In this document: in pieces, positions 1 through 64,000 of the stretch | How the letters are laid out: each line of letters starts with the position of its first letter | How positions within the stretch are numbered: the first letter of the stretch is position 1 | Assembly: GCA_028279725.1 (NCBI GenBank) | Contig: JANQNE010000007.1 | Location: 1-64,000, forward strand | Reading direction: 5' to 3' | DNA: 64,000 nt | DNA from: Candidatus Nanoarchaeia archaeon | GTDB lineage: Archaea; Nanobdellota; Nanobdellia; Woesearchaeales; JANQNE01 | Notes under the pieces: generated by a model | The model's database searches: none | What the model saw: the letters and a program-made list of their open reading frames with translations, nothing else | What the model was told of the DNA's origin: nothing | Made by a program: the position numbers and the translations under genes

Positions 1-11
1 TCAGAAGAAAG

Positions 12-614
12 GTGTTGATAACATTCTTTGTATTTCTTTATATCTGGAAAGTTGGAGCTCAGGAGCTAAAAAAGGTTGGAGTTGATCCAAAAACAGTCAA
101 CAAAGAATTCAGTATGAAAGCTTTTATTCCTGATTCTGTTCTTAAGTCCCTTATGGAAGATATGAATAAAGGGATCAAGGAAGTTGATGCTGCAAGAAAA
201 GCAGGAGTCAGTCAGGAAAGTGCATTGAAAGAAGTTGACGCTACAGATTCTGTCAAGGCTATCATCAGTGCTATTGGTGGAAAAGCTGCTGAACATGCAA
301 AAAATAAAGATTATGCAAAGATGAATAAAGCTGTTGATTCATTAAGATCATTCTGTAACACGCTCGGAAAACACAATAAGCATGCAAAGAAAAAATTTGA
401 AATAGGGGTTAACAAAGTTTTCTGGAACCTTTGGTATGACATAAAAGCCAGCTTAAGAAAATCAGATGCTGCAGGTGCAGAAGCTACTTATACGGTTGCA
501 TTGAGCCTTGGAGAGAAGCATGGCATTGCCAAATGGTTGAAAAGATTAAGGGAAAAGATCGGACCTAAGATAGAAAAAGTAAAGGTAAGAGTTGCTGCTT
601 CAGCAAGGTTATGA
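12..614 (+). CDS. Hypothetical helical protein, possibly 5'-truncated
   Basis: I do not recognise this protein. The frame is open to the window edge, so the GTG at 12 may not be the true start and the gene may begin outside the window. The first 15 residues are hydrophobic (LITFFVFLYIW) and look like the end of a membrane segment. The remainder is Lys/Ala-rich and predicted helical, and ends in a basic tail (KIEKVKVRVAASARL). It converges with the minus-strand gene at 619, leaving only 4 bases between stop codons. A membrane-attached helical protein is all that can be said. That it is a real gene is supported by its length and smooth archaeal-like composition. Confidence 0.6.
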   Translation: MLITFFVFLYIWKVGAQELKKVGVDPKTVNKEFSMKAFIPDSVLKSLMEDMNKGIKEVDAARKAGVSQESALKEVDATDSVKAIISAIGGKAAEHAKNKDYAKMNKAVDSLRSFCNTLGKHNKHAKKKFEIGVNKVFWNLWYDIKASLRKSDAAGAEATYTVALSLGEKHGIAKWLKRLREKIGPKIEKVKVRVAASARL

Positions 615-618
615 ATGT

Positions 619-1356
619 TCACCTTTGACCTAAAGGTATTTTCTCAGAAACTCTTTCTTTAAGATCTTCATAATACATCCTTATATCTTCATGCAGCTGT
701 TTTGGATCATAGGTTCTCTGTATTCCAGGCTCAACAGTTATACAAGGGCTTCCTTCTATAAGTTTTAATCTGTTGGCTATCTCAAAATTGATATAATCAA
801 TCTCACCTTTCTCAGTCAGCTCTTCGCTGAAGTCATCCCCGCCCAAAAACAGTAATTCCTCTCTGTATGACCTATCGCCAGCAGAATATTTCAGGAAAAC
901 CTCAGTTGGTTTTTTCAGAAGTATAGGAACTTTTCCAAAAACAGGTTCAGGATTCCTGTTATGTCTTAACTCATTATCCTGATAAAAAGCAAATCCCAGA
1001 ACATTATAGAAATCGCCAAGTTCACCTGAACTTATGCCTAACTCTCCTGCAAAAAGGTTTGATAAAGAATCATTACCAGAAAAATTCCTATGCATCTTTT
1101 TTGCTCTTTTAGGATCACTCCCTAATATCAAATTATACTCATCTAATTTTTCATCAGATATTGGATCAAGACCCCTCTCTATCTCATGTCTTCTATAATC
1201 ATCCAACAGATCAGCACCCATAAGACCTTTATTTCCTATAGCTTCTTCCTTCTCTAAAACAGGCGCTTTGATCTCTAGCTCAATACTCTCTATTCTGCTC
1301 TCTAGATCATTAAAGAACTCACTAAAATTACCTAGAGCGACCCGCTCTGTTCCCAT
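619..1356 (-). CDS. Hypothetical protein, 245 aa
   Basis: This is an unrecognised soluble acidic protein with no signal peptide or membrane segment. The N-terminal third is charged and helical (FFNDLESRIESIELEIKAP); the C-terminal half is mixed alpha/beta and contains a Tyr/Glu-rich stretch. ATG at 1356 is preceded by a GGAGG ribosome site, which supports the start. Reading upstream on the minus strand there is a BRE/TATA-like sequence (CCGAAACATTTATAAA). It lies inside a 62-bp element that recurs at 36112-36172 upstream of another unknown gene (see both regulatory entries). The gene is divergent from rfcL. The function is unknown; shared regulation with the second gene is an inference. Confidence 0.65.
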   Translation of the reverse strand: MGTERVALGNFSEFFNDLESRIESIELEIKAPVLEKEEAIGNKGLMGADLLDDYRRHEIERGLDPISDEKLDEYNLILGSDPKRAKKMHRNFSGNDSLSNLFAGELGISSGELGDFYNVLGFAFYQDNELRHNRNPEPVFGKVPILLKKPTEVFLKYSAGDRSYREELLFLGGDDFSEELTEKGEIDYINFEIANRLKLIEGSPCITVEPGIQRTYDPKQLHEDIRMYYEDLKERVSEKIPLGQR

Positions 1357-1398
1357 CTGTTCCCTCCGTTATCTATAAGCTATTAGGCACTTACCCTT

Positions 1399-1460
1399 TA
1401 TAAATGTTTCGGTTATTTGACTACTAATTAGTGATGAAATTTATATAAATTATATAACCA
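1399..1460. promoter_or_regulatory. Duplicated promoter/operator element, copy A
   Basis: A 62-bp intergenic element lies between divergent genes. It carries a TATA/BRE for the minus-strand gene (TATAAATGTTTCGG on the plus strand), a perfect palindrome ACTAATTAGT in the middle, and a second AT-rich TATA-like block (TATATAAATTATATAA) facing rfcL. Nearly the same string occurs at 36112-36172. The palindrome is a plausible operator for a dimeric regulator. Confidence 0.6.
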
Positions 1461-1494
1461 TAACTTAATAAACTTCCATAATTTCAGTTCAAAG

Positions 1495-2697
1495 ATGATC
1501 CCGTGGACTAAAAAATACCAGCCAGAAAATAGTTCTGATATTGAAGACCAGGACACGTCAGATCTGAAAAAATTTATTGAAAACTATAAGAAACAGAAGA
1601 AAAAAGCAGCTATAATCTATGGTCCTTCTGGAAATGGGAAGACCTCTTCAGTCTACGCATTAGCTAATGAACTTGATCTAGAAGTCATAGAAGTAAATGC
1701 ATCAGATTTCAGGAATCAGGATAAGATAAACTCAAGTGTCGGCCAGGCTGCAACGCAGATGAGTCTTTTCTCAAAAGGAAAGATTATCCTTGTTGATGAG
1801 ATTGACGGATTATCCGGAACAAAAGACCGTGGCGGTGTTCCTGCAATAATAAAGATCATCGCAAAATCAGCTTTCCCCATTATCCTTACATCAAACAATC
1901 CATATGATCAAAAATTTTCTTCACTAAGAAAAAAGTGCGAACTCATCCAGTTCAAAGAACTTCCATATACCTCAGTTCTTAAAGTGCTGAAAAAGATCTG
2001 TGAAAAAGAAACTATAAAATTTGACGAGATTGCACTGAAATCATTGGCAAGAAGATGCGGCGGAGATCTTAGAAGCGCAGTCACAGATTTGCAGACACTT
2101 TGCCATTCTTCAAAAGAACTTACAACAAAATCACTGGAAGATCTGGGAGACAGAGAAAAGACAGACACTATGCTTAACGCTTTGGTAAAAATATTCAAGA
2201 CAACAGACCCTTCTATTGCAGTCAGCGCTTTTGATCACACCAATGAAGACCTGGACAAAGCTATGCTTTGGCTTGACGAAAATCTTCCCCTAGAATACAA
2301 AAAAGCAGAAGATCTTGCAAGAGCTTATGATCATTTCTCAAAAGCAGATGTCTTCTTCGGAAGAATCAGAAGATGGCAGCACTGGAGATACCTGATCTAC
2401 GTCAACGCATTGCTCACAGCAGGCATAGCAACTGCAAAAGATGAGAAATACAAAGAGTTCATAAAATACAAACCAACAGGAAGGATCCTAAAATTATGGT
2501 GGGCAAAACAAAAGTCTATGAAAAAGAAAGCTATCTGCCAAAAGATAGCTGACCGCACCCATACTTCTATTAAAAGAGCTATGCATGACACATTCCCATA
2601 CATAAAAAATATCTTCAAGAAAGACAAAGAACAATCAAAGATACTTTCAGAACAGCTTGATCTAAGCAAAGAAGAAGTAGCCTGGCTGAAGAAATAG
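1495..2697 (+). CDS. rfcL: Replication factor C large subunit (clamp loader ATPase)
   Basis: RFC-L is the AAA+ subunit of the archaeal clamp loader, which opens and loads PCNA at primer ends. The protein (400 aa) starts with the family's PWTKKYQP motif. It has a Walker A GPSGNGKT near residue 44, Walker B ILVDEID near 97, and sensor regions (LTSNNPYD near 131; GGDLRSAV near 190). The C-terminal collar region ends LSKEEVAWLKK without an obvious PCNA-binding PIP box, which many archaeal RFC-L proteins carry. The length is at the short end of the family. A TATA-like block lies in the shared 1399-1460 element. No small-subunit gene is in the window. Confidence 0.95.
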   Translation: MIPWTKKYQPENSSDIEDQDTSDLKKFIENYKKQKKKAAIIYGPSGNGKTSSVYALANELDLEVIEVNASDFRNQDKINSSVGQAATQMSLFSKGKIILVDEIDGLSGTKDRGGVPAIIKIIAKSAFPIILTSNNPYDQKFSSLRKKCELIQFKELPYTSVLKVLKKICEKETIKFDEIALKSLARRCGGDLRSAVTDLQTLCHSSKELTTKSLEDLGDREKTDTMLNALVKIFKTTDPSIAVSAFDHTNEDLDKAMLWLDENLPLEYKKAEDLARAYDHFSKADVFFGRIRRWQHWRYLIYVNALLTAGIATAKDEKYKEFIKYKPTGRILKLWWAKQKSMKKKAICQKIADRTHTSIKRAMHDTFPYIKNIFKKDKEQSKILSEQLDLSKEEVAWLKK

Positions 2698-2775
2698 TTG
2701 CAAATAATCTAAAAGGCCAAAAATAGGTGGGTCGTTTGCGATATGTTTATAAATTATGATTAACTGAATTCCAAT

Positions 2776-3285
2776 ATGAAAGACTTACATGAAAGATGGC
2801 CTCATAGGTGGGTTAATCCAAAAGCAAAATCCGGAAGATCACCTTTACATGAATTAGGCGTATTTGCTAAAGAAGACATAAAAAAAGGAGAAATGATTTG
2901 TATTTTTGGAGGAGTCATTGTGCCTAGTTCAGAGATTAAAGATTATTGGAGTAAGATGAGTCATGTGGGAATTCAGATTCATGAAAAATTTTTCATGGTA
3001 CCTACAGATAGAGAAGAGTTAGAACTTACTGGCGTATTTAATCATTCTTGCGATCCAAATATAGGGTTTTTAGAAGACATTCAGTTCGTAGCAATAAAAG
3101 ACATAAAAGCTGGAGAAGAATTAGTTTTTGATTATGCATTTAGTGAATCTTTGATGGAATCATTCGAGTGTAAATGTAATTCAAATAAATGTAGAAAACA
3201 GATAACTTCAAACGATTGGAAGATTCCTGAAGTACAGAGTAAGTACAAAAAATACTTCTCACCTTATTTACGAAAGAAGATTTAA
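2776..3285 (+). CDS. SET-domain protein lysine methyltransferase
   Basis: This 169-residue protein is almost entirely one SET domain, the fold that moves methyl groups from S-adenosylmethionine to protein lysines. Visible motifs are GVFAKEDIKKGE near residue 27, the pseudoknot FNHSCDPN near 88, GEELVFDYAF near 115 with the catalytic Tyr, and a post-SET cysteine cluster (CKCNSNKC). The spacing matches short stand-alone SET proteins seen in bacteria and some archaea. The ATG at 2776 follows a TATA-like TTTATAAAT about 25 bases upstream, so the message may be leaderless. The substrate is unknown; chromatin or ribosomal proteins are plausible. Horizontal acquisition is possible. Confidence 0.88.
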   Translation: MKDLHERWPHRWVNPKAKSGRSPLHELGVFAKEDIKKGEMICIFGGVIVPSSEIKDYWSKMSHVGIQIHEKFFMVPTDREELELTGVFNHSCDPNIGFLEDIQFVAIKDIKAGEELVFDYAFSESLMESFECKCNSNKCRKQITSNDWKIPEVQSKYKKYFSPYLRKKI

Positions 3286-3335
3286 CAAAAAACTTTATAA
3301 ATAGCAACCCATAATTCTTAACAGAGGGGTATTTA

Positions 3336-4850
3336 ATGGCTTTAACTATAGAAGATATGGCTTTATTTTGCAAGAAAAAGGGGTTGATATTTCCTAATTC
3401 TGAGATCTATAATGGTATGGCTGGTTTCTTTGACTATGGACCATTAGGTGTTGAGATAAAGAACTCTATAAAACAAAGCTGGTGGAAAATATTTGTCCAG
3501 GACAGAGAAGATGTTGTGGGTATTGACGGAACAATACTATCAAATCCAAATGTTTGGGTTGCTTCAGGCCACGTAGGCTGCTTTGCAGACATAATGGTAG
3601 AATGCACTAAATGCAAAAGCAGAGTCAGAGGAGATCAGATGATCGAAGATGCACTGAAGATACAGGCAGACGGCCTGAGTGCAGAAGACATAGACAAACT
3701 CATACAAGAAAACGACATCAAATGCCCTAACTGTAAATCTGATTTTGGAAAAGCAGGGTCTTTCAACCTGATGTTCCAGACTTTTGTAGGACCAAAACAG
3801 GATAAAGAAAATATAGCCTATCTAAGGCCAGAGACAGCTCAATTGATCTTCACAAACTTCAAATTAGTGACAGAAACATCAAGAGTAAAGCTTCCTTTTG
3901 GTATAGCTCAGATGGGTAAAGCTTTCAGGAATGAGATCTCTCCAAGAGATTTTCTTTTCAGGACAAGAGAATTTGAGCAGATGGAGATTGAGTTCTTCAT
4001 ACATCCAAATGAAAAGAAATGCAATATCTTAAAAGACAAGAAATTCAAGTTCAACATTCTCACATCAGATGATCAGGAAAAGAACAATGCACATAAAGAG
4101 ATGACTGTCTCAGATATGCTGAAAGCAAAACTAATGTCTCAATGGCATGTTTACTGGCTTAAAGAATTATATCAATGGTTCTTAGACCTTGGAATCAAGC
4201 CAGAAAACTTAAGATTGAGGGAGCATCTTAAAGATGAGCTTGCCCACTACTCTTCAGCATGCTTTGATATTGAATACAGATTTCCTTTTGGATGGAAAGA
4301 GATCCATGGATGTGCTGACAGAGGAGACTTTGATCTTAAGCAGCACAAAGAACATTCAAAGAGCAACATAGAGATGTTTGATGAAGGGACAAAAACAAAG
4401 ATTCTTCCTTGTGTTATAGAACCATCTCAGGGAGTTGACAGAGCATTGCTTTCATTCTTATTCGACGCATATGAAGATGACAAAGAAAGAGGAAACATTG
4501 TCCTCAAGCTAAGCCCAAAACTAGCTCCCATAAAAGTAGCTGTATTCCCATTAGTCAAAAAAGAAGGTCTTCCAGAACTAGCTAAAAAGATATGCGATAA
4601 CCTAAAGAAAGAATTCACAGTATCATACGATCAGGCAGGATCTGTCGGAAGACGTTATGCAAGAAATGATGAGATAGGAACTCCATACTGTATAACAGTT
4701 GATTTTGATTCATTAAAAGATAAGACTGTAACTATAAGAGACAGAGACTCAACAAAACAAGTGCGTGCTAAAATCAGCACATTAAAGACTGTTATTCCTA
4801 AATTACTGTCGGGAAAGCTGGCTTTCGGGAAAGCTGGCAAATTATTATAA
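3336..4850 (+). CDS. glyS: Glycyl-tRNA synthetase (class II, dimeric type)
   Basis: This enzyme charges tRNA-Gly with glycine. The 504-residue protein is the alpha2-type GlyRS of archaea and eukaryotes. It begins with a class II catalytic entry (GLIFPNSEIYNGMAGFFDYGPLG). It carries a zinc-binding Cys pair set (CTKCKSR near 90; CPNCKSDFG near 131), motif 2 (FRNEISPRDFLFRTREFEQMEIEFF near 199) and motif 3 near 360 (GVDRALLSFLFDAY). The C-terminal anticodon-binding domain (IKVAVFPLVKK onward) is complete. AGAGGGG eight bases upstream of the ATG acts as ribosome site. Its stop is followed 12 bases later by the structured element at 4862. Confidence 0.96.
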   Translation: MALTIEDMALFCKKKGLIFPNSEIYNGMAGFFDYGPLGVEIKNSIKQSWWKIFVQDREDVVGIDGTILSNPNVWVASGHVGCFADIMVECTKCKSRVRGDQMIEDALKIQADGLSAEDIDKLIQENDIKCPNCKSDFGKAGSFNLMFQTFVGPKQDKENIAYLRPETAQLIFTNFKLVTETSRVKLPFGIAQMGKAFRNEISPRDFLFRTREFEQMEIEFFIHPNEKKCNILKDKKFKFNILTSDDQEKNNAHKEMTVSDMLKAKLMSQWHVYWLKELYQWFLDLGIKPENLRLREHLKDELAHYSSACFDIEYRFPFGWKEIHGCADRGDFDLKQHKEHSKSNIEMFDEGTKTKILPCVIEPSQGVDRALLSFLFDAYEDDKERGNIVLKLSPKLAPIKVAVFPLVKKEGLPELAKKICDNLKKEFTVSYDQAGSVGRRYARNDEIGTPYCITVDFDSLKDKTVTIRDRDSTKQVRAKISTLKTVIPKLLSGKLAFGKAGKLL

Positions 4851-4861
4851 GGGGGGTGTTG

Positions 4862-4954
4862 TGCATAGTGCCAGGCGAAGTGCTTGGTATAAGTTCCAGA
4901 ACATTAGAATCTGGAATACAGCAATAAAAGAAGCTGTACGTAGCGCACTATGCA
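4862..4954 (+). ncRNA. Structured repeat / candidate ncRNA, copy 1 of 3
   Basis: A 93-nt element is bounded by a perfect 10-bp inverted repeat (TGCATAGTGC at 4862-4871, GCACTATGCA at 4945-4954). Inside are three hairpins: CCAGGC/GCTTGG (one G-U), TTCCAGA/TCTGGAA and ACAGC/GCTGT, so the whole can fold as a multi-branched RNA. Flanking the basal stem are short motifs AGGCGAAG and GTAGCG. Related elements lie at 39777-39867 and 46162-46253. It starts 12 bases after the glyS stop. It could be a 3'UTR structure, a small RNA, or a MITE-like mobile palindrome. Confidence 0.6.
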
Positions 4955-4958
4955 TTTT

Positions 4959-4989
4959 GAACAGCAACATTTATATAGTATGGCTGTTC
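4959..4989. promoter_or_regulatory. TATA box enclosed by 7-bp inverted repeat
   Basis: GAACAGC (4959-4965) and GCTGTTC (4983-4989) form an inverted repeat around the TATA box TTTATATA (4970-4977) of the downstream AbrB-like gene. A second small palindrome CTGAAATTCAG lies at 4998-5008, near the expected transcription start. This layout suits a dimeric repressor blocking TBP/TFB, possibly autoregulation by the downstream gene product. Confidence 0.45.
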
Positions 4990-5029
4990 CATTATTACTG
5001 AAATTCAGAAGTTTGGCATTTCAAATAAT

Positions 5030-5218
5030 ATGAAATACAAATTAACTGAATTTCATAAAATCAGAAAAATGAAGATTGTTCAATGTGATAAAAGAGGGCA
5101 GATAGTTATTCCTAAATCTATCAGAGCTAAGCTCAAGCTTAAAGAGAACTCTGCTTTCTGGATTCTCACAAACAATAAAGGAGAGATAACTCTAAAGCCT
5201 ATTGAGGAGCCAAAATGA
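5030..5218 (+). CDS. AbrB/SpoVT-like swapped-hairpin DNA-binding protein
   Basis: This 62-residue protein has the AbrB/MazE-type DNA-binding hairpin: CDKRGQIVIPKSIRAKLKLKENS near residues 19-41, then a beta strand ending ITLKPIEEPK. Proteins of this fold dimerise and bind palindromic DNA; in antitoxins they pair with a toxin. Translation may instead start at the internal ATG at 5072 region (MKIVQCDKRG), which would remove the first 13 residues. Its stop overlaps the ATG of the membrane protein at 5215 by 4 bases (ATGA), so the two are co-translated. That partner does not look like a PIN or MazF toxin, so a transcription regulator role is more likely. Inverted repeats in its promoter suggest autoregulation. 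Confidence 0.8.
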   Translation: MKYKLTEFHKIRKMKIVQCDKRGQIVIPKSIRAKLKLKENSAFWILTNNKGEITLKPIEEPK

Positions 5219-6186
5219 AACTGTTCAAAAGAAGGGATTTTGTACTTTTGATCTTCTTGATCCTAGCTCCGATGCTGGTCTTCTATTCTACTAAGACATA
5301 CACATCAATCACAGGAGCTGTAATCTATTCAGAAGATGTAATCCCAGATGTAGAACAATTGGCTTTAAACCATCCATTGACAAGATTAGCTGCTCCAGGA
5401 TCAAAGATGTGTGTCATCATAGATGACGCAGCAGATCATGTTTCATTCAATATAGATAAGAATGGAGTTGATGACTTCAACATAACTGAAGCAAGCTACC
5501 AGTACTGTGATACTGCTGAAAATGAGGATTTCATATTAGAGTTCCTTGACATAAACTCATTCAGGAACCAGGTAAATGATAATTCATGCAACGCTTTCAA
5601 GAAAGGCTGGGGAGGATCAGACTATTACTTCCTTATCTCAAGGTTCGTAGAAAAAGGTGGAGCTATCATCTGTAATGAAGAATTTGAAGAGATGTACTGC
5701 GGAGCTGTCAATTACTGCTACACTGATGATGAGGTTGAAGCTTATGGCCTAGGCTGCTGCAGTGATCATTTCATAACTGATGAAGAGGCAGATATCTATG
5801 ATTCATTATTATCAGAAGGTATCAGCCAGGGAACTACTGTAGACAGGCCGGAGATAAGAAAACAGGAAGAAACAGTTCAGCCACAAACACCTGCAACATC
5901 TCCTTATCAGGCAGAACCATCAATGATCGCAAGCGGTTCATTGATGATCTGGGTAATTCTTCCGGTAATCATAATAGTTCTTGCAGGAGGCATATTTGCT
6001 GCACTTAAGCTGCACAAGCCAAAAACACCGGCTGTAAACCCGCAGATCCAGCAGCTTCAAAATTACATAATGGCAACATTACAGACAGGATACCCGAGCG
6101 ACCAGCTATACTACTATCTTTTGCAGCAGGGCTGGTCTAAAAGCATTCTAGACCACGTCTTCCAAAACATTTATAAAAGACAATAG
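5215..6186 (+). CDS. Membrane-anchored protein with Cys-rich ectodomain and C-terminal QGW domain
   Basis: I do not recognise this 323-residue protein as a named family. It has an N-terminal hydrophobic segment (VLLIFLILAPMLVFY, residues 10-24) followed by an acidic, Cys-containing presumed outer domain (about 40-220). A Pro/Thr linker, a second membrane helix near 240-262 (MIWVILPVIIIVLAGGIFAAL) and a short cytoplasmic domain follow. The last 35 residues (DQLYYYLLQQGWSKSILDHVF) resemble residues 50-75 of the coiled-coil protein at 20666. Eleven or so cysteines in the outer domain suggest disulfides or metal binding. It overlaps the AbrB-like gene by 4 bases. Confidence 0.7.
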   Translation: MKLFKRRDFVLLIFLILAPMLVFYSTKTYTSITGAVIYSEDVIPDVEQLALNHPLTRLAAPGSKMCVIIDDAADHVSFNIDKNGVDDFNITEASYQYCDTAENEDFILEFLDINSFRNQVNDNSCNAFKKGWGGSDYYFLISRFVEKGGAIICNEEFEEMYCGAVNYCYTDDEVEAYGLGCCSDHFITDEEADIYDSLLSEGISQGTTVDRPEIRKQEETVQPQTPATSPYQAEPSMIASGSLMIWVILPVIIIVLAGGIFAALKLHKPKTPAVNPQIQQLQNYIMATLQTGYPSDQLYYYLLQQGWSKSILDHVFQNIYKRQ

Positions 6187-6199
6187 ATTTTCTGCGCCT

Positions 6200-6622
6200 A
6201 TGCCAATTGCAGATTTACAACCAAGGCAGGGAAAAGTCGAAGTTGAAGCAGAAGTAGTTGACAAAGGCGAAATCAGGGAATTCAACAAATTTGGTAAAGC
6301 TGGCAGAGTATGCAACGCAAAGATCAAAGATGATTCCGGAGAGATTGCACTGACACTCTGGAACGAACAGATCGACCAGGTTAATGTTGGAGACAAGATA
6401 AAGATAACAAACGGCTATGTCAACGAATGGCAAGGTGAAAAACAGCTTACAACAGGTAAGTTCGGTAATCTAGAGATAGTGAGCCAGTCTGAAGTAACTG
6501 CTGATGAAAGGACAGAAGCAGACCTTGCTGCTGGAGAAACAGCTTCCGACAAAGGAGAGCACATAATGACTGAAGATGAGCTTTCTGAAGATCCTGTCCA
6601 GGAAGAAGAAAAGATCGAATAG
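6200..6622 (+). CDS. OB-fold nucleic-acid-binding protein (RPA/SSB-like)
   Basis: The 140-residue protein begins with an OB fold of the archaeal single-stranded-DNA-binding type. It shows VEVEAEVVDKGEIREF, then KAGRVCNAKIKDDSGEIALTLWNEQID, then VGDKIKITNGYVNEWQGEKQLTTGKFG, matching the order in RPA/SSB-like proteins. The last 45 residues are a strongly acidic tail (EDELSEDPVQEEEKIE), as in bacterial SSB proteins, where the tail recruits partners. It lacks the zinc finger of larger RPA proteins. It starts 13 bases after the preceding membrane-protein stop and is followed by tRNA-Phe. Binding of ssDNA is inferred from the fold; RNA binding is possible. Confidence 0.85.
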   Translation: MPIADLQPRQGKVEVEAEVVDKGEIREFNKFGKAGRVCNAKIKDDSGEIALTLWNEQIDQVNVGDKIKITNGYVNEWQGEKQLTTGKFGNLEIVSQSEVTADERTEADLAAGETASDKGEHIMTEDELSEDPVQEEEKIE

Positions 6623-6638
6623 GTTCTCGTTTCTGTTT

Positions 6639-6712
6639 GGGGACGTAGCTCAGACTGGGAGAGCACTACGCTGAAGACGTAGGTGTCCCGAGTTCAAATC
6701 TCGGCGTCCCCA
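6639..6712 (+). tRNA. tRNA-Phe(GAA)
   Basis: A complete cloverleaf is visible: acceptor GGGGACG/CGTCCCC, D-arm GCTC/GAGC, anticodon stem CTACG/CGTAG with loop CTGAAGA (anticodon GAA at 6673-6675), T-arm CCGAG/CTCGG with loop TTCAAAT, and discriminator A. No intron and no encoded CCA are present. Confidence 0.97.
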
Positions 6713-6717
6713 TTTTT

Positions 6718-7101
6718 CTAGATATATGAGCCGCAAGTCCTTCTGGTATACAGAAGAACTATAACACCTGCAAGAAGTAGGATTGATAAGACTATCAGGA
6801 TTGTAATCATCATCTTTTTCTGCCCTTTGCTCATATTTTTCCATGTCTTTCTGTTCTTCTTCCACTTATCCTTGTTGACCAGGCCTATTATCATAAAGAT
6901 TATCCCTATAGAAAAGAAACTGCTAAGTCCGTCATACCTGAAGAAAGAAAAGAGGCCAAATATGGCCCAGACCAGCCCTATCACAAACAGGGCATAATAA
7001 TCAGTAGGCTTCTTCTTACCCTTTGCAGAAAAGAATACAACTAAAGCTAGGACCAGAAGCAACACTAGAATTACGATCAATAGCCAAGGTTTAGTTCCCA
7101 T
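6718..7101 (-). CDS. Small multi-pass membrane protein
   Basis: An unrecognised protein of about 127 residues with four hydrophobic segments: PWLLIVILVLLLVLALVVFF, YALFVIGLVWAIFGLFSFF, FFSIGIIFMIIGLV and MMITILIVLSILLLAGVIVLLY. Basic loops (KGKKKPTD, KDKWKKNRKTWKN) indicate which sides face the cytoplasm. I chose the ATG at 7101 rather than 7140. The longer frame would start upstream of the TATA-like TTATATATC near 7120-7130, and a leaderless start about 25 bases downstream fits 7101. The end lies 6 bases past tRNA-Phe on the other strand. The function is unknown. Confidence 0.65.
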   Translation of the reverse strand: MGTKPWLLIVILVLLLVLALVVFFSAKGKKKPTDYYALFVIGLVWAIFGLFSFFRYDGLSSFFSIGIIFMIIGLVNKDKWKKNRKTWKNMSKGQKKMMITILIVLSILLLAGVIVLLYTRRTCGSYI

Positions 7102-7145
7102 GCCATTGCTTATACCTGAATGATATATAAGCTTTTTCAAAATAA

Positions 7146-8492
7146 CTAGATGTTTACCAGCATATGTTCTCTGAAATAATTCATCAGCTTAGGAAATTTA
7201 TTGATCTTCTCTATAGTTTTCTTGTATCCGTTCCTCAGCTTAACAGCTTCTTCATTTGTAAGTCCTTCCTTAACCTCATAGCTGATCTTCGGATCCAATA
7301 CTGTTCTCTCCTCCTCAACAACTTCAGTAACTCCAAACCTGGAAGGGTCAGCATACACAAAAGATCCTTTCTGCAGACCAAATACAGAAGTAGACACAAG
7401 ATCTATACATTCACTGTTATCTTCCAAAAACCTGATAGTCTCCAAGAATTCCTCCTTGGTCTCTGTGGGAAATCCAAATATTATATACACAACATTCTTT
7501 ATTCCAGCTTTTGAAGAACTAGACAGCACACCAGAAACATCCTTTGCATTAGTTCCCTTGCCCATAATCTCCAAAACCCTGTCACAGCCAGACTCAACTC
7601 CCCAGATTATCATCAATAGTCCAGACTCTCTCAAGATATGCAAAGTATCCTCGTCATAATCTTTGGTCGGCTTTAGCTGACACGTCCACTTCTTCCCATT
7701 CTTCTTCATTATCTCAGCTAGATCAAGCAGTCTTTTCTTATGCAGCATATCATCAACTACAAAAAAATATTCTCCATCAGAATTTTCAACAGTTCTCTCT
7801 ATATTCTCCAGCGAATACTCAAGATAGATATTGCCAGTATGATGCGTGCAAAAAGTGCATTTCGCATGATAACATCCGCTCGAAGTCCTCAATGGAAGCA
7901 CAGCATCCTTCACAAAATAATCTCCAGGATCAAATACATTATAGTCAAGGAAAAAATTAAGATGTAGCTTATCATGGTCTGCTTTCCCGGAAACAGATTC
8001 CAGCAGTTCAACTTCATTCTTAAGATATTCATCAGCAGCACCGATAAGCTTCTCATTCACAGAAGGTCCCCCTACAATCGTCTTTATCCCCCTCCCCTTC
8101 AATTCTCTGATCAGAGCATAACAATAGAAAACCTGGCTTGAATAAACAACACTAAAAGCAACTGTATCTGGCTTTTTCTCGAGTATCATGCTCAGCATTT
8201 CATCAAAAAGCTCAGGATTCTTTCCATCAACAACTAACCTGTTGTTATCAGAATAGACTTTCCTAGAAACTTCATCATATCCTTTAGTCATTTCATTATA
8301 ATCAGAAAGATCATTCAAATTCTTATAATAATCAGCATACTTGCCAAACTTCTTATTATGAAACTTCACATTAAGATCCAGAACATCAACAGAACAATCA
8401 CAGTTCTCCTTGAGAAAAGCACTAAGATAAGTTATTGAATAAGGCAATGTTGCAGGAGTACAAAATGGTGGATACACTAATAGCAATTTCAT
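7146..8492 (-). CDS. B12-binding-type radical SAM protein
   Basis: The 448-residue protein has the two-domain layout of cobalamin-binding radical SAM enzymes. A Rossmann-like N-terminal domain (MKLLLVYPPF... to about 165, with TIVGGPSVNE) precedes a radical SAM TIM-barrel from about 195. The cluster-binding cysteines are C207, C212 and C215 (GCYHAKCTFC), a CX4CX2C spacing instead of the commoner CX3CX2C; this variant occurs in the B12-radical SAM superfamily. Further barrel motifs are VVDDML near 244, GVESGCDRVLEIMGKG near 300 and IFGFPTETKEEF near 342. The N-terminal domain lacks an obvious DXHXXG cobalamin motif. Such enzymes methylate or cleave unreactive carbons; the substrate cannot be read from sequence. 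Confidence 0.88.
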   Translation of the reverse strand: MKLLLVYPPFCTPATLPYSITYLSAFLKENCDCSVDVLDLNVKFHNKKFGKYADYYKNLNDLSDYNEMTKGYDEVSRKVYSDNNRLVVDGKNPELFDEMLSMILEKKPDTVAFSVVYSSQVFYCYALIRELKGRGIKTIVGGPSVNEKLIGAADEYLKNEVELLESVSGKADHDKLHLNFFLDYNVFDPGDYFVKDAVLPLRTSSGCYHAKCTFCTHHTGNIYLEYSLENIERTVENSDGEYFFVVDDMLHKKRLLDLAEIMKKNGKKWTCQLKPTKDYDEDTLHILRESGLLMIIWGVESGCDRVLEIMGKGTNAKDVSGVLSSSSKAGIKNVVYIIFGFPTETKEEFLETIRFLEDNSECIDLVSTSVFGLQKGSFVYADPSRFGVTEVVEEERTVLDPKISYEVKEGLTNEEAVKLRNGYKKTIEKINKFPKLMNYFREHMLVNI

Positions 8493-8529
8493 GTTGGTTG
8501 TTGTTCATCAATTATTTATAAAGATATAG

Positions 8530-8805
8530 CTATCTTATCACATACTTGACTAGTCCATCAAGACCATATACATAATCATCACCAATCACCAATTCATGGG
8601 TCTCTGTATTTTTTCCATTATTGCTTACTCGGTAAGCAAGCCCATCCCTGATCTCAAATAAAGGCCCGGGCATAAACTCTTTTTCAAAACCGACTTTATA
8701 GATATGATTTCCTATGATTTCATATATTGGCTTGCCCTCTGCACCATTCTTCATCTCAACAACTCTTCTCCTTCCATCCACCATCTCAGTCAGTTCTTTC
8801 ATCAT
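8530..8805 (-). CDS. Hypothetical protein, 91 aa
   Basis: An unrecognised small protein, predicted mainly beta: short strands such as YEIIGNHIYKVGF, LFEIRDGLAYRVS and VIGDDYVYGLDGLVKYVI repeat a hydrophobic/Tyr pattern. Three similar 'xxIxxxxIYxV' units suggest a repeat-built sheet. It overlaps the 3' end of the 8786-9424 gene by 20 bases in another frame, so the two are probably translated as a coupled pair. The upstream gene also contains strands of the pattern YFFEGPYMIKV, so the pair may share the same beta unit. There is no signal peptide. The function is unknown. Confidence 0.55.
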   Translation of the reverse strand: MMKELTEMVDGRRRVVEMKNGAEGKPIYEIIGNHIYKVGFEKEFMPGPLFEIRDGLAYRVSNNGKNTETHELVIGDDYVYGLDGLVKYVIR

Positions 8806-9424
8806 TACCCCTGGTAACTTTTGCAGGAGTTATCCTCCCTTTTATCTTTCTTAAAGTCCCCTCATACTTCCCAAGCATTTTCCTTGCCTTGTCTTCTGGT
8901 AATTTGTATGCTTTGTTGATATTAAAATCATAACATATAACACTTTCATCACCTTTGACAAAATAAACTCTTCTTGTATTGAATATTGTTCTTTTATAGT
9001 TTTTTTGAGCCTCTTTATTTCCTAATAATGCTTCCTCTACCATAAATTCCAGCTTCTGTAAGCCTTCTATATCCACAAGATGATCTCCAAGCAAAGCGCT
9101 GTCCAATACAACCACTTTATCAAGACCATCACTTCCAACATCAAAATAATATACTGGCTTCCTTTCAGACTTATCCCTTATCATAGTTATATCCTTAGAA
9201 ACTTTTATCATATAAGGTCCTTCAAAAAACAGATAGCCCGAAGAATCAGTCTGCATAACTCCGTTTTTATCATAATACTCTGTTCTTGCCTTTATGATTT
9301 CCTTGCCTGCATGATTTTTAGCGTATTGCTGATAGATGGATTTTAGATTATCTCTTACATCATTGGCATAACTAAGTGCTGTTAATATGGCCAATCCCGT
9401 AGTTGCTCTTGCAATAGTATTCAT
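8786..9424 (-). CDS. Hypothetical protein with N-terminal hydrophobic segment, 212 aa
   Basis: An unrecognised protein. The first 20 residues (NTIARATTGLAILTALSYAND) could be a weak signal or membrane anchor. The rest is mixed alpha/beta with Tyr-rich strands (GYLFFEGPYMIKVSKD, RKPVYYFDVG, RVYFVKGDESVICYDF). The last 40 residues are basic and helical (EDKARKMLGKYEGTLRKIKGR). ATG at 9424 follows TCACCTG on the plus strand, read as CAGGTGA on the minus strand, a good ribosome site. It overlaps the next gene (8530-8805) by 20 bases, so they are likely one transcription unit. No enzymatic motif is visible. Confidence 0.6.
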   Translation of the reverse strand: MNTIARATTGLAILTALSYANDVRDNLKSIYQQYAKNHAGKEIIKARTEYYDKNGVMQTDSSGYLFFEGPYMIKVSKDITMIRDKSERKPVYYFDVGSDGLDKVVVLDSALLGDHLVDIEGLQKLEFMVEEALLGNKEAQKNYKRTIFNTRRVYFVKGDESVICYDFNINKAYKLPEDKARKMLGKYEGTLRKIKGRITPAKVTRGNDERTD

Positions 9425-9487
9425 TCTTTCACCTGATTTAACCTATCACCCCCATAACCAACTATCAAGAACTCAGAATATAAAAAC

Positions 9488-10141
9488 TTATCCTCTCAAC
9501 TTCCTTCCAACATAACCTTCAGGAACATCCTCTTGATGCCTTTTTCCTCTTATCTCCCAGTTCCCTCTAAAATCCTCATCATCACTCACTTCAATCTCTG
9601 TTATCCACTTAATCCATTTATATCCCCATTTCTCTTCAGCAACAAGCTGGAAAGGAAAACCATGTGTTGCAGGAATTGTCATATTGTTCATCTTATAGGC
9701 CATTATCAGATCCTTACTCATAAACTCATCAATTAAAAAAGTTGAAGCATAGCCGTCATCAGCATGGAATATCAATATCTTCCCCTCAGGTTTTATGCCA
9801 GCCTCATCAAGCAACTCCTTCACCAACATACCTTCCCAAAGGATCTTAACACTCCATCCTTCAACACAGTTTAATGTGACAACTTTCTTATAGCTCTGAT
9901 AATTATCCAGTATCTCGTCGTAAGTATACTCCTTCTCTTCATCAACTAGCCCTGTAATCCTTAGCTTATACTCGCTTTTATTGATATATCTTGGTCCTCT
10001 GATAGAATTCTCCCTAAAATCTTCAAAAGATCCCAGCTTCTCTCCCTGATACTCTTCCACATAAGTAGAAGGAAGCTCAACAGGTTCATAACTAGCACAG
10101 CCAGCCAGCAAAACCAAAAATAATATCATTATCTTTTTCAT
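9488..10141 (-). CDS. Lipoprotein with sulfite-oxidase-type molybdopterin domain
   Basis: A 217-residue protein begins with a lipoprotein signal (MKKIMILFLVLLAGC, lipobox LAGC with Cys15), so it should be lipid-anchored outside the cell. The rest is a compact oxidoreductase molybdopterin domain of the sulfite oxidase/MsrP fold. The strand before the ligand is TLNCVEGWS, with Cys92 at the molybdenum-ligand position. GMLVKELLDEAGI, ADDGYASTF and ATHGFPFQLVAEEKWGYKWIKWITEIEV then follow in family order. The protein is shorter than MsrP or full sulfite oxidases and has no dimerisation domain. No molybdopterin-synthesis gene is in the window, so metal loading is uncertain. It lies one base from the Tad-like operon and may belong to it. 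Confidence 0.8.
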   Translation of the reverse strand: MKKIMILFLVLLAGCASYEPVELPSTYVEEYQGEKLGSFEDFRENSIRGPRYINKSEYKLRITGLVDEEKEYTYDEILDNYQSYKKVVTLNCVEGWSVKILWEGMLVKELLDEAGIKPEGKILIFHADDGYASTFLIDEFMSKDLIMAYKMNNMTIPATHGFPFQLVAEEKWGYKWIKWITEIEVSDDEDFRGNWEIRGKRHQEDVPEGYVGRKLRG

Positions 10142-10142
10142 C

Positions 10143-12332
10143 TTAACCTTTCTTAGCTATCACAGCTCCTGCAATCAGGTTAAACATCAGTATGATTATC
10201 GAAGCCAATATGCAATAAGTCAAAGTGCTCCTGAACATATTCTTGCCCAGCTCACTTCTCTCATTAAGCTTGTCATTTCCGTTCTCTATACCATTAGCTG
10301 TAACTGTTAGTATATAAATTATTTGTACAACATAGACTCCGACAACAGCCTGGAAAAAATAAGTAGGAACTCCGTCCCCAAACAATCCCATCATACCTCC
10401 TGCCGCACTTCCTTTTGTATCCTTACCGATCTCTTTCATCTGCCTGCTCAATTTCCCTAAGATAGTACTTACCATCGAAGTTATTCCTATAACTATTGAA
10501 GTTATTACTGGAGTCAGGAACTTTATCTGAGCTTTCATAGAACCGATAGTCTCTCCCAAAAGGTCAGTCAGTCTCTCCTCAACCTTATGCATCTGCTTGA
10601 TATAAGATGATATATTTATCAAAGCCTGAGCAGCAACTTTAGGTCCTTTCTTACTCGACTCAGTCAAAACTTTCATGCTGCTCTCTATCAAAGAAGAAGG
10701 ATACTGCACCAAAGCTCCATGCTGGGGATCAAATATTGCCTGTTCAACACTCATTCCCAATCTAGTGATATTCTGTGTAGCTAGCTCAAAAAACCCTCCA
10801 GAGACACTTCCCCTCATAGATTCCGCAACCTTGCCGAAAGCCATCTCTGCAGGCAGTCCATCTCCTAACCTATTACCTAATTGAAATAATGCAGATGCAA
10901 ACTCCTGCTCCAACTGCCTGGACTGGTTCCTTATCTCCATAACATTCGCAGACTTATGTCTGTAATAAAGCCCTATAGGAACTCCGATAGCGACAACAAT
11001 AAACAAACTCAGCATAGTAGCTCCTAAACCATATGGTCCAATCTGCTCAGCAAGAGTGCATTTCACCATCTTCTGCGGACAATGATAATCCAGAAGCTGA
11101 AACTTATCTGTCAAAGGAAGATCAAAAGTCGGAGCAACTATATGCAATATAACTGGAAGAAGTCCGATAAGCATCAGAACAGCTCCGATCAACACACTGA
11201 TGATCACAGGAGGTATCACAATCTCCTTCCCTCCAATCTTCACTATCTTGTTTGCATACTTCTTCAGTCCAGGATGTTTAGATATATCTACCTGGCCATG
11301 ACCGCTAGGACGAGTTGCCAATATCTTTCTTCCTAAAAAGAATATGCTTAACGGCAATGCAACATTGTACAGCGCAGAGATATGCATCCAGCTTACTCCT
11401 TCCATAAAGCTGACAACTAAAGGCAATATTACCAAACCCAGAACAGGCAATATAACTCCTAACATGTTCAGTGTTGTCATAGGTCCTTTAAGACCCTGCG
11501 CATAATGAAGCATCTTCTCATAAGTTCCATCTAATATAACACTCAAGCTCTTATCAAGCATCGCTATCCTTCTCTCCTCATCTCCTTCAAAAAGAGAGGA
11601 TTCGATCAGATGGAATGCCTCTATAAAATCATCATTATGTCCTTTCCATGTCTGCAGATATGAATCTAAAGATTCTTTGATAGACTCATACTTCTGTGTC
11701 TCAACATCCCACACTATCTTCTTGAAATCGACAGACAGCGGAGGAGCTAGGTGCTCACCCGCAAACTCGATAGCCAGCTCAAGATTGGATGTATGTCTCA
11801 TATATGTAACAACATAAAAGACAGATAACACCATCTGGCTTCCTGCTTCCATCCTTTTCTTTGCAGCAGCCATCATAGGAATATTACCCAAAGGCCTTAT
11901 CATAGCAGCAGCTAAAATAACAAAAAACATAGGAAAGAACATGCTTCCGTCCATCAGTATATAGCTTATCGCAGCTGCAAAAAAACCAAAAAGAAACGGA
12001 GCCATAAGTGCAAAAGTATTTGCTCCAGTTGGAGTTATATTAAGATGACATACCTTTATTCCATCCTCCAGCATAGCTTTCTTCTTAGGATTTGGAGGAA
12101 GCTTAAGCAGTTTCTCAAAATAATTGCACAACTTCTCATAGATGCTAAGTGTTGCAGGCATATACTCATTCTTGAACTGGACATACTCTCTGGAACTTAC
12201 AGGCTTCACAACTTCATCTTTCTCTTCTTCAGGCTGTTGCTGAATAGGCTGAGCATCACCCAGCTGTGAATTTAGCTGCTTCTGATACTTATCCATTATT
12301 CCGGCAACTTCTTCTTTTGATATCTCAGGCAT
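10143..12332 (-). CDS. Tad/type II-IV secretion membrane platform (TadC/GspF-like, double domain)
   Basis: This 729-residue membrane protein is the inner-membrane platform partner of the ATPase encoded just upstream. Two T2SSF/TadC-type units are visible. The first is a helical cytoplasmic part (about 150-270, HTSNLELAIEFAGEHLAPPL) with flanking membrane helices. The second (about 490-620) contains FQLGNRLGDGLPAEMAFGKVAE, as in TadC/ArlJ proteins. About nine hydrophobic helices are seen. The N-terminus is charged and Gln-rich. The start overlaps the ATPase stop by 8 bases, which implies translational coupling. Archaeal pili and archaella use such pairs, but no class III signal-peptide pilin is found nearby, so the exported substrate is unknown. 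Confidence 0.88.
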   Translation of the reverse strand: MPEISKEEVAGIMDKYQKQLNSQLGDAQPIQQQPEEEKDEVVKPVSSREYVQFKNEYMPATLSIYEKLCNYFEKLLKLPPNPKKKAMLEDGIKVCHLNITPTGANTFALMAPFLFGFFAAAISYILMDGSMFFPMFFVILAAAMIRPLGNIPMMAAAKKRMEAGSQMVLSVFYVVTYMRHTSNLELAIEFAGEHLAPPLSVDFKKIVWDVETQKYESIKESLDSYLQTWKGHNDDFIEAFHLIESSLFEGDEERRIAMLDKSLSVILDGTYEKMLHYAQGLKGPMTTLNMLGVILPVLGLVILPLVVSFMEGVSWMHISALYNVALPLSIFFLGRKILATRPSGHGQVDISKHPGLKKYANKIVKIGGKEIVIPPVIISVLIGAVLMLIGLLPVILHIVAPTFDLPLTDKFQLLDYHCPQKMVKCTLAEQIGPYGLGATMLSLFIVVAIGVPIGLYYRHKSANVMEIRNQSRQLEQEFASALFQLGNRLGDGLPAEMAFGKVAESMRGSVSGGFFELATQNITRLGMSVEQAIFDPQHGALVQYPSSLIESSMKVLTESSKKGPKVAAQALINISSYIKQMHKVEERLTDLLGETIGSMKAQIKFLTPVITSIVIGITSMVSTILGKLSRQMKEIGKDTKGSAAGGMMGLFGDGVPTYFFQAVVGVYVVQIIYILTVTANGIENGNDKLNERSELGKNMFRSTLTYCILASIIILMFNLIAGAVIAKKG

Positions 12333-14625
12333 TTTTATGTAAGGTAGCTTTTTTTATCTCCCTTTTTACCCATTCATCCCATTCAAAGAAAATCTTCTCA
12401 CTGTCAAGAGCACCATAATCTCTGACAACTTCCTGTGCTATCTGATGGTATCTGTCATTTGTCCTTATAACAAAAGGAGCTTCAAGAAGGTCCATATTAT
12501 CTGCCTTCTCGGCATATTCCACTAAAGTCTGCTTTAGTTTCGCCCTCAATTCAATATTCTCCCACATCGCATCCCAGTTTCCAGAAAACTCTTTTACATT
12601 TCCAGCTATCTGCTTAAGCACAGAAGACTCTGCATTTACCAAAGCATCCTGCAGCTCAAGCTGATCGCTCACAGGATCATATTTCATAAGATCTTTGAAC
12701 GCACCCTCTTTCTGAGGATCATCATCCCAGTCTTTTCCGACTTCAGTTATCTGCGTTACCCTTCTCTGTTTCTGAAGTGAAGATGCACTCTTGACAGGAT
12801 TTGCTATTATAACAATATCGGTTGCTTTAAACGAAGTCTTAGGAACACCTATATCATTCACTAACCTGTCATATATACCATAAGGGCTGTCACCATGGAT
12901 AGTTCCTGCAACAACATTAGCAGATGCTCCTACTCTCATCGCTTCATACAAAGCTTTAGCTTCCTTAGAACGGACTTCACCGACAATAATCGAACTGTCT
13001 CCAAGACGCAGTGTACTTCTTATACCATCTTCAGCTGGCATCTCTGCACTTCCTTTCTTTGCAAATGCACCAGCAACAAGCATAGGCTGGATATTGAATC
13101 CTAATTTCATCATCGACTGAGTAGGCAGCTCTAATGTATCTTCGATAGTTATGATCCTGTATCTTCTCATGATCTCGATAAGCAAACTGGTCAAGAAAGA
13201 ACTCTTTCCAGAACTCCTTGTTCCGCAGATAAGCATGGTCCTTGTTCCGTCAATGATAAAAGAGAGTAGCCCAGCTGCTGTCTTGTTCAACATCTTATAT
13301 TTGATAAACAATGGAAGTGTCCATGGCTTATCCCTGTGTCTTCTGAATGAAAATGCTAACCCAGTAGGATCTAAAGGCTCTGTAATTACAGATACCCTTG
13401 CCGTACTTCCTGGCAATTCAATCTCTGTATCTAAGATCTGGTTAGCCTCATCCAATGGCCTTCCGGATATCATCCTCAGCTTTGAAGCCCAGCTTTCTGC
13501 TTCAGCTCTCGTCGGTATTACATTAGTCTCACAGTCATCAAATTCCCCGTGAACAATATAGATTGGAATCTGACCTAAAGGGCTGTTAACATTTACATCC
13601 TGCACCTGCTCATCACTCAGCAAAACTTCAATCAATCCGAAACCTACAGTATACCTTACAAGTACTCTCCCAAGCTCATCCATCTGCTTTGTCCTGAACT
13701 TATACCCTTTATAATTCACAAGCTCTTCGATAAGATCTCTTCCAACATTATAGAAAACCTCTCTCATCCTTTTAGGATCAACAAACTCAGATTTCTTAGG
13801 CTTATGCTCTGCCATAACCTTCCTTGCCATATCTAAAAGCTCATATTCCTCTTCATCAAGCTTAAATTCAGGAGGCATCATATGATAAAGATATTTGACA
13901 GAATCAGGAAAACTAAAAATAGTTACATCTGTTCCGCCGACTTGATAGCTTCCGATCTCCTCTCCTTCAGGAGGATATGAGCTCATCAGCTTAGTAAACA
14001 TAAAATCTGGTTTTATAGTTGGAGAAAATACTCTCCTGTAGACACTTCTGTCACCAGTCTTATAACCCGCAAGATAAGGCTTTGTCACAGTTATCAGCCT
14101 TGTCTTATCCAGCATCTCGATCATAGTGTCTAGGATCTTAAGATACTTATCCTCACAAGGACCACACTTAACATCAATAAGATTATCTCTCTTTATCTTC
14201 TCTCTTCTGTGCATCCTCCTAAGCTCAACATACGCACCCAAAGGATCTGACCTAAGCAGCCTATGCACGATATGATTCACTTCAGAATGCCAGTTAGGAA
14301 CACACTTAGTGCAGTTAGGATCACCGATAGCAGTATATCCGACAAGATCCGACCTCTTGCTTATTGCAGCATATACTTCTGCCATCTCTGCAAGCAGCCT
14401 TGTCTGGTTGTAATCATATTCATAATCCCTTTTCTGAATAAATATGACCTTTGTAGCTCCCTTTACTTCAGCAAGCTTATCCATCGTCTTCGACATGCAT
14501 GTAGCATCATCTTCTAAAGAAGGAGAGTATGCAAAAGATTCCAGATCTACCCTGATGATTATATCGTCAGCTTCCCTGATTACCTCATAGCTGTCAGATG
14601 GTCTCTTTTCCAGATTTTCTGGCAT
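12325..14625 (-). CDS. Type II/IV secretion system ATPase (TadA/VirB11-like)
   Basis: A 766-residue hexameric secretion ATPase that should drive assembly of a pilus-like structure or export through the partner membrane protein. The N-terminal half (1-330) is an archaeal-specific extension with two Cys pairs (CTKCVPN and CGPC), possibly a metal site. The ATPase core has Walker A CGTRSSGKSS near residue 470, the Asp box ITIEDTLELP, Walker B SSIIVGEVRSKEA near 545 and the His box GTIHGDSPYG near 575. The C-terminal 120 residues form an extra helical domain. It is 6 bases downstream of a ribbon-helix-helix gene and overlaps the platform gene, giving a three-gene unit. Confidence 0.9.
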   Translation of the reverse strand: MPENLEKRPSDSYEVIREADDIIIRVDLESFAYSPSLEDDATCMSKTMDKLAEVKGATKVIFIQKRDYEYDYNQTRLLAEMAEVYAAISKRSDLVGYTAIGDPNCTKCVPNWHSEVNHIVHRLLRSDPLGAYVELRRMHRREKIKRDNLIDVKCGPCEDKYLKILDTMIEMLDKTRLITVTKPYLAGYKTGDRSVYRRVFSPTIKPDFMFTKLMSSYPPEGEEIGSYQVGGTDVTIFSFPDSVKYLYHMMPPEFKLDEEEYELLDMARKVMAEHKPKKSEFVDPKRMREVFYNVGRDLIEELVNYKGYKFRTKQMDELGRVLVRYTVGFGLIEVLLSDEQVQDVNVNSPLGQIPIYIVHGEFDDCETNVIPTRAEAESWASKLRMISGRPLDEANQILDTEIELPGSTARVSVITEPLDPTGLAFSFRRHRDKPWTLPLFIKYKMLNKTAAGLLSFIIDGTRTMLICGTRSSGKSSFLTSLLIEIMRRYRIITIEDTLELPTQSMMKLGFNIQPMLVAGAFAKKGSAEMPAEDGIRSTLRLGDSSIIVGEVRSKEAKALYEAMRVGASANVVAGTIHGDSPYGIYDRLVNDIGVPKTSFKATDIVIIANPVKSASSLQKQRRVTQITEVGKDWDDDPQKEGAFKDLMKYDPVSDQLELQDALVNAESSVLKQIAGNVKEFSGNWDAMWENIELRAKLKQTLVEYAEKADNMDLLEAPFVIRTNDRYHQIAQEVVRDYGALDSEKIFFEWDEWVKREIKKATLHKNA

Positions 14626-14631
14626 GATCTA

Positions 14632-14775
14632 TTACCTCTCTTTTTTTAATTTCTCAAGCGCTATCTCTATAAGATGAGACTTATTTCTGTATTTCTGTCT
14701 GTCCCGCACTACTTCTTTATCTATCCATTTTATCAGATCTTCCTCGATCGTCGCAGATATAGGCTTCTTCCCCAT
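14632..14775 (-). CDS. Ribbon-helix-helix (CopG-like) regulator, 47 aa
   Basis: A short minus-strand frame encodes a protein beginning MGKKPISATIEEDLIKWID and ending KSHLIEIALEKLKKER. This is the classic ribbon-helix-helix arrangement: a beta strand (PISATI), a first helix (EEDLIKWIDKEV), a basic loop (RDRQKYRNK) and a second helix beginning with Ser (SHLIEIALEKLKK). Such proteins are dimeric DNA-binding repressors. The gene ends 6 bases before the secretion ATPase start and is preceded by an AT-rich stretch with several TATA-like blocks. It is therefore the likely regulator of the Tad-like operon, by position only. The length is typical for minimal CopG/Arc proteins. Confidence 0.8.
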   Translation of the reverse strand: MGKKPISATIEEDLIKWIDKEVVRDRQKYRNKSHLIEIALEKLKKER

Positions 14776-14902
14776 TTTAAAACATATTATTTTATATTAT
14801 AAATTATTATAATACCATATTTAATGTATTTTATATTATTTGCATTTATAAAACTTTTGGTTTTTGAAAAGTTTTTTAAACAAGAACTGTAATAACAGTA
14901 GT

Positions 14903-16573
14903 ATGAGTGTACCTTTCGAAGAATATGAAAAAAAAGCAAAGATCCTTCTTGAGATAAGTTCTGTAAGATTATACATAGAAGATAAGATCAACAAAAATAA
15001 GTTTAAGAAAAACATGAAATTTTATACTGAAGAGCTTCTTAAAAGAGGATTTACTAAACACGAGCTGAAAGATATTGAAGAGATCAACGGGATGAGCGCT
15101 TTCCCAGAAGAACAAATTCCCAACAGACTGGCTAAATGGCTTGAGTCAAAAGGATCTGGAGATCTTATAGAGGTAAAAGTTATCAGGAATCCTTTAAGCA
15201 GAGATCTTAAGCAGTTCTATGATGAGATATATGTACACTACTTTCCAGACGAAGATGAAAGAGAAAGCCTTACAACATACAGGAAATATATCCTGATGGA
15301 AGGAGCGCTTGCAAAATATAAAGACCTCAAGATGAAGAATCATCTGAAGGAAAAGATAAAGACAAGGTATTATTTTGTCCTCGCAAAACTCAAAGGAGTT
15401 ATTGTCGGTGGAATAATATTCTACACAGTCTCTACAAAAAAGACAAGCTTCGCATCCATAGATTATCTGGCCACATCTGTACATCACCTGAAAAAATTTG
15501 GTCTCGAACAATACTCAACCTCAAAATACAAGATGCTCGTCAATAATGCACTTATAGAAAAAGCAAAAACCATGGCAGGTATCGATGCAAAAAGATTCGG
15601 AAGCGGGAAACTTGCTGCTCTTCTTGCAGAACCAAATGATCCTGCAAGGATGGACAAGAACAATAAGCTCGGAGATGATTCTGAAAACCCGATCCTTAGA
15701 TTAAGATTATTCTCTATGGCTGGTTTCAGGTTCTTTGACTTTCCGTGGATCCAGCCAGCTCTCGAAAAAGACCAGGATCCGGTAGATAACCTGTTTCTGG
15801 CATGCTACCCATACAGATCAGAATGGATCACAAAAGGCATAGATCCTGAAGAGTTCAAATATATCATACTAACAATGTGGTCAACATGGTATACAGTTGA
15901 CCTAAAGACAGACAAGACAGTCCAGAGAGCTGTCGGATTATGTGACAAACTAGGCATAGAAAAGAAAAGAATACGGCTTCTGAACTTTAATAATCTGAAC
16001 TATTCAAAAGAATTCAAAGATAAGGTAGCAGAATTCTTCAAAAAAGAAGAGCCAAAAATAGAAGAAGGCAATTGGGAAATACAGGAATTATCAAAAGAAA
16101 ACATAAAAAAAGCGATTAATGTTGTAAATAAGGTTTTTCCAAAACAGTCTCCGCTTGAAAAAGCAAGTTTAGGCTTTAAGGCAAGTCTAAGCAGAACAAA
16201 TATATTCTACAAACTTGCATTAAAAGCTGTCAAAGTTACAGATCTAAGCTACTGGGTTGCTATGGATCTGGCAACAGGAAAAGTTCTTGGAACTACTGGA
16301 TTATACACGAGAAAAAAAGACGAAGATGAAGCTTATTGGGTTGGTTGGTTCTGTGTGGATCCAGAGGCCAGAGGAAGAAAAATAGGAAGTGGATTATTGG
16401 ACTTCACAATAGAAAAAGCAAGAGAAGAAGGAAAAAGATTCCTCAGATTATATACTTCAAATGACCCAAATGAGCTACTTTCTCATAAATTATATGAAAA
16501 AAGAGGATTTTCAAAAATAGGGGAAGAACCAAAAGGAAAACTCAAGATAATTTATTACGAACTAAAACTTTAA
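14903..16573 (+). CDS. Double-domain GNAT-family acetyltransferase
   Basis: The C-terminal 150 residues are a GNAT N-acetyltransferase. Strands WVAMDLATGKVLGTTGLYT, then VGWFCVDPEARGRKIGSGLLDF (acetyl-CoA pyrophosphate loop R-x-x-G-x-G) and YEKRGFSKIGEE are all present. The N-terminal region contains a second, degenerate GNAT-like half (YYFVLAKLKGVIVGGIIFYTVS, then a helical stretch), so the 556-residue protein resembles a tandem GNAT. I chose ATG at 14903 over the TTG at 14864. The TTG overlaps TATA-like sequence (TTTTTTAAAC near 14870-14880), and 14903 sits about 26 bases downstream. The substrate is unknown; peptides, tRNA or polyamines are possible, the last suggested only by the nearby agmatinase. 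It converges with the next gene with a 4-base overlap. Confidence 0.8.
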   Translation: MSVPFEEYEKKAKILLEISSVRLYIEDKINKNKFKKNMKFYTEELLKRGFTKHELKDIEEINGMSAFPEEQIPNRLAKWLESKGSGDLIEVKVIRNPLSRDLKQFYDEIYVHYFPDEDERESLTTYRKYILMEGALAKYKDLKMKNHLKEKIKTRYYFVLAKLKGVIVGGIIFYTVSTKKTSFASIDYLATSVHHLKKFGLEQYSTSKYKMLVNNALIEKAKTMAGIDAKRFGSGKLAALLAEPNDPARMDKNNKLGDDSENPILRLRLFSMAGFRFFDFPWIQPALEKDQDPVDNLFLACYPYRSEWITKGIDPEEFKYIILTMWSTWYTVDLKTDKTVQRAVGLCDKLGIEKKRIRLLNFNNLNYSKEFKDKVAEFFKKEEPKIEEGNWEIQELSKENIKKAINVVNKVFPKQSPLEKASLGFKASLSRTNIFYKLALKAVKVTDLSYWVAMDLATGKVLGTTGLYTRKKDEDEAYWVGWFCVDPEARGRKIGSGLLDFTIEKAREEGKRFLRLYTSNDPNELLSHKLYEKRGFSKIGEEPKGKLKIIYYELKL

Positions 16574-17046
16574 CTTTCTATCGGAGGCTGTTCCATGCCT
16601 TCCCAGTGCAGATAATTATACAGAACATCTGTGTGAGCTTTTATCAGCTTCCTGTGCTCTTCTTCAAACTTAGAGATCGCAAGAAGTATCTTCTTCATGC
16701 TCTCATTCTCTTCTTTAGCAGCCCATTCTGCATAGAAATCAATTGACTTCTCTTCCATCTCTATCGCTGTATCAAATATCTTCAACAGCTTATTAGGGAT
16801 CTCTTCTATTTTCTTATACGCAACCTTACTAAAAATCAATTTCTCATGCTTCGGACTAACAGTTATCTTCCCTTTCTTATACTGCTTCTTTGCTTTCTCA
16901 AAATAGCTAAGATGTTTCTTCTCCTCCTCTATCAAGAACTTCAGCAATTTCTGAGAATTTATATCATCAGCTATCTCTAAAGCTTTAGAGTAGAACTTTA
17001 TCCCTCTTTTCTCAATATCTGCTGCAACATCAAACGGTGATTTCAT
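16570..17046 (-). CDS. Rubrerythrin/ferritin-like diiron protein
   Basis: A four-helix bundle protein of 158 residues with two copies of the ferritin-like metal motif. One comprises EKRGIKFYSKALE and LIEEEKKHLSYFEKA in the first half, the other EMEEKSIDFYAEWA and FEEEHRKLIKAH in the second. These supply the Glu and ExxH ligands of a diiron site, typical of rubrerythrin-like oxidative-stress proteins. The rubredoxin Fe(Cys)4 domain of classical rubrerythrin is absent. It ends PPIES. The start overlaps the agmatinase stop by 4 bases, so it belongs to the same transcription unit. A peroxide-reducing or iron-handling role is inferred from the family, not shown here. Confidence 0.85.
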   Translation of the reverse strand: MKSPFDVAADIEKRGIKFYSKALEIADDINSQKLLKFLIEEEKKHLSYFEKAKKQYKKGKITVSPKHEKLIFSKVAYKKIEEIPNKLLKIFDTAIEMEEKSIDFYAEWAAKEENESMKKILLAISKFEEEHRKLIKAHTDVLYNYLHWEGMEQPPIES

Positions 17047-17885
17047 TTTAGATTATACTTATAGTTGATCATCTTATATATTAATTTTGCTGCCATAAAG
17101 TCAGGAGCCACCATCCCTTTTATCGGACAAAGCTCGACAACATCAAATCCTACAACATTCTTCTTCTCAAAAACTTTCCTCAAAAAACGAAGTGTCTGAT
17201 ACCAAAGCATACCTCCTGGCTCTGGTGTTCCAGTACTAGGCATTATCGAAGGATCAAACCCATCTAAGTCAAATGAAATGTAAACATCATCCCCTAAAGC
17301 AGCGACAGCATCATCCATCCACGAATCATCTTCCATATTCCATGCATAAAAAATATTCTCTTGCTTTTTCACCTTATCAGGACAATCTTCATTCACAGAC
17401 CTAACACCAACCTGCACAGTCTTGCACCCTGATTCCTTTATCCTTGACATGACACAAGCATGATTGAACTTGCTTCCTTCAAACTCTTCACGTAGATCAT
17501 CATGTGCATCTATCTGCAGCACACTCAAATCACTAAACTTATCTTTATGTGCTTTCACAGCTCCATAACTTATAGAATGCTCTCCGCCAAGCATAACAAC
17601 AAACTTATCATCATCTAACAGCTTCTTGACTTCAGAATACACCAGATCCATCTCCCTCCCTACACTAGCTGCATTCTTCAAAGAACTTAGTGTACATATT
17701 CCAAAGCCAAGCAAATTTGAATCTGTCTCAGCATCATATCTTTCAACTTCCATAGAAGCATCTATGATAGCCTTAGGCCCCTTATCTGCTCCTTTTACAT
17801 ATGTAGAGGTTCCATCATAAGGAACAGGCAGTATAACTACTTTAGAATCTTTATACTTAACACTCTCTCCTAAAAAATCTGCCAT
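17043..17885 (-). CDS. speB: Agmatinase (agmatine to putrescine + urea)
   Basis: A ureohydrolase of 280 residues. The two-manganese site is complete: GGEHSISYG near residue 100, DAHDDLR near 126 and SFDLDGFDPSIMPSTGTPEPGG near 203, which contains the DxDxxDP motif. Archaeal proteins of this type act on agmatine. The neighbouring pyruvoyl-dependent arginine decarboxylase (17918-18529, same strand) makes agmatine, so the pair converts arginine to putrescine. A promoter-like TTTATAAAA sequence lies in the 32-base gap, so the gene may have its own promoter. Its 3' end overlaps the rubrerythrin-like gene. Arginase or formiminoglutamase specificity is less likely given that neighbour. Confidence 0.92.
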   Translation of the reverse strand: MADFLGESVKYKDSKVVILPVPYDGTSTYVKGADKGPKAIIDASMEVERYDAETDSNLLGFGICTLSSLKNAASVGREMDLVYSEVKKLLDDDKFVVMLGGEHSISYGAVKAHKDKFSDLSVLQIDAHDDLREEFEGSKFNHACVMSRIKESGCKTVQVGVRSVNEDCPDKVKKQENIFYAWNMEDDSWMDDAVAALGDDVYISFDLDGFDPSIMPSTGTPEPGGMLWYQTLRFLRKVFEKKNVVGFDVVELCPIKGMVAPDFMAAKLIYKMINYKYNLK

Positions 17886-17917
17886 AATGTAAGAATTATC
17901 ATCATTATTTATAAAAA

Positions 17918-18529
17918 TTATGTATTATTAGGATCTACGTTCTGGAGCTGCGGCTGATTTGGAACCACATGATTCCCATTATTAAGGTCCAGAACAAAAA
18001 CTGCAGCTGCAATCACAGTTGTCCAAAGTCCATTCCTGTCAGCAACAGCAGACTGTGTTATATTTGTCGACTTTACGATCTTATTGCTGATCTTCCATTG
18101 CTCTTTTCTTTCGTCATAGCTTGAATCAACATCAAACTCAACTCCAAGTGTTGACGCTAACATTGATGCTGCAAGATCTTCAGCATAATCTCCTGCTTTC
18201 CTCTCTGTTTCCCCAAAAGAATGATGCTCACTAAGATAACCATACTGGCTTCTGTCAGTCGGAACTGCCAATCCGATCGAAGCAGCAAGCAGCCTATTCG
18301 GTTCATTTGTTGCATTTCTTGCCAAAACACAAAATAATATCTGTCCTGGCTTCAATAACTGCAGTCCCTGAACTTTTGGTATGATCTTGCAGTTCGGCGG
18401 AAATATGCTGGATACTGTAACTATGTTTGTATGCTGTATCCCTGCATCTCTCAAAGCCATCTCAAAAGACTGAAGCTTTTCCTTATGCTTTCCTACTCCT
18501 TTTGTAAAAAATATCTTATTTGGAATCAT
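17918..18529 (-). CDS. pdaD: Pyruvoyl-dependent arginine decarboxylase (self-cleaving)
   Basis: A 203-residue proenzyme that decarboxylates arginine to agmatine. The self-cleavage site is visible as VSSIFPP: cleavage between Ser40 and Ser41 would release the beta chain and turn Ser41 into the pyruvoyl group. Flanking family motifs are [17 protein letters not shown] at the N-terminus, [24 protein letters not shown], and [24 protein letters not shown]. The last 45 residues, including the Asn/Gln-rich end, are an extension of the usual length (about 160). The gene is the first of the polyamine unit with agmatinase. Putrescine leads to spermidine, the substrate of the deoxyhypusine synthase encoded at 39870. 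Confidence 0.93.
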
Positions 18530-18644
18530 TCTCGACGAAAAACAATTATTTCTTTTTTATTTTTAAAAGTTACTATTTTACACTAAAAAACAACAAAATT
18601 TATAAAGTTCCTCCGCTAAAATTTATCTAAAAGAGGTGTTATGA

Positions 18645-19202
18645 TTGGCTGACCAGCTACCGTTTCAACAAGAACAGCAAAAAAAAGAACCGCCAAAAAA
18701 AAGCGGCGGATTGTTTTCTCAAAAGCCAAAAGCTGAAGCTCCTGATCTAGGTAAAAATGTAGCTTCTCTTACAAACACTATAAATGATCTTAACAGAAGA
18801 CTAAGAGTTCTTGAAGAAAGATACAACAATCTTCAGAAAAAGACACAGATAACTGAAGAGAATATGCTTTCAAGCTTCAAGAAGACAAACTCAACAGTTT
18901 CAACATTCCACGACGATATAAATGAATTCAAGAAAAACATAAAGATGAACGACGAAAGGACAGAACTGATAATCAAAGAATTAAAATTGACAGCAAAAAA
19001 AGAGGATATCGAAGTTCTGAACAGATATCTTGAATTATGGGAACCTGTCAAGTTCGTAACACAGAATGAAGTAGATAAGATGGTCAAAGATAAGGTGGAG
19101 GCAGAGATGACTGACCTAAACTTAAAGATCCAGGAAGAAAAATATATCGAAAAACAAGTAGAATTAGTAGTCAAAAAGATGCTTCAGGAAAGAGGCATGT
19201 AA
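18645..19202 (+). CDS. Coiled-coil protein, 185 aa
   Basis: An unrecognised soluble protein. The first 35 residues are Gln/Lys/Pro-rich and probably disordered. Residues 40-120 form a long coiled coil (LTNTINDLNRRLRVLEERYNNLQKK...). A helical C-terminus ends IEKQVELVVKKMLQERGM. The start is TTG at 18645, seven bases after a GAGGTG ribosome site. The ATG in between (18640) opens only a three-codon frame ending TGA. The protein converges with a HerA-like ATPase gene, 3 bases apart. Together with the Gln-rich coiled-coil gene at 20666 and the membrane triplet at 21373-23137 it may belong to one apparatus. A similarity to archaellum FlaC/ArlC-like coiled coils is possible but weak. Confidence 0.65.
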   Translation: MADQLPFQQEQQKKEPPKKSGGLFSQKPKAEAPDLGKNVASLTNTINDLNRRLRVLEERYNNLQKKTQITEENMLSSFKKTNSTVSTFHDDINEFKKNIKMNDERTELIIKELKLTAKKEDIEVLNRYLELWEPVKFVTQNEVDKMVKDKVEAEMTDLNLKIQEEKYIEKQVELVVKKMLQERGM

Positions 19203-19205
19203 TTC

Positions 19206-20543
19206 TCATTCTTCTTTTATAGCAGTTGGCGAAGCACCGCCATGCCATGTAAATCTAGGCCTTACCCTTATAGGTATTATCTTTTCATTCATATCATCAA
19301 ACAATACTGCAGCTCCCTTAACACGAGGAAGATAATCCATAGCTTCAACTAACCCTCTCTTCATATAACTCTGTGTCAATAAACTAAGAGCTTCAGTATC
19401 CATCCTTGCAGTTATTCTGTGAGACATGACTACATCTGATTGAGTCATTACATCTGTATGTATCTTTCCAGGCTGCTGTGTAGCCAGTATCAAAGATATT
19501 CCCGGTTGTCTTCCTTCTCTCATGATCTCTATAAGTGGCATCGTCGCTGCACTGTTGTCTTTCTCATCTTTAGGCAAAAACTCATGCGCTTCATCAATAA
19601 CTAACCAGACTAAAGGAAGCTGCTGCTTCCTTCCAGCCTTTATATCAGAAAACCAGTCTTCAAGATAATTGACTTCAGCAAACTCTTCTCCTTTTCTGAA
19701 TGTCATCCTTTGCACGAATAGATGCTGCGAAACAACACCTACAACCAATGCTTTAACATCCCATCCTCCAGGCATAGTTGCATAACAGCTTACATCTAAC
19801 ACAGTTAACTCTCCGCCTTTCGCCAATTCCATAACATCTGTTCCTTTTCCGTCTTTAGAAAAAACACCCCATCCTTCTGCCATCTCAAACATGCTCAGTA
19901 CAGCAGCCTTAGTTACAGGATCAGCTTCTTTATCTTCCCTTATCTGCGCAATAATATCATCTATAGTATACTTCTCCTTGCCAGATAATCTCAGCTTAGC
20001 CAACGATTTCCCAATCAAGACACCATTACTGTTATACTTATTCTGCTTGAACGCTTTGCACCAGTCATCAACATCAAGTTCAGCAGGATTCAGTGAAAAA
20101 GGATAATCTGTCGGAATTCCTTTCTCTTTATAGATATGGTAAAATTTCTCCGGAGTGAATATCCTTAACTTTATCCCCCTTGGCTTTATACCATAAGGCT
20201 CCAAAAGCTTAGCCTCTTTTTTGTTGCCATGGGTCATTGTCCAGTATATCCCCATAGTATCTAGCATTATGATACTCAAGTTCTCTCTTATCTTTTCATC
20301 CAATAATGTAAAACCTTCAGCGATAACTCCCATAGTGTATGACTTTCCACCGCCTCTTTTTCCGCAGATAAAAACAACATGCGCTCCCGCAACCTCCAGC
20401 CAGATATTTCCTCCTAGGAATGTCTTCTCATCCTGATGCACAAATTGCTTTCCTAATAATATAGCTCCTTTAGTTCCAAATTTAGCGAAATCACCTGGAC
20501 TTCTGCCGACAACTAGGTCTCCCTCTGGATTTTCATCAGCCAT
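19206..20543 (-). CDS. HerA/VirB4-superfamily ATPase (DUF87-like)
   Basis: A 445-residue P-loop ATPase. Walker A is CGKRGGGKSYTMG near residue 62 and Walker B is VWLVIDEAHEF near 318. The arginine/sensor region is MREGRQPGISLILATQQPGKI near 346, the hallmark of HerA/FtsK-like hexameric translocases. Unlike the true HerA at 38212 it has only a short N-terminal beta segment (LLGKQFVHQDEKTFLGGNIWLEVAGAH), so it is a HerA-like paralog rather than the repair helicase. In archaea such proteins pump DNA or act in secretion. Neighbours are coiled-coil and membrane proteins, so a membrane-linked role is inferred. Confidence 0.85.
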   Translation of the reverse strand: MADENPEGDLVVGRSPGDFAKFGTKGAILLGKQFVHQDEKTFLGGNIWLEVAGAHVVFICGKRGGGKSYTMGVIAEGFTLLDEKIRENLSIIMLDTMGIYWTMTHGNKKEAKLLEPYGIKPRGIKLRIFTPEKFYHIYKEKGIPTDYPFSLNPAELDVDDWCKAFKQNKYNSNGVLIGKSLAKLRLSGKEKYTIDDIIAQIREDKEADPVTKAAVLSMFEMAEGWGVFSKDGKGTDVMELAKGGELTVLDVSCYATMPGGWDVKALVVGVVSQHLFVQRMTFRKGEEFAEVNYLEDWFSDIKAGRKQQLPLVWLVIDEAHEFLPKDEKDNSAATMPLIEIMREGRQPGISLILATQQPGKIHTDVMTQSDVVMSHRITARMDTEALSLLTQSYMKRGLVEAMDYLPRVKGAAVLFDDMNEKIIPIRVRPRFTWHGGASPTAIKEE

Positions 20544-20665
20544 ATCGCCTAAAACCCCAATTATCTTTAAATAATTTTATTGAAACTTATTAGTGCTAAA
20601 CAGCGCACAAAAAAACACAAAATTTAAAAACAACTATCATTTATAATAGACTAGGTGATAGATTA

Positions 20666-21370
20666 ATGGGTCTTTTTACAAAAAAGGATAATGCAGCTGC
20701 TCAGCCAGCACAACCTGGAGCTCAACCTGCTGCACAGCCTATGCCTGGAGCAGCACCGCAACAAGTTGATCTTTCTCAGACACCCACTGCTTTAGTCATA
20801 CAGATGAGACAGCAGGGTCTTGATAATAACCAGATAGTCCAGTCATTACAGAGAGAGGGCTTCAAGTCACAACAGATATTTGATGCTATGAACCAAGCTG
20901 ATACAAAAGCAGGAGTTGATGTTGCAACACAACAGAATCTTGAGCAGCAGCCTCCTTCTGAAACTCCAGTACAGCCTTCTGCAGCTCAGCCAGGAGCAGC
21001 ACCAGCTGCAATGGGTGGGAGCAAAGAAGAGATTGAAGAGATAGTTGAATCAGTAGTTGAAGAAAAGATGGAAGATATGGTAAAGGAAAATAAGAAAATA
21101 TCAGACTGGAAAGACAAGACAGAGGACAGGATATCAAAGATCGAGCAGCAGCTTATAGATATGAAGACTAACTTTGACAACCTCCATAAAGGTGTTCTTG
21201 GAAAGATAGAGGAATATGATAAAGGGATCAATGACGTAGGGACAGAGATAAAAGCACTAGAGAAAGTTTTCCAGAAGATACTTCCTACATTGACTGAAAA
21301 TGTCAGCGAGCTTTCTAGAATCACCCAAGGTATGAAAGCTAAGACTTCTAAGAAAGAAAAAGAAGAATAG
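20666..21370 (+). CDS. Ala/Pro/Gln-rich coiled-coil protein with QGF domain
   Basis: A 234-residue protein of no named family. It has a disordered Ala/Pro/Gln-rich N-terminus (1-40). A small helical domain follows (about 40-78: IQMRQQGLDNNQIVQSLQ, then REGFKSQQIFDAMNQ) that matches the C-terminal end of the membrane protein at 5215. Next come a second Pro/Ala linker and a long coiled coil (110-225). The architecture echoes the coiled-coil protein at 18645. TATA-like TTTAAAAA lies about 45 bases upstream, and GGTGATAG lies just before the ATG. It converges with the membrane-protein triplet, 2 bases apart. Confidence 0.65.
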   Translation: MGLFTKKDNAAAQPAQPGAQPAAQPMPGAAPQQVDLSQTPTALVIQMRQQGLDNNQIVQSLQREGFKSQQIFDAMNQADTKAGVDVATQQNLEQQPPSETPVQPSAAQPGAAPAAMGGSKEEIEEIVESVVEEKMEDMVKENKKISDWKDKTEDRISKIEQQLIDMKTNFDNLHKGVLGKIEEYDKGINDVGTEIKALEKVFQKILPTLTENVSELSRITQGMKAKTSKKEKEE

Positions 21371-21372
21371 TT

Positions 21373-21927
21373 CTAAGGTCCTTCTTTTGACAGCATTATT
21401 ATTGCAAATACAGCTATCAACAGCACCATTATTACTCCAAGAACTTTTGTATTGAATAATGTTGCCCAGAACGCGCCAACCCCTGCGCCAGCTGCCTGTC
21501 CTTCTTCAACACCAACAACACCCTCTCCACCAGGAATCGTGCTCTCAGCAAAATAGAACTTACTAATAGACCCAAGCATTATGATAAAAAATATTATCAG
21601 TATCCATACTACCACAGTCTTATCCCTGGTAAGAACTGTATGTATATCACTATCAGTAGCTCCAAAGAACTTATATGCCATAAGCAAAAACATGATTAAT
21701 ACAAAGATAAGTATTATCCAAGGAGCCATCGTATTTATTATCTGAACAACTAAAGTAGACATTCCTGTAGATAAAGCAATAACAATCGCTATCACATTAT
21801 GCAGTGCTGCATTCTCTCCGAAAAATTTAGTATAAGTCAATACTCCTAAGACCATCCCATATACTAGAAGTATTGGAAAGATAACAGAAAAATGTTGTAG
21901 CAATCCAAGATCTAATGGTGTTGCCAT
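21373..21927 (-). CDS. Multi-pass membrane protein, triplet member 3
   Basis: A 184-residue membrane protein with five hydrophobic helices. The N-terminal part (FSVIFPILLVYGMVLGVL, then TKFFGENAALHNVIAIVIAL) aligns by eye with the same region of the two upstream genes. It differs by lacking the KN(L/F)N motif and having an acidic Gly-rich outer loop (about 130-150). The C-terminal helix is VLGVIMVLLIAVFAIIML. It starts 1 base after the middle paralog's stop. Tandem duplication followed by divergence is the simplest explanation. No catalytic or transport motif is visible. Scaffold or platform roles are only guesses. Confidence 0.7.
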   Translation of the reverse strand: MATPLDLGLLQHFSVIFPILLVYGMVLGVLTYTKFFGENAALHNVIAIVIALSTGMSTLVVQIINTMAPWIILIFVLIMFLLMAYKFFGATDSDIHTVLTRDKTVVVWILIIFFIIMLGSISKFYFAESTIPGGEGVVGVEEGQAAGAGVGAFWATLFNTKVLGVIMVLLIAVFAIIMLSKEGP

Positions 21928-22515
21928 TTATTTTTTTCCTCCACCAAAGAAATCGCCTATACTTCCCAGAGTCTTGCCTAATCTGATCGCTCCTTCTCCT
22001 TTTGTCTCATCTCTTGTAACAAACCAGATCATCACTGCAAATACGACGATTATTATAAACAACGCTGTAGTATCATCATCCCACCAATAGAAGAGATCCT
22101 GTACTGAATACCACCAGCCAGCTGCTCCTCCAAATATTACGACGATTATGATAAAAGCAAGAATTGCCATCCATCCTGACAAAGAAGCTCCAAGCCATCT
22201 GTGCTCTGCTCCAAACAATCCGACAAGCAGCAAAAGCATGATAAAAGCGATCGCTATCAAAGAAACGTTCGGCAAAGCAGTATTTATTATCTCGATAACA
22301 TCATACCCATGTGGATAAGAATTTGTGACATGAGGTATTACTGCACTCAATGCCATAACTAAAGCAACAATAACATTAAAGTTCTTCCTTCCCATGCCCA
22401 AGATATTAGTCTTCTGTAAAACTGCAAATACTACTGTGAATATCAGCAAGAAAGGTAATAGTGCATCTGTCAACCCATAACCTTCCAATAGCTCAAAAAA
22501 TTCTATGTAGTCCAT
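21928..22515 (-). CDS. Multi-pass membrane protein, triplet member 2
   Basis: A membrane protein of 195 residues if translation starts at ATG 22515 (MDYIEFFELLEGYG). This start lies 2 bases past the upstream stop and fits better than 22566, which would overlap the upstream gene by 50 bases. The N-terminal signature LLPFLLIFTVVFAVLQKTNILG, then MGRKNFNVIVALVMAL, matches triplet member 1 (LPFLLVFTIVFAILEKTKVLG, then KKNLNAILAFVIGF). Five helices are predicted, with a Trp/Tyr-rich outer loop (GWWYSVQDLFYWWDDD). The C-terminus is soluble and Gly-rich. The function is unknown. Confidence 0.72.
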   Translation of the reverse strand: MDYIEFFELLEGYGLTDALLPFLLIFTVVFAVLQKTNILGMGRKNFNVIVALVMALSAVIPHVTNSYPHGYDVIEIINTALPNVSLIAIAFIMLLLLVGLFGAEHRWLGASLSGWMAILAFIIIVVIFGGAAGWWYSVQDLFYWWDDDTTALFIIIVVFAVMIWFVTRDETKGEGAIRLGKTLGSIGDFFGGGKK

Positions 22516-22516
22516 T

Positions 22517-23137
22517 TTAATCCTTACTCTCTTTTTTTGGTGCTGGCTTATCTGATCCGCCAACAATATATCTCATGAATATTACGATAAATATCAGCAA
22601 CAGTACTGTTGCGACAAAGTTTGTCTGCCAGTGTGCTTCAAGCCAGTTCCATCCGCATAACAGCCAGCTTGATCCCTCAAGACAGATCACCTTTCCGCTA
22701 GATGTCTGCCAGTCAGAGGTTACATCAAATGCTCCTAAAAACACAAGAACAATGCCTATAAACATTATCACCATAAACAGGCTTCTCCAGCCACCCTCAA
22801 GGAAAACTGGAAGATCATCTTCCTTAAAGAATGATCCTATCAATAACAGGAAGCATACGCTCAGCAGCAACAGCAACACCATGTTTGCCATGACACCATT
22901 TATCGCCCTGACTAACTCTGTAGATGCAACGACTAAAAAGCCGATTACAAACGCCAATATTGCGTTCAGATTCTTCTTTGTGTATTTGTGTCCTTCTATT
23001 TCTTCAGTTCCAAGAACTTTAGTCTTCTCTAATATTGCAAATACTATAGTAAAAACAAGTAGAAAAGGTAATACTACCTCATAAACACCTACTTCTTGTA
23101 AGAAGGATACTACACCTCTGAAAGCTGGCTCTGCCAT
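22517..23137 (-). CDS. Multi-pass membrane protein, triplet member 1
   Basis: The first gene of the tandem triplet, 206 residues. A short amphipathic N-terminus (FRGVVSFLQEVGVYE) is followed by the shared signature helix and a KN(L)N motif. A helix pair around 70-110 and a Cys-containing outer loop (GKVICLEGSSWLLCGWNW, a possible disulfide) follow. A last helix precedes a basic tail (KPAPKKESKD). ATG 23137 faces a shared AT-rich region with the translin gene. The family resembles no transporter I can name. Gene order (1, 2, 3) and 1-2 base spacing mark a single operon. Confidence 0.72.
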   Translation of the reverse strand: MAEPAFRGVVSFLQEVGVYEVVLPFLLVFTIVFAILEKTKVLGTEEIEGHKYTKKNLNAILAFVIGFLVVASTELVRAINGVMANMVLLLLLSVCFLLLIGSFFKEDDLPVFLEGGWRSLFMVIMFIGIVLVFLGAFDVTSDWQTSSGKVICLEGSSWLLCGWNWLEAHWQTNFVATVLLLIFIVIFMRYIVGGSDKPAPKKESKD

Positions 23138-23239
23138 AATCTAAATTTAACACTATTGTATATTTAAAGCTTTCGATTTTTCCTGACTATAAACCCCATA
23201 AAAACATTTAAATAGTCTTGTTCATTCTGTTTTAGCAGA

Positions 23240-23818
23240 ATGTTGGACGAAAAAGACTTCAAAAGCATGATTAAAGAGTTTAATGAGTTTGATGAGCTTA
23301 GAGAACAGCTTATTAGAAAATCAAGAGATATAATCAAGCTCTCAAAACAGATAATCTATAACATACACAGAAATAATCTTGATTCTGCAAAAGAATCTTC
23401 AGAAAAGATAAAAGAAGAACTGAAGAATATAGATAATATTACGAAAAACAACCCAGAACTTGCATCATCAGGATCATATAAGGTTGCAGTTCAGGAATTT
23501 GTTGAAGCTATATGCTACTATGAATTTGCTGCAAACAAGAAGATTCCAAAGAAATCTGAACTTGGTATAAACTCAGAACTATACCTCCTTGGCCTTTGCG
23601 ACCTTAGCGGAGAACTGGTAAGAAACGGCATCAACAAAGCTTCAAAAGGAGAATATGAAGAAGTTGAGACAATAAAAGATCTTGTTGTTGAGATATACGA
23701 AAACTTATTGCAGTTTGATTTTAGGAATTCTGAACTTAGAAGAAAATTTGACAGCCTAAAATATGATGTCAAAAAACTTGAAGATGTCGTATTCCAGATA
23801 AAATTAAAAAACAAGTAA
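23240..23818 (+). CDS. Translin-family RNA/ssDNA-binding protein
   Basis: A 192-residue all-helical protein with the features of archaeal and eukaryotic translin. The first is LREQLIRKSRDIIKLSKQIIYNIHRN at about 18-45. The second is the Glu-containing region VQEFVEAICYYEF at about 82-94, where TRAX-type acidic residues sit. The third is the conserved C-terminal stretch LYLLGLCDLSGELVRNGINKA, continuing through LLQFDFRNSELRRKFDSLKYDVKKLEDVVFQIKLK. Translins form octameric rings that bind RNA or ssDNA, and some cleave RNA. Archaeal members can combine translin- and TRAX-like features. It is followed 19 bases later by an HD-domain gene on the same strand. Confidence 0.85.
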   Translation: MLDEKDFKSMIKEFNEFDELREQLIRKSRDIIKLSKQIIYNIHRNNLDSAKESSEKIKEELKNIDNITKNNPELASSGSYKVAVQEFVEAICYYEFAANKKIPKKSELGINSELYLLGLCDLSGELVRNGINKASKGEYEEVETIKDLVVEIYENLLQFDFRNSELRRKFDSLKYDVKKLEDVVFQIKLKNK

Positions 23819-23837
23819 AAATCACTGGTGATTTTTA

Positions 23838-24416
23838 ATGGGAAAAAATAAGGAAATTACCGATTTCCTATTTGAGGTCGGCAATCTAAAAAGAGTAAAG
23901 CGAAGCGGCTGGTGGACCATAAATATTAAGGATCCGGAATCAGTCGCAGAACATTCTATGCGTGCAGCAGTAATTGGATTCGCATTAGCTAAACTGGAGA
24001 AAGCAGATCCGGAAAAGACAGCTTTGATGTGCCTATTTAACGATCTTCATGAATCAAGACTCAATGATCTTCACAAAGTAGGTCACAGATATATTGACTT
24101 CAGATCTGCAGAGACAAAAGCCCAGAAAGAACAGACTGATTCTCTTCCAAAAGAGATAGGAAAAGATATTTTCTCGATGCATAAGGAATTCCAGGGACAG
24201 GAAACAAAAGAGTCCATAGTTGCAAGAGACGCAGACCTGTTAGAAAATGCATTTCAGGCAAAAGAATATATTGATTCCGGCCATAAAGATGCAGACGACT
24301 GGCTGATCAACATAAGAAAACATCTAAGGACTAAATCAGCGATTGAGCTTCTTACAGAACTCGAAAAAACTTCTTCAAACAGATGGTGGAAAGGCCTGAA
24401 GAAGACTGAAAGATGA
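23838..24416 (+). CDS. HD-domain phosphohydrolase (HDDC2/YfbR-like) with altered HD motif
   Basis: This protein belongs to the HD family of small nucleotidases, which remove phosphate from deoxynucleoside monophosphates. Motifs are SVAEHSMRAA near 40 (first His), MCLFNDLHESRLNDLHK near 70, and ARDADLLENAFQAKEY near 130 (final Asp). In most relatives the second motif reads HDL; here it is NDL, so one metal-ligand His is replaced by Asn (codon AAC). A nearby His (DLHES) could substitute. The Glu after HD (E of HES) and the following Asp are kept. Activity therefore needs testing. The stop overlaps the next gene by 4 bases. Confidence 0.8.
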   Translation: MGKNKEITDFLFEVGNLKRVKRSGWWTINIKDPESVAEHSMRAAVIGFALAKLEKADPEKTALMCLFNDLHESRLNDLHKVGHRYIDFRSAETKAQKEQTDSLPKEIGKDIFSMHKEFQGQETKESIVARDADLLENAFQAKEYIDSGHKDADDWLINIRKHLRTKSAIELLTELEKTSSNRWWKGLKKTER

Positions 24417-25978
24417 CTGAGCAGACAAACGATATAATAGACCTTGTTTCTGAATTAGCTAGTTCTGAAAAAAAAGAAAGGTCTAAACTGAACAAGCTTA
24501 TTGCATTCTCAAAAAAACTAAAGAAAAAGCTGTTGATCGATTCTGAAAACATAAAGAAAAGAAAAGCTATTGTTGATGAGATCATAAGAGGAAAAGAATT
24601 AAGATCTGAGCTAAAACAGCTCAGTATCCAGCTTCCAAAAAGAGAGCTATCCTTCGGGAAAAAAGACACCCATCTGGTAGAAAAGATAATTGAGCTTACA
24701 AAAAACAATATAGGTAAGGAAGACCAGATAAAAAGAGAAGTTCATGCATTATACAGAAGGGTTTCCCCAGAATCCCAGCAAAAATTAAGCACCATCTTCA
24801 GGCATGTCAGTGGAGAAGAAACCCTTGACAAAAAAGAGCTTGAGCTTGAACTGAAATCAATCAAAGTGTTCCATCTTATACTGCACTATATTCAAAAAAA
24901 GACTGAAATGATCAAAAAACAGGAGCATCTTATCAAGACAGCAGCACTAAGGGAGCTGCATAACACTATAACTGATGAAGAACATATGAACAACAGGCTA
25001 CTGACTCATGTAAACGACGTTCTTGGGATAGAGACAACAGAAAAAAAGCTTGAAGAAGAGAAAGCAAGAGTCATAAAACATGTTGCACCAAGCCATACAA
25101 AAAGGAATGTTCTTGTTCTTGTAATCGTTCTTGTCCTTTTAGGTCCAGCACTATTCAAACAGGCAGGAAACCTTTTCGCAGAAGAGCCTGTTCAGCTTGC
25201 GATGTCAATAAATCCAGATAAAGGCCTGTTTGAAGAGACAGTTGGAAGCAACACCAAGACAATAACAGCTAAAGAAGTTAACGATGCACTTACAGATCCA
25301 AAAATAAAAGCAAAGATCAATGTAAAAGCAAAGGCAGACTTTATTGATTCACTAAAACATCTTTATTATTTCTCCGTAGCTGAATGTTCTGCTAAGAAAT
25401 GCCTGTTAGACAACACAGCTGTTGAAGCATTGCTTCCAAAAAACAAAGATATGAAAAAATCAGCACTTTCAGCATCAGAGATCTCACTCAAAGGGAACAG
25501 GTTGACTATACTATCAAAAGAACCATTAGTTGCTCCAGCACCCGGAGGCAAAGGAGGAGCAGATATATATCTGCATAACACTGAATGGAGCGTTCTTGAA
25601 AATAAAGGGGATTTTGAATTTAACCTAGTAAATGATGGAAAAGTGTGGGTAGAAACAAAAGGGATTAGGGGATTTTTCGGAAGCTTTCTGATAAATAAGA
25701 TGACAAACGTCAAAAGAGCCAGGCTTTTCAAATACAAAAGAGAAGACAATACAGACGGACTTTATGGCATCCTTTACTCAGACGAAGTGTCTGACGACAT
25801 CAAAGAGATCAAAGAGCGTTTTGCAGAGAAAGGAGATATTGAAGTAATAAGAGAAACAGAGAAAACGATCACATACAGGGTAAAGAATGGTGTTGACCTT
25901 GCAACTGAAGAGGTTGGTACAGTTAACAAATTCCCTAAAGAAGAGACTCAAATTGCACAGTTATTCTCCCAGAAATAG
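24413..25978 (+). CDS. Membrane-anchored protein with cytoplasmic coiled coil, 521 aa
   Basis: I do not recognise this family. Residues 1-220 are charged, Lys/Glu-rich and helical, likely a cytoplasmic coiled coil. One membrane helix follows at about 227-243 (RNVLVLVIVLVLLGPALF). Residues 255-521 would lie outside and are mixed alpha/beta, with two Cys residues close together (CSAKKC near 323) that may form a disulfide. A Gly/Pro-rich loop is near 380 (APAPGGKGGADIYLHN). It is translationally coupled to the HD gene (ATGA overlap) and ends 40 bases before aspS. The function is unknown. Confidence 0.65.
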   Translation: MTEQTNDIIDLVSELASSEKKERSKLNKLIAFSKKLKKKLLIDSENIKKRKAIVDEIIRGKELRSELKQLSIQLPKRELSFGKKDTHLVEKIIELTKNNIGKEDQIKREVHALYRRVSPESQQKLSTIFRHVSGEETLDKKELELELKSIKVFHLILHYIQKKTEMIKKQEHLIKTAALRELHNTITDEEHMNNRLLTHVNDVLGIETTEKKLEEEKARVIKHVAPSHTKRNVLVLVIVLVLLGPALFKQAGNLFAEEPVQLAMSINPDKGLFEETVGSNTKTITAKEVNDALTDPKIKAKINVKAKADFIDSLKHLYYFSVAECSAKKCLLDNTAVEALLPKNKDMKKSALSASEISLKGNRLTILSKEPLVAPAPGGKGGADIYLHNTEWSVLENKGDFEFNLVNDGKVWVETKGIRGFFGSFLINKMTNVKRARLFKYKREDNTDGLYGILYSDEVSDDIKEIKERFAEKGDIEVIRETEKTITYRVKNGVDLATEEVGTVNKFPKEETQIAQLFSQK

Positions 25979-26018
25979 GCAAAAGCTTTATAAATCTCAA
26001 CCAAACCTTCTAACTAAA

Positions 26019-27755
26019 ATGTTAAGAACACATACATGCGGAGAACTTACAAAAAAAGACGCAGATAAAGAGGTAACTCTGTGCGGCTGGTGCCAGTCAA
26101 AAAGAGAGCATGGAGGGATCACTTTCTTAGATATTAGAGATCGTTACGGAATTACACAAGTGGTATTCGGTGCTGACCTTAAGAACAAAGAAGAGATAAA
26201 GAACTTAAGGGATCAGGATGTAATAAAGATAATTGGAAAAGTAAAAGTAAAGCCAGAGCCAAACAAAAAGCTAAAGACTGGAGAGATCGAGATCGCTGTC
26301 TCAGAACTTGAAGTACTTAACAAATCTGAAGAGATTCCCGTTGACATATCAGATGAAACAACATCTGGCGATGAAAGCAGGTTAAAATACAGGTTCTTGG
26401 ATCTAAGAAGGCCTATAATGCAGGAAAGGCTTACAATAAGGCATAAAGCTGCACTTGCAACAAGAGAATATCTTAACTCACAGGATTTCTTAGAGATTGA
26501 AACACCACTATTGATAAGAGCAACTCCTGAGGGAGCAAGAGATTATGTTGTTCCAAGCAGGGTCCACCACGGAAAATTCTTCTCACTGCCTCAGTCTCCG
26601 CAGTTATACAAGCAGCTTCTGATGGTCTCAGGCATGGATAAATACTACCAGCTTGCAAGATGCCTAAGAGATGAAGATCTAAGAGCAGACAGGCAGCCTG
26701 AATTCACACAGATAGATATAGAAAGAAGCTTTGTCGATGTTGATGACATAATAGAAACATGCGAAGGTATGGTAAAGCATATCTGGAAAAAAGCGATCAA
26801 TGTAAACATAAAGACTCCATTTCCAAGATTAAAATATCATGACGCTATGGATAAGTATGGGTCAGACAAACCAGATCTAAGATTCGGTCTGGAAATCATG
26901 GATGTTACAGATATCGCAAAAAAATCAGATTTTGGAGTTTTCAAGAACGCTGAATGTGTTAAATGTATCAATCCAGATATAGAAATATCAAGAAAAGAAT
27001 CAGATAAGCTTACAAACATCGCAAAAAAATCAGGAGCAAAAGGTCTTGTAGCGATAAAAGTCACAGAAAAAGGATTAGACGGATCAGTGATCAAATTCCT
27101 AAAAGATCCTGTCCAAAAAGAACTTCTTAAAGCTACAAAAGCAAAAAAAGGTTCAACACTTTTGTTCATTGCAGACGAATGGAGGACTACATGTGAAGTT
27201 CTTGGAGATCTTAGATTAGAGATGGGAAAAAAGCTTGGCCTGATAAAAGAAGGAGAATTCAAGTTTATCTGGGTGACAGACTTTCCATTATTTGAATTTG
27301 ATAAAGAAGCGAACAGATGGTCTCCTATGCACCATATCTTCTCTATGCCAAATGAAGACTGTATTAAATATCTCGAATCAGATCCAGGAAAAGTCCTTGG
27401 AAAATTATATGACCTTGCACTGAACGGAACAGAGCTTGGAGGAGGATCTATCAGGATCCATAAGAAAGATATCCAGGAAGAAGTTCTGAAAGTTATCGGG
27501 ATGAGCTACAAGCAGGCAGAACACAGATTTGGGTTCTTACTTAACGCTTTCAAATATGGAGCACCACCACATGGTGGAATCGCTTTCGGATTAGACAGGG
27601 TCTGCTCATTGCTTTGCGGATTCAATGATATCAGAGAGGTTATTGCATTCCCAAAAAACAAGGCTGCAGAAAACCCAATGGATATGTGTCCTTCAGAGAT
27701 TGACACTGAACAGATGGAAGAACTGCACATAAAGACAGTTAAACCTGAAAAATGA
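26019..27755 (+). CDS. aspS: Aspartyl-tRNA synthetase, bacterial type with GAD insertion
   Basis: AspRS charges tRNA-Asp. The 578-residue length, the order of domains and the sequence RFLDLRRPIMQERL, then YVVPSRVHHGKFFSLPQSPQLYKQ, mark the bacterial form, which has a GAD insertion (about 275-415) between motifs 2 and 3. The archaeal form is only about 430 residues. Motif 2 is RCLRDEDLRADRQPEFTQID and motif 3 is GIAFGLDRVCSLLCG. The frame is open upstream, but ATG 26019 follows TTTATAAAT by about 26 bases, fits the family N-terminus (MLRTHTCGEL) and is preferred. It overlaps asnS by 4 bases. A bacterial origin by transfer is inferred. Confidence 0.93.
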   Translation: MLRTHTCGELTKKDADKEVTLCGWCQSKREHGGITFLDIRDRYGITQVVFGADLKNKEEIKNLRDQDVIKIIGKVKVKPEPNKKLKTGEIEIAVSELEVLNKSEEIPVDISDETTSGDESRLKYRFLDLRRPIMQERLTIRHKAALATREYLNSQDFLEIETPLLIRATPEGARDYVVPSRVHHGKFFSLPQSPQLYKQLLMVSGMDKYYQLARCLRDEDLRADRQPEFTQIDIERSFVDVDDIIETCEGMVKHIWKKAINVNIKTPFPRLKYHDAMDKYGSDKPDLRFGLEIMDVTDIAKKSDFGVFKNAECVKCINPDIEISRKESDKLTNIAKKSGAKGLVAIKVTEKGLDGSVIKFLKDPVQKELLKATKAKKGSTLLFIADEWRTTCEVLGDLRLEMGKKLGLIKEGEFKFIWVTDFPLFEFDKEANRWSPMHHIFSMPNEDCIKYLESDPGKVLGKLYDLALNGTELGGGSIRIHKKDIQEEVLKVIGMSYKQAEHRFGFLLNAFKYGAPPHGGIAFGLDRVCSLLCGFNDIREVIAFPKNKAAENPMDMCPSEIDTEQMEELHIKTVKPEK

Positions 27756-29059
27756 AATTCTTATCTATAAAAGAAGCTATGGATAAAGGATCCGGCGAAG
27801 TTAACCTAAGAGGCTGGGTTCACAGAGAAAGAGGATCAAACAAGTTAAAATTTATCCAGCTTCGTGATTCTACTAATATTATCCAGTGTATTATTGAAAA
27901 ATCTGTTGTTGGAGATAAAAAATTCGATATCGCAGACAAGCTTCAGGTTGAAACATCCATCACGATAAAAGGAAAGATAAACAAAGACGATAGAGCTCCG
28001 ACAGGATTTGAGATACATGTGAGTGATTTTGAAGTTGTTGGAGAATCAAATGAATTTCCTATAACAAAAGACCAGAGCATAGAATTTCTTGCAGACAACA
28101 GGCATCTTTGGCTAAGAAGCAGAAAGATGACTGCTATTATGAAGATACGTTCAACAATATTTGGAGCTATAGATGAATACTTCAGAAAAGAAGGATTCCA
28201 TGAATATCATTCTCCTATTTTCCAGTCAGTCCAGTGTGAAGGAGGATCGACTTTATTTACAGTTGACTATTTCGGGAAAAAAGATGTTTTCCTTGCACAG
28301 ACATGGCAGCTTTACGCAGAGCCAGCAATATTTGCATTAGAAAAGATATACACAATCGCTCCATCATTCAGAGCAGAGAAATCAAAGACATCAAGGCATC
28401 TTACAGAATACTGGCATGCTGAGATGGAAGTTGCTTGGGCTAAATTTGATGAAATAATTGACCATGGAGAAGGTCTCATCAAGCACATGGTAAAAAAAGT
28501 TCTTGAAAATAATAAAGAAGAGCTAAAAACACTTAATAGAGACATAAAAAAATTAGAACCTACAGTAAAAAAGAAATTCCCAAGGATGACTTATGATGAG
28601 GCAGTAAAGCTTCTTAAAGAAAAATGCAAGATGAAAGTTGAATGGGGTAAAGATCTGAGAACCATAGAAGAAGACAAGCTTAGCGATCTTTATGACATTC
28701 CTATCGCAGTCACAAGATATCCAAAAAAAGTAAAAGCTTTCTACATGAAAGAGCCTGAAGATTCTGATCCAAAAAAACCAGTTGTTAACGGAGTTGACTT
28801 CATAGCTCCTGAACACTATGGGGAGATCATCGGAGGATCAGAAAGAGAATCAGACATAAAGAAGATCCAGAAAAGGCTTGAAGAAGATGGAGAAGATCCA
28901 AAAGAGTATGAATTCTACATGGACACAAGACGTTATGGGTCTGTTCCTCACGGCGGCTTCGGCTTAGGTGTAGAAAGGATCATCGCATGGGTCTGTGGAT
29001 TAGACAACATTAAAGATGCTATTCCATTCCCAAGAACAATGATCAGATATAAGCCTTAA
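27752..29059 (+). CDS. asnS: Asparaginyl-tRNA synthetase (archaeal type)
   Basis: AsnRS charges tRNA-Asn directly. The 435-residue protein has an N-terminal OB fold (GEVNLRGWVHRERGSNKLKFIQLRDS). A class II core follows with HEYHSPIFQSVQCEGGSTLFTVDYFGKKDVFLAQTWQLYAEP, motif 2 region (PSFRAEKSKTSRHLTEYWHAEME) and motif 3 GGFGLGVERIIAWVCGL. The QxxEGGxTLF signature separates AsnRS from AspRS. It forms an operon with aspS. With AsnA encoded 2.3 kb downstream, the window supplies both asparagine synthesis and direct charging of tRNA-Asn, so the indirect amidation route is not needed for Asn. Confidence 0.93.
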   Translation: MKFLSIKEAMDKGSGEVNLRGWVHRERGSNKLKFIQLRDSTNIIQCIIEKSVVGDKKFDIADKLQVETSITIKGKINKDDRAPTGFEIHVSDFEVVGESNEFPITKDQSIEFLADNRHLWLRSRKMTAIMKIRSTIFGAIDEYFRKEGFHEYHSPIFQSVQCEGGSTLFTVDYFGKKDVFLAQTWQLYAEPAIFALEKIYTIAPSFRAEKSKTSRHLTEYWHAEMEVAWAKFDEIIDHGEGLIKHMVKKVLENNKEELKTLNRDIKKLEPTVKKKFPRMTYDEAVKLLKEKCKMKVEWGKDLRTIEEDKLSDLYDIPIAVTRYPKKVKAFYMKEPEDSDPKKPVVNGVDFIAPEHYGEIIGGSERESDIKKIQKRLEEDGEDPKEYEFYMDTRRYGSVPHGGFGLGVERIIAWVCGLDNIKDAIPFPRTMIRYKP

Positions 29060-29067
29060 TCATTCTC

Positions 29068-29703
29068 ATGAGATTCAAACTTATTGTATTTGATATGGAT
29101 GGAGTTATTTTTGAACATAACAATTTCTGGATGCAGCTGCATGAAGCACTGGGAACTCTCCACCCAGGACTTGAACTTACAGAAAAGTATCTTAAGACAG
29201 ATCTAAAAAAACTTGCAGATGAAGTCATAGGAAAACTTTGGAAGGGTAAGCCAGCAGAACCTTTCTTTAACTTAATCAAGAACGCAAAGTACAATCCTGG
29301 AGCAGAAGAAACATTCAAAAAGATCAGCAAACTTGGAATAAAGATCTGCATCCTTACAGGGGGACCTATACATCTTGCAAAGAGAGCTCAGGAAGAACTA
29401 AAAGGAATCGAAAAAGTCCACGGAAACGAGCTCATCATAAAAGACAATAAGATTACAGGAGAATACAACTGGATCTATGAAGATATAGACCACAAAGGAG
29501 AGATATTAAAAGACATCTGCAAAGAATATAACATCGACCCGTTAGAGGCTATAGTTGTTGGAGACAACGATGAAGATGCTTTTAAGTTCAGAGTTGCAGG
29601 AAGAAGTATTGCTTTCAACTCCAAAAGCAAAGAGTTAAAAAAAGCAGCTGATTTCATTGTAGAATCAAATGATCTTAGAGAGGTATTAAAATTCATAGAA
29701 TAA
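29068..29703 (+). CDS. HAD-superfamily phosphatase (phosphoserine-phosphatase-like)
   Basis: The four HAD motifs are present: DMDGVIF at residue 9 (nucleophile and acid/base Asp), LTGGP near 95, a Lys in VHGNELIIKDNK near 120, and VVGDNDEDAF near 170. The helical cap between motifs 1 and 2 resembles SerB-type phosphatases. The VGDNxxD motif with an additional acidic residue is typical of that group. The start lies 8 bases after asnS. The stop overlaps the probable start of the following NTP pyrophosphatase by one base. The substrate is unknown; phosphoserine or another small phosphate ester is plausible. Confidence 0.85.
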   Translation: MRFKLIVFDMDGVIFEHNNFWMQLHEALGTLHPGLELTEKYLKTDLKKLADEVIGKLWKGKPAEPFFNLIKNAKYNPGAEETFKKISKLGIKICILTGGPIHLAKRAQEELKGIEKVHGNELIIKDNKITGEYNWIYEDIDHKGEILKDICKEYNIDPLEAIVVGDNDEDAFKFRVAGRSIAFNSKSKELKKAADFIVESNDLREVLKFIE

Positions 29704-30236
29704 TTTTTGTAACAGGGAATAAGGATAAGCTGAAAGAAGCAAAACAGATTCTGGATAATTTTGAAGTTGAAAACATAAAGCTGGATCTCCCAGAGCTTCA
29801 GGGACATAGAGATGTAGTCATAAAAGAAAAAGCAAAACTTGCAGCAGAAAAATTGCAGCAGCCTTGTTTTGTTGATGATACTAGCTTATGCTTCAATGCA
29901 TTAAATGATCTTCCCGGAGTTTATGTTAGGGACTTTGAAGATAGGATTGGAAAGGAAGGACTCTACAAGCTTCTTGCAGGATTCGAAGATAAAAGCGGAA
30001 AAGCTGTATGTATGATCGGCTTCTGCAAACCTGGAGAAGAACCAATCTGTTTCGAAGGCATGACTGAAGGGACTATCGTTGAGCCAAGAGGAAATCGCTT
30101 CGGTTGGGATCCAATATTCCAGCCTGAAGGATTCACACAAACTTACGCAGAGATGCCGCAGGAAGAAAAAAACAAAATCTCTCACAGAAAAAAAGCTCTG
30201 GAAAGATTCAAAGAATATCTTGAAAAGAACAAATAA
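29703..30236 (+). CDS. Non-canonical purine NTP pyrophosphatase (RdgB/HAM1-like), odd start codon
   Basis: This enzyme hydrolyses (d)ITP and XTP to monophosphates and keeps bad bases out of nucleic acids. Visible motifs are IFVTGNKDKLKEA at the N-terminus, FVDDTSLCFNALNDLPGVY (substrate Asp pair), EGMTEGTIVEPRGNRFGWDPIFQPEG and MPQEEKNKISHRKKALERF at the end. The frame has no ATG, GTG or TTG before residue 50 (TTG 29853, too late for the fold). Translation must begin at a rare codon, ATT 29703 or ATA 29700, overlapping the HAD stop (ATAATT). A sequence error is the alternative. The length (177 aa) matches the family. Confidence 0.85.
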   Translation: MFVTGNKDKLKEAKQILDNFEVENIKLDLPELQGHRDVVIKEKAKLAAEKLQQPCFVDDTSLCFNALNDLPGVYVRDFEDRIGKEGLYKLLAGFEDKSGKAVCMIGFCKPGEEPICFEGMTEGTIVEPRGNRFGWDPIFQPEGFTQTYAEMPQEEKNKISHRKKALERFKEYLEKNK

Positions 30237-30674
30237 TTATTCTCTTATAACAACTAATGATTTTGTATTTTCTATACCTTCTATGTTCTGCAGTTTTTTC
30301 AGAAGAACCTCTTCAAACTCCTCAACATCTTTTACCCTGACAACAACCATAAGGTCTGCTCCTCCGACAACAATATCAGCTCTTTCGACAAATTCAAATC
30401 CCTTTATCTCATTAAGAACATCAAACTGTGATTTTCCTTTTGATTTTAACAGAGGAAGATTGACGCTTATCTCAACATAAGCCATAAATCCTTTATCGAT
30501 CTTCTTATGATCAACTTCAATAGTAAATCTTTCTATTATTCCTTCCTTCTTAAGCTTCTTTATCCTATTGAAAACAGTAGTTACAGGCAGCAATGTCTTC
30601 TTAGCGATATCTCTGGAAGTATAATCTGCATGCTCCTTCAGTATCTCAAGTATCTTCTGGTCCTTCGAATCCAT
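30237..30674 (-). CDS. Lrp/AsnC-family transcription regulator
   Basis: The 145-residue protein has a winged helix-turn-helix N-terminus (DQKILEILKEHADYTSRDIAKKTLLPVTTVFNRIKKLKKEGII) and a C-terminal RAM ligand-binding domain (GFMAYVEISVNL, then VVGGADLMVVVRVKD). In this family an amino acid ligand alters operator binding. It is divergent from the YbaK-asnA operon, the same arrangement as asnC next to asnA in Escherichia coli, which suggests an asparagine-responsive role. A perfect palindrome (TGGAACATATGTTCCA at 30689) sits 15 bases upstream of its start, and a related half-site pair sits near the asnA-side promoter. It converges with the preceding gene with zero spacing. Confidence 0.88.
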   Translation of the reverse strand: MDSKDQKILEILKEHADYTSRDIAKKTLLPVTTVFNRIKKLKKEGIIERFTIEVDHKKIDKGFMAYVEISVNLPLLKSKGKSQFDVLNEIKGFEFVERADIVVGGADLMVVVRVKDVEEFEEVLLKKLQNIEGIENTKSLVVIRE

Positions 30675-30688
30675 TTTATAAGCTATAA

Positions 30689-30704
30689 TGGAACATATGT
30701 TCCA
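30689..30704. promoter_or_regulatory. Perfect 16-bp palindrome, likely Lrp/AsnC operator
   Basis: TGGAACATATGTTCCA is its own reverse complement. It lies 15 bases before the Lrp/AsnC start on the minus strand, inside its presumed promoter. A dimeric winged-helix regulator is the natural partner. No functional evidence is available beyond position and symmetry. Confidence 0.65.
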
Positions 30705-30739
30705 TATATTATATAAATCTTTCTATTTTCTGTAGTATT

Positions 30740-30756
30740 TTCCAATATTTATGGAA
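30740..30756. promoter_or_regulatory. Second operator half-site pair (TTCCA-n7-TGGAA)
   Basis: TTCCA (30740-30744) and TGGAA (30752-30756) are inverted copies of the outer arms of the palindrome at 30689. The pair sits just upstream of the TATA-like TATTTAAA (30761-30768) for the YbaK-asnA operon. Binding here by the same regulator could control both directions. Confidence 0.5.
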
Positions 30757-30790
30757 TATATATTTAAAACATATTCACTTACCACCTTTT

Positions 30791-31345
30791 ATGACGCAAC
30801 CGAGCACAGAACAGATTAGTGAACAAAGCCTGCATCCTCAGCAAGACTACATCTTCGAACTAGCTAGTGTTCTGGGCTATGAACCAAAAGTTGTAACTCA
30901 TGATACTGCAACAAAAACATGCTATGAAAAAGCTGACCTCTTAGGCTGGGATCCAGAACAGGTAGTAAAAGCTGTCTACTTCCATAAAGATGATTATGTT
31001 GTTGGCATAATAACTCCAGAACTTGGAGAAAAAATTGACATCAAAGATATAATTCCAAGGGCGATTCCTTCTATTTCAAGAAAAAAAGCAGGAAGATTCC
31101 AGAACAGCTATGCTCCAGAAGGAATGGCGCACGGCACATGCACTCCTTTTCCTTATGAATCTGTTATGGAAGATGGGATTGATAAACTTATAATCATAGA
31201 TCATCCTACAATTGATAACAAGCTAGTTGACATCTCAATTGGAGGATCTGACGAAAAAGCTTTTAAAACATCTATGCATATTCCTTACAAAGGAATATAT
31301 GATATTCTAAAAACAAAATTTGGTGATAGGATAGAAAAAGTTTAA
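30791..31345 (+). CDS. YbaK/ProX-type aminoacyl-tRNA deacylase-like protein
   Basis: The 184-residue protein matches the YbaK/prolyl-tRNA editing fold. It shows EPKVVTHDTATKTCYEKADLLGWDPEQVVKAVYFHKDDYVVGIITPEL, with the Lys of the VVKAVYF strand that positions the tRNA 3' end. GTCTPFPYES, IIDHPTIDNKLVDISIGGSDEKAF and ISRKKAGRF follow. Family members remove wrong amino acids (Cys, Ala, Ser) from tRNA; some archaeal relatives have unknown specificity. It is 12 bases upstream of asnA on the same strand, so the two are probably co-transcribed, and it is downstream of the putative Lrp operators. A metabolic link to Asn/Asp charging is an inference. Confidence 0.75.
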   Translation: MTQPSTEQISEQSLHPQQDYIFELASVLGYEPKVVTHDTATKTCYEKADLLGWDPEQVVKAVYFHKDDYVVGIITPELGEKIDIKDIIPRAIPSISRKKAGRFQNSYAPEGMAHGTCTPFPYESVMEDGIDKLIIIDHPTIDNKLVDISIGGSDEKAFKTSMHIPYKGIYDILKTKFGDRIEKV

Positions 31346-31357
31346 TGGGGGATAAAT

Positions 31358-32365
31358 ATGGGAAAAGGATTTACTATTAGAGAGACGGAAAGAGCTATTA
31401 AATTAGTAAAAGACACATTTGAAAGGAGATTAGCAGAATATCTTAATCTAGAAAGAGTATCTGCAGCAGTAATTCTTGAAAAAGGAGATGGGATAAACGA
31501 TGATCTTGCAGGAAGTCAGGATCCAGTCAGCTTTAGGATTCCACTTTCAGAAAATGATATAGAGATTCCACAAAGCTTAGCTAAATGGAAACGATCTAAG
31601 CTGGGTGAATATGGATTCGGACAAGGTGAAGGTCTTTACACTGATGGAAATTACATAAGATCTCAGGAGATAATATCTGATATCCATAGTCATTATGTCG
31701 ACCAATGGGATTGGGAAAGAGTCATGAAAGCTGAAGAAAGAAATCCAGCTTTCCTCACAAAAATTGTAAGAAATATCTACAAAGCACTAAGAGACACAGA
31801 AGCAGAAGTCACAAGAGAATATCCTGTTTTGGAGCAGAGGCTTCCAAGTAATATCGCATTTTTACATACACAAGATCTTGAAGATGAGTATCCTAACCTA
31901 ACTCCTGCAGAAAGAGAATCAGAAGCAGCAAAACAATATGGTGCATTCTTCTTAAGAGGTATTGGAGCAAAGCTAAAATCAGGAAAAGCTCATGATGCAA
32001 GGGCAGCTGATTACGACGACTGGATTACTGTAGCTGAAGATGGAAAGCAGGGATTAAATGGAGATATTATAGTCTATCACCCAGAAAGAAGAAAATCACT
32101 TGAGCTTTCCTCTATGGGTATTAGGGTTGACAACGATTCTCTGGCAAAACAATGTCAAGAGATGGGTCAGCAATACAAACTGACAAAAGATTTCCAGAAA
32201 AAGGTTCTTCAGAACGCAGTTCCTCTATCAGTTGGTGGTGGAATTGGACAGTCAAGACTATGCCAGCTATTGCTGCAAAAAGCCCATGTTGGAGAAGTCC
32301 AAGTAGGGGTCTGGCCAGAAAAGGTAAGGGAAGAATACAAAGCAAAAGGACATACGCTCCTTTAA
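31358..32365 (+). CDS. asnA: Aspartate-ammonia ligase (asparagine synthetase A)
   Basis: AsnA makes asparagine from aspartate, ammonia and ATP. The 335-residue length and motifs match the bacterial enzyme closely: SLAKWKRSKLGEYGFGQGEGLYTDGNYIR near 72, SHYVDQWDWERVMKAEERN near 111, DYDDWITVAEDGKQGLNGDI near 225, LELSSMGIRVDNDSL near 253, and GGGIGQSRLCQLLLQKAHVGEVQVGVWP near 295. The fold is related to class II aminoacyl-tRNA synthetases. The gene lies downstream of YbaK-like and beside an Lrp/AsnC regulator, as in Enterobacteria. An AGGGGATAA-like site precedes the ATG. A T-rich tract (32366-32379) directly follows the stop and probably ends transcription. Confidence 0.96.
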   Translation: MGKGFTIRETERAIKLVKDTFERRLAEYLNLERVSAAVILEKGDGINDDLAGSQDPVSFRIPLSENDIEIPQSLAKWKRSKLGEYGFGQGEGLYTDGNYIRSQEIISDIHSHYVDQWDWERVMKAEERNPAFLTKIVRNIYKALRDTEAEVTREYPVLEQRLPSNIAFLHTQDLEDEYPNLTPAERESEAAKQYGAFFLRGIGAKLKSGKAHDARAADYDDWITVAEDGKQGLNGDIIVYHPERRKSLELSSMGIRVDNDSLAKQCQEMGQQYKLTKDFQKKVLQNAVPLSVGGGIGQSRLCQLLLQKAHVGEVQVGVWPEKVREEYKAKGHTLL

Positions 32366-32379
32366 TTTTTTATTTTTTT
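32366..32379 (+). terminator. T-rich tract after asnA
   Basis: TTTTT-A-TTTTTTT directly follows the asnA stop codon. Archaeal RNA polymerase terminates at T-runs without a hairpin, so this is the likely end of the YbaK-asnA transcript. Only base composition supports the call. Confidence 0.45.
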
Positions 32380-32418
32380 ACTTAATTTTAAAAACTAAGA
32401 GATATTCTCAGCATTAAA

Positions 32419-33051
32419 ATGATCAAAGTAATCTCATTTGACCTTGACGGAACACTATCTGATCTTAATTTCGACAAGCTGATCTGGAACACAGAGATCC
32501 CTAAGCTTTATTCAGAAAAACATAATGTCAGCTTAGAAGAGGCAAAAAACAAGGTTTTCTTTGAATATAATGACGATATTGGCCATCATAGATGGACTGA
32601 CATTAGCTATTGGTTCGAAAAATTTGGATTAGATGACTACAACAAGCTTCTTGAAGATGTAAAACACAACATAAAGATCTTCCCAGAAGTCATTCCGATC
32701 CTCAAAGAGCTGAAAGAAAAATACAAGCTCATAATAATAACTCAGTCTGAAAAAAGATTACTCGACATAAAACTAAAGGCAGAAAACCTGGGAGAATTCT
32801 TCTCAGAAACATTCTCAACACCATCTGATTTCAAAAAACTTGAGAAAGACGATGAGATTTATAACAAAATCATGGAAAAACTAAAAATAAAACCAGAAGA
32901 GATGATTCATATTGGAGATGATCATGACTTTGACTACCTAATCCCAAAAAGCTTAGGTATAAGATCATTTTTCTTAGACAGAAGCAAAGAACAAGAGGGA
33001 GAATATATTGTCCATAACTTAGAAGAATTCAAGGAGAAGATAAAATGCTAA
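32419..33051 (+). CDS. HAD-superfamily hydrolase, haloacid-dehalogenase-like
   Basis: A second HAD protein, 210 residues. Motif 1 is SFDLDGTLSDLNF near residue 6, motif 2 is IIITQSEKRL near 110, motif 3 includes K in PSDFKKLEKDDEIY near 140, and motif 4 is IHIGDDHDFDYL near 165. A helical cap lies between motifs 1 and 2, as in phosphoglycolate-phosphatase-like enzymes. It overlaps the PHP gene by 7 bases, implying coupled translation. The substrate is unknown. TATA-like TTTTAAAAAC (about 32386-32395) lies 24-33 bases upstream of the ATG at 32419, consistent with a leaderless mRNA. Confidence 0.85.
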   Translation: MIKVISFDLDGTLSDLNFDKLIWNTEIPKLYSEKHNVSLEEAKNKVFFEYNDDIGHHRWTDISYWFEKFGLDDYNKLLEDVKHNIKIFPEVIPILKELKEKYKLIIITQSEKRLLDIKLKAENLGEFFSETFSTPSDFKKLEKDDEIYNKIMEKLKIKPEEMIHIGDDHDFDYLIPKSLGIRSFFLDRSKEQEGEYIVHNLEEFKEKIKC

Positions 33052-33794
33052 AGATAGACCTTCATGTACATACAACACAAAGCGAACATGCTTTCGCTAC
33101 ATTCTATGAAATATTAGAAGAGGCAATAAGAAGAAAGATAGAAGTCATTGCAATTACAGATCATGGTTCAAGTGTTCCTGGCTCTGCCACAGCCATATAC
33201 TTCGCTATGGCTGACAGGGTTCCAAGAGAGCATAAAGGATTAAAGGTCATGTTCGGCTGTGAAGCTAATATCATAGACAAAGAAGGAAACATTGATATAA
33301 AGAATAGGACCATAAAAAAATTAGATATTCTGCTTGTAGGGCTACATAACAGATGTGCTTATGAAGACTTAGGTGAAAAAGAAAATACTGCAGCGATCAT
33401 TAAGTGTTTTGAAAAATACAGGCCAAACATGTTCACACATCCACCAACAATGTACTTCAAATTCGATATAGAAAGAGTATGCCAGGCTGCCTGCGATAAC
33501 AACGTTCTTCTTGAACTTAATTTAGCTGCAATGATAAGATTGGACAACAATCACCACAGAGAAGACCTCAAGTTATACAAAAAGATGGTTACAGTAGCAA
33601 AGAAAAACAAAAAGAAATTCATAGTAACTTCTGACTCCCATTTCCTGCATGAAATTGGAGATGACAGCATACTTCCAAAATACATGAAAATATTAGATAT
33701 CTCAGAAGATATGATATTAAACAATTATCCAGAAGAACTAAAACAACTTATAGAAAAACAGAACAAAGAAAGAGTTAATCTACTGAATGAATAA
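33045..33794 (+). CDS. PHP-domain phosphoesterase (YcdX-like)
   Basis: The 249-residue protein has the four PHP metal-binding motifs: DLHVHTTQSEHAF near 5, ITDHGSS near 37, FGCEANI near 72, and TSDSHFL near 198. The LLVGLHNR and THPPTM stretches between them carry further metal-binding His residues. PHP proteins of this size act as trinuclear-metal phosphoesterases; YcdX removes phosphate from small substrates. It is downstream of a HAD phosphatase gene with a 7-base overlap. It converges with mre11, overlapping its 3' end by 20 bases. The natural substrate is unknown. Confidence 0.87.
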   Translation: MLKIDLHVHTTQSEHAFATFYEILEEAIRRKIEVIAITDHGSSVPGSATAIYFAMADRVPREHKGLKVMFGCEANIIDKEGNIDIKNRTIKKLDILLVGLHNRCAYEDLGEKENTAAIIKCFEKYRPNMFTHPPTMYFKFDIERVCQAACDNNVLLELNLAAMIRLDNNHHREDLKLYKKMVTVAKKNKKKFIVTSDSHFLHEIGDDSILPKYMKILDISEDMILNNYPEELKQLIEKQNKERVNLLNE

Positions 33795-34989
33795 CAGCCT
33801 TAAGATCATCCAGCACTCTTTTCTCAAAATCAACATTCCTTTCTCCTTCTTGTTTATCTCCATCAAGAATCTTCATAAGCTTTTTAGTCATATCTTCTTC
33901 TATAGCAATATCAACACCATCAACCTTTATCTGTCCAAGATGCTCTTTTATTATCCTATCCTCAACTTCCTCAACATTAGAGGTATCAACTTTTATCTCA
34001 TCAAGATCTTTCATCCTCATCTGGCTCGTATTCTTCATCACAAAATATGCACCCTTATCATAAAGCCTTTCAAATATATCTCTAAAACCAACATCAGCTG
34101 TCCTCCCAGACTCCAAAACACCACTCAGCCTGATTATCACAATCTTGTTCTTGATATCTCCTTTTATTTCCTTCAACAACTCCCTCTCAACCTGCTCAGG
34201 AGTCTTATGCTCGCAATCTATCTCAATATTCAAGGTATCATAAAGCTTCACAGGAACATATTCGGAATTGTCGTCTTCAACAATATAGAATCCTCCATGT
34301 CCATACTTCTGAAGCTCAGCAAAATTATTTGGAAATAACGCTCCAGGATAAGTTATCAGTCCATACTCTCTTTCTCTTTTATCAAAAATATAATGAACAT
34401 GCCCTCCAGCATAATAGTTAAATCCCTTAGGCAATAACGATAGAGGAGATGAGTCCATCTTCTCAAGCTCAACTGGCTTAAACTCAGAAATTGCAGTATG
34501 AAACATAAAGATCTTATAGCCTTCCTCAGCTTCAAGATTTTTCTTATCTAATTTCTCATAATAGCTCTTTTCTAACATCCCTTTCTTTCCAAGCATACCA
34601 GTTATCTTCGCTCCTGTCTTTACATCAACAGTAAATTTTAGCTTAAGCATATCATCAACTACTTCTCCTTTGACAACATTAGTAAATAACCCTGCATTCT
34701 CAATAACATCTAATATCGTCTTTCCAGAAGGAGAAAAATCATGGCTTCCTGCAATAACATAAACATTAACACCTTTATCTTTAACATCCTTTAGCTTCTT
34801 TGTAACCAACTTCAATCTGTCAATAGAAGGCAACGAAGTATTGAACAGATCCCCACTTATCAGGATAAAATCAACCCCTCTAGCCAAACATTCATCCATA
34901 GCTTTCAAGAATGCTAAAGTACTTAATTCAGCCAGCTTTGGATCTCTCCAGCTTCCGATATGGCAGTCTGCCAAATGTGCAAATTTCAT
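33775..34989 (-). CDS. mre11: Mre11-type double-strand-break nuclease (SbcD family)
   Basis: Mre11 processes DNA ends with Rad50. The phosphodiesterase motifs are HLADCHIGSW near 4, ISGDLFNTSLPS near 44, VIAGSHDFSPSGKT near 78, FMFHTAISE near 166 and GGHVHYIF near 196. Motif three reads GSHD instead of the common GNHD, so a ligand-stabilising Asn is Ser; some archaeal SbcD proteins share this. The capping domain follows (230-400). The ATG 34989 is preferred to TTG 35001 because a GGGGGAT site sits five bases upstream. No Rad50 gene lies next to it in this window, which is unusual. herA is 3.2 kb upstream on the same strand. Confidence 0.9.
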   Translation of the reverse strand: MKFAHLADCHIGSWRDPKLAELSTLAFLKAMDECLARGVDFILISGDLFNTSLPSIDRLKLVTKKLKDVKDKGVNVYVIAGSHDFSPSGKTILDVIENAGLFTNVVKGEVVDDMLKLKFTVDVKTGAKITGMLGKKGMLEKSYYEKLDKKNLEAEEGYKIFMFHTAISEFKPVELEKMDSSPLSLLPKGFNYYAGGHVHYIFDKREREYGLITYPGALFPNNFAELQKYGHGGFYIVEDDNSEYVPVKLYDTLNIEIDCEHKTPEQVERELLKEIKGDIKNKIVIIRLSGVLESGRTADVGFRDIFERLYDKGAYFVMKNTSQMRMKDLDEIKVDTSNVEEVEDRIIKEHLGQIKVDGVDIAIEEDMTKKLMKILDGDKQEGERNVDFEKRVLDDLKAVIHSVD

Positions 34990-35019
34990 AACATCCCCCA
35001 ATAACTCAAAGAATTAAAC

Positions 35020-35481
35020 CTATATATTTAACTTTTTTGCTAATTCCTTATCTTCCTTTACCTTATTCCTGAAATCAACAAGTACTTTATTAAAAGGCTT
35101 TGTAACACTGTTCAAAAAAGAGCTTATTGCTCTATCTTTAGTATCGATCAAAGCTCCCTGAAGAGTTGATCTATAATTCTTCAATCTTCCTGTTAATTCC
35201 TTAAGGTCTTCTGCTAATTGATCATATGATATGCTCTTTCCCAACTGTCTTTCTTTCTCACATTCATTTATTGCGTCATCAAGCAAATTAAAAATTGTCA
35301 TTAGTGCAGCTTTTCGATTAGGTAATTTATAATCACGCTCAGGATGGGCTCTCAATGACACTACAATCTTCTTAACAACTTTTATCACAGAATTATATTC
35401 CTTGACAAGATTCCTTGCTACCTCTTCAAGAAGCTTTCCTGCCTTTGCCCTCTCTTTTATTATCTCTTTCTCAAGACTCAT
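35020..35481 (-). CDS. Hypothetical helical protein, 153 aa
   Basis: An all-helical, basic protein of no named family. It begins SLEKEIIKERAKAGKLLEEVARNLVKEYN and ends in a Lys-rich helix (DFRNKVKEDKELAKKLNI). Heptad-like spacing in residues 85-130 suggests a coiled coil or four-helix bundle. It lies between a beta-containing unknown (35545) and mre11 on the same strand, with 30-60 base gaps. That context (HerA, GGDEF protein, two unknowns, Mre11) suggests, but does not show, a link to DNA maintenance or to the signalling protein. No metal or catalytic motif is seen. Confidence 0.6.
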   Translation of the reverse strand: MSLEKEIIKERAKAGKLLEEVARNLVKEYNSVIKVVKKIVVSLRAHPERDYKLPNRKAALMTIFNLLDDAINECEKERQLGKSISYDQLAEDLKELTGRLKNYRSTLQGALIDTKDRAISSFLNSVTKPFNKVLVDFRNKVKEDKELAKKLNI

Positions 35482-35544
35482 AGCTATATAAATCTAGTTT
35501 AGAGTATAAAAACCTTTCTATCAGCTGGTCTAAGAATTCGACTA

Positions 35545-36066
35545 TCATTTTTCTAATGTGATATACTTATGCCTCACTTCATCATAAGCTTTTTTTGCTG
35601 TCTCAATATCCAAAGGACTTCCTTTTATATCAGCGATCTCTCTTCCTTTTCCTTCTGCTCCTCTTATCCTTGGATCTACAACTACCATAAAGTTTAGTAT
35701 CCAACTTACAAGACGAAGTTCATCTCTTGCGCTAATAGCCCTGTCATTTTGATAATCTTCACAAAACTTTTCTGCAACACTGCCCTTGATAGAACCTGTA
35801 AGCATCTCTCTGACTCTCCATAATCTGTCATTATTTTCAAAATCAGTTGGATAGTCATCTCTTTTTTCTACATTTTCTAATACATTGTATGATGCAACTT
35901 CTTCACCAGTCTGAGAATCATATAGGCTGACTAGATAGTCTACAGTTGTCTCTTCTGAACCATAGGTTTTTTCAACTTCCTTTACTTTCATAGAAAACTT
36001 CTTAGTCTTACGACTATTGACTACTGTGGCTAAATTTAATAGGTTATTTGCATCTTCTAGTGACAT
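35545..36066 (-). CDS. Hypothetical protein, 173 aa
   Basis: An unrecognised mixed alpha/beta protein. The N-terminal half has strands such as FSMKVKEVEKTYGSEETTVDYLVSLYDSQTGEEV, and the second half is helical and charged (AEKFCEDYQNDRAISARDELRLVSWILNFMVV). ATG 36066 is preferred to the longer frame at 36105: it has GGGGGATG five bases upstream and lies the expected distance downstream of TTTATATA. That promoter is copy B of an element also found upstream of the 619-1356 gene. The two proteins do not look related. The function is unknown. Confidence 0.62.
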   Translation of the reverse strand: MSLEDANNLLNLATVVNSRKTKKFSMKVKEVEKTYGSEETTVDYLVSLYDSQTGEEVASYNVLENVEKRDDYPTDFENNDRLWRVREMLTGSIKGSVAEKFCEDYQNDRAISARDELRLVSWILNFMVVVDPRIRGAEGKGREIADIKGSPLDIETAKKAYDEVRHKYITLEK

Positions 36067-36111
36067 TTCATCCCCCATCACCGATTTACTACTAATTAAG
36101 AACAAATCATA

Positions 36112-36172
36112 TATAAATGTTTCGGTTATTAACCACTAAATAGTGAGAAAAAATATATAAATTATATAATCA
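36112..36172. promoter_or_regulatory. Duplicated promoter/operator element, copy B
   Basis: A 61-bp sequence nearly identical to 1399-1460. It has the same TATAAATGTTTCGGTTATT block (BRE/TATA on the minus strand), a slightly broken palindrome ACTAAATAGT, and the block TATATAAATTATATAA. Its right edge overlaps the stop codon of the GGDEF gene, so it gives the 35545 gene its own promoter inside the run. Confidence 0.6.
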
Positions 36173-38176
36173 CTTATCTTTCTCTTTTTCTTCTTTTTGT
36201 TGATTCAGAGCAGCCTCAACGTCAATATCTTCCGCATTTATGGCCTGATTCCTGCCAGGAAACTTCTGTCCACCTCTCATATAAGGTGTATCTTTTGCCT
36301 TGTAAAGAGCAAGATCTGCCGCCTTCTCTATTGTTTTTTTCTTAACTTCTCTTGGAGCCTGCAAAGATGTAGAACTCTCATCCAGGAATATATTAACAAT
36401 TTCTGAGTATAAGTGATCAGGATATGTAGCAACCCCTAGGCTTATAGTGATAAATTCCCTCATTTTACCTTTATATCTTAGATACTCTTGGGGTAGCCCA
36501 GATAGATTATTTCTTAATTTTTCAGCGGCTTCAGCATATTGCTCCTCTCCTTCAAAATGTAAGGCTTTTGTATTTATTAGCGTCATCTTACGTATAGTAA
36601 ACTCCTGAAGATGTTCCCTTATCTCTTCTGCCCTTTTTATCGCATTTTCATTGCTGCATCCAGACAGGATTATCGCAAATTCCTCTCCTCCGACTCTAGC
36701 AAAAAGGTCCTTGTCTCCTTTAATGTCTTTAGACACTATCTTAGCTACTTCCTTTAAGACAACATCTCCTATTTCATGTCCATAAAAATCATTGAAATCC
36801 TTAAACTTGTCAATATCAAAACTTATCAAAGAAAATTTATAACCTTCATCATCATCTGCTCTCCTTATATGTCTCATCATCTGTTCATCATAGTATCTTC
36901 TGTTTGGTATCCCAGTCAGATGATCTATATATGCAAATTTAGTCATCAGTTTTAGCTGATCAAACTTCTTCGACATTGCAGCTGTATTCAGTCTTTTCAG
37001 GAATTTTATAAAATCTTTTTTCTCCTCACGTAATCTCAGAGGTATGTATTTTTCAAGATCAGCTATATTCAAGGTTGGATACAGGTTCTTTATCATATGC
37101 ATCGCTTTTTCCCCCAAGCTTTCCTTGATTAGCTTTATGTGTCCTGCCTGAAGCATGGAGTCTAATGTGTCAAAATACAACCTAACTTCATCTGCTCTTG
37201 TCATGGTCTGCAGATCTCTCGAAACATCATAGTATGTGATCTCTGCATTATCTTCATATTTTGACAGTTTCTTGATCATAGTCCTCTCTGATTTAAGATA
37301 TTTATTGAATGGCTTTATAACCCTCTCATTCTCCCCAATCAATGTAGAATATACACCTTCATAGTTCTTCTTCAGGTCGATAAAAGCCCTCTGCACTGCA
37401 CCAACATTATAATAGCCTTTTTTCTGTATAAATCCCTTTATCCCTGTTGTGTTTCCAAGAACTGCTTTCTTGACATCAAGCAAAGTTTTGTATTCCGCAA
37501 TCAAGAACTTCTTTTGCTGAGCTAATATATGCTTCTGCTCCTCTAGTATCTTATCAAAATGCTTCTCTAAGCTCAGCCCAACTGATTCATCTTTTATCTT
37601 CTGTTTTATATTGTTGAAATATTCAATAACATTCTTCTTTAGCTGATCTCCTGCCACATTAGCAGCAAATTTCTTTAGATCTTCAGATTCCTGAAAATCT
37701 ATCTGCTGTACTACATTTATTGCTTCTTTTTTCTTCTCACTCATCAGAGCTGCAGTCTCTTCATCTTTGATCTCTTCCTTTATGTAATCATTAAATTCTA
37801 CAAGAATCTCTTTCAATATCTTATCCACTTGAGCCAGTATCTTAGGTTTTGCAGACAATCCTTTTATCTCATACTCCTTGACCAGCATCCCTAACTCCCG
37901 TATATACTTCTTATGATCATACAATGTATGAATCCTTCTATCAAAATCCAGAATTGATTTCTTCTGCTGAGAAGTCATAGTATCAAGTTTTTTTGAAAAA
38001 CCAAGAACAAAACGTTTGAATTTAAACTTCTCAATACAATCACTGTCTCTACAGAACATCTTACCGTTGAACTCATCTCCTAAGTCGACCGGCTTCTTTT
38101 CCCATCTGCCGTGACCAACCTTTACGTCCTGCAGTTCGCTAGGTATATCTTTACCACATTCATAACATTTAGTCAT
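36170..38176 (-). CDS. GGDEF-domain protein with N-terminal zinc ribbon
   Basis: A 668-residue putative diguanylate cyclase. Residues 1-50 form a Cys-rich ribbon (CYECGKDIP and FCRDSDC). Residues 60-400 are helical, Lys/Glu-rich and coiled-coil-like. The GGDEF domain spans about 410-645: IDHLTGIPNRRYYDEQM, FDIDKFKDFNDFYGHEIGD, and the active-site RVGGEEF near 495. About 60 residues are inserted before the LGVATYP strand, longer than usual. No RxxD inhibitory site precedes GGEEF. The C-terminus is Gln/Lys-rich. The gene sits between herA and mre11. GGDEF proteins are uncommon in archaea, so the product (c-di-GMP or another) needs testing. Confidence 0.88.
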   Translation of the reverse strand: MTKCYECGKDIPSELQDVKVGHGRWEKKPVDLGDEFNGKMFCRDSDCIEKFKFKRFVLGFSKKLDTMTSQQKKSILDFDRRIHTLYDHKKYIRELGMLVKEYEIKGLSAKPKILAQVDKILKEILVEFNDYIKEEIKDEETAALMSEKKKEAINVVQQIDFQESEDLKKFAANVAGDQLKKNVIEYFNNIKQKIKDESVGLSLEKHFDKILEEQKHILAQQKKFLIAEYKTLLDVKKAVLGNTTGIKGFIQKKGYYNVGAVQRAFIDLKKNYEGVYSTLIGENERVIKPFNKYLKSERTMIKKLSKYEDNAEITYYDVSRDLQTMTRADEVRLYFDTLDSMLQAGHIKLIKESLGEKAMHMIKNLYPTLNIADLEKYIPLRLREEKKDFIKFLKRLNTAAMSKKFDQLKLMTKFAYIDHLTGIPNRRYYDEQMMRHIRRADDDEGYKFSLISFDIDKFKDFNDFYGHEIGDVVLKEVAKIVSKDIKGDKDLFARVGGEEFAIILSGCSNENAIKRAEEIREHLQEFTIRKMTLINTKALHFEGEEQYAEAAEKLRNNLSGLPQEYLRYKGKMREFITISLGVATYPDHLYSEIVNIFLDESSTSLQAPREVKKKTIEKAADLALYKAKDTPYMRGGQKFPGRNQAINAEDIDVEAALNQQKEEKEKDK

Positions 38177-38211
38177 ACTGTAATTAAAGAACTATCAGTT
38201 TAAAAATATTC

Positions 38212-39726
38212 CTATAATTCTACCCCTGAAAAATCACTTTTAAGACTTTCACCTTTACTTTTATCAACAATATCCTTAAACAAAGGGATCTTTATTGGAG
38301 TCGCAAATTTTGTAAAATTAGAAGTTATCACAGCTTCCCCTTTATCAAGCGAAGCTATTGTCCTGTTATCATTGCTCATATCCTGTGAAGCACTCTCGAT
38401 TATTGCCTGTCTTTCAGGAGCCATCTCTATCCCCAGTATTATCTTTGTATTCATATTGGCTAATATTTGTCTTGGTATCAGTGAAGGAAGCTGCGTTATG
38501 GCACACAATCCTATCTTAAACTTCCTTCCTTCACGCGCAACTGTAGAGAATATATTACTTCCCCTTTCCAAAACTTCTTTTCCTAGAACTCTAGGAGCTT
38601 CCTCCAAAACTACTGAAACAACTGGCTTATCATCCAGCTCACCGATCATCTTATACTGCTTATATTTCCCAAACATCTCATGAGTGATCAGACTGCCAAC
38701 CAAAATCTCAACAGCTCCTGAAAAATTAGATGTATCTATGATAACAACCTTAGAATCTTCAAGCTCAGCTGAAATATCTTTCACAGTTGACTCTCCTGAC
38801 TGCAGATCAAATATCCCATTACAATACAGTTTTCCTCCAGTCCATTCAAGATCAAGCAAGCTCAATATCCTTCTTCTAACAACTGCCAAAGTATCTTCAT
38901 GAAAACCGACTGAAAGCTTCTTCTCCTGGATTATAGCTTCTATCCAGTTCTTTCCATATTCTCTGTAATATGCTCCCAAACATTGCTGTTGAGGATCACT
39001 CCAGTAAACAACACCATTAAAATGACCAGGCCTTATATTTCTTATATTTATCCTAAGAGTCTTGCATCCTGCAGGAGCATTTGGAGAATAATAAACAACC
39101 TTATCTTTTGAAGGATGATCTTTCAATCCGATTGAATTCCTTCCATAATATTCATCATGTGGATCCAAAATAAGCATTCCACAATAATCCTTATCCACAA
39201 GATCCCAGAGCATTACAGAAGTAAGATTGCTCTTTCCTCTACCTGTTGTAGCAGGAATCAGTATATGATGGCTAAGCACTTCAGCACCAGGCAAAAATAT
39301 ATCAACATCAAGCATCTTGCTTCCACTTCTTAGCTTCCCGACATAAAGCGGATCTCTAGGTTTTGTCAAAAACTTAAGATCTTCTTTCCCAACCTCCCTG
39401 ACTTCAGAGAAAAACTGAGGCAGCTGCTTGCACAGTCTTGCACCTTTATCATCCATCGATATCATCGGCTTCAAAAAAGCAAGCTTATAGTTTCTTAGCT
39501 CAGGCTCAAGCATATCCAGATTGCTTCCTTCCTCAAGTTTTAATCCAGACATCAGCTCAAGGTGCTGCTGACTTAGCTGGCTTCCATACACAAGATCAAA
39601 AACCTGCAGAAGGATCCTTCCATCATCTGTATCAGCAACAACTAATTCTCCTAATTCAATCTTCTCAGAACTCTTCTGCCTAACACATATTCTTCCAAAC
39701 TCTCCTGATATAACCTGCCCCTTCAT
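38212..39726 (-). CDS. herA: HerA DNA translocase/helicase
   Basis: HerA is a hexameric translocase that works with NurA nuclease, Mre11 and Rad50 in DNA-end resection. The N-terminal HAS barrel is visible ([31 protein letters not shown]). The RecA-like core has Walker [10 protein letters not shown] near residue 166, Walker [11 protein letters not shown] near 375, and an arginine region [19 protein letters not shown] near 405. The 504-residue length is normal. A TATA-like CCTATAAATCTTTAAA lies upstream. The structured element copy 3 (39777-39867) sits between this gene and deoxyhypusine synthase. No NurA gene is seen beside it in the window. Confidence 0.92.
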
Positions 39727-39776
39727 AATGACCAGAATAAGTTTTTATTATTTAAAGATTTATAGGCTGCTGTATT

Positions 39777-39867
39777 CATAGCACCTAGCGTAACTCACTA
39801 TATTCCCTCTATTTCTCAAATAAATCTGACGAAAGAATCAAAATAGGATCAAGTGAAGCGTGCCATG
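39777..39867 (+). ncRNA. Structured repeat / candidate ncRNA, copy 3 of 3
   Basis: This is the most diverged copy. The basal stem is CATAGCAC (39777-39784) with GTGCCATG (39860-39867), 7 of 8 pairs. Two pairs are changed compensatorily relative to copies 1 and 2 (AGTGC/GCACT becomes AGCAC/GTGCC). The flanking motifs CTAGCGTAA and TGAAGCG, and an internal AATCTGACG, align with the other copies. It ends 3 bases from the deoxyhypusine synthase stop, but on the strand opposite to that gene's orientation. The strand assignment is by homology only. Confidence 0.5.
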
Positions 39868-39869
39868 GG

Positions 39870-40922
39870 TCATTTCTTCATCCTTTCAAGGACTGCTTTA
39901 ACAACCAGAGGCCATGCTATCGTAGCGTCAGCATAAACTTCAACCTGCTTTCCGCCCTCTGATTCAGGAACAAACTTCCCCCAGGAAACACCCTCAGAAT
40001 AAGTACATCCAGATAACCCTCCCCAATGAACAGGCTCAGGACATATCCTTACACCATAATGGAACCTTCTCAATATCTCCTCATCACCAATCCTTTTCGC
40101 AAGAATATCAAGATAAGGTCCTACTTGCTGGGCCCAGTTTCTAGGAACTCCGCCACCTATCGTAAATATTCCCAGCTTCTTGCTCTTCTTTACTCTTTCA
40201 GTATAATCTTCAAGATCTAAGAATGGGTTAAAACTCAACGCATCTCTTCCTTCCATCGCAGCCTTTTTAAGATAGATAGCAAAATCAAGTCCAAACTCAG
40301 AATCTGTGAAAGCAGGAATATACACAGGGATGTTTTTCTCATACGCTGACTTCAAAACTCCCCTTCCCTTCACACTCTTAGAAAGATACTCACCTAATTT
40401 TTTGTTTATCATAAAGCTGCATGTCTCCTTATTTTCTCCAGATTCTTCATAATCTTTAAGAACTTTCTTGACAACAACTTCAGCATCATCAAGATTCTTC
40501 TCAAGCTCGATAGTATCATAAACTCGGTTATATCCTTTCTCATAGAGTTCAGTATCATCCATCTCATCCTTATATTTGAAATGAGTCATCCCAGCAGCCT
40601 CTATAAATCCATGAGCCATCAATGCTCCAGTACTAACTATAGCATCTACCATTCCGTTGTCTATCATATCACATATTACTAGCCCCATCTTTGCAACTGT
40701 CATAGCTCCTGATAATGTCAAAACCTTAAAACAATCCTTGTCCTTCACCATCTCATGAAGTGCATCTGCCGCCTCCCCTACTCTTCTGCCTGCAAAAGCT
40801 GTATTACTCATCCCTTTAAGCAGCTCATTGACAGTCTTGCATTTTCCAAGGTCTAATGATGTGACTGGCTCAAATCCATCTGAATGGCCGTCATGTAATT
40901 CTGTTCTTTTTGATGTTCCCAT
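39870..40922 (-). CDS. dys: Deoxyhypusine synthase
   Basis: This enzyme transfers the aminobutyl group of spermidine to a lysine of initiation factor aIF5A, the first step of hypusine formation. The protein (350 aa from ATG 40922) has family motifs LTLSGAMTVAKMGLVICDMI, STGALMAHGFIEAAG, the NAD-site strand LGIFTIGGGVPRNWAQQ, and the catalytic Lys in EGVSWGKF followed by VEVYADATIAWPLVV. I chose 40922 because the longer frame starts at TTG 40934 and a TATA-like TTTATAAAATG lies about 20 bases upstream. It links with the arginine decarboxylase/agmatinase genes at 17-18.5 kb through polyamine supply. No aIF5A or spermidine synthase is in the window. Confidence 0.93.
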   Translation of the reverse strand: MGTSKRTELHDGHSDGFEPVTSLDLGKCKTVNELLKGMSNTAFAGRRVGEAADALHEMVKDKDCFKVLTLSGAMTVAKMGLVICDMIDNGMVDAIVSTGALMAHGFIEAAGMTHFKYKDEMDDTELYEKGYNRVYDTIELEKNLDDAEVVVKKVLKDYEESGENKETCSFMINKKLGEYLSKSVKGRGVLKSAYEKNIPVYIPAFTDSEFGLDFAIYLKKAAMEGRDALSFNPFLDLEDYTERVKKSKKLGIFTIGGGVPRNWAQQVGPYLDILAKRIGDEEILRRFHYGVRICPEPVHWGGLSGCTYSEGVSWGKFVPESEGGKQVEVYADATIAWPLVVKAVLERMKK

Positions 40923-41020
40923 AACACACAGCAAAATTTTCCCATTTTATAAATCTTGCCCAAAACAACAAAAAGTTTTATAAACCTCATTGCCATTAAG
41001 CAGCATAAGAGGTGCTTATT

Positions 41021-41239
41021 ATGGCAAAGAAAAAAGCAAAAAAAGTTGACACAAAAAAACAGGCTAAGTTGATTTCTAAAAAGATATCTGCTGCAAAGAA
41101 AAAAGTAGATTCAGCAACAACTAAGCTTAAGAATTTTATTAAGAAAAACCCAAAGAAATCCGCTGCTGCCGCTGCTGCATTGGCTGCTGCTATCGCTGCT
41201 GCAACTGTTGTCGCAGTAAAAAAACTGAAAAAGAAATAG
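41021..41239 (+). CDS. Small Lys/Ala-rich histone-H1-like protein
   Basis: A 72-residue protein, very basic. Lys-rich ends (MAKKKAKKVDTKKQ and VKKLKKK) flank a helical middle and an alanine-rich run (SAAAAAALAAAIAAATVVAV, residues about 47-66). It looks like a short nucleoid-associated or histone-H1-tail-like DNA binder. However, the Ala/Val run is hydrophobic enough to be a membrane helix, as in ElaB-type ribosome-hibernation anchors. ATG 41021 follows a GAGGTG site. A TATA-like TTTTATAAAC lies about 40-50 bases upstream. A long T-rich tract follows the stop. Confidence 0.7.
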   Translation: MAKKKAKKVDTKKQAKLISKKISAAKKKVDSATTKLKNFIKKNPKKSAAAAAALAAAIAAATVVAVKKLKKK

Positions 41240-41268
41240 ATTTTTTCTTTTTATTTTCTTTTATTTTC
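41240..41268 (+). terminator. T-rich tract
   Basis: Several T-runs (TTTTTTCTTTTTATTTTC and similar) lie between the Lys/Ala-rich gene stop and the next gene's ATG. This composition suits archaeal termination, though it may also serve as the short leader of the next gene. Confidence 0.4.
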
Positions 41269-41272
41269 TAAA

Positions 41273-41515
41273 ATGGACGAGACAGAAGAGATAGTAAAAA
41301 ACATCGAAGATGACATAATAAGACGTGCTGGATATCTCTTATTTACACTGATAAAAAAAGATTCTCTAGAATCTGCGATAGAAAAGACACAGCATTATCT
41401 CAAAAAGAAAGGCTGGACATTAAAGCTGGATGATAAAGAATTCTTAGAAAAGATCAAGATAAAATCCTACAGAGATATCTATCTATGGGTAGACCACCAC
41501 ATGAGAAAACTTTAG
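41273..41515 (+). CDS. Hypothetical protein, 80 aa
   Basis: An unrecognised acidic helical protein (MDETEEIVKNIEDDIIRRAGYLLFTLIKKD...). The middle SLESAIEKTQHYLKKKGWTLKLDDKEFLEKIKIKSYRDI is amphipathic, and a Trp-containing helix ends WVDHHMRKL. It overlaps the PIN-domain gene on the other strand by 4 bases. The size and charge would suit an accessory or partner protein, but no motif decides. It may be a separate transcription unit, because a T-rich tract precedes it. Expression is supported only by the open frame and composition. Confidence 0.5.
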   Translation: MDETEEIVKNIEDDIIRRAGYLLFTLIKKDSLESAIEKTQHYLKKKGWTLKLDDKEFLEKIKIKSYRDIYLWVDHHMRKL

Positions 41516-42216
41516 CTTTCTAACTTCAAAACCTGGGCTATCTCTCTTTCTGTAACAGCACAGCCGTTAAGCTTAACTCCCCAGAGAACTCCTTCCAACA
41601 GGCTTCTGCTTAAGTTAGGATACTTCTTCCTTTCCTCTTCTGTAATATATTTATCCAATAATCCAAGCTCAAAAGAGATTGTAACCAACTCAAAAGATCT
41701 TATCAGCTTAACCTTCTTCACCATCTCTTTCAATCTTCTGAAGTTCTTCTGATCGATAGTAACTCTGGTATGAAGCTTATGTTTCAACAGCCTCATTAGA
41801 TCTTCTGGACTCTCAACAACTTTTCTTATTGTCCTTTCATCAACAACTAAAGCTTCTGCACCAAGATGTATCGCCAAAGCCAGGCTCTCAACCTCTCCCC
41901 TATGCAATACACTGATATAATTCCCATAAGCTTTGAAAGATTTATTTGCGTAATCCATCAGCTGGTCAGTAAGATCATCGATTTCTTTATTATCAACAAC
42001 AGTCAGTATATCATCCATAACTAACTTCAAAACTTGTAAAGCTTCAAATTTATATTTCTTCGTAGTCAGAGGATGTTCAACTAGCTCCTCTTTAACTCTC
42101 TTGCTGATATAGAAATCTCCGTTGAACTGCTTTCTCAAAGGCTTAAGAAGCCAAAGAAGGTTATTCGTAGTTAAAGAGATTACAGGTCCTGTATCAAAAA
42201 CTAAGCATCTTGGCAT
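41512..42216 (-). CDS. PIN-domain ribonuclease
   Basis: The 234-residue protein begins with the PIN signature FDTGPVISL (Asp8), continues with VKEELVEHPLTT, and has GEVESLALAIHLGAEALVVDERTIRK near residues 107-131. It thus supplies the Asp/Glu/Asp cluster of PIN nucleases. The C-terminal half (140-234) is an extra helical domain not found in small VapC toxins. Start ATG 42216 lies one base after the RtcB-like stop, giving tight coupling; the longer frame would overlap it. No VapB-like antitoxin lies next to it. An RNA-cleaving role paired with the RtcB-like gene is inferred. Confidence 0.8.
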   Translation of the reverse strand: MPRCLVFDTGPVISLTTNNLLWLLKPLRKQFNGDFYISKRVKEELVEHPLTTKKYKFEALQVLKLVMDDILTVVDNKEIDDLTDQLMDYANKSFKAYGNYISVLHRGEVESLALAIHLGAEALVVDERTIRKVVESPEDLMRLLKHKLHTRVTIDQKNFRRLKEMVKKVKLIRSFELVTISFELGLLDKYITEEERKKYPNLSRSLLEGVLWGVKLNGCAVTEREIAQVLKLES

Positions 42217-42217
42217 T

Positions 42218-43423
42218 TTAGATCTTAAGAACATATCTTGGTATCAGCTTTGCAACAACTTCTCCTAATCCCAGCTCAATAGTCTTCAGTAATACTCCTC
42301 TGCTCCTATAAGTAAACTGCAACTCCCTCACATCCTGTACAATCTTCTTTCCCCTGTCGTTTGCCATATTTATATCAAAGAACCTTTTTCCATCTATCTC
42401 AAAAACCTGCTCAACATCAAGCATATCTGGAAACTGATATCCTCCGCCATGAGGAAGGATATTTGCATTCTTCAATCTATTATAAACACCTAATTTCTGT
42501 GACCTTTCCTTAAATCCGAGGATCTCTATCTGCTCCTTAGAAAAATTTTTCTTTCCTTTCAGAAGATATGAAGGAAGATCAGCTCTGATAGACATCGGCT
42601 TCAAGGCACTTCCTCCGACAGACTGCTGGCATCCTAAAGTTATCTCATTATAGTTCAATAATCCTTGATGCATCTCATTCGCTATTACATCCTTGCTGTG
42701 AAAAACTTCCTTAAACAGAAGTTCTCTTCTTTTCTTTGCAAAAGACTCCCCAAACCTGTGCATCTTCATATACTCTTTAGCATCTCCATCAAGAATGACA
42801 TATGAAGGACCAAAAGGTGTTTCAACAACTTCATACCTCTGCTTAAGAACCTCGCTTTCATTCCAATAAAGGCCCATCCCAAACTCATTATCTCCTTTAA
42901 GTTCTGGTAATCCAGCATGCAATATAATGGCATACTTAGGCAGCCTAGGTCCTTCTTTAAGTTGTTTAACAATAAATACATCGATAAAATGATTCCCTTT
43001 GTTTATATCCCATTTGACCTTAAGATCATTGATATATGTCTCCCTGCTTTCCAAAGCATAAAGATTCCTTATCAGCTCTTTTGGATGAGGGATCTTATCT
43101 ATCCCTCCAGCTAACATCCCGCAGCAGTTAGGTTTCGTATCAAGAACTATCAGCTTCTCTTTTCCGCTCCCCCAGCTTATCTTTCCTCCATAGCTTATCC
43201 CCTGATCCCATCTTGATGCATTCCTGGAGATAGTCTCATCTGGTGAAGAGATAAAGGTAGCGTTAGGATCCATCCCATACTTCTCCTGGATAAGATGCAG
43301 CTTAGCTAACCCATACTTCATGTTTACTCTGGAAAGCATAGAAGCACAATCTCCAATTCCAGTAGAAAATATATGGTCCTTCCCTCTCTTTAAAAGAAAA
43401 TCATGCTTTTTCTTAGCTAGCAT
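42218..43423 (-). CDS. Divergent RtcB-like protein (putative RNA ligase fold)
   Basis: At first sight this 401-residue protein is an orphan. However, its motifs fall in RtcB order with all metal or nucleotide ligands in place. They are LDTKPNCCGM (Asp95, Cys100 or Cys101), GNHFIDVFIVK (Asn144, His145), YAIILHAG (His169), NEMHQGLLNYN (His252) and NILPHGGGYQ (His325, at the guanylated-His position). These correspond to Asp95, Cys98, His203, His234, His329 and His404 of Pyrococcus RtcB. It is about 80 residues shorter than RtcB and otherwise weakly similar. ATG follows GAGGTG. It is the middle gene of an HTH-like/RtcB-like/PIN operon. Function and ligase activity are inferred. Confidence 0.6.
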   Translation of the reverse strand: MLAKKKHDFLLKRGKDHIFSTGIGDCASMLSRVNMKYGLAKLHLIQEKYGMDPNATFISSPDETISRNASRWDQGISYGGKISWGSGKEKLIVLDTKPNCCGMLAGGIDKIPHPKELIRNLYALESRETYINDLKVKWDINKGNHFIDVFIVKQLKEGPRLPKYAIILHAGLPELKGDNEFGMGLYWNESEVLKQRYEVVETPFGPSYVILDGDAKEYMKMHRFGESFAKKRRELLFKEVFHSKDVIANEMHQGLLNYNEITLGCQQSVGGSALKPMSIRADLPSYLLKGKKNFSKEQIEILGFKERSQKLGVYNRLKNANILPHGGGYQFPDMLDVEQVFEIDGKRFFDINMANDRGKKIVQDVRELQFTYRSRGVLLKTIELGLGEVVAKLIPRYVLKI

Positions 43424-43464
43424 CTTACACCTCTCTTTTTTACTAAATTATGGAAGTTTATTAT

Positions 43465-44043
43465 TTAAACCTTTCTGCCTAAGCCGAATATCTTCCTTGC
43501 CAATAACAATCTTGACTTTGCATCAGTAGCTTTCTCTTCAGCATCTATCATAGTTGTCTTTCCGACATATGCCATCATATCCCACCTTGACAATCCAAGC
43601 AGCTCAGCAACCTTCCCCATCGATATTCCATGCCCATATATCTCAGATCCCTTCTTGACCTTGGATTTTTCTATAACTTCCTGCATATACAGGTCTAACT
43701 TATCATCCATATCAGCTATCTTCTTCAATATCCTGTTCCTTCCAGCCTTATATCTTTCAATATTTCCGTTAAGCAGCTGCTTCTTACAATATTCAAAATC
43801 ACTCATCACAGAATCTATAAACTGCTGCACTCTCCTTTCTTCCTGCTTGCTTGACATCTCGACTATCTTTGTCAGAGAATACACTATCACAGCAAAAGCA
43901 GTAGAACTCTGGGACTGAAACACGCTCGCATTATGTATAGTGTAGTTGCTGTACTTCCTTAAAGCCAATATATCTTTATCCCTAAGAGCAGCAGTAACCT
44001 TTTCTATAAGATCTAGAATATTCTCTTTTATTATATCCCTCAT
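43465..44043 (-). CDS. Helical protein with C-terminal helix-turn-helix-like motif
   Basis: An unrecognised 192-residue helical protein, first in a three-gene minus-strand operon. Residues 1-120 form a helical bundle (MRDIIKENILDLIEKVTAALRDKDILALRKYSNYTIHNASVFQSQ...). A helix-turn-helix-like segment lies near 140-165 (GHGISMGKVAELLGLSRWDMMAYVGKT) and resembles sequence-reading HTH proteins or the UPF0175 family. Forty-one bases separate it from the RtcB-like gene, and a GAGGTG site precedes that gene. It may regulate the operon or target the RNA enzymes. No toxin signature is visible. It shares an AT-rich region with the HerA-like gene in the other direction. Confidence 0.6.
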   Translation of the reverse strand: MRDIIKENILDLIEKVTAALRDKDILALRKYSNYTIHNASVFQSQSSTAFAVIVYSLTKIVEMSSKQEERRVQQFIDSVMSDFEYCKKQLLNGNIERYKAGRNRILKKIADMDDKLDLYMQEVIEKSKVKKGSEIYGHGISMGKVAELLGLSRWDMMAYVGKTTMIDAEEKATDAKSRLLLARKIFGLGRKV

Positions 44044-44121
44044 ACATCATTAATTGGCTTCTGCTTATTTAAATCTTTCTCACAAAACATTTATATACAA
44101 CACATACATATTAAATCAAAA

Positions 44122-46158
44122 ATGAAAAAAGCATTTCTAGGAAATATAGAAGAAGAAAAGTTTGAGTTTCCGCTGGAAGCTCTAAAAAAACATTTCATCG
44201 CTCTAGGATCCAGCGGTTCTGGAAAGACAGTATTATGTAAAGTGATTATGGAAGAAGCTGCAAGAAATAAGATCCCAGCAATAATCTTAGACCCGCAAGG
44301 AGACTTGGCAAGCTTAGCGATCCTTGGAAAAGACACAGAAAAGCAAGGAATCACAAAAGACATGCAGGACTCATACACAAAAAACACAAAGATAACAATA
44401 TTTACTCCATGTTCTTCAAAAGGAGTTCCTATATGCATCAATCCATTAAAAGTTCCCAAAGAAAAGATAGAAAAAGAAGAGCTCATAAACATAATCCAGC
44501 AGGTTGCTAACGCAACAGCGAATCTTCTTGGCTACAGGGATGACGACAGAGGTCATGCTGCACAGAGTATAATATACTTCGTCCTTTTAGACTCATACGA
44601 GACAAAAAAAGACATCAAATCATTCTCAAACTTAGCAAACATAATAGAAAATCTGCCAGAGAAGATAAAAGAAAAGGCAAGAGAATTCACATCAAGCAGC
44701 AGAGACATAAAAGAATTGGTAAGAAAGATAAAATACCTTACAATAGGTGGAAAAAATCTCCTCTTCCAGTTCGGAATCCCGCTAAACATAGAAACTCTCC
44801 TAAAGAATAAGGAAAATAAGACACAGATCAGTATAATATACCTGAACACATTAAGATCAGAGAAAGAAAAACATTTCTTCCTTGCTATGCTGTCAACTTC
44901 ATTATACCAATGGATGTTAAGCAACCCATCAAAAAATCTGCAGGCTCTATACTACATTGATGAAATAGCAGAATACATTCCAGCAGGAGCAAAAAAACCA
45001 GTTACAAAAGAAATACTCCAATTAATCTTCAAACAGGCAAGAAAATATGGAGTTGGCTGCGTGATCTCAACACAAAACCCAGGAGATATAGACTACAAAG
45101 CATTTGCTCAGTTCGGAACTTGGGCTGTAGGAAGATTAACAACTAAGCAGGACAGAGATAAGATCAAAGACGCACTAAAATCATTAGCAGGATCACAGAT
45201 AAACACGATAATCGACGAACTTCCAAAACTTCAGCCTTCTGAATTTATCTTCTTCTCACCGGATGTACTGAAAGACATAAAGAAGCTAAAAAGCAGATAT
45301 CTGATCACAAAACACACAACACTGACAGAAAATGACGTAAAGAAGATTATCCCGGAATCAATAAGAAATAAATTCAAGCATATAGAAGAACAGCCTGAAG
45401 AAAACAAACCAACAGAAAAGACAATGCCTCATCTCCATATAGGAATAAGAAGCAAACAATTAAACAGGATAGTTGAATCAAAAAAGAAAAGAGCTCTGAT
45501 AGTTCTAGGTCCAAAGAACGAAAGCATAGAAGAAATCAAACTTTTCTTCAAGCCGATTATTATGACAAAAATCAGGCAGATGAAAAGAGGATTGATAAAA
45601 AAGACAATAGAAGAACACATCGTCCTCTTCGACGGGATCAACGGAGATCTGCTAAGATTCAAGAATAATTCATTAAAAAATCTAGACGGCTTCTCACATC
45701 TATTAGGGTTAACAGACGACGAAATCACAATAATAAGAATCTTATCAAAATCAACAAGAGACCTAACATCATCAGACATAGCAGCAACATTAGGACTCAC
45801 AGAATCACTTGTAAAAAAGACAGTAACTAATCTTATGAAAAAGAAGATAGTCTCTTATTCAGGAAAAGCTGGAAAAACACACCTATGGAACTCTCTAATA
45901 AAAATAAACATCCCAGAAATAGTCAGCAAAGTATCTTCCCCAGAACTCACAATCTCAGAAGAGCCAGAAGATGCTGAAATCATAAAAGAAAAAGTTAACA
46001 TAGACCAGCTTTCAGATGCAGTCAGGTCATATTTCAAGAGCTCAAATATAGTTGAGCACTACACAATCTATTATCCTTTCTATCAGATTAAGCTCAACGA
46101 CAAGAACAAAATCCGTGTTCTGAACATCAGTGCAGTCAGCGGAAAGGTTATAGACTAG
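44122..46158 (+). CDS. HerA/VirB4-like ATPase with C-terminal winged helix
   Basis: The 678-residue protein has an N-terminal hexameric ATPase: Walker A GSSGSGKTVLC near residue 30, Walker B ALYYIDEIAEY near 280, and the sensor stretch FKQARKYGVGCVISTQNPGD near 305. It resembles bacterial YjgR/DUF853-type ATPases more than archaeal HerA because it has no HAS barrel. Residues 530-600 contain a winged helix (GLTDDEITIIRILSKSTRDLTSSDIAATLGLTESLVKKTV). The last 100 residues are alpha/beta. TTTATATA lies about 28 bases upstream of the ATG. The stop is 4 bases before structured element copy 2. DNA or protein pumping is possible; the substrate is unknown. Confidence 0.82.
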   Translation: MKKAFLGNIEEEKFEFPLEALKKHFIALGSSGSGKTVLCKVIMEEAARNKIPAIILDPQGDLASLAILGKDTEKQGITKDMQDSYTKNTKITIFTPCSSKGVPICINPLKVPKEKIEKEELINIIQQVANATANLLGYRDDDRGHAAQSIIYFVLLDSYETKKDIKSFSNLANIIENLPEKIKEKAREFTSSSRDIKELVRKIKYLTIGGKNLLFQFGIPLNIETLLKNKENKTQISIIYLNTLRSEKEKHFFLAMLSTSLYQWMLSNPSKNLQALYYIDEIAEYIPAGAKKPVTKEILQLIFKQARKYGVGCVISTQNPGDIDYKAFAQFGTWAVGRLTTKQDRDKIKDALKSLAGSQINTIIDELPKLQPSEFIFFSPDVLKDIKKLKSRYLITKHTTLTENDVKKIIPESIRNKFKHIEEQPEENKPTEKTMPHLHIGIRSKQLNRIVESKKKRALIVLGPKNESIEEIKLFFKPIIMTKIRQMKRGLIKKTIEEHIVLFDGINGDLLRFKNNSLKNLDGFSHLLGLTDDEITIIRILSKSTRDLTSSDIAATLGLTESLVKKTVTNLMKKKIVSYSGKAGKTHLWNSLIKINIPEIVSKVSSPELTISEEPEDAEIIKEKVNIDQLSDAVRSYFKSSNIVEHYTIYYPFYQIKLNDKNKIRVLNISAVSGKVID

Positions 46159-46161
46159 ATC

Positions 46162-46253
46162 GTATAGTGCCAAGCGTAGTTCTCCAATAAACATCTATAA
46201 AAACCAGAATCTGAAGCACGTCAATAAAGAAAATAGTCCGAAGCGCACTATAC
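46162..46253 (+). ncRNA. Structured repeat / candidate ncRNA, copy 2 of 3
   Basis: A 92-nt element starts 4 bases after the HerA-like ATPase stop. The basal stem GTATAGTGC (46162-46170) with GCACTATAC (46245-46253) is perfect. It differs from copy 1 at one pair by a matched change (C-G to T-A). It shares AAGCGTAG after the left arm, GAAGCG before the right arm, and an internal AGAATCTGAAG/CAATAAA stretch with copy 1. The interior is less hairpin-rich than copy 1. Confidence 0.6.
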
Positions 46254-46311
46254 AATGCAGAACAGAAAACTATTTAAACGATAATGATTTAGTATTCTAG
46301 AGTGAGGAGTT

Positions 46312-46947
46312 ATGATTGGATTTTTTAAGAGCTTTTTAAACAAGTTTGTCTTGGACCTTTTCAAGAGGAAGAAACACATAAAGTTAGGTCTATATGGACC
46401 TCCAAATGGAGGAAAAACAACTCTGGCTAACAGGGTCTGCCAAGACTGGCTTGGTGAAGATATGGGTTCTGTATCAAATGTAGCTCATGAGACAAGAGAG
46501 ATCCAGATCAAAGAGCAGATCAATATAAAATCAAACGGAAAAGAACTTTCTTTCAACTTGGTCGACACACCAGGTATTGCAACAAGAATAGACTATGAAG
46601 AATTCTTGAAATTTGGAATGAAAGAAAAGCAGGCTAAAGCAAGAGCAAAAGAAGCTACAAAAGGAGTTATAGACTCTGTAAAATGGCTTGACAACATGGA
46701 TGCTGTTGTAGTCGTATTAGACTCAACAAAAGACCCTTATTCACAGGTAAACATAACGATAATAGGAAACCTTGCAGCAAGAAACATACCAGTCCTTATT
46801 GCAGCGAACAAGGTTGACCTGAAAAAATCAAAGATAAAGAAAATAGAAGAGGCATTCCCTCAATATGATGTTGTTGGTGTTTCAGCTAAATACGGCAACA
46901 ATGTAGATAACTTCTACGGTGCATTATTCAAGATCGCAGGTAAATAA
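46312..46947 (+). CDS. Era-like GTPase
   Basis: A 211-residue small GTPase. Motifs are G1 GPPNGGKTT near residue 30, G3 DTPG near 84, G4 NKVD near 163 and G5 VSAK near 188. The switch region is longer than in Era and there is no KH domain, so it is not bacterial Era. A GAGGAG site precedes the ATG. The following two genes encode DUF2073 and a zinc-ribbon protein. That three-gene order is conserved in many archaea and suggests a ribosome- or RNA-related complex of unknown detail. The three genes lie 1-3 bases apart. Confidence 0.87.
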   Translation: MIGFFKSFLNKFVLDLFKRKKHIKLGLYGPPNGGKTTLANRVCQDWLGEDMGSVSNVAHETREIQIKEQINIKSNGKELSFNLVDTPGIATRIDYEEFLKFGMKEKQAKARAKEATKGVIDSVKWLDNMDAVVVVLDSTKDPYSQVNITIIGNLAARNIPVLIAANKVDLKKSKIKKIEEAFPQYDVVGVSAKYGNNVDNFYGALFKIAGK

Positions 46948-46948
46948 G

Positions 46949-47341
46949 ATGGTTACACTACAATTTATCCCATACAATGATATTGAAGCATTATCTTCTG
47001 CTAAGAGGATCCAGAAACTTCTTAATGTGGTCAAAGACAACAAGATAGTCCTGCTTCAAGGAAGACTAAAAAAAGAAGAAGAGAAAGACCTGATAGAGAT
47101 AACTATGGAAGAGATCGACGAGAAATTCAAAGGTATAGAGCTCTCAGTCATATATCCAAATAAAAATTACAAAACTTTTGCAGAAAAGTTCAAGAAAGGT
47201 GTCTATGAGTTCTTATTAGGAGACAGGACAGGCATGACTATCATAGGCCCTGCAACTGTTGTAAAAGAGATAAAGAAAGATCCTAACAAGATCGAGCTTT
47301 TCACAAAAGAAGGAAAGACAAAAAGAAGGAAAAAGAGGTAA
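46949..47341 (+). CDS. DUF2073-like protein
   Basis: The 130-residue protein matches the archaeal DUF2073 family in its placement after the Era-like GTPase and before a zinc ribbon. It begins MVTLQFIPYNDIEALSSAKRIQKLLNVVKDNKIVLLQGRLKKEEEKDLIE, has a central strand GIELSVIYP, and ends in a basic tail (KEGKTKRRKKR) that could touch RNA. The start at ATG 46949, one base after the GTPase stop, is preferred to 46919, which would overlap the GTPase by 29 bases. Its biochemical role is unknown; linkage to the GTPase is the only functional hint. Confidence 0.82.
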   Translation: MVTLQFIPYNDIEALSSAKRIQKLLNVVKDNKIVLLQGRLKKEEEKDLIEITMEEIDEKFKGIELSVIYPNKNYKTFAEKFKKGVYEFLLGDRTGMTIIGPATVVKEIKKDPNKIELFTKEGKTKRRKKR

Positions 47342-47344
47342 AAT

Positions 47345-47719
47345 ATGCCACACCAGTGTGTTCGTTGCAACACTTTCTTTGAAGATGGTTCTGAAGAGAT
47401 CCTGAAAGGCTGCAAATGCGGCGGAAAACTGTTCTTCTACATTAAAAAACAGAAACTTGAAGAGATCAAGAAAGAAGAGCTTCCAAAACTTACAAAAAAA
47501 GAGGTCAAAGAAGTAGAAAAAGATGTCTTTGAGTTGGTCGGTTCTAGCATAGACAAAGAAAAACCAATAGTTCTAGACATAGAAGCGATAAGAGTTCTAA
47601 AACCGGGAAAATATGAACTAGATCTAGTGCACTTATTCAAGAACGAACCTTTAATCTTCAAACTAGAGGAAGGTAAATACATGATCGATCTTCCTGCAAG
47701 TTTCAAGCAGGAAGATTAA
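47345..47719 (+). CDS. Zinc-ribbon protein (DUF2072-like)
   Basis: A 124-residue protein with an N-terminal zinc ribbon CVRCNTFFEDG...CKCGGKLFF (Cys5, Cys8, Cys25, Cys27 region). A Lys/Glu-rich helical middle follows, then a beta-rich C-terminus (VLDIEAIRVLKPGKYELDLVHLFKNEPLIFKLEEGKYMIDLPASF). It completes the Era-like GTPase/DUF2073/zinc-ribbon unit. In other archaea this trio is conserved, although its reaction is not known. It overlaps the GGDEF gene on the opposite strand by 4 bases at the 3' ends. Confidence 0.82.
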   Translation: MPHQCVRCNTFFEDGSEEILKGCKCGGKLFFYIKKQKLEEIKKEELPKLTKKEVKEVEKDVFELVGSSIDKEKPIVLDIEAIRVLKPGKYELDLVHLFKNEPLIFKLEEGKYMIDLPASFKQED

Positions 47720-48495
47720 GCTGCCTTTGATTGCGGCATTGGTTCGTAAAACTCTTCTGGTCTCAATGGTATTACATTCATACCTCCATCTTGATCAACA
47801 TTAACTACTTTATTCCTTCCTTCTTTTTTCTTCGCACGATATAGTCCTTTATCCGCTCTATCGATTGCATCTTGTAATGTCTCATATTCAGGATTAAACT
47901 GAGTTACACCTATACTTAAAGTAACATCTATCTTTCTTCCATCTGAAGCTATATAATCATGTTGTTCAACTATACCCCTTATTCTCTCTGCAGCATTAGC
48001 TGCGCCATCCGCATCAGCCTTAAAGAATATTACCATCTCATCTCCACCATACCTGGTCGGAATTGATGTATATTTTGAAATAAGATCCAATGCTCTTGGT
48101 TCATAACCTGGATCATGCTTATGTCTTGTATTCTCAGATATCAATCTTGTTGTCTCTCTTAATACATAATCTCCTCCAGGTATGTGGCCGTAATTATCAT
48201 TAATTTGTTTAAAATGATCATAATCAACAAAAGCAACAGATATTGGGCCCTCAGTCATTGCATATCTCTCTAATTCAGGTGTGATATGCTTTTCAAAATA
48301 AAATTTAGTGAAAGCCTTAGTAGTGCCATCACGAGGAGCTCCTGCAGACAGTACTTCTTCCGAAAACTCAGGATTATTAAGAGCTAGATGCTTTATTGCA
48401 TCCAAAAGTCCTAGCTTATCTCCTTCACTTAGTGTATTTGGATCTAAATTCATTAAATCATCAATCGTCCTGTTCTGCGTTTTTACCTCATTCAT
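47716..48495 (-). CDS. GGDEF-domain protein, short form
   Basis: A 259-residue protein consisting of a helical N-terminus (1-95) and one GGDEF domain: VAFVDYDHFKQINDNYGHIPGGD, then RYGGDEMVIFFKADADG near residue 150, then VTLSIGVTQFNPEYETLQDAIDRADKGLYRAKKEGRNKV. The motif is GGDEM instead of GGDEF, with the catalytic acid kept. No RxxD site precedes it. ATG 48495 is favoured because AGGTGATT lies upstream. It is divergent from another GGDEF gene (48623), with two promoters in 120 bases between them. Catalysis is likely from the preserved residues, but no receptor or EAL domain is seen nearby. Confidence 0.88.
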   Translation of the reverse strand: MNEVKTQNRTIDDLMNLDPNTLSEGDKLGLLDAIKHLALNNPEFSEEVLSAGAPRDGTTKAFTKFYFEKHITPELERYAMTEGPISVAFVDYDHFKQINDNYGHIPGGDYVLRETTRLISENTRHKHDPGYEPRALDLISKYTSIPTRYGGDEMVIFFKADADGAANAAERIRGIVEQHDYIASDGRKIDVTLSIGVTQFNPEYETLQDAIDRADKGLYRAKKKEGRNKVVNVDQDGGMNVIPLRPEEFYEPMPQSKAA

Positions 48496-48622
48496 TCTAA
48501 TCACCTACTATTAAAGACCTTCAGAAATATATATTTTACCAACGTTGATTTATAAAGTACGTTATGTATATATTTTTACTATATAAAGAATCATCCAAAA
48601 ACCTTAAAAACTTCATTAACTT

Positions 48623-50194
48623 ATGTTAAAAACTATGGAAAACAGCAAGCTTGACAAGCTAATTGACCTTAAGACCTGGAAAAAGATCCAGGACAAGTTC
48701 TCTCAGGTTATCATAAATACTATCCAGACTATTGATGAAAAAGGAAATATAATCATCAAATCCGGAGACTTTCCGTTCTACTGCCAGATCATACAGTCAA
48801 AAGACAAATGCAATAAATGTCATAAATGCAGAAAAGAAAAATTTGAAGAACTAAAAAACAAAGAAGATGAGATTCTTATCTACTATTGCCCTTTCGGCCT
48901 TCTTAACATAATGGTCCCTGTTAAGGTCAAAGATGAACAGATTGGAGCTGTTCTTTGTTCTTCTGTTGTAAAAAAGACAAGAAATGTTCCTTTATGCAGG
49001 AGAGTTTCAGAAGAGATAAAAGTAGAAGCCATGGAATTATTGGACGCAATAAAAGAGATAAAGATCAGGGAAACGACAGATGTTGAAAAAATTGCAACAC
49101 TATTATATAGCTTATCGCAGACAATCCCTGGATTAGTCCACGAAAAACATACAACAGACAAAAAGGTTTCTGAGTTAGAGATCCTCCACAAGATCACAGG
49201 CCTTCTTAACTCAACACTTAACACAGAAAAGATATTCAAGTCAATGATAAACTTCACTATAGACTCAGGAATTGGTGATGCATGCTCTATAACAATATTT
49301 GACAAAGAAAACAAAAGATATGTTCTTAATGAAAAAAACATCCCCAAACAATACGCAGAATTTGAAAAAGAGATAATGACAGATGTCCTAAAGACAAGAG
49401 ATAATGTTTTCATACCGTTCATCAGCTCTGATGAAAGGTTCAAATCAGACTCAAACATAAATATTTATTCATCTTCAATCTCTCTGCCAATTAAAATAAA
49501 TGATGTCATAATCGGAGCTATAACAATATACTCAAACTCTATTGACAAACTAAAAGATAACATAGATTTCTTATCCATCATAGCAAACCAGTCTGCTATG
49601 GCGATCCAGAACGCAAGACAGTATTCAAAGATCAAACAACTCGCGATAACAGACAACTTAACTAGCTTATACAACAGAAGATATTTCATGGAACTTCTAA
49701 AGAACGAAGTTATTAGAAGTGGAAGAGCTAAAAAACCTCTGTCAGTAGCATTGTTAGACATAGATAACTTTGGAAACTACAACAACACACATGGACATCC
49801 TATGGGAGACAGGCTTCTCAGAGAACTCGCAGACATTCTAAAATCAAACATCAGATCCATAGACACAGTCGGAAGATATGGAGGAGAAGAGTTCATAATT
49901 GTACTTCCTGAAGCAAATCCTGATGAGGCTGCTATCGCAGGAGAAAGGATAAGAAAAGCAGTAGAAGAGCAGTACTTTGAAGGAGAAGAAGAGCAGCCAA
50001 ACGGAAGTGTAACCATCAGTCTAGGAGTTGCAACCTGCATAAACAACTCATTAAATCATGAAGAGCTTATCAAAGAAGCTGACAAAGCTTTATACAAGGC
50101 AAAAAACGCAGGAAAAAATAAAGTCATAACATCAATCATAGTTGATAAGAATCTGGGTGCTATAAGTAAAGACATCTCAAAAGATAAAAAATAA
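48623..50194 (+). CDS. PocR-GAF-GGDEF sensor diguanylate cyclase
   Basis: A 523-residue sensor enzyme. Residues 15-170 are a PocR-like ligand-binding domain with CNKCHKC near residue 62 and YYCPFGLLNIMVPV near 90. Residues 190-335 are a GAF domain (LEILHKITGLLNSTLNTEKIF to SIIANQSAMAIQNARQY). Residues 340-505 form a canonical GGDEF domain with DNLTSLYNRRYF, DIDNFGNYNNTHGHPMGD, GRYGGEEF near 420, and LGVATC. The inhibitory-site RxxD (RSID) lies five residues before GGEEF, as in product-inhibited cyclases. The architecture is typical of bacteria. The gene is divergent from the short GGDEF gene. Ligand and product are unknown. Confidence 0.9.
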   Translation: MLKTMENSKLDKLIDLKTWKKIQDKFSQVIINTIQTIDEKGNIIIKSGDFPFYCQIIQSKDKCNKCHKCRKEKFEELKNKEDEILIYYCPFGLLNIMVPVKVKDEQIGAVLCSSVVKKTRNVPLCRRVSEEIKVEAMELLDAIKEIKIRETTDVEKIATLLYSLSQTIPGLVHEKHTTDKKVSELEILHKITGLLNSTLNTEKIFKSMINFTIDSGIGDACSITIFDKENKRYVLNEKNIPKQYAEFEKEIMTDVLKTRDNVFIPFISSDERFKSDSNINIYSSSISLPIKINDVIIGAITIYSNSIDKLKDNIDFLSIIANQSAMAIQNARQYSKIKQLAITDNLTSLYNRRYFMELLKNEVIRSGRAKKPLSVALLDIDNFGNYNNTHGHPMGDRLLRELADILKSNIRSIDTVGRYGGEEFIIVLPEANPDEAAIAGERIRKAVEEQYFEGEEEQPNGSVTISLGVATCINNSLNHEELIKEADKALYKAKNAGKNKVITSIIVDKNLGAISKDISKDKK

Positions 50195-51394
50195 TCATTT
50201 GTTGCTTATTATTTCTACAACATCTCCTTGCTTAAGCTGATGTTCTTTTCCCACAGTCATCTTTGTCTTCACATCAACAGCTCTGATAAACTTATCCCCA
50301 AAATCACTGTGAAGCCTATACGCAAAATCCAGCGCAGTTGTTCCAGGAGGCATCAAAAAACAGTCAGGAAGTACTCTTCCTTCACTATCCTCTAACTTAT
50401 TCACTCCACCAGGAAATATTGCAATATACTTAAGAAGATCAAATACTGCCTTATCCAAGACTTCCTGCACACCAGTGCTTCCGTATTTCTCTAAAATATT
50501 CTTTCTGATAAATTCAAGAGCTGTCTTCTGCTTATCATTAAGCTTTCCTTCATCAAGGATCTCAAAATCTTTCTCTCCAGGAATATATTTTATAACCTCA
50601 TGCTTTGCAGCTTCCTTCAAAGCCAGTTCAGATTCTGCGCTGCACGGAACTAGCATAAGATCGCTAAACTGCTCTTTCAGTCTTTCAAAATTATCTTTTC
50701 CAGTTGGCATATCTATCTTATTGCAAGCTATGATCATCGGTTTTGTAAGCTTCCTAAGTTCAGTAGCTAGCTTAAGAAGGTCATCATCGCTCCACGAAGC
50801 TGGCTTTGAAGAATCCAGATCCATCTTTTTTATCACATCTTCAGCCATCTGCTCAGTAACCTTAAGACCGCTAAGTTGTTTGCCAAGAGCTTTGTGTATC
50901 TCTCCTTTCTCCTGCATGACTGTCCTGGCAAATTTCTCCCATCCTTTTTTTATGATCCCAAGATACCAAAAATCCAATTCTTCTTCCAGAAACTTAACAT
51001 CATTTGCAGGATCATAGCTTCCCGCATCGACAGACTCCCCTTTCTCATTCGTTGTTCCAGCAACATCTATAACATGCACTAAAACATCTGCCTGCCTAAG
51101 ATCATCTAAAAACTGGTTTCCCATTCCATTTCCTTCATGAGCCCCAGGAACCAGACCAGCAACATCGATCATCTCGCATGGAACAAATCTTTTGTTATCA
51201 ATACAGTATCCGTCACGTGGATTACAATGTACACCAAAATGCTTATCAGCACATTCTAATTTTACGTATCCAACTCCAGAATTTGGCTTTATTGTAGCAA
51301 AAGGATAGTTAGCTATCTCCACTTCTGCCAAAGTAGCAGCCTTAAAAAAAGTAGATTTCCCGACGTTCGCTTTTCCCACAACCCCAACGATCAT
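50195..51394 (-). CDS. Obg-family YchF/Ygr210-type GTPase
   Basis: The 399-residue GTPase has G1 GVVGKANVGKSTFFKAATL at the N-terminus, switch region YPFATIKPNSG, G3 DVAGLVPGAHEGNGMGNQFLDDLRQAD, and G4 NKIDMP. A C-terminal TGS domain follows (VLPDCFLMPPGTTALDFAYRLHSDFGDKFIRAVDVKTKMTV). This is the archaeal YchF/Ygr210 branch of the Obg family, which includes ribosome-associated proteins. An insert with HCNPRDGYCIDNKRFVPC (two or three Cys) after the switch is typical of the archaeal form. It converges with the 48623 gene, with no gap. No partner is adjacent. Confidence 0.9.
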   Translation of the reverse strand: MIVGVVGKANVGKSTFFKAATLAEVEIANYPFATIKPNSGVGYVKLECADKHFGVHCNPRDGYCIDNKRFVPCEMIDVAGLVPGAHEGNGMGNQFLDDLRQADVLVHVIDVAGTTNEKGESVDAGSYDPANDVKFLEEELDFWYLGIIKKGWEKFARTVMQEKGEIHKALGKQLSGLKVTEQMAEDVIKKMDLDSSKPASWSDDDLLKLATELRKLTKPMIIACNKIDMPTGKDNFERLKEQFSDLMLVPCSAESELALKEAAKHEVIKYIPGEKDFEILDEGKLNDKQKTALEFIRKNILEKYGSTGVQEVLDKAVFDLLKYIAIFPGGVNKLEDSEGRVLPDCFLMPPGTTALDFAYRLHSDFGDKFIRAVDVKTKMTVGKEHQLKQGDVVEIISNK

Positions 51395-51487
51395 TTTATC
51401 CTCATAAACTGGATGAGATTATATAAAGTTTTCTTTTTAACTCATAATTCCGAAAGTTATTTAAATAATCAAAGGTATTTTTAAAGC

Positions 51488-52096
51488 ATGCCTGCGAGAC
51501 CAGTTGATCAAAACCCAGTTGTATGGGCTGCTGCTTTTAGACTGAAATACAAGGATGTTTTCCACCTTAAGAACTTCTACAGGATGATCCGTGAATGGCT
51601 TATGGAAAATGATTGGAAGGCAGCTGATGGATCAAAAGACCATTGGGAAGATTTCTATCTGCAAAAGCAGGATGAAGCTGGTTTCAAGGAGATCCACATA
51701 TGGTGGAGGCCTCAGAAAACATTTAATACTTCTAGTTTCTATAAGTGGAAGCTGAAGATTGATTATAAGTGTCTTTACTTAAAATCAACAGAGATAATGC
51801 ATCAAGGTAAGAAGCATAAGGTAGACAAAGGAGAAGTTGAGATGAAGATCAGGTCTTATCTTGAATTAGTCGGCTGGCAAAAATGGAAAGATCACTGGTT
51901 CTTGAAACATTTCTGGAATATTTATGTAAAACGTATCTATTTCAAAGAGCTTCTGAAATTAAAGCTCTCCTTATACAGGGAGACCTATGAGCTGCAGGAT
52001 GCTATGAAAAGGTTCCTTCAGATGAAGAGATTCCTCCCAACATTCGAAGGAGAGAAATTCCACGAGACAGAAGCCTATCCTTCTTGGAAAAAGTAA
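51488..52096 (+). CDS. Hypothetical Trp/Lys-rich protein, 202 aa
   Basis: An unrecognised basic protein, unusually rich in Trp, Tyr and Lys. Two similar stretches, KDVFHLKNFYRMIREWLMENDWKAADGSKDHWEDFYL and EMKIRSYLELVGWQKWKDHWFLKHFWNIYVKRIYFKELL, suggest an internal repeat or a Trp-lined groove. Such composition fits nucleic-acid or membrane-interface binding, but no family name applies. Start ATG 51488 follows TATTTTTAAAGC, suggesting a leaderless message. The gene precedes tRNA-Thr by 54 bases. Similar proteins may exist in related DPANN genomes; I cannot check this here. Confidence 0.62.
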   Translation: MPARPVDQNPVVWAAAFRLKYKDVFHLKNFYRMIREWLMENDWKAADGSKDHWEDFYLQKQDEAGFKEIHIWWRPQKTFNTSSFYKWKLKIDYKCLYLKSTEIMHQGKKHKVDKGEVEMKIRSYLELVGWQKWKDHWFLKHFWNIYVKRIYFKELLKLKLSLYRETYELQDAMKRFLQMKRFLPTFEGEKFHETEAYPSWKK

Positions 52097-52149
52097 TTTT
52101 CTAGCGAAACTTTTTTAAAGTACTCTTTAATCCTCTGACTTATAACTAT

Positions 52150-52223
52150 GCCTCTGTAGCTTAGTTAGCTAGAGCGCGGGACTTGTAATCCCGAGGTCAG
52201 GGGTGCAACTCCCCTCAGAGGCT
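52150..52223 (+). tRNA. tRNA-Thr(TGT)
   Basis: The cloverleaf is complete: acceptor GCCTCTG/CAGAGGC, D-arm GCTT/GAGC (with one G-T pair), anticodon stem CGGGA/TCCCG with loop CTTGTAA (anticodon TGT), variable loop AGGTC, T-arm AGGGG/CCCCT with loop TGCAACT, and discriminator T. There is no intron and no encoded CCA. The T-loop TGCAACT differs from the usual TTCAAAT at several positions but keeps C56 and A58. Confidence 0.95.
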
Positions 52224-52236
52224 TTCCTGATCTAAA

Positions 52237-52689
52237 ATGAAAGAAGAATATAATAAACTTAAGAAATCTCTGAAACTTCCTGACTTCAAGAAGATAGACA
52301 ATGAGTTTGAGCTGTCAGATCTTGAAGAAACTTCTTTCTTGCTAAGAGATATAAGAAGAAAGATGATTGATAAGGTTGATTTCTATGCAAAGATTCTTGA
52401 GCCGATAATCCAGCCAGAGACAAACATTGTCTGTATGTTTGAATGTAAGGCATTTGATGATGATGAAAAATTAGAGATCTATGACATGTTCAGAAAGATG
52501 ATGTCTTTAGTAAGATCATCAGCTGAACTTTCCTTAGAATGTGATGATAAGAAAGAGGCTGAATTCATATCAGAACTTTCAGAAGAATGGGACAAGCTTA
52601 AGCCAAAGCTTATGGAAAAGATTTCTAAGATGAGAAAATCATGGCAAAAGAAGATTGATATAAAAGAGACACAGGAATATTTTGGGTGA
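52237..52689 (+). CDS. Hypothetical helical protein, 150 aa
   Basis: An unrecognised soluble acidic protein. It is helical throughout (KEEYNKLKKSLKLPDFKKIDNEFELSDLEETSFLLRDIRRKMIDKVDFYAKILEP...). Cys residues (VCMFECKAF near 66 and LECDDKK near 104) are too few for a zinc site alone. It starts 14 bases after tRNA-Thr and ends 4 bases before the adk start, so it probably shares the adk transcript. No motif or family is evident. A role in an adk-linked operon is only suggested by position. Confidence 0.55.
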   Translation: MKEEYNKLKKSLKLPDFKKIDNEFELSDLEETSFLLRDIRRKMIDKVDFYAKILEPIIQPETNIVCMFECKAFDDDEKLEIYDMFRKMMSLVRSSAELSLECDDKKEAEFISELSEEWDKLKPKLMEKISKMRKSWQKKIDIKETQEYFG

Positions 52690-52693
52690 TAAA

Positions 52694-53323
52694 ATGAAAA
52701 TAATTATGTTAGGGGCTCCTGGAGTAGGAAAAGGAACAATAGCAAAAAAGCTGATAGAAAACCACAACATACCTCAGCTGTCAACAGGAGATATGTTAAG
52801 AGCTGCAATAGCAGAACAGTCAGAATTAGGTATGGAAGCAAAAAAATTCATGGATGCAGGCAACTTAGTTCCAGATGATGTTGTCATAGGATTAATCCAG
52901 GAAAGGATAAAACAGGATGACTGCAAAGAAGGATTCATATTAGATGGATTTCCAAGAACAATACCTCAGGCAGAAGCATTAGACAAGATAACAGAGATAG
53001 ACAAAGTTGTTAACTTGACAGCTCCTGATGAACTTATAATCAAAAGGCTTTCTGCAAGAAGGACATGTAAAGGATGCGGAGCTATATTCAATGTGATCTT
53101 TATCCCGCCGAAAGAAGAAGGAAAATGTGACAAGTGCGGAGGAGAACTTCTCCAGAGAGATGATGACAAGGAAGAATCTGTAAAGAATAGATTGGTTGTC
53201 TATGAAAAACAGACAGCTCCTCTGATAGATTTCTACAGAAACAAAGGTATCTTGTCAGATGTTGACGGTTCACAAGAGCTTCCAAAGATTGTATCAGATA
53301 CAGAAGCAGTATTAGCTAAATAA
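52694..53323 (+). CDS. adk: Adenylate kinase, bacterial type with zinc LID
   Basis: Adenylate kinase interconverts ATP, ADP and AMP. The P-loop LGAPGVGKGT is near residue 7. The AMP-binding parts are STGDMLRAAIAE and LDGFPRTIPQAEAL. The LID has CKGCGAIFNVIFIPPKEEGKCDKCGG, a four-Cys zinc site. This is the bacterial/eukaryotic Adk family of about 210 residues, not the short archaeal AdkA family, so gene transfer is likely. I start at ATG 52694 rather than TTG 52682. It follows the 150-residue unknown by 4 bases. Its 3' end overlaps truD by 12 bases on the opposite strand. Confidence 0.95.
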   Translation: MKIIMLGAPGVGKGTIAKKLIENHNIPQLSTGDMLRAAIAEQSELGMEAKKFMDAGNLVPDDVVIGLIQERIKQDDCKEGFILDGFPRTIPQAEALDKITEIDKVVNLTAPDELIIKRLSARRTCKGCGAIFNVIFIPPKEEGKCDKCGGELLQRDDDKEESVKNRLVVYEKQTAPLIDFYRNKGILSDVDGSQELPKIVSDTEAVLAK

Positions 53324-54223
53324 GCTTGCAACAAATACAGTTGCATAGCTTCCTTTAGGAAGAAAAAATCTTAATTCTATTTTATTTTCTTTTTTCTCGA
53401 TCTCAAGATCTTCGACATCTACAAAAACTCTTCTCTCCCCGCCTTCAGCACTAAGCTCTGGGATCTCTCTGATTATAAAATCCCTGTAATCTATTCCTTC
53501 CTCATCCATAAGATCCTGGGCAATCTTCTCAACCTTATAATCCTCAAATTCTGTCCCAAAACCAATGATTGGAAGATCAATATCATCCTCGATCTTCTCA
53601 GCCATCTTGTTCCACAATAAAGACTGGTATGCATGGACATATATCCTAAGTATCTTCTTAGGAATATTTCTCAAAGCTCCGACATAGTCCTTCTCTTTTT
53701 CTTCAAGATGTTCTCTGACCTTATCTTGAGATTCAGCTATCTTCTCAGCAGCAGACTTAAAATCACCTTTGATAATCAGCTTTCCGATCTCAGCATTCTG
53801 CCCGGAAAATCTCTGTTCTCCATAAAGATTCCTCATCTTATTTTTCGCTTCAGGAACATCATCTACACCACTAACAATTATCCTAAATTTGTTCCCTTTA
53901 AGATCCCCTAAAGAAAGCGGCTTATCATAATGGCCAAAAAATTCAAGCTCAATATCTTTGATTTTCAACTCCTCAATCTTCTCCTTAGAAACCTTTGATA
54001 TTGAGATCAACTGCTTTGTCACAGCCCTCTTGTCTTTAGTTCCTGCAAACCCTATAAACTTTGCCGGAATATTCAAAGACTTAGCTATCCTCACAACTGC
54101 ATCCATGGTATTGTAATTGGTCTTAGTCATCCACCAAAGTGAATATTCCCCGCTCTGTTTAGGTTCTATATTTGTAACTTCGTCAACCCTGAAATCTTCC
54201 GGCTCTTGTTTTATCCCATACAT
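53312..54223 (-). CDS. truD: TruD-family tRNA pseudouridine synthase
   Basis: TruD converts uridine 13 in tRNA (and sites in other RNAs) to pseudouridine. The family signature is intact: FAGTKDKRAVTKQLISI near residue 60 with the catalytic Asp64, LGDLKGNKFRIIVSGV near 103, and NLYGEQRFSG near 128. PKKILRIYVHAYQSLLWNKMAEKI near 190 and a C-terminal strand ELRFFLPKGSYATVFVASL follow. The length (303 aa) is at the short end because the insertion domain is reduced. It is divergent from the intron-split tRNA-Arg gene, whose first nucleotide lies 55 bases beyond its start. A role in tRNA maturation is consistent with that neighbour. Confidence 0.95.
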   Translation of the reverse strand: MYGIKQEPEDFRVDEVTNIEPKQSGEYSLWWMTKTNYNTMDAVVRIAKSLNIPAKFIGFAGTKDKRAVTKQLISISKVSKEKIEELKIKDIELEFFGHYDKPLSLGDLKGNKFRIIVSGVDDVPEAKNKMRNLYGEQRFSGQNAEIGKLIIKGDFKSAAEKIAESQDKVREHLEEKEKDYVGALRNIPKKILRIYVHAYQSLLWNKMAEKIEDDIDLPIIGFGTEFEDYKVEKIAQDLMDEEGIDYRDFIIREIPELSAEGGERRVFVDVEDLEIEKKENKIELRFFLPKGSYATVFVASLFS

Positions 54224-54297
54224 GATCTGGGGTATTTTAGAAAACTATTAAAATATTACCCATTTCACAGCAGATATGCACCTGTAGCGCAGTCTGG

Positions 54298-54340
54298 ATA
54301 CTGTCAATTCGAAGAATTGACCGGATTGGCCGTAGGACAA
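54298..54340 (+). other. BHB intron 1 (D-loop) of tRNA-Arg
   Basis: A 43-nt intron. A canonical bulge-helix-bulge forms: central 4-bp helix GTCT (54292-54295) with GGAC (54335-54338), bulges GGA (54296-54298) and AAA (54339-54341), each cut after the second base. Beyond it, TAC/GTA and GTCAATTC/GGATTGGC extend the inner helix. Cutting there leaves the D-loop AGTCTGG plus ATA. Confidence 0.85.
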
Positions 54341-54381
54341 ATAGCGCGAAAGCCTCCTAAGCTTTAGGTCGGGGGTTCGAA

Positions 54382-54426
54382 TGCTTGGAGCTGAAAGCTA
54401 CAAGGTTTTCGACGCCAAGTCGAATT
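54382..54426 (+). other. BHB intron 2 (T-loop) of tRNA-Arg
   Basis: A 45-nt intron. Central 4-bp helix TTCG (54376-54379) with CGAA (54421-54424), bulges AAT (54380-54382) and TTT (54425-54427), inner helix GCTTGG/CCAAGT, outer helix the T-stem GGGGG/CCCCT. Cutting after the second base of each bulge joins TTCGAA to T and gives exactly the seven-base T-loop TTCGAAT. Confidence 0.88.
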
Positions 54427-54448
54427 TCCCCTCAGGTGCGCTTTTATT

Positions 54449-55126
54449 ATGAAAACTCATCATATAACAAAGATAAATGTAATCGATGTTGCAATATTTA
54501 TTGCAATCTTCGAATTCTTCACGCTATTGCTCCTTCCACACATAAATTTTGGCACAATTATGACAGGACTTGTAGATGGATTCATCGGAGCAGTTCTAGC
54601 CATCTTATTGTTCAACTCATTAAGATTCAGCGTAAACTTTATATTAGATAAAAAGAAAAAAACTTTAGAAAAATTAGATGTCTTTATCCCTTCACTAGCC
54701 AACGGAATCTTTCTTGCAATACTATTCATATCTCAAAGATTTCTAAGCTATAGATTCATAGAAAATATGCTGCTAAGAAACATTGTTGTTGGATTTGTAA
54801 ACACATTCATCGCAATATTCTTCTGTATAATCATCTATAACTTGATAGCAAAACACACAGATCTGAGACTAAAAACGACTATTAACAAAAAACAGGTCAA
54901 AATTGAATCGATTGACCTAAAAACAACTCCTTTCTTTGTTGCAGTTTTCGAACTCTTTATCCTCCCAATTATGGGTATCTTCTTCATTATCTTCGAAAAT
55001 CTGCCATATGCACTATCATCTCCTCTGGTTGGCTTATTTGGAGGTTTTATAGGGTGTCTTATAGCTGCGAAAGTATATAATTTCCTTGCGAAAAGCTTTA
55101 AAGGAATCGGTATTTCTATTAGTTAA
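54449..55126 (+). CDS. Multi-pass membrane protein, 225 aa
   Basis: An unrecognised membrane protein. Two similar halves are visible. NVIDVAIFIAIFEFFTLLLLPHINFGTIMTGLVDGFIGAVLAILLFNSL resembles TTPFFVAVFELFILPIMGIFFIIFENLPYALSSPLVGLFGGFIGCLIAAKVYNFL, so an internal duplication is likely. About six helices are predicted, with a basic cytoplasmic loop (LDKKKKTLEKLD). Start ATG 54449 lies 8 bases after the tRNA-Arg discriminator, so it may be read from the tRNA transcript. The function is unknown; a transporter or channel is only a guess. Confidence 0.65.
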   Translation: MKTHHITKINVIDVAIFIAIFEFFTLLLLPHINFGTIMTGLVDGFIGAVLAILLFNSLRFSVNFILDKKKKTLEKLDVFIPSLANGIFLAILFISQRFLSYRFIENMLLRNIVVGFVNTFIAIFFCIIIYNLIAKHTDLRLKTTINKKQVKIESIDLKTTPFFVAVFELFILPIMGIFFIIFENLPYALSSPLVGLFGGFIGCLIAAKVYNFLAKSFKGIGISIS

Positions 55127-55127
55127 A

Positions 55128-55955
55128 ATGATGCCTGATAAAGTTATAGAAAGTTTTGATGGAGTTAAAGTAGCTTACAGACATGACAAAAAAGAATCTG
55201 ACAAGCCGGTTCTTGTATTTGTACATGGGATAGGTGGAAATTCCTCAGCATGGAACGATATGATTGATATCTTTGAAAAACAAAACTTCTCAACTCTAAA
55301 AATAGACCTAAGAGGTCATGGAATGAGTGAAAAACCATCAAAACGAAAGCTTTATTCTGTAGAAAATATGGCTAAAGACATAGACTTTATCTTAAACAAA
55401 GAAAATATCCATGATGCTGTATTCATCTGCCATTCTTTTGGAGGCTCTGTTGTCTTAAAGTATTCAATGACAAAAGACAATAAGGTCAGAAAGATGATCC
55501 TATGCAATACACCACACACAGTTCCTTTCAAATACTGTCCTTACAAATCTGTAAAAAGATTCTACTGGCTATTAAGACCGATAATCTGGACAATAGCAAC
55601 ACTAAGCTTCATAAAAAGAGGAAAATACAAATATCCTTTATACTGTGAACTTAAAGACCTTACAGAATATCAGCTTTTCAAGAAAGACCTGTCAGGAGCA
55701 CCATTAAGAAACTTCCTCTGGAACTACTTGCTTATGTTCTCATACAATATAGACCTAAATAATCTGGCAGCAAAAACTACTCCTGCTCTTCTGATAACCT
55801 CAGATAAAGATAACTTCCTTCTTCCAGAATCTGTTGTTGAGCTTTCAAAAATCATAAAAAATTCAAAACTGGTCTCAATAATGGACTGTGACCATGAGAC
55901 AATAATCAGAAAACCAGAAGAGGTCTCAAAACACATATTAGAATTCTTAAAATGA
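55128..55955 (+). CDS. Alpha/beta-hydrolase
   Basis: A 275-residue serine hydrolase. Motifs are FVHGIGGNSSAWNDM near residue 33 (oxyanion loop), LRGHGMSEKP near 65, the nucleophile elbow ICHSFGGSV near 106 (Cys replaces the usual Gly two residues before Ser), the acid DKDNFLLPE near 228, and the His in DCDHETI near 258. I chose ATG 55128 because TTTAAAGG lies about 26 bases upstream. The next gene overlaps by 4 bases, so it forms an operon with the glycosyltransferase. Esterase, lipase or deacylase activity is unknown. A second hydrolase lies 0.8 kb on. Confidence 0.85.
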   Translation: MMPDKVIESFDGVKVAYRHDKKESDKPVLVFVHGIGGNSSAWNDMIDIFEKQNFSTLKIDLRGHGMSEKPSKRKLYSVENMAKDIDFILNKENIHDAVFICHSFGGSVVLKYSMTKDNKVRKMILCNTPHTVPFKYCPYKSVKRFYWLLRPIIWTIATLSFIKRGKYKYPLYCELKDLTEYQLFKKDLSGAPLRNFLWNYLLMFSYNIDLNNLAAKTTPALLITSDKDNFLLPESVVELSKIIKNSKLVSIMDCDHETIIRKPEEVSKHILEFLK

Positions 55956-56668
55956 TCTCAGTTGTAATCCCAACATACAATGAAGAGAAAGTCATAGAAG
56001 ATGGAATCAAACAATTCCTCCCACTAAAGAAGAAATATGACTTAGAAATTATAGTTTCAGACGGAAAAAGCACAGACAACACAGTAAAGATAGCAAAAAA
56101 ATACGCTGACAAAGTTATTGTCTGGAAAAAGAAACAAAGACAAAACATTCCGCAAGGAAGAAACGCTGGCTGTTTCAAGGCAAAAGGAGATATCTTATTC
56201 GTAACAGACGCTGACTGCAGAGTAAAAAATATAGATTCATTCTTCAAAAGGATCATCAAAGAATTCAAAGATCCAAAACTTGTAGCCTTGACCGGAAAAG
56301 TTCTGATCAACCCAAAAGAAAAGAAGCTTATAGACAATATCCACCATCTATTCAACACCTATAATGATATTACAAACATACTGAAGATTGGTGGAGCAAG
56401 GGGGGAATTCCAGGTCATAAGGATGTCAGCATTCAAAAAAATCAAAGGGTATAATGAAAAGCTCGCATGTTCAGAAGATTTTGACTTATTCTACAGGTTA
56501 AGGAAACTTGGAAAAGTAAAATTTGTATGTTCATTGGTCATTTTTGAATCTGCAAGAAGATACAGAAAATTAGGATATCCGAAAGTTGTCGCAACCTGGA
56601 TCTACGAAGGTCTGCATCATCTTTTAACTGGCAGAGCAGCATACAAAGAATGGGAAGTTGTCAGATAA
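55952..56668 (+). CDS. Family 2 glycosyltransferase
   Basis: The 238-residue protein has the GT2 fold: SVVIPTYNEEKVI at the N-terminus, SDGKSTDNT near 39, TDADCRV near 89 (the DxD-type metal site), and the C-terminal EDFDLFYRLRKLGKVKFV. It transfers a sugar from a nucleotide or lipid-linked donor. There is no membrane helix, so it would act in the cytoplasm or peripherally. It overlaps the hydrolase gene by 4 bases (ATGA). Together they suggest processing of a polar lipid or glycan, but acceptor and donor are unknown. Confidence 0.9.
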   Translation: MISVVIPTYNEEKVIEDGIKQFLPLKKKYDLEIIVSDGKSTDNTVKIAKKYADKVIVWKKKQRQNIPQGRNAGCFKAKGDILFVTDADCRVKNIDSFFKRIIKEFKDPKLVALTGKVLINPKEKKLIDNIHHLFNTYNDITNILKIGGARGEFQVIRMSAFKKIKGYNEKLACSEDFDLFYRLRKLGKVKFVCSLVIFESARRYRKLGYPKVVATWIYEGLHHLLTGRAAYKEWEVVR

Positions 56669-56700
56669 GTTTATAAAGCTAAAATGCTTAACAGCCTAAA

Positions 56701-56736
56701 AGAGGTGTATTATGACCTCTAGAGCTAATTCTAGAG
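56701..56736 (+). promoter_or_regulatory. Mutually exclusive hairpins over a ribosome site
   Basis: AGAGGT (56701-56706, part of a good ribosome site) can pair with ACCTCT (56715-56720). The same ACCTCT region can instead pair as CTCTAGA (56717-56723) with TCTAGAG (56730-56736). The first hairpin would hide the ribosome site and the ATG at 56712; the second would free it. That ATG opens a 31-codon frame out of phase with the hydrolase at 56747. This may be a leader peptide or a translation switch. Confidence 0.4.
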
Positions 56737-56746
56737 TATTGAAGAA

Positions 56747-57604
56747 ATGCCCAAAAAAGAAACTATTGAATTTAAAGTTGGAGAAGAAGGATACATTTCA
56801 CTAGAAGGTTTAGTGTTATCTCCTCACCTATCAAAACCAGAAGCTACAATCTATTTTTTAGAAGGTCTTGGTGGTGATTTTAGAGATTATATGTGTCTTT
56901 TGGAACCTTTAGCAGATGAATTCAAAGTAGTTGCTCATAACTACAGAGGGCATTCTGGATCACAAGGATACTTCCACCCAGCTGATTGTGCTAATGATTT
57001 GTTAGATATTGTTAATACTGAAGAAGGGAAGGTCCATCTTCTTGGACACTCAATAGGTTCTATGATAAGCATAAATTCTGCTTCAAAAAAACCAGAAAAA
57101 TTCTCTTCAAATTATATGATCGCTCCATTCAGTGATGTTATATTCCTTCCGGATAGACTGAAAAAAAGCGTTAAATTATTGAACGCTTTTGAAGGCGCTT
57201 TGCCTTTTATCGACAAAGTACTTTACAAAACAGGAATATCTAAAAAACGAGGTCATTGTAACCATGTTCTGCAAGCACATTCAAAGATAGATAAAGATGG
57301 GATAAGAAACCACTATCAAAGATATAATCAGGGGAATATTCCAACTGCCTTCGTCCTGACTCGTAATGATGAAGTTCTCGGAACTGCAGATGAGCATCAT
57401 TATAACAAGATTAATGACTTGCTATTATTTTATATTCCTAAGATAGAAAATAGGTCCGCACTTTTCCAAGGATTAAATCATGAGCTAAATCTTGAAGGTA
57501 GCTGTCCTTTCCTAAAACCAGAACTGTACAGGAAGACAGGAAATAAAAAAGACACAAAAAAACTGATTGAAAACATCGCAGAATTCTACAGAAAACATAA
57601 ATAA
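56747..57604 (+). CDS. Alpha/beta-hydrolase
   Basis: A 285-residue hydrolase with FLEGLGGDFRDYMCLLEPLAD near 40, YRGHSGSQG near 66, the nucleophile elbow LGHSIGSMIS near 98, the acid region LTRNDEVLG near 203, and the final His in GLNHELN near 246. The acyl-binding lid is charged. ATG 56747 is not preceded by a clear ribosome site, while a strong GAGGTG upstream belongs to the out-of-phase ATG at 56712. Start choice, frameshifting or a leader peptide therefore remain open. It is independent of the hydrolase at 55128 by sequence. The substrate is unknown. Confidence 0.8.
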   Translation: MPKKETIEFKVGEEGYISLEGLVLSPHLSKPEATIYFLEGLGGDFRDYMCLLEPLADEFKVVAHNYRGHSGSQGYFHPADCANDLLDIVNTEEGKVHLLGHSIGSMISINSASKKPEKFSSNYMIAPFSDVIFLPDRLKKSVKLLNAFEGALPFIDKVLYKTGISKKRGHCNHVLQAHSKIDKDGIRNHYQRYNQGNIPTAFVLTRNDEVLGTADEHHYNKINDLLLFYIPKIENRSALFQGLNHELNLEGSCPFLKPELYRKTGNKKDTKKLIENIAEFYRKHK

Positions 57605-57663
57605 CTTCAACTCATCTTAAACTTATCAAAAACTATTTATAAAAGAACATCTAATTTACTTCT

Positions 57664-58446
57664 ATGCCAAGAAAAAAAGAAACTTTTGTGCTTGTATCAC
57701 TTCAGGAAGATCAGGCAAAGAAACTAGCTCAAGTAGTCAGCAACGATACCTGCAGAAAAATACTTGATTATTTAGGAGAGAATGAAGCTACAGAATCTGA
57801 ACTAGCTAAAAAGCTGAAAGTTCCTATATCAACAATACATTACAATCTTCAAGCTTTGCAGAAAGGAAATCTTGTAGAAGCTGAAGAATTCCATTATTCT
57901 GAAAAGGGAAAAGAGATCCTGCATTATAGGCTTGCAAACAAATACATAATAATTGCTCCGAAATCAACCTTCGGCTTAAAAGAGAAGCTGAGGTCCATTC
58001 TCCCGGTAGGAGCGATTGCTTTAGGCGGTGCTGCCATATTGCAAGTCTTTCAGAAATTCATCCCTTACAATGTTAAAGAATCTATGATAGCTCCTGCTGC
58101 TGAACCAGTACTTAGTAAAAGTATAGCAACTGGAGCAGTTGAAGAGGCTGCACCTATGGCTGCTGAAACAGTTGTTGAAGAAGCTACTGCTGAAGCCGTT
58201 TTTGAAATGTTACCCTCTGCTGGGGTTGATATTGATGGAGCTTCTGAAATAGTCCTTGAAGTTGCTGACGCAGCAGCTGAAGGAGTTAATCAGACTATAG
58301 AAAAAACAGTTGAAACAGCCCCTCAAATAGTTGAAATTATCAAAGAGCCCTCCATCTGGCACTCACCTGCTTTGTGGTTCTTGATTGGAGCTATATCGGC
58401 ACTCGGATTATACTTGTTAATTTCCTACATTAGAAGAAAAAAATAG
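57664..58446 (+). CDS. Membrane-tethered winged-helix regulator
   Basis: The 260-residue protein has an ArsR-like winged helix at residues 15-80 (VVSNDTCRKILDYLGENEATESELAKKLKVPISTIHYNLQALQKGNLVE). It also has two hydrophobic segments (LPVGAIALGGAAILQVF near 120 and SPALWFLIGAISALGLYLLI near 235) and a basic tail. Between the helices is an acidic Ala/Glu-rich region that would lie outside. Such membrane-bound HTH proteins are signal-responsive regulators. The ATG follows TTTATAAAAG by about 25 bases. It is separated from the beta-propeller lipoprotein gene by 175 bases that hold only a promoter, so regulation of that gene is plausible but untested. Confidence 0.78.
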   Translation: MPRKKETFVLVSLQEDQAKKLAQVVSNDTCRKILDYLGENEATESELAKKLKVPISTIHYNLQALQKGNLVEAEEFHYSEKGKEILHYRLANKYIIIAPKSTFGLKEKLRSILPVGAIALGGAAILQVFQKFIPYNVKESMIAPAAEPVLSKSIATGAVEEAAPMAAETVVEEATAEAVFEMLPSAGVDIDGASEIVLEVADAAAEGVNQTIEKTVETAPQIVEIIKEPSIWHSPALWFLIGAISALGLYLLISYIRRKK

Positions 58447-58621
58447 GTACAAAATTCTATTGAATTCTGCCTTCTCAGGCCTTATTACCTTATTTTTCTG
58501 ACTTTTAGCTTCAATCCATTTCAAACTCTACTTTTCCCTATTTATATATCAAAGTCTTTACAGCCATTAAACAAAAGATATTTAAAAATTAAAAAAACAG
58601 ATTAACACGGAGGAAATTAAA

Positions 58622-60868
58622 ATGAAAAAAACATTGGCATTAATAACAACCTTGCTTGTCCTAAGCATGACATTAAGCGGTTGTGATACAACCCAGATCA
58701 ACATACCAAAAGGAGATTTTGAAGATAAGATCTCGATACAGCTAAGCGCTGAAGAGACTGCAACAACACAGCAGATGAAAAAGTTCAAAGATATCGATGA
58801 ACTTAAAGCATTCTTAAGACTACAATCAACTGCCTCAACCCCAAGCTATGACATGGGCTTTGGTTCAGCAAGAGGTATGATTATGGAAACTGCTGATATG
58901 GTAATGGCAGAAGAGACTGTTTCAGTAGGAAGCATATCGCCAACTGCAAAAGAATCAGCAGATGATTATTCTGAAACAAACACCCAAGTCAAAGGAGTTG
59001 ATGAAGCAGACTATGTAAAAAATGATGGAAGATATATCTACATCATCGCTGACAACAAACTTGTGATAGTCGACGCATACTATGCTGAAAACGCAGAAAT
59101 AATCTCAACTACTGAAATAGAAAATGAATATTCTGACTATTATAGCAGAAAAACAGCAAAGCAGATCTTCATAAAAGATGATAAATTAGCTTTATTCGTA
59201 GAAGCTAACGAGAAAGCATATTTCTTCCAGAAATATGACATAGTTCCAAGAGATTCATATAGGCAAAAGACAAAGATCTATATCTTCGATATATCTGACA
59301 GAGAAGATCCTAAAGTAGAAGACACTTTCTCGATCACAGGAAGATATTTCCAGTCAAGGATGATCGGAGATATTATCTACGCTGTATCTCAGGAAAACAC
59401 GATGTATGGAACATATATCAATGAACCGTTGATCAGGGCTGACACAACAATAAAGCCAGAGATCTACTACTTCGATAATCCTGAGCAGAACTATCAGTTC
59501 AACACAATAGCTTCAATCGATCTAAGCAATAACAAAGTTATTGACTCAAAAACATTGATGATGGGCTATTCAAACACACTGATGGTCTCAGAAAACAACA
59601 TCTACATAGCATACCAGAAACAGAACTATTGGAGATGGGGATGGTATGATAGAAGTGGATATGAGAAAGAAAGATTCTACGAGATCATAGTTCCTCTTCT
59701 AGAAGGGGACCTAAAGTCTGATATCGACAAAATCATAAGCAAAAACACTAATGAAGATGAAAAGTGGAGAGACATATCAAAGACTCTTTCAGACTTCTAT
59801 GAAGTATTAGAGGATGATGAACAGCTTCAGGATCAATACGAAGACATGTTCGTTGAAATCTCTGACGCTTTAGAAGAGTACGATATGAAAAAAGCATTAG
59901 AAGGAAAAAAGACAATAATCCATAAGCTAAGCATCGACGAAGGAAAAATAGAACACCAAGCCCAGGGAGAAGTTCATGGCTCATTACTAAACCAATTCTC
60001 CTTAGACGAGCATGAAGGAAATCTAAGACTTGCAACAACAGTTAATATCTGGAACCAAAAAAGGATCCAGTACAACAATGTTTACATCCTAGACAAAGAC
60101 ATGAAAGAGATCGGAGAGATAACAGACATCGCAGAAGACGAGCAGATCTACTCAACAAGATTCATAGGAGATAGATTATATATGGTAACATTCAGACAGA
60201 TAGACCCATTCTTTGTAATCGACCTCTCAGACCCAACTAATCCGGAAATCTTAGGGGAACTAAAGATTCCAGGGTACAGCTCATACCTTCATCCATATGA
60301 TGACAACCATATCATCGGGATTGGAAAAGAAGGAGATGAAGATGGAAGGATTGGAGGAGTAAAGATCGCTATGTTTGACGTAACTGATGTATCTAAACCA
60401 AAAGAGATAGATTCAATTGAGATAGGGGAAAGAGGATCAGATAGCGCAGTACTGCATGACCATAAAGCGTTCCTTTTCAGCAAAGAAAAAGGAGTATTAG
60501 TCCTGCCAGTCACAGAAATTAAAGAAAGGGAAAAGCTCACTGCATACAGATACAGCAACACTGTCTGGAACGGAGCTTATGTCTTCAATGTAGATGATAC
60601 TGGATTTGATGAGCTAGGAAAAGTAAAACATTCCTCATCCAAGTCTGACTACTTTTACTGGGTCAGGGAAGCATCTGTTCTGAGAAGCTTGTATATGGAT
60701 AACAACCTGTACACAGTCTCAAACAAATACATCAAGATCAATGACTTAAAGAATGATCTTGAAGAGCTTAACACAGTAAAGCTTCCATATCAAGGATATG
60801 ACTATGGTCCTAAACCAGTTCCTATGATTGAAGAAGCAGTTGCTGTAGATGCAGAAATGATAGGATAA
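58622..60868 (+). CDS. Secreted beta-propeller lipoprotein (Beta_propel family)
   Basis: A 748-residue exported protein. It begins with a lipoprotein signal (MKKTLALITTLLVLSMTLSGC, Cys21), so it is likely lipid-anchored outside. The family marker TNTQVKGVDEADYVKNDGRYIYIIADNKLVIVDAY is at about residue 120. Propeller blades with DLSDPTNPEILGELKIPGYSSYLHPYDDNHIIGIGKEG and DVSKPKEIDSIEIGERGSDS follow. A helical insert (380-430) interrupts the propeller. The GGAGG-like site AACACGGAGG lies 8 bases upstream of the ATG. Its role is unknown; it could bind a ligand or partner on the cell surface. It is the largest exported protein in the window. Confidence 0.88.
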   Translation: MKKTLALITTLLVLSMTLSGCDTTQINIPKGDFEDKISIQLSAEETATTQQMKKFKDIDELKAFLRLQSTASTPSYDMGFGSARGMIMETADMVMAEETVSVGSISPTAKESADDYSETNTQVKGVDEADYVKNDGRYIYIIADNKLVIVDAYYAENAEIISTTEIENEYSDYYSRKTAKQIFIKDDKLALFVEANEKAYFFQKYDIVPRDSYRQKTKIYIFDISDREDPKVEDTFSITGRYFQSRMIGDIIYAVSQENTMYGTYINEPLIRADTTIKPEIYYFDNPEQNYQFNTIASIDLSNNKVIDSKTLMMGYSNTLMVSENNIYIAYQKQNYWRWGWYDRSGYEKERFYEIIVPLLEGDLKSDIDKIISKNTNEDEKWRDISKTLSDFYEVLEDDEQLQDQYEDMFVEISDALEEYDMKKALEGKKTIIHKLSIDEGKIEHQAQGEVHGSLLNQFSLDEHEGNLRLATTVNIWNQKRIQYNNVYILDKDMKEIGEITDIAEDEQIYSTRFIGDRLYMVTFRQIDPFFVIDLSDPTNPEILGELKIPGYSSYLHPYDDNHIIGIGKEGDEDGRIGGVKIAMFDVTDVSKPKEIDSIEIGERGSDSAVLHDHKAFLFSKEKGVLVLPVTEIKEREKLTAYRYSNTVWNGAYVFNVDDTGFDELGKVKHSSSKSDYFYWVREASVLRSLYMDNNLYTVSNKYIKINDLKNDLEELNTVKLPYQGYDYGPKPVPMIEEAVAVDAEMIG

Positions 60869-60870
60869 AA

Positions 60871-60891
60871 TTTATTTTTCTTTTCTTTTTT
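60871..60891 (+). terminator. T-rich tract after beta-propeller gene
   Basis: TTTATTTTTCTTTTCTTTTTT follows the stop codon within three bases and covers the space to the convergent gene at 60890. It is likely a transcription stop. Support is from composition only. Confidence 0.4.
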
Positions 60892-61156
60892 AATAATAGA
60901 AAGCACTTCTTTTATGTTTTCTTATACTGTTCATTCTGTCATATCTTGGATTATTATCACTAGGATACGTCCTAGGTGCGGCTACTTTCTTTTTATTCTG
61001 CCCTCTATAGTCTCTTCTTATACTCCCAAAATAATTAACAACCCTATACGCCAGATCTTCTAGCATCTGTCTTGGATTTACACTCACTAAAACAGGGAGT
61101 GCAATCGCAGCTCCGATCTTTATTTCATCCTGATGCTCCATGATTTGTTCTAACAT
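60890..61156 (-). CDS. Hypothetical basic protein, 88 aa
   Basis: An unrecognised small protein. A weak hydrophobic segment (IKIGAAIALPVLVSV, residues 12-26) is followed by a basic, Tyr-rich C-terminus (IRRDYRGQNKKKVAAPRTYPSDNNPRYDRMNSIRKHKRSAFYY). It may be a one-helix membrane-tethered RNA- or DNA-binding protein. AAGGTGAG precedes ATG 61156 by six bases. The gene starts 9 bases after the glycosyltransferase stop, so both belong to one operon. The function is unknown. Confidence 0.55.
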   Translation of the reverse strand: MLEQIMEHQDEIKIGAAIALPVLVSVNPRQMLEDLAYRVVNYFGSIRRDYRGQNKKKVAAPRTYPSDNNPRYDRMNSIRKHKRSAFYY

Positions 61157-61165
61157 TTTCTCACC

Positions 61166-62578
61166 TTATATCGAAAATTTAACCTTGCTCCTTCTTATCC
61201 TTCCTCTTGATGCAATTATTTCGTTATATGCTCTTTCTTCAAACGTATATTGTAATTTTTTTCTTAGAGTATCAAATCCAAAATTTTGCCTGCCCACTTC
61301 AAAATTTCTATTTACCATATCTGCTCTTCTTACCGGATCTGTCAATACCTCATATATCTTTTCTAGATTATCTTCACCTACCAAAAGGCTATGTCCATTA
61401 TTTGTATCTCGCCTTAAGACTAGATGATCAAAACCTTTCGTAGCTATGTCAGTATCATAGACTAGATAAGCCGCCATAACAATTGGCTTTCTGGCTGCTG
61501 TAGCCTCTAAAAATGCATTTCCAAAACCTTCCCAATAAGGCAGATAGGTGACCAGATCAGCATTGACCAGAACATCCCTTGGAGTATAAACTCTTTTTCC
61601 ATCACCATCTATCTTCCTGACTGAAGCAACTCTTCCTTCATCACCTAAGAAATAGACAGGTATGTCTTTTCTCTCTGCCAGATGTGTTATTTCTTTTTTA
61701 TAGGTTCTATCTGGTTCATCTCCTTCATACAAAGATATCATGAATCTAACCTTATCCTTAAATTCAGGGTATTTGTTAGTAAATTTAGAGATCAGATCGA
61801 TCGAATCTTCTATATTCTTCCTCCTTATGATCCTTGTAGGTTGAACGATCAATACATTATCATTTGCAAAATCAAAATCACTTCTAAAGTTCCTTGTATA
61901 ATCATCCATCATAGGTGGATTGTCAAAATCCTCACAATTAGGGATTATAATGGCATCATGAACTCCTTTCTGGGTCATTAGATTATGTTGAGCATATCTT
62001 GACAGCACTACATGCTGTATACCTGGGTTTCTTGGTGGCATTATATCCTCCAACAGGTCTTCTATATTACTGTCCACAAACCTTGTCCTCTCCCATCTAA
62101 AATCATGATTATGAAACACGCCTGCAACCATATCTCTTCCAGTTAGATAAAAAGAAGCCATAGCTCCTTCCAAAGTCATAGGCATAGCATTTGTGTTGTT
62201 AGGTATTATTACATCGATATCATGGTTCTTTATCTCAGAATATATTTGATTTCTAAGTTCCATGCCTCTATCTTTTAATTTCTCCACGTTTCTTCGTACA
62301 GTTGAACTGTCGACCTCCCTGCTATTGCCATATAACAGATTAGGAAAAAATGCCCTTTCATACTCTTTCTGTTCATCAGAATCAAGACTTAAAGAAGGGA
62401 GGGTTATCTGGTTTTCAGGCTTGACATTCTCTAGTCTATTGGGATATTTTCCAGCAATAGTAAACACTTCATGCTCTAATTCTCCAAGCATATGGTTCCA
62501 TTTATCTGCCTCTAGACTGACCCCATCAGTATCTCCTAATTTACCACAGATCATCCCAATCCTAAACTTCTCTCCCAA
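61166..62578 (-). CDS. GT-B glycosyltransferase (family 4-like)
   Basis: The 470-residue protein has a GT-B architecture. An N-terminal domain (1-225) contains VIIPNNTNAM and HNHDFRWER. A donor-binding domain (240-440) contains VLIVQPTRIIRRKNIEDSIDLI, VYFLGDEGRV and the nucleotide-sugar motif LPYWEGFGNAFLEATAARKPIVM. This E-x7-E pattern is typical of retaining family 4 enzymes. TTG 62578 serves as start because AGGAGG lies about 9 bases upstream. It is in an operon with the 88-residue protein. The acceptor and sugar are unknown; glycans, compatible solutes or lipids are possible. Confidence 0.88.
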   Translation of the reverse strand: MGEKFRIGMICGKLGDTDGVSLEADKWNHMLGELEHEVFTIAGKYPNRLENVKPENQITLPSLSLDSDEQKEYERAFFPNLLYGNSREVDSSTVRRNVEKLKDRGMELRNQIYSEIKNHDIDVIIPNNTNAMPMTLEGAMASFYLTGRDMVAGVFHNHDFRWERTRFVDSNIEDLLEDIMPPRNPGIQHVVLSRYAQHNLMTQKGVHDAIIIPNCEDFDNPPMMDDYTRNFRSDFDFANDNVLIVQPTRIIRRKNIEDSIDLISKFTNKYPEFKDKVRFMISLYEGDEPDRTYKKEITHLAERKDIPVYFLGDEGRVASVRKIDGDGKRVYTPRDVLVNADLVTYLPYWEGFGNAFLEATAARKPIVMAAYLVYDTDIATKGFDHLVLRRDTNNGHSLLVGEDNLEKIYEVLTDPVRRADMVNRNFEVGRQNFGFDTLRKKLQYTFEERAYNEIIASRGRIRRSKVKFSI

Positions 62579-62637
62579 TTGAGTCTACCTCCTAACTCCA
62601 TCACCTCTAAAATTATAAAATAAAAAAAGAAAGAGTT

Positions 62638-64000
62638 TTACTCTTTCAGTGCTGCATGTGCTGCTGCCAATCTTGCGATTGGAACCCTGTAAGGTGAGCA
62701 GCTTACATAATTCAAACCAGTTCTGTGGCAGAACTCAACTGAACTTGGCTCTCCGCCATGCTCTCCGCAGATTCCTAATTTAAGATCGCTCTTAACACCT
62801 CTACCTTTCTCAGCAGCCATCTGTACCAACTGACCGACTCCAGTCTGATCAAGCACTTGGAAAGGATCTTTCTCCAAGATTCCTTTTTCGATGTATTCAG
62901 GTACAAAGCTTCCTACATCATCTCTTGAAAATCCTAATGTCATCTGTGTTAAGTCATTAGTTCCAAAGCTGAAGAAATCAGCTTCCTCTGCAACCTGATT
63001 TGATGTCAAAGCTCCTCTTGGAACCTCAATCATTGTTCCAACTTTGTATTCCATCTTTGATCCAGCACTCTTGATTATATCATCAGCTGTCTTTACAACA
63101 ATTGCTCTCTGGTTTTTGAACTCTTCAACATTTCCAACCAAAGGGATCATTATCTCAGGAACTAGAGTATCATCTCCAGTTTCTAGGCCAGCTTCGATAA
63201 TTGCTCTTGTCTGCATCTCTGTTATTTCAGGATAAGTTATTCCTAATCTGCATCCTCTGTGTCCAAGCATCGGGTTCTGTTCATGAAGAGCTTCAATCTT
63301 CTGCTTCAGTTCATCAACACTTACTCCCATCTCTTTGCTTAGTTCAGCTATGTCAGCTTCTTCCCTAGGCAAGAACTCATGTAGTGGAGGGTCCAACAGT
63401 CTTATTGTAACTGGTTTTCCTTTCATAACTTCAAACAGTCCTTTGAAATCAGCTTTCTGGAAAGGAAGCAGCTTATCAAGAGCTTTCTTTCTTCCGTCAA
63501 GATCTTTAGCCAAGATCATCTCTCTCATAGCTTTGATCCTGTCTCCTTCAAAAAACATGTGTTCTGTTCTGCAAAGACCAATTCCTTCTGCTCCAAATTT
63601 GATTGCAACTTCTGAATCGTGTGGTGTATCTGCATTTGTCCTAACTTTCAGTTTTCTTACTTCATCAGCCCATTCCATAAGTGTTCCAAAATTTCCTGAA
63701 AGTTCAGGATCAACAGTTGGTATCTGTCCGATGAATACTTCTCCTTCAGTTCCATCTAGAGTTATGTACTCACCTTCTTTAACTTGTTCTCCATTAACTT
63801 CAAAATAGCCATCTTTCTCATGAACCACTACATCAGAACATCCAGCAACACAGCATTTACCCATTCCTCTAGCAACAACTGCTGCATGTGAAGTCATTCC
63901 TCCTCTTGAAGTCAGAATACCCTGAGCTGCATTCATCCCTATTAGATCTTCTGGTGATGTCTCAGTTCTAACTAGGATAACTTTCTTTCCTTCCTCAGCC
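62638..64000 (-). CDS. ppdK: Pyruvate phosphate dikinase, 3' part (runs off the window)
   Basis: PPDK converts pyruvate, ATP and phosphate into PEP, AMP and pyrophosphate, or the reverse in glycolysis. The visible 453 residues include the swivelling His loop GGMTSHAAVVARGMGKCCV. The PEP-binding TIM barrel follows with LCRTEHMF, GCRLGITYPEITEMQ, IEVPRGALTSNQVAEEADFFSFGTNDLTQ, and the catalytic-Cys region LGICGEHGGEP near the end. The frame stays open to base 64000, so the N-terminal ATP-grasp domain lies outside. In DPANN-like cells PPDK often substitutes for pyruvate kinase. A short AT-rich gap separates it from the glycosyltransferase operon. Confidence 0.96.
   Translation of the reverse strand, partial: AEEGKKVILVRTETSPEDLIGMNAAQGILTSRGGMTSHAAVVARGMGKCCVAGCSDVVVHEKDGYFEVNGEQVKEGEYITLDGTEGEVFIGQIPTVDPELSGNFGTLMEWADEVRKLKVRTNADTPHDSEVAIKFGAEGIGLCRTEHMFFEGDRIKAMREMILAKDLDGRKKALDKLLPFQKADFKGLFEVMKGKPVTIRLLDPPLHEFLPREEADIAELSKEMGVSVDELKQKIEALHEQNPMLGHRGCRLGITYPEITEMQTRAIIEAGLETGDDTLVPEIMIPLVGNVEEFKNQRAIVVKTADDIIKSAGSKMEYKVGTMIEVPRGALTSNQVAEEADFFSFGTNDLTQMTLGFSRDDVGSFVPEYIEKGILEKDPFQVLDQTGVGQLVQMAAEKGRGVKSDLKLGICGEHGGEPSSVEFCHRTGLNYVSCSPYRVPIARLAAAHAALKE

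Follow-up and report, generated by a model that had tools for sequence, protein, structure and literature searches.

According to the available part of the literature on the subject, promoter-targeted transposition is known for a few bacterial transposons, with yeast Ty3 drawn in by analogy (PMC3942029). The p-MULT elements described there generate 8–9 bp duplications and are inserted 15–17 bp upstream of -35, and a contact with the initiation complex has been proposed for them on the model of Ty3 (Guerillot 2014, PMC3942029). A promoter or intergenic preference of the archaeal element ISH6 is only suggested in the same paper (PMC3942029), and the accessible portion of PMC6640164 does not report promoter targeting. 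In open-access full texts we found no description of archaeal promoter-targeted transposition or of a co-varying element stem.

Here we describe a family of archaeal elements, represented by three copies in the window (the whole 64,000-nucleotide stretch of DNA that was analyzed), which are probably promoter-targeted, non-autonomous MITEs with a conserved foldable core. Like other MITEs, they are short, non-coding and multi-copy, with inverted ends and a target duplication of fixed length; unlike them, they are inserted with precision at promoters, and their end stem varies within a genome yet pairs within each copy. REP/BIME and Correia elements, as generally described, are likewise dispersed intergenic hairpins that often occur in inverted pairs, from which the present family differs in its promoter-side position and its 8–9 bp duplications. 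Integron attC sites, which are read as folded single-stranded DNA, resemble the family in their variable self-complementary arms with extrahelical bases, but the elements described here show no RYYYAAC/GTTRRRY boxes by eye, are dispersed and have target duplications. The prokaryotic Mutator-like transposons TnGBS, ISLre2 and ISKra4 (p-MULT 3 and 4) share with the family the 8–9 bp duplications and an insertion site at a constant spacing from the promoter that follows, and the ISKra4 type also the near-perfect ends and the occurrence in both orientations, whereas they use bacterial sigma-A promoters, are of kilobase size and carry their own transposase, and the available part of the source describes no foldable core in them (PMC3942029).

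All three window elements that the sequence-only reading had reported are present, on the plus strand and with the flanking motifs that it gave (Table 1); neither strand of the window yielded a fourth element in a strict scan. An outward TATA-like sequence lies beside each of the three. The right end of copy 2 adjoins the stop codon of a minus-strand gene (39870-40934), and copy 3 is preceded by a gene (44122-46158) that stops 1 nt short of it and followed by one whose start codon is at 46312.

Table 1. Parts of the three window copies and the TATA-like sequences beside them, in window coordinates
Feature	Sequence	Position	Strand	Remarks
Copy 1, model limits		4861..4956	+	Match to model R1, 77.5 bits, E 1e-17 (own genome); copy 1 is among the 26 sequences that built model R1
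Copy 1, left arm	GCATAGTGC	4863..4871	+	
Copy 1, inner 5' side		4872..4881	+	Bulge CAG (3 nt), pairing GC, loop strand GAA, pairing GT
Copy 1, inner 3' side		4938..4944	+	Pairing AC, loop strand GTA, pairing GC
Copy 1, right arm	GCACTATGC	4945..4953	+	
TATA-like sequence of copy 1	TTTATATA	4970..4977	+	Points outward, 16 nt past stem
Copy 2, model limits		39774..39871	+	67 bits, E 8.8e-15 (own genome)
Copy 2, left arm	TCATAGCAC	39776..39784	+	
Copy 2, right arm	GTGCCATGG	39860..39868	+	
TATA-like sequence of minus-strand gene 38212-39726	TTTAAATA	39748..39755	-	Points away from copy 2, ~20 nt past stem
Copy 3, model limits		46160..46256	+	90.3 bits, E 2.7e-21 (own genome)
Copy 3, left arm	GTATAGTGC	46162..46170	+	
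Copy 3, right arm	GCACTATAC	46245..46253	+	
TATA-like sequence of copy 3	TTTAAA	46273..46278	+	Points outward, 19 nt past stem

In the genome to which the window belongs (G000, here the own genome), the pattern GCGWA-N45-75-GWAGCG has 32 matches against 28 for a backward control, so that the raw count is worthless by itself as evidence for a family. The family was recognized because the matches have a common interior, GTTCTC..ACATC..AATCTG..GACGAAGCG, found in 26 of the 32 once two nested duplicates (L013, L028), two sequences without family resemblance (L021, L023) and two matches without a locus had been dropped. The sequence-only reading had proposed a covariance model of the three copies as a check; one built from these 26 copies, three of them from the window, recovered further copies both in the own genome and in related DPANN genomes. 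There are 40 copies at E<=1e-3 in the 1.42-Mb own genome, a number that includes the 26 model-building sequences, and 52 in a second DPANN genome, JAGLWF (Nanoarchaeota archaeon RS_12_14 ZL285.bin.14, here G007). The order of the host and its relatives, which we take to be Woesearchaeales, is assigned to DPANN by the names of two of its members, Nanoarchaeota and Woesearchaeota; 26 of its 352 genomes have model matches, the weakest of which, at ~27–31 bits, are less certain. Across the phylum, 19 of 371 genomes have matches, and among the matches listed all are in the same order; in both searches the copy counts per genome are lower bounds, 11 candidates having been scored in each. The pattern GCATAGCACCNAGCGNAG yields 68 matching stretches in named genomes and 4 viral contigs, and of the 46 such loci outside JAGLWF one, in Woesearchaeota Bin_486, fits the model. 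The core is ~97 nt long, or about 105 bp including the ends in G007, and is non-coding. Rfam covariance models matched only two tRNAs within the window and none of the elements, and in five relatives they gave only chance-level matches at E<=1. An all-against-all comparison of 2217 open frames recognized no shared transposase near the copies, the neighbors belonging mostly to housekeeping families.

The frame of the core consists of a stem of at least 9 bp, a 3-nt 5' bulge, two base pairs, a GNA/GNA loop and two further base pairs; in the 26 copies this takes the form of nine outer pairs, two GC pairs past the bulge, a GWA/GWA loop and two more pairs. The top covarying column pairs are 8/93, 4/97, 3/98 and 10/91. 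The view that the window stems differ in sequence yet remain paired is correct for copies 1 and 3 (9/9 each) but not entirely for copy 2, which has seven Watson-Crick pairs, one T.G and one A.C mismatch. The three hairpins ascribed to copy 1 are indeed predicted (-32.7 kcal/mol, z -4.6), and its complementary strand folds equally well (z -5.6), but the folds predicted for copies 2 and 3 are weak (z -1.2 and -1.9), and what is common to the copies is the basal frame only, not the three-hairpin fold. No common fold was found among copies for the inner 55 nt, and RNAalifold, run on an alignment that omits copies longer than 110 nt, gave longer inner pairing in the groups of two genomes only (G311 and G237). 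In G336 and G334 the loop is a 2x2 tandem GA and was compared with the K-turn, but two base pairs lie between loop and bulge, a spacing that K-turns are not known to have between tandem GA and bulge. C/D box, H/ACA, bulge-helix-bulge, attC and ribozyme readings were likewise considered and rejected, as the defining motif was not seen.

Covariation was assessed in an alignment of 105 distinct copies, drawn from three genomes, that was fitted to the structure and in which related copies are not independent events. In this set 98.2% of cells pair, and both partners have changed in 265 cells compared with 64.3 (sd 6.1) in shuffles, while slid controls collapse. Watson-Crick pairs dominate, G.T/T.G accounting for 35 of 2314 cells and A.C/C.A for 17, and the strand preference is modest. 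The bulge and the GNA/GNA loop are conserved in sequence while the outer stem and the two inner 2-bp helices change in pairs; in other genomes the stems look unrelated in sequence to those of the own genome, and the bulge, the loop and a central AATCTG/ACTCGG-like motif are retained. Among 38 of the 40 own copies (those longer than 110 nt left out) there are 24 distinct left arms, and resemblance between arms is independent of that between interiors (Mantel r -0.006, p 0.53). Perfect stems are found in 18 of the 21 own-genome copies that have no recognizable duplication; in this genome pairing is therefore maintained or restored after insertion. G007 has 7 arms in 49 of its 52 copies, those with short flanks left out, and there the arms track the interior (Mantel r 0.455, p 0.001). 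That the family is structurally constrained is well supported by these comparisons.

The paired changes could have a mutational origin. Template switching within palindromes, known as quasipalindrome correction, copies one arm to the other, and the folded form would then need no function of its own; double changes far above single ones, rare G.T pairs and own-genome arms that vary independently of the interior are all in keeping with such a process. Arm-to-arm copying should, however, remove the 3-nt bulge and the mismatched GNA/GNA loop as well, whereas no other letters of the core are conserved as strictly, and the 2-bp helices past the bulge co-change too, which leaves template switching a possible but doubtful explanation.

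It is unlikely that the family works as a structured non-coding RNA transcribed from the core, with mobility secondary. The suggestion of an undescribed structured RNA would fit the strong covariation, the conserved bulge and loop, the lack of an Rfam family and the small excess of G.T over A.C cells; against it, G.T makes up only 1.5% of cells, the inner part has no common fold, and the elements lie in both orientations, with stems about as intact between divergent genes (3/6 perfect in the own genome, 13/15 in G007). Nor is there a consistent promoter into the element, the TATA peak pointing away from it.

The other possibility raised from the sequence, a non-autonomous palindromic element, agrees with what was found: many copies, inverted ends, 8–9 bp target duplications and nested insertions. 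Target duplications with a modal length of 8 bp were scored at >=7 in 23 of the 49 G007 copies with sufficient flanks, against 1.0 with permuted flanks, and in 5 of 40 own copies, against 0.5 expected on the same basis; they are clear in G007 and G311 and mostly decayed in the own genome. Terminal inverted repeats measure 9–15 bp in G000 and G007, and the ends in G311 are of the GGCTCTGT type. Elements of G311 have two inverted cores between ends like GGCTCTGTCCCGAAT, with 9-bp duplications and most often a total of ~263 bp. G007 also has a second subfamily with a different stem, whose members lie nested within copies of the first or form pairs with them. The comparisons give good support to the view that the family is mobile. 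The sequence-only reading had set an origin from transposon ends with target duplications, along with an absence of further copies or of covariation, against a structured family; such ends were found, and so were further copies and covariation, and transposon-like ends and structural covariation are both true together.

Cores of one subfamily lie inside those of another at L084, L085, L086 and L077 in G007, and other hairpin-rich inserts occur within cores too. Close inverted core pairs, from a few to ~50 nt apart, are common (L205, L206, L235, L240; C13:18998-19198 and C2:18117-18316 in G007). In two own-genome copies, L088 (C8:33653-33801) and L087 (C1:145641-145797), an insert of 52–60 nt occupies the same site just before AATCTG and consists of two strong hairpins, the stems of which differ but pair, around a common GGACACCAGA. 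The 1.1-Mb genome G311 has ~100 ends of the GGCTCTGT type on many contigs, and many of these belong to core-less elements of 150–470 bp directly upstream of TATA boxes (L262, L263, L269, L270).

The adjacency to promoters, which the sequence-only reading did not mention, is the most unusual property of the family. The order along the sequence is element end, duplication, AAAG-like BRE and TATA, and outward TATA-like hexamers peak at 16–19 nt in G000 and at 20–23 nt in G007. In fixed windows, which were chosen after the profile had been seen and for which the expectation was taken from six other windows, a TATA-like hexamer is present in 30 of 52 G007 copies (3.3 expected) and 20 of 40 G000 copies (1.5 expected); the proportion is 15/20 among duplication-bearing copies, and only 3/12 in the minus-E-minus context of G000. 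Start codons, by crude calls, lie 44–50 nt from the element in 9 of 41 outward genes in G000 and 14 of 56 in G007. The copies occur in both orientations to promoters, the promoter being at the right end in 10 own copies and at the left end in 9 (9 and 18, respectively, in G007), and also between divergent genes, and in co-directional gene pairs a stop codon adjoins the end opposite the promoter side. Fifteen GGCTCTGT-end mini-transposons, picked by border 9-mers matching with <=2 mismatches, have a TATA 15–17 nt from the end in 12 cases, and five of them (L262, L263, L267, L269, L270) have no visible core; since the core-less elements take the same position, it is the mechanism of insertion, not the core, that sets it. 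The location of the family at promoters is, on these counts, well supported.

Selection might instead have placed a host regulatory site (an insulator, operator or terminator), domesticated or never mobile, upstream of promoters, and the fixed TATA distance, the stems kept by old copies and the stop codons at the opposite end would suit such a site; it is nevertheless quite improbable in view of the target duplications and nesting, the occupation of the same position by elements with wholly different ends, core-less ones among them, and the patchy distribution over the order, although copies may have been domesticated once inserted. Random insertion with survival only in the gaps between stop codon and promoter of a compact genome, to which the stop codons beside one end in co-directional pairs would lend themselves, is very improbable, the TATA peak being 4–6 nt wide, equally strong in the divergent regions of G007 (11/15 against 0.8 expected), where stop codons impose no constraint, and reproduced by the other type of end.

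For promoter-targeted MITEs, then, a DDE-type transposase acting in trans would insert the element at the upstream border of a promoter, and the simplest account of this site would be that the enzyme is tethered to TBP/TFB or locates the DNA that they distort. A duplication of 8–9 bp made upstream would leave the BRE, the TATA and the gene intact, so that insertions would be tolerated and accumulate. The core would be recognized in folded form, single-stranded or as a cruciform, by the transposition machinery or a host factor, and would be kept foldable after insertion. As a tentative and broader proposal, DPANN transposons might combine TBP/TFB-tethered integration at the upstream edge of the BRE with a folded core recognized by shape instead of sequence, the stem letters drifting in pairs; the integration complex may bind such a core as its ligand, in the form of single-stranded DNA or of RNA. 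Were this a clear case at an archaeal BRE/TATA, the archaeal initiation machinery, which is the simplest system related to that of eukaryotes, would seem to guide integration too, and the elements would provide a natural promoter map for uncultured DPANN genomes. The co-varying stem also raises the question of what reads a folded element with almost any arm sequence.

The own genome has no transposase matching PF01609, PF13737, NF033572 or PF00872, and the two Mutator-like profiles among these, NF033572 and PF00872, match in 6 and 3 of the 352 genomes, the own genome not among them. Inverted repeats around six PF01609 and two ISKra4 loci revealed no MITE-like ends. No autonomous transposon with matching ends was found in G000 or G007; the one candidate, in G294 (L297 27-2595, contig C87), has ends of the G311 type only. 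It is 2.57 kb long, is bounded by GGCTCTGT/ACAGAGCC and carries an IS6-like transposase (DDE_Tnp_IS240) for which no viral relative was found, and 18 nt beyond its right end is a TATA followed by an apparent tRNA gene; its 8-bp duplication is T-rich and so weak evidence. Its ends resemble those of the G311 mini-elements, but only 8–9 terminal letters are common and the ends of the window elements differ. The element may be related to the mobilizer of G311, with a likeness limited to G311-type ends. Near-identical IS6-like transposases occur at L298, L299, L300 and L302 (in G310, G016 and G334), in three families of the order, which may be taken as a sign of recent spread.

What the first reader, a model, noticed from the sequence alone, without database searches (positions are those of the whole stretch)
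54278..54440. tRNA-Arg(CCU) split by BHB introns in both the D-loop and the T-loop
Two inserts of 43 and 45 nt interrupt an otherwise perfect tRNA. Both have textbook 3-4-3 bulge-helix-bulge motifs whose cleavage after the second bulge base restores exactly a 10-base D-loop and a 7-base T-loop. There is none at the common 37/38 site. Multiple non-canonical tRNA introns are known mainly from Thermoproteales and a few DPANN; tRNA gene finders would probably miss or truncate this gene.
Basis: seen in the sequence. Interest (0 to 1): 0.8.

Follow-up and report, generated by a model that had tools for sequence, protein, structure and literature searches.

The report
Twice-interrupted archaeal tRNA-Arg(CCU) gene
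An uncultured Woesearchaeota-type archaeon encodes its only detected tRNA-Arg(CCU) in three pieces separated by two small protein-spliced introns, in the D-loop and the T-loop; the same two spots of the same tRNA are each interrupted in roughly a third of its relatives examined, although these organisms have the simplest splicing enzyme, which is thought to be choosy about its substrates.

Summary
Window 54278-54440 encodes tRNA-Arg(CCU) with a 43-nt insert at 19/20 (54298-54340) and a 45-nt insert at 59/60 (54382-54426); removing both gives a 75-nt cloverleaf. ARAGORN and Rfam miss it, and no intact tRNA-Arg(CCU) was found elsewhere in the ~96% complete assembly. The order (Woesearchaeales-type by contig matches) has the orthologous gene in many families, often beside truD as here. 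Of 89 genes parsed, about 26 have D-arm inserts, 28 T-loop inserts, 12 both. Exon-intron central helices covary across relatives, so these are BHB introns. The genome has one splicing endonuclease gene (180 aa, alpha4-type by gene number and length) without the CSL/ASL loop tied to broad specificity, plus RtcB. Two other tRNAs of the genome have T-loop introns that share sequence, suggesting intron spread. Correction: the T-loop motif is textbook 3-4-3, the D-loop motif is looser on its outer side. The gene is a new member of a known kind, best known from Thermoproteales. New as far as I could find: the order-wide hotspot in one tRNA, paired with a loop-less alpha4-type enzyme. No RNA evidence was available.

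The parts
54278..54297 (+). tRNA-Arg(CCU) exon 1: acceptor 5' strand, U8-A9, D-stem 5' strand, D-loop up to G19
54298..54340 (+). D-loop intron, 43 nt, position 19/20; central helix GTCT(exon):GGAC(intron), bulges GG^A and AA^A
   Evidence: covariation in relatives
54341..54381 (+). exon 2: rest of D-loop, contiguous anticodon arm (anticodon CCT 54356-54358), variable loop, T-stem 5' strand, TTCGAA
54382..54426 (+). T-loop intron, 45 nt, position 59/60; strict BHB TTCG(exon):CGAA(intron), bulges AA^T and TT^T, inner helix GCTTGG:CCAAGT
   Evidence: covariation in relatives
54427..54440 (+). exon 3: T60, T-stem 3' strand, acceptor 3' strand, discriminator G73; no encoded CCA
54248..54258 (+). 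TTAAAATATTA, candidate archaeal TATA box 20-30 nt upstream of the tRNA (inference only; no scan for archaeal promoters available)
53312..54223 (-). truD (tRNA pseudouridine synthase D), divergent neighbour; the pair recurs in many families of the order
   Evidence: PF01142, 3.4e-78

Best explanation
A functional, single-copy tRNA-Arg(CCU) gene whose transcript carries two BHB introns. Each intron pairs with the neighbouring D-loop or T-loop sequence to form a bulge-helix-bulge; the single EndA, probably acting as an alpha4 homotetramer, cuts after the second bulge base on each side, and RtcB joins the three exons into a 75-nt tRNA. The two introns sit at hotspots that are interrupted repeatedly in tRNA-Arg(CCU) across the order. 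Shown: gene anatomy, empty sites in orthologues, covariation of the splice-site helices, presence of EndA and RtcB, no intact second copy detected. Inferred: transcription, splicing, EndA oligomer, intron spread by transposition.
For: Exact restoration of a 10-base D-loop and 7-base T-loop. Intron-free orthologues have exactly those loops (e.g. L047, which is also beside truD). Central-helix covariation: D-loop class 95% of cells paired, with C-G:7/U-A:6 and G-C:11/A-U:1 changes; whole-structure score 0.675 against 0.282 shuffled and at most 0.170 when slid. T-loop class 99% of central-helix cells paired, R57 partner G-C:15/A-U:6/G-U:5; score 0.447 against 0.201 shuffled and at most 0.218 when slid. 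A second D-loop site (20a/21) covaries too, on 7 sequences. No intact tRNA-Arg(CCU) among 29 Rfam tRNA hits. One EndA, one RtcB. tRNA-Ile(GAT) and tRNA-Arg(GCG) of the same genome have T-loop introns at the same site, and those two introns share GAAGGATCAnnCCTTTGG.
Against: No RNA data. The isolated D-arm does not fold into the BHB as its minimum-energy structure, and the whole-precursor MFE pairs the D-loop differently. The genome is about 96% complete, so a second copy cannot be fully excluded. tRNA-Arg(UCU) (L009) might read AGG by wobble, so the gene need not be essential. Shuffle controls do not remove shared ancestry; the slid controls partly do. Splice-site alignments were built from pieces transcribed by hand.
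Confidence: 0.93

Rival explanations
1. A pseudogene: a tRNA-Arg(CCU) disrupted by two insertions and no longer spliced, its role taken by tRNA-Arg(UCU) or an unassembled intact copy.
For: Standard finders see no tRNA here; the assembly is not complete; tRNA-Arg(UCU) is present (L009).
Against: All stems and conserved tRNA positions are intact, and both inserts meet the BHB rule exactly. Relatives keep inserts at the same sites with compensating changes in exon-intron pairs. No intact copy was found.
Confidence: 0.04
2. Inserts that stay in the RNA as expansion segments, or are removed by another activity (for example self-splicing) rather than by EndA.
For: The genome's EndA lacks the specificity loop tied to relaxed BHB sites; the D-loop BHB is looser than textbook.
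Against: 43-45 nt is too short for a self-splicing intron (general knowledge). An insert splitting the T-loop would disrupt the tRNA elbow (general knowledge). Covarying 4-bp central helices next to fixed bulges are what EndA recognises.
Confidence: 0.03

Closest known systems
Multiple-intron tRNA genes of Thermoproteales (e.g. Pyrobaculum; Sugahara et al., cited in PMC4090602 and PMC8450103)
   Same: Two or more BHB introns in one tRNA at non-canonical positions, including D-arm and T-arm; 20/21 and 59/60 are listed sites (PMC4090602).
   Different: Those lineages have (alpha-beta)2 endonucleases. Here there is one EndA gene without the CSL, the lineage is Woesearchaeales-type, and the interruptions recur in one tRNA across many families.
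D-arm/V-arm/T-arm introns of Caldiarchaeum (PMC3293823)
   Same: Intron gain at non-canonical sites in an uncultured archaeon, linked there to mobile elements at tRNA genes.
   Different: There the heterogeneity is at tRNA-Thr(GGU) within one population; here introns of different sequence lie at the same two places in orthologous tRNA-Arg(CCU) genes.
Alpha4-type splicing endonuclease (Methanocaldococcus jannaschii, PDB 1a79)
   Same: One short gene, PF02778 plus PF01974 domains, 40% identity to the M. jannaschii enzyme in the alignment, no CSL.
   Different: The review PMC4090602 ties alpha4/alpha2 enzymes to few introns; this genome has many, including D-loop and T-loop ones. Oligomeric state here is inferred only.

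Membership tests
BHB-intron-containing archaeal tRNA gene | Exons join to a standard tRNA with all conserved elements | tested here: met
   matches intron-less orthologues
BHB-intron-containing archaeal tRNA gene | Bulge-helix-bulge at each exon-intron pair, supported across relatives | tested here: met
   T-loop strict, D-loop looser on the outer side; covariation
BHB-intron-containing archaeal tRNA gene | Splicing endonuclease and RtcB ligase encoded in the genome | tested here: met
BHB-intron-containing archaeal tRNA gene | Spliced product made in the cell | not testable with these tools
   no RNA data
Alpha4-type EndA | Single gene of about 180 aa with one N-terminal and one catalytic domain | tested here: met
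   in the order 118 of 120 genomes have a hit, nearly all exactly one
Alpha4-type EndA | No second (structural) subunit gene | tested here: met
   one PF01974 hit at E<=1; the Nanoarchaeum structural subunit is reachable by plain sequence search from this EndA (3iey_B, 4.7e-12), so a beta subunit would probably have been seen; genome about 96% complete
Alpha4-type EndA | Homotetramer | not testable with these tools
   no complex prediction or biochemistry
Broad-specificity EndA with CSL or ASL loop | 11-18 residue loop near the active site with a conserved Lys (PMC12397907) | tested here: not met
   the 10-residue insertion of the S. tokodaii enzyme is absent from the window genome's EndA and from five relatives, three of them from genomes with D- or T-loop introns (L198, L207, L218)

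The most novel reading that the evidence does not exclude
Woesearchaeales splice D-loop and T-loop introns, some with relaxed BHB geometry, using a loop-less alpha4-type EndA. The CSL/ASL loop is then not required for broad substrate use, or this enzyme has an unrecognised specificity element, and tRNA-Arg(CCU) is a recurrent intron target in this lineage.
Probability: 0.45. Interest if true: 0.65.

Novelty: new member of a known kind. Interest (0 to 1): 0.5.

Why it matters
tRNA sets of DPANN genomes look incomplete when finders miss such genes, so apparent gene loss may be an artefact. The current model (PMC6379350, PMC12397907) links non-canonical or relaxed introns to endonucleases with a special loop; an order rich in D- and T-loop introns that has a single loop-less EndA is a direct test of it. 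The same two sites in one tRNA filled by introns of different sequence at an orthologous locus also make a good system for studying how tRNA introns are gained and moved.

Tried and rejected
(1) Pseudogene: rejected on covariation and lack of an intact copy. (2) 37/38 intron: absent. (3) Own-genome D-arm and T-arm patterns gave no new complete tRNA; the T-arm pattern's control rate was as high as its hit rate. L224, L228 and L243 are chance matches on inspection. (4) First genome-contig scan with TruD found nothing; a T-loop-intron pattern scan gave names, but its bacterial hits are not taken as introns: L185, the one inspected, is a contiguous T-loop, as is the Nitrososphaeraceae hit L157. 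(5) The 'Methanosarcinales' hit L166 has the same tRNA region as L087 of this order, so it is probably mis-binned. (6) sigma-70 and terminator scan: nothing, not meant for archaea. (7) Parser errors (L090, L133 for D; L133, L138 for T) were removed by eye.

Full report
OBSERVATION. The sequence at 54278-54440 reads as a tRNA-Arg(CCU) with two inserts. A BHB scan finds for the D-loop a cut after 54297 and before 54341 (43 nt; GTCT:GGAC; bulges GG^A, AA^A) and for the T-loop a cut after 54381 and before 54427 (45 nt; TTCG:CGAA; bulges AA^T, TT^T; T-stem outside, GCTTGG:CCAAGT inside). Many 4-bp BHB-like combinations occur by chance in 163 nt, so the motif alone is weak; the combination of exact loop restoration and comparative evidence is what counts. 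The spliced 75-mer folds as a full cloverleaf. ARAGORN and Rfam miss the gene.

GENOME. The window is part of a 1.42-Mb, 12-contig genome, 95.8% complete. Rfam finds 29 tRNA places; none is an intact tRNA-Arg(CCU), and many others carry anticodon-loop introns. tRNA-Ile(GAT) (L027) has a T-loop intron at 59/60, and L023, read here as tRNA-Arg(GCG), has an anticodon-loop intron and a T-loop intron at 59/60; their T-loop introns share GAAGGATCAnnCCTTTGG, and no other copy of that stretch with fewer than 2 mismatches exists in the genome. This resembles the intron transposition described for Thermoproteales (Fujishima 2010, cited in PMC4090602).

TAXON. The genome is alone in its genus among those held; the 60 relatives drawn are all of the same order and each of another family. 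I therefore call the order Woesearchaeales-type.

RELATIVES. A pattern for the anticodon arm plus T-arm start of tRNA-Arg(CCU) matches in 157 of 292 genomes of the order (some are chance, see its control columns). In many genomes the gene lies just upstream of truD in divergent orientation, as in the window (compare coordinates: G006, G014, G026, G030, G033, G034, G036, G040, G042, G044, G046, G050, G054, and a little further off G013). The locus is thus orthologous and probably old. Parsing 89 genes gave, after removing parser errors, about 26 with an insert in the D arm or loop, 28 with a T-loop insert and 12 with both. Fractions are approximate because the pattern requires an uninterrupted anticodon loop and the loci were picked. 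Insert lengths run from about 14 to about 150 nt, and sequences mostly differ. Six D-loop introns (L048, L055, L081, L094, L132, L151) were aligned with the window's, and some share GGATT..GTAGGnCAAATA near the 3' end. Some relatives have further sites: 20a/21 in the D-loop (L042, L095, L116, L124, L131, L148, L150) and inserts in the anticodon stem (L045, L052, L113, L153). In family f39 all seven genes read (L146-L150; G038 and G244) have T-loop inserts, while D-loop inserts are present in only some of them (L148, L149, L150, not L146 or L147); this suggests an inherited T-loop intron site and more recent D-loop gains, but no tree was made.

COVARIATION. On splice-site alignments the D 19/20 class (15 sequences) pairs in 94.4% of cells with score 0.675 against 0.282 shuffled and at most 0.170 when slid. 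The T 59/60 class (26) pairs in 86.7% with 0.447 against 0.201 and at most 0.218. The D 20a/21 class (7) pairs in 95.2% with 0.579 against 0.246 and at most 0.229. RNAalifold, given no structure, picks the same outer and central helices. The inner helix of the T class pairs in only 58% of cells in the strict 3-nt register, so many relatives have relaxed T-loop motifs.

MACHINERY. EndA is one gene of 180 aa with PF02778 and PF01974 domains; RtcB is present. In the order 118 of 120 genomes (at 90% or more completeness) have EndA, nearly all exactly one. Alignment with the M. jannaschii and S. tokodaii enzymes shows no loop insertion in the window genome or in five relatives, three of them (L198, L207, L218) from genomes with D- or T-loop introns. 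Reviews hold that only (alpha-beta)2 and epsilon2 enzymes efficiently remove relaxed-BHB introns (PMC6379350) and that loop-bearing enzymes go with diverse introns (PMC12397907). The strict T-loop BHB of the window is compatible with a narrow alpha4 enzyme; its D-loop motif, and many T-loop motifs of relatives, sit less easily with that rule.

DISTRIBUTION. A narrow T-loop-intron pattern at phylum scale hit nine genomes: seven in this order and two elsewhere in the class. Of the latter, G414 is by its printed sequence a contiguous T-loop and G345 does not resemble a tRNA. The pattern misses many true cases (the window's own among them), so it gives no rate. Outside the class, a Micrarchaeota record (L173) and one titled Marsarchaeota (L172) carry the same kind of T-loop intron, so the site is not unique to the order.

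LITERATURE. Non-canonical and multiple tRNA introns are well known (PMC4090602, PMC8450103, PMC3293823). Full-text searches for Woesearchaeota or DPANN with tRNA introns showed no report of this pattern in titles or abstracts, but the library lacks most subscription papers.

VERDICT. Real and very probably functional; an ordinary kind of archaeal gene in an unexpected lineage and enzyme context.

Noticed in passing
L027 (G000:C6, about 9480-9587, minus): tRNA-Ile(GAT) with a T-loop BHB intron at 59/60, scored below the Rfam cut-off (26.7 bits).
   Followed up: partly
L023 (G000:C6:91766-91883, minus): tRNA read as Arg(GCG) with an anticodon-loop intron and a T-loop intron; the latter shares GAAGGATCAnnCCTTTGG with the intron of tRNA-Ile(GAT). 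ARAGORN finds no gene here.
   Followed up: partly
L020 and L234 (G000:C7:97130-98031, minus): A tRNA with anticodon GTT and an 85-nt anticodon-loop insert; a LAGLIDADG_3 ORF (E 8e-13) starts inside the insert and runs on past the gene, followed by a second partial T-arm copy (AGGTTCCTGGTTCAAATCC). Looks like a mobile-element scar, as in the Caldiarchaeum model.
   Followed up: partly
window 53312-54440: The truD / tRNA-Arg(CCU) divergent pair is conserved in many families of the order; TruD itself acts on tRNA. Reason unknown.
   Followed up: partly
L172 (6720-6820, minus) and L173 (6530-6640): T-loop introns at the same site of tRNA-Arg(CCU) in records titled Marsarchaeota and Micrarchaeota.
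   Followed up: partly
L100, L104: Relatives with an insert at the D-stem/D-loop border of tRNA-Arg(CCU); L104 has a second D-loop insert as well.
   Followed up: no
L019 (G000:C7:29910-30021, minus): ARAGORN calls tRNA-Leu(caa); reading the anticodon arm suggests tRNA-Thr(GGT) with a 37/38 intron.
   Followed up: no
L166: A contig labelled Methanosarcinales has the same tRNA region as Woesearchaeales-type L087, probably a mis-binned or mislabelled record.
   Followed up: no
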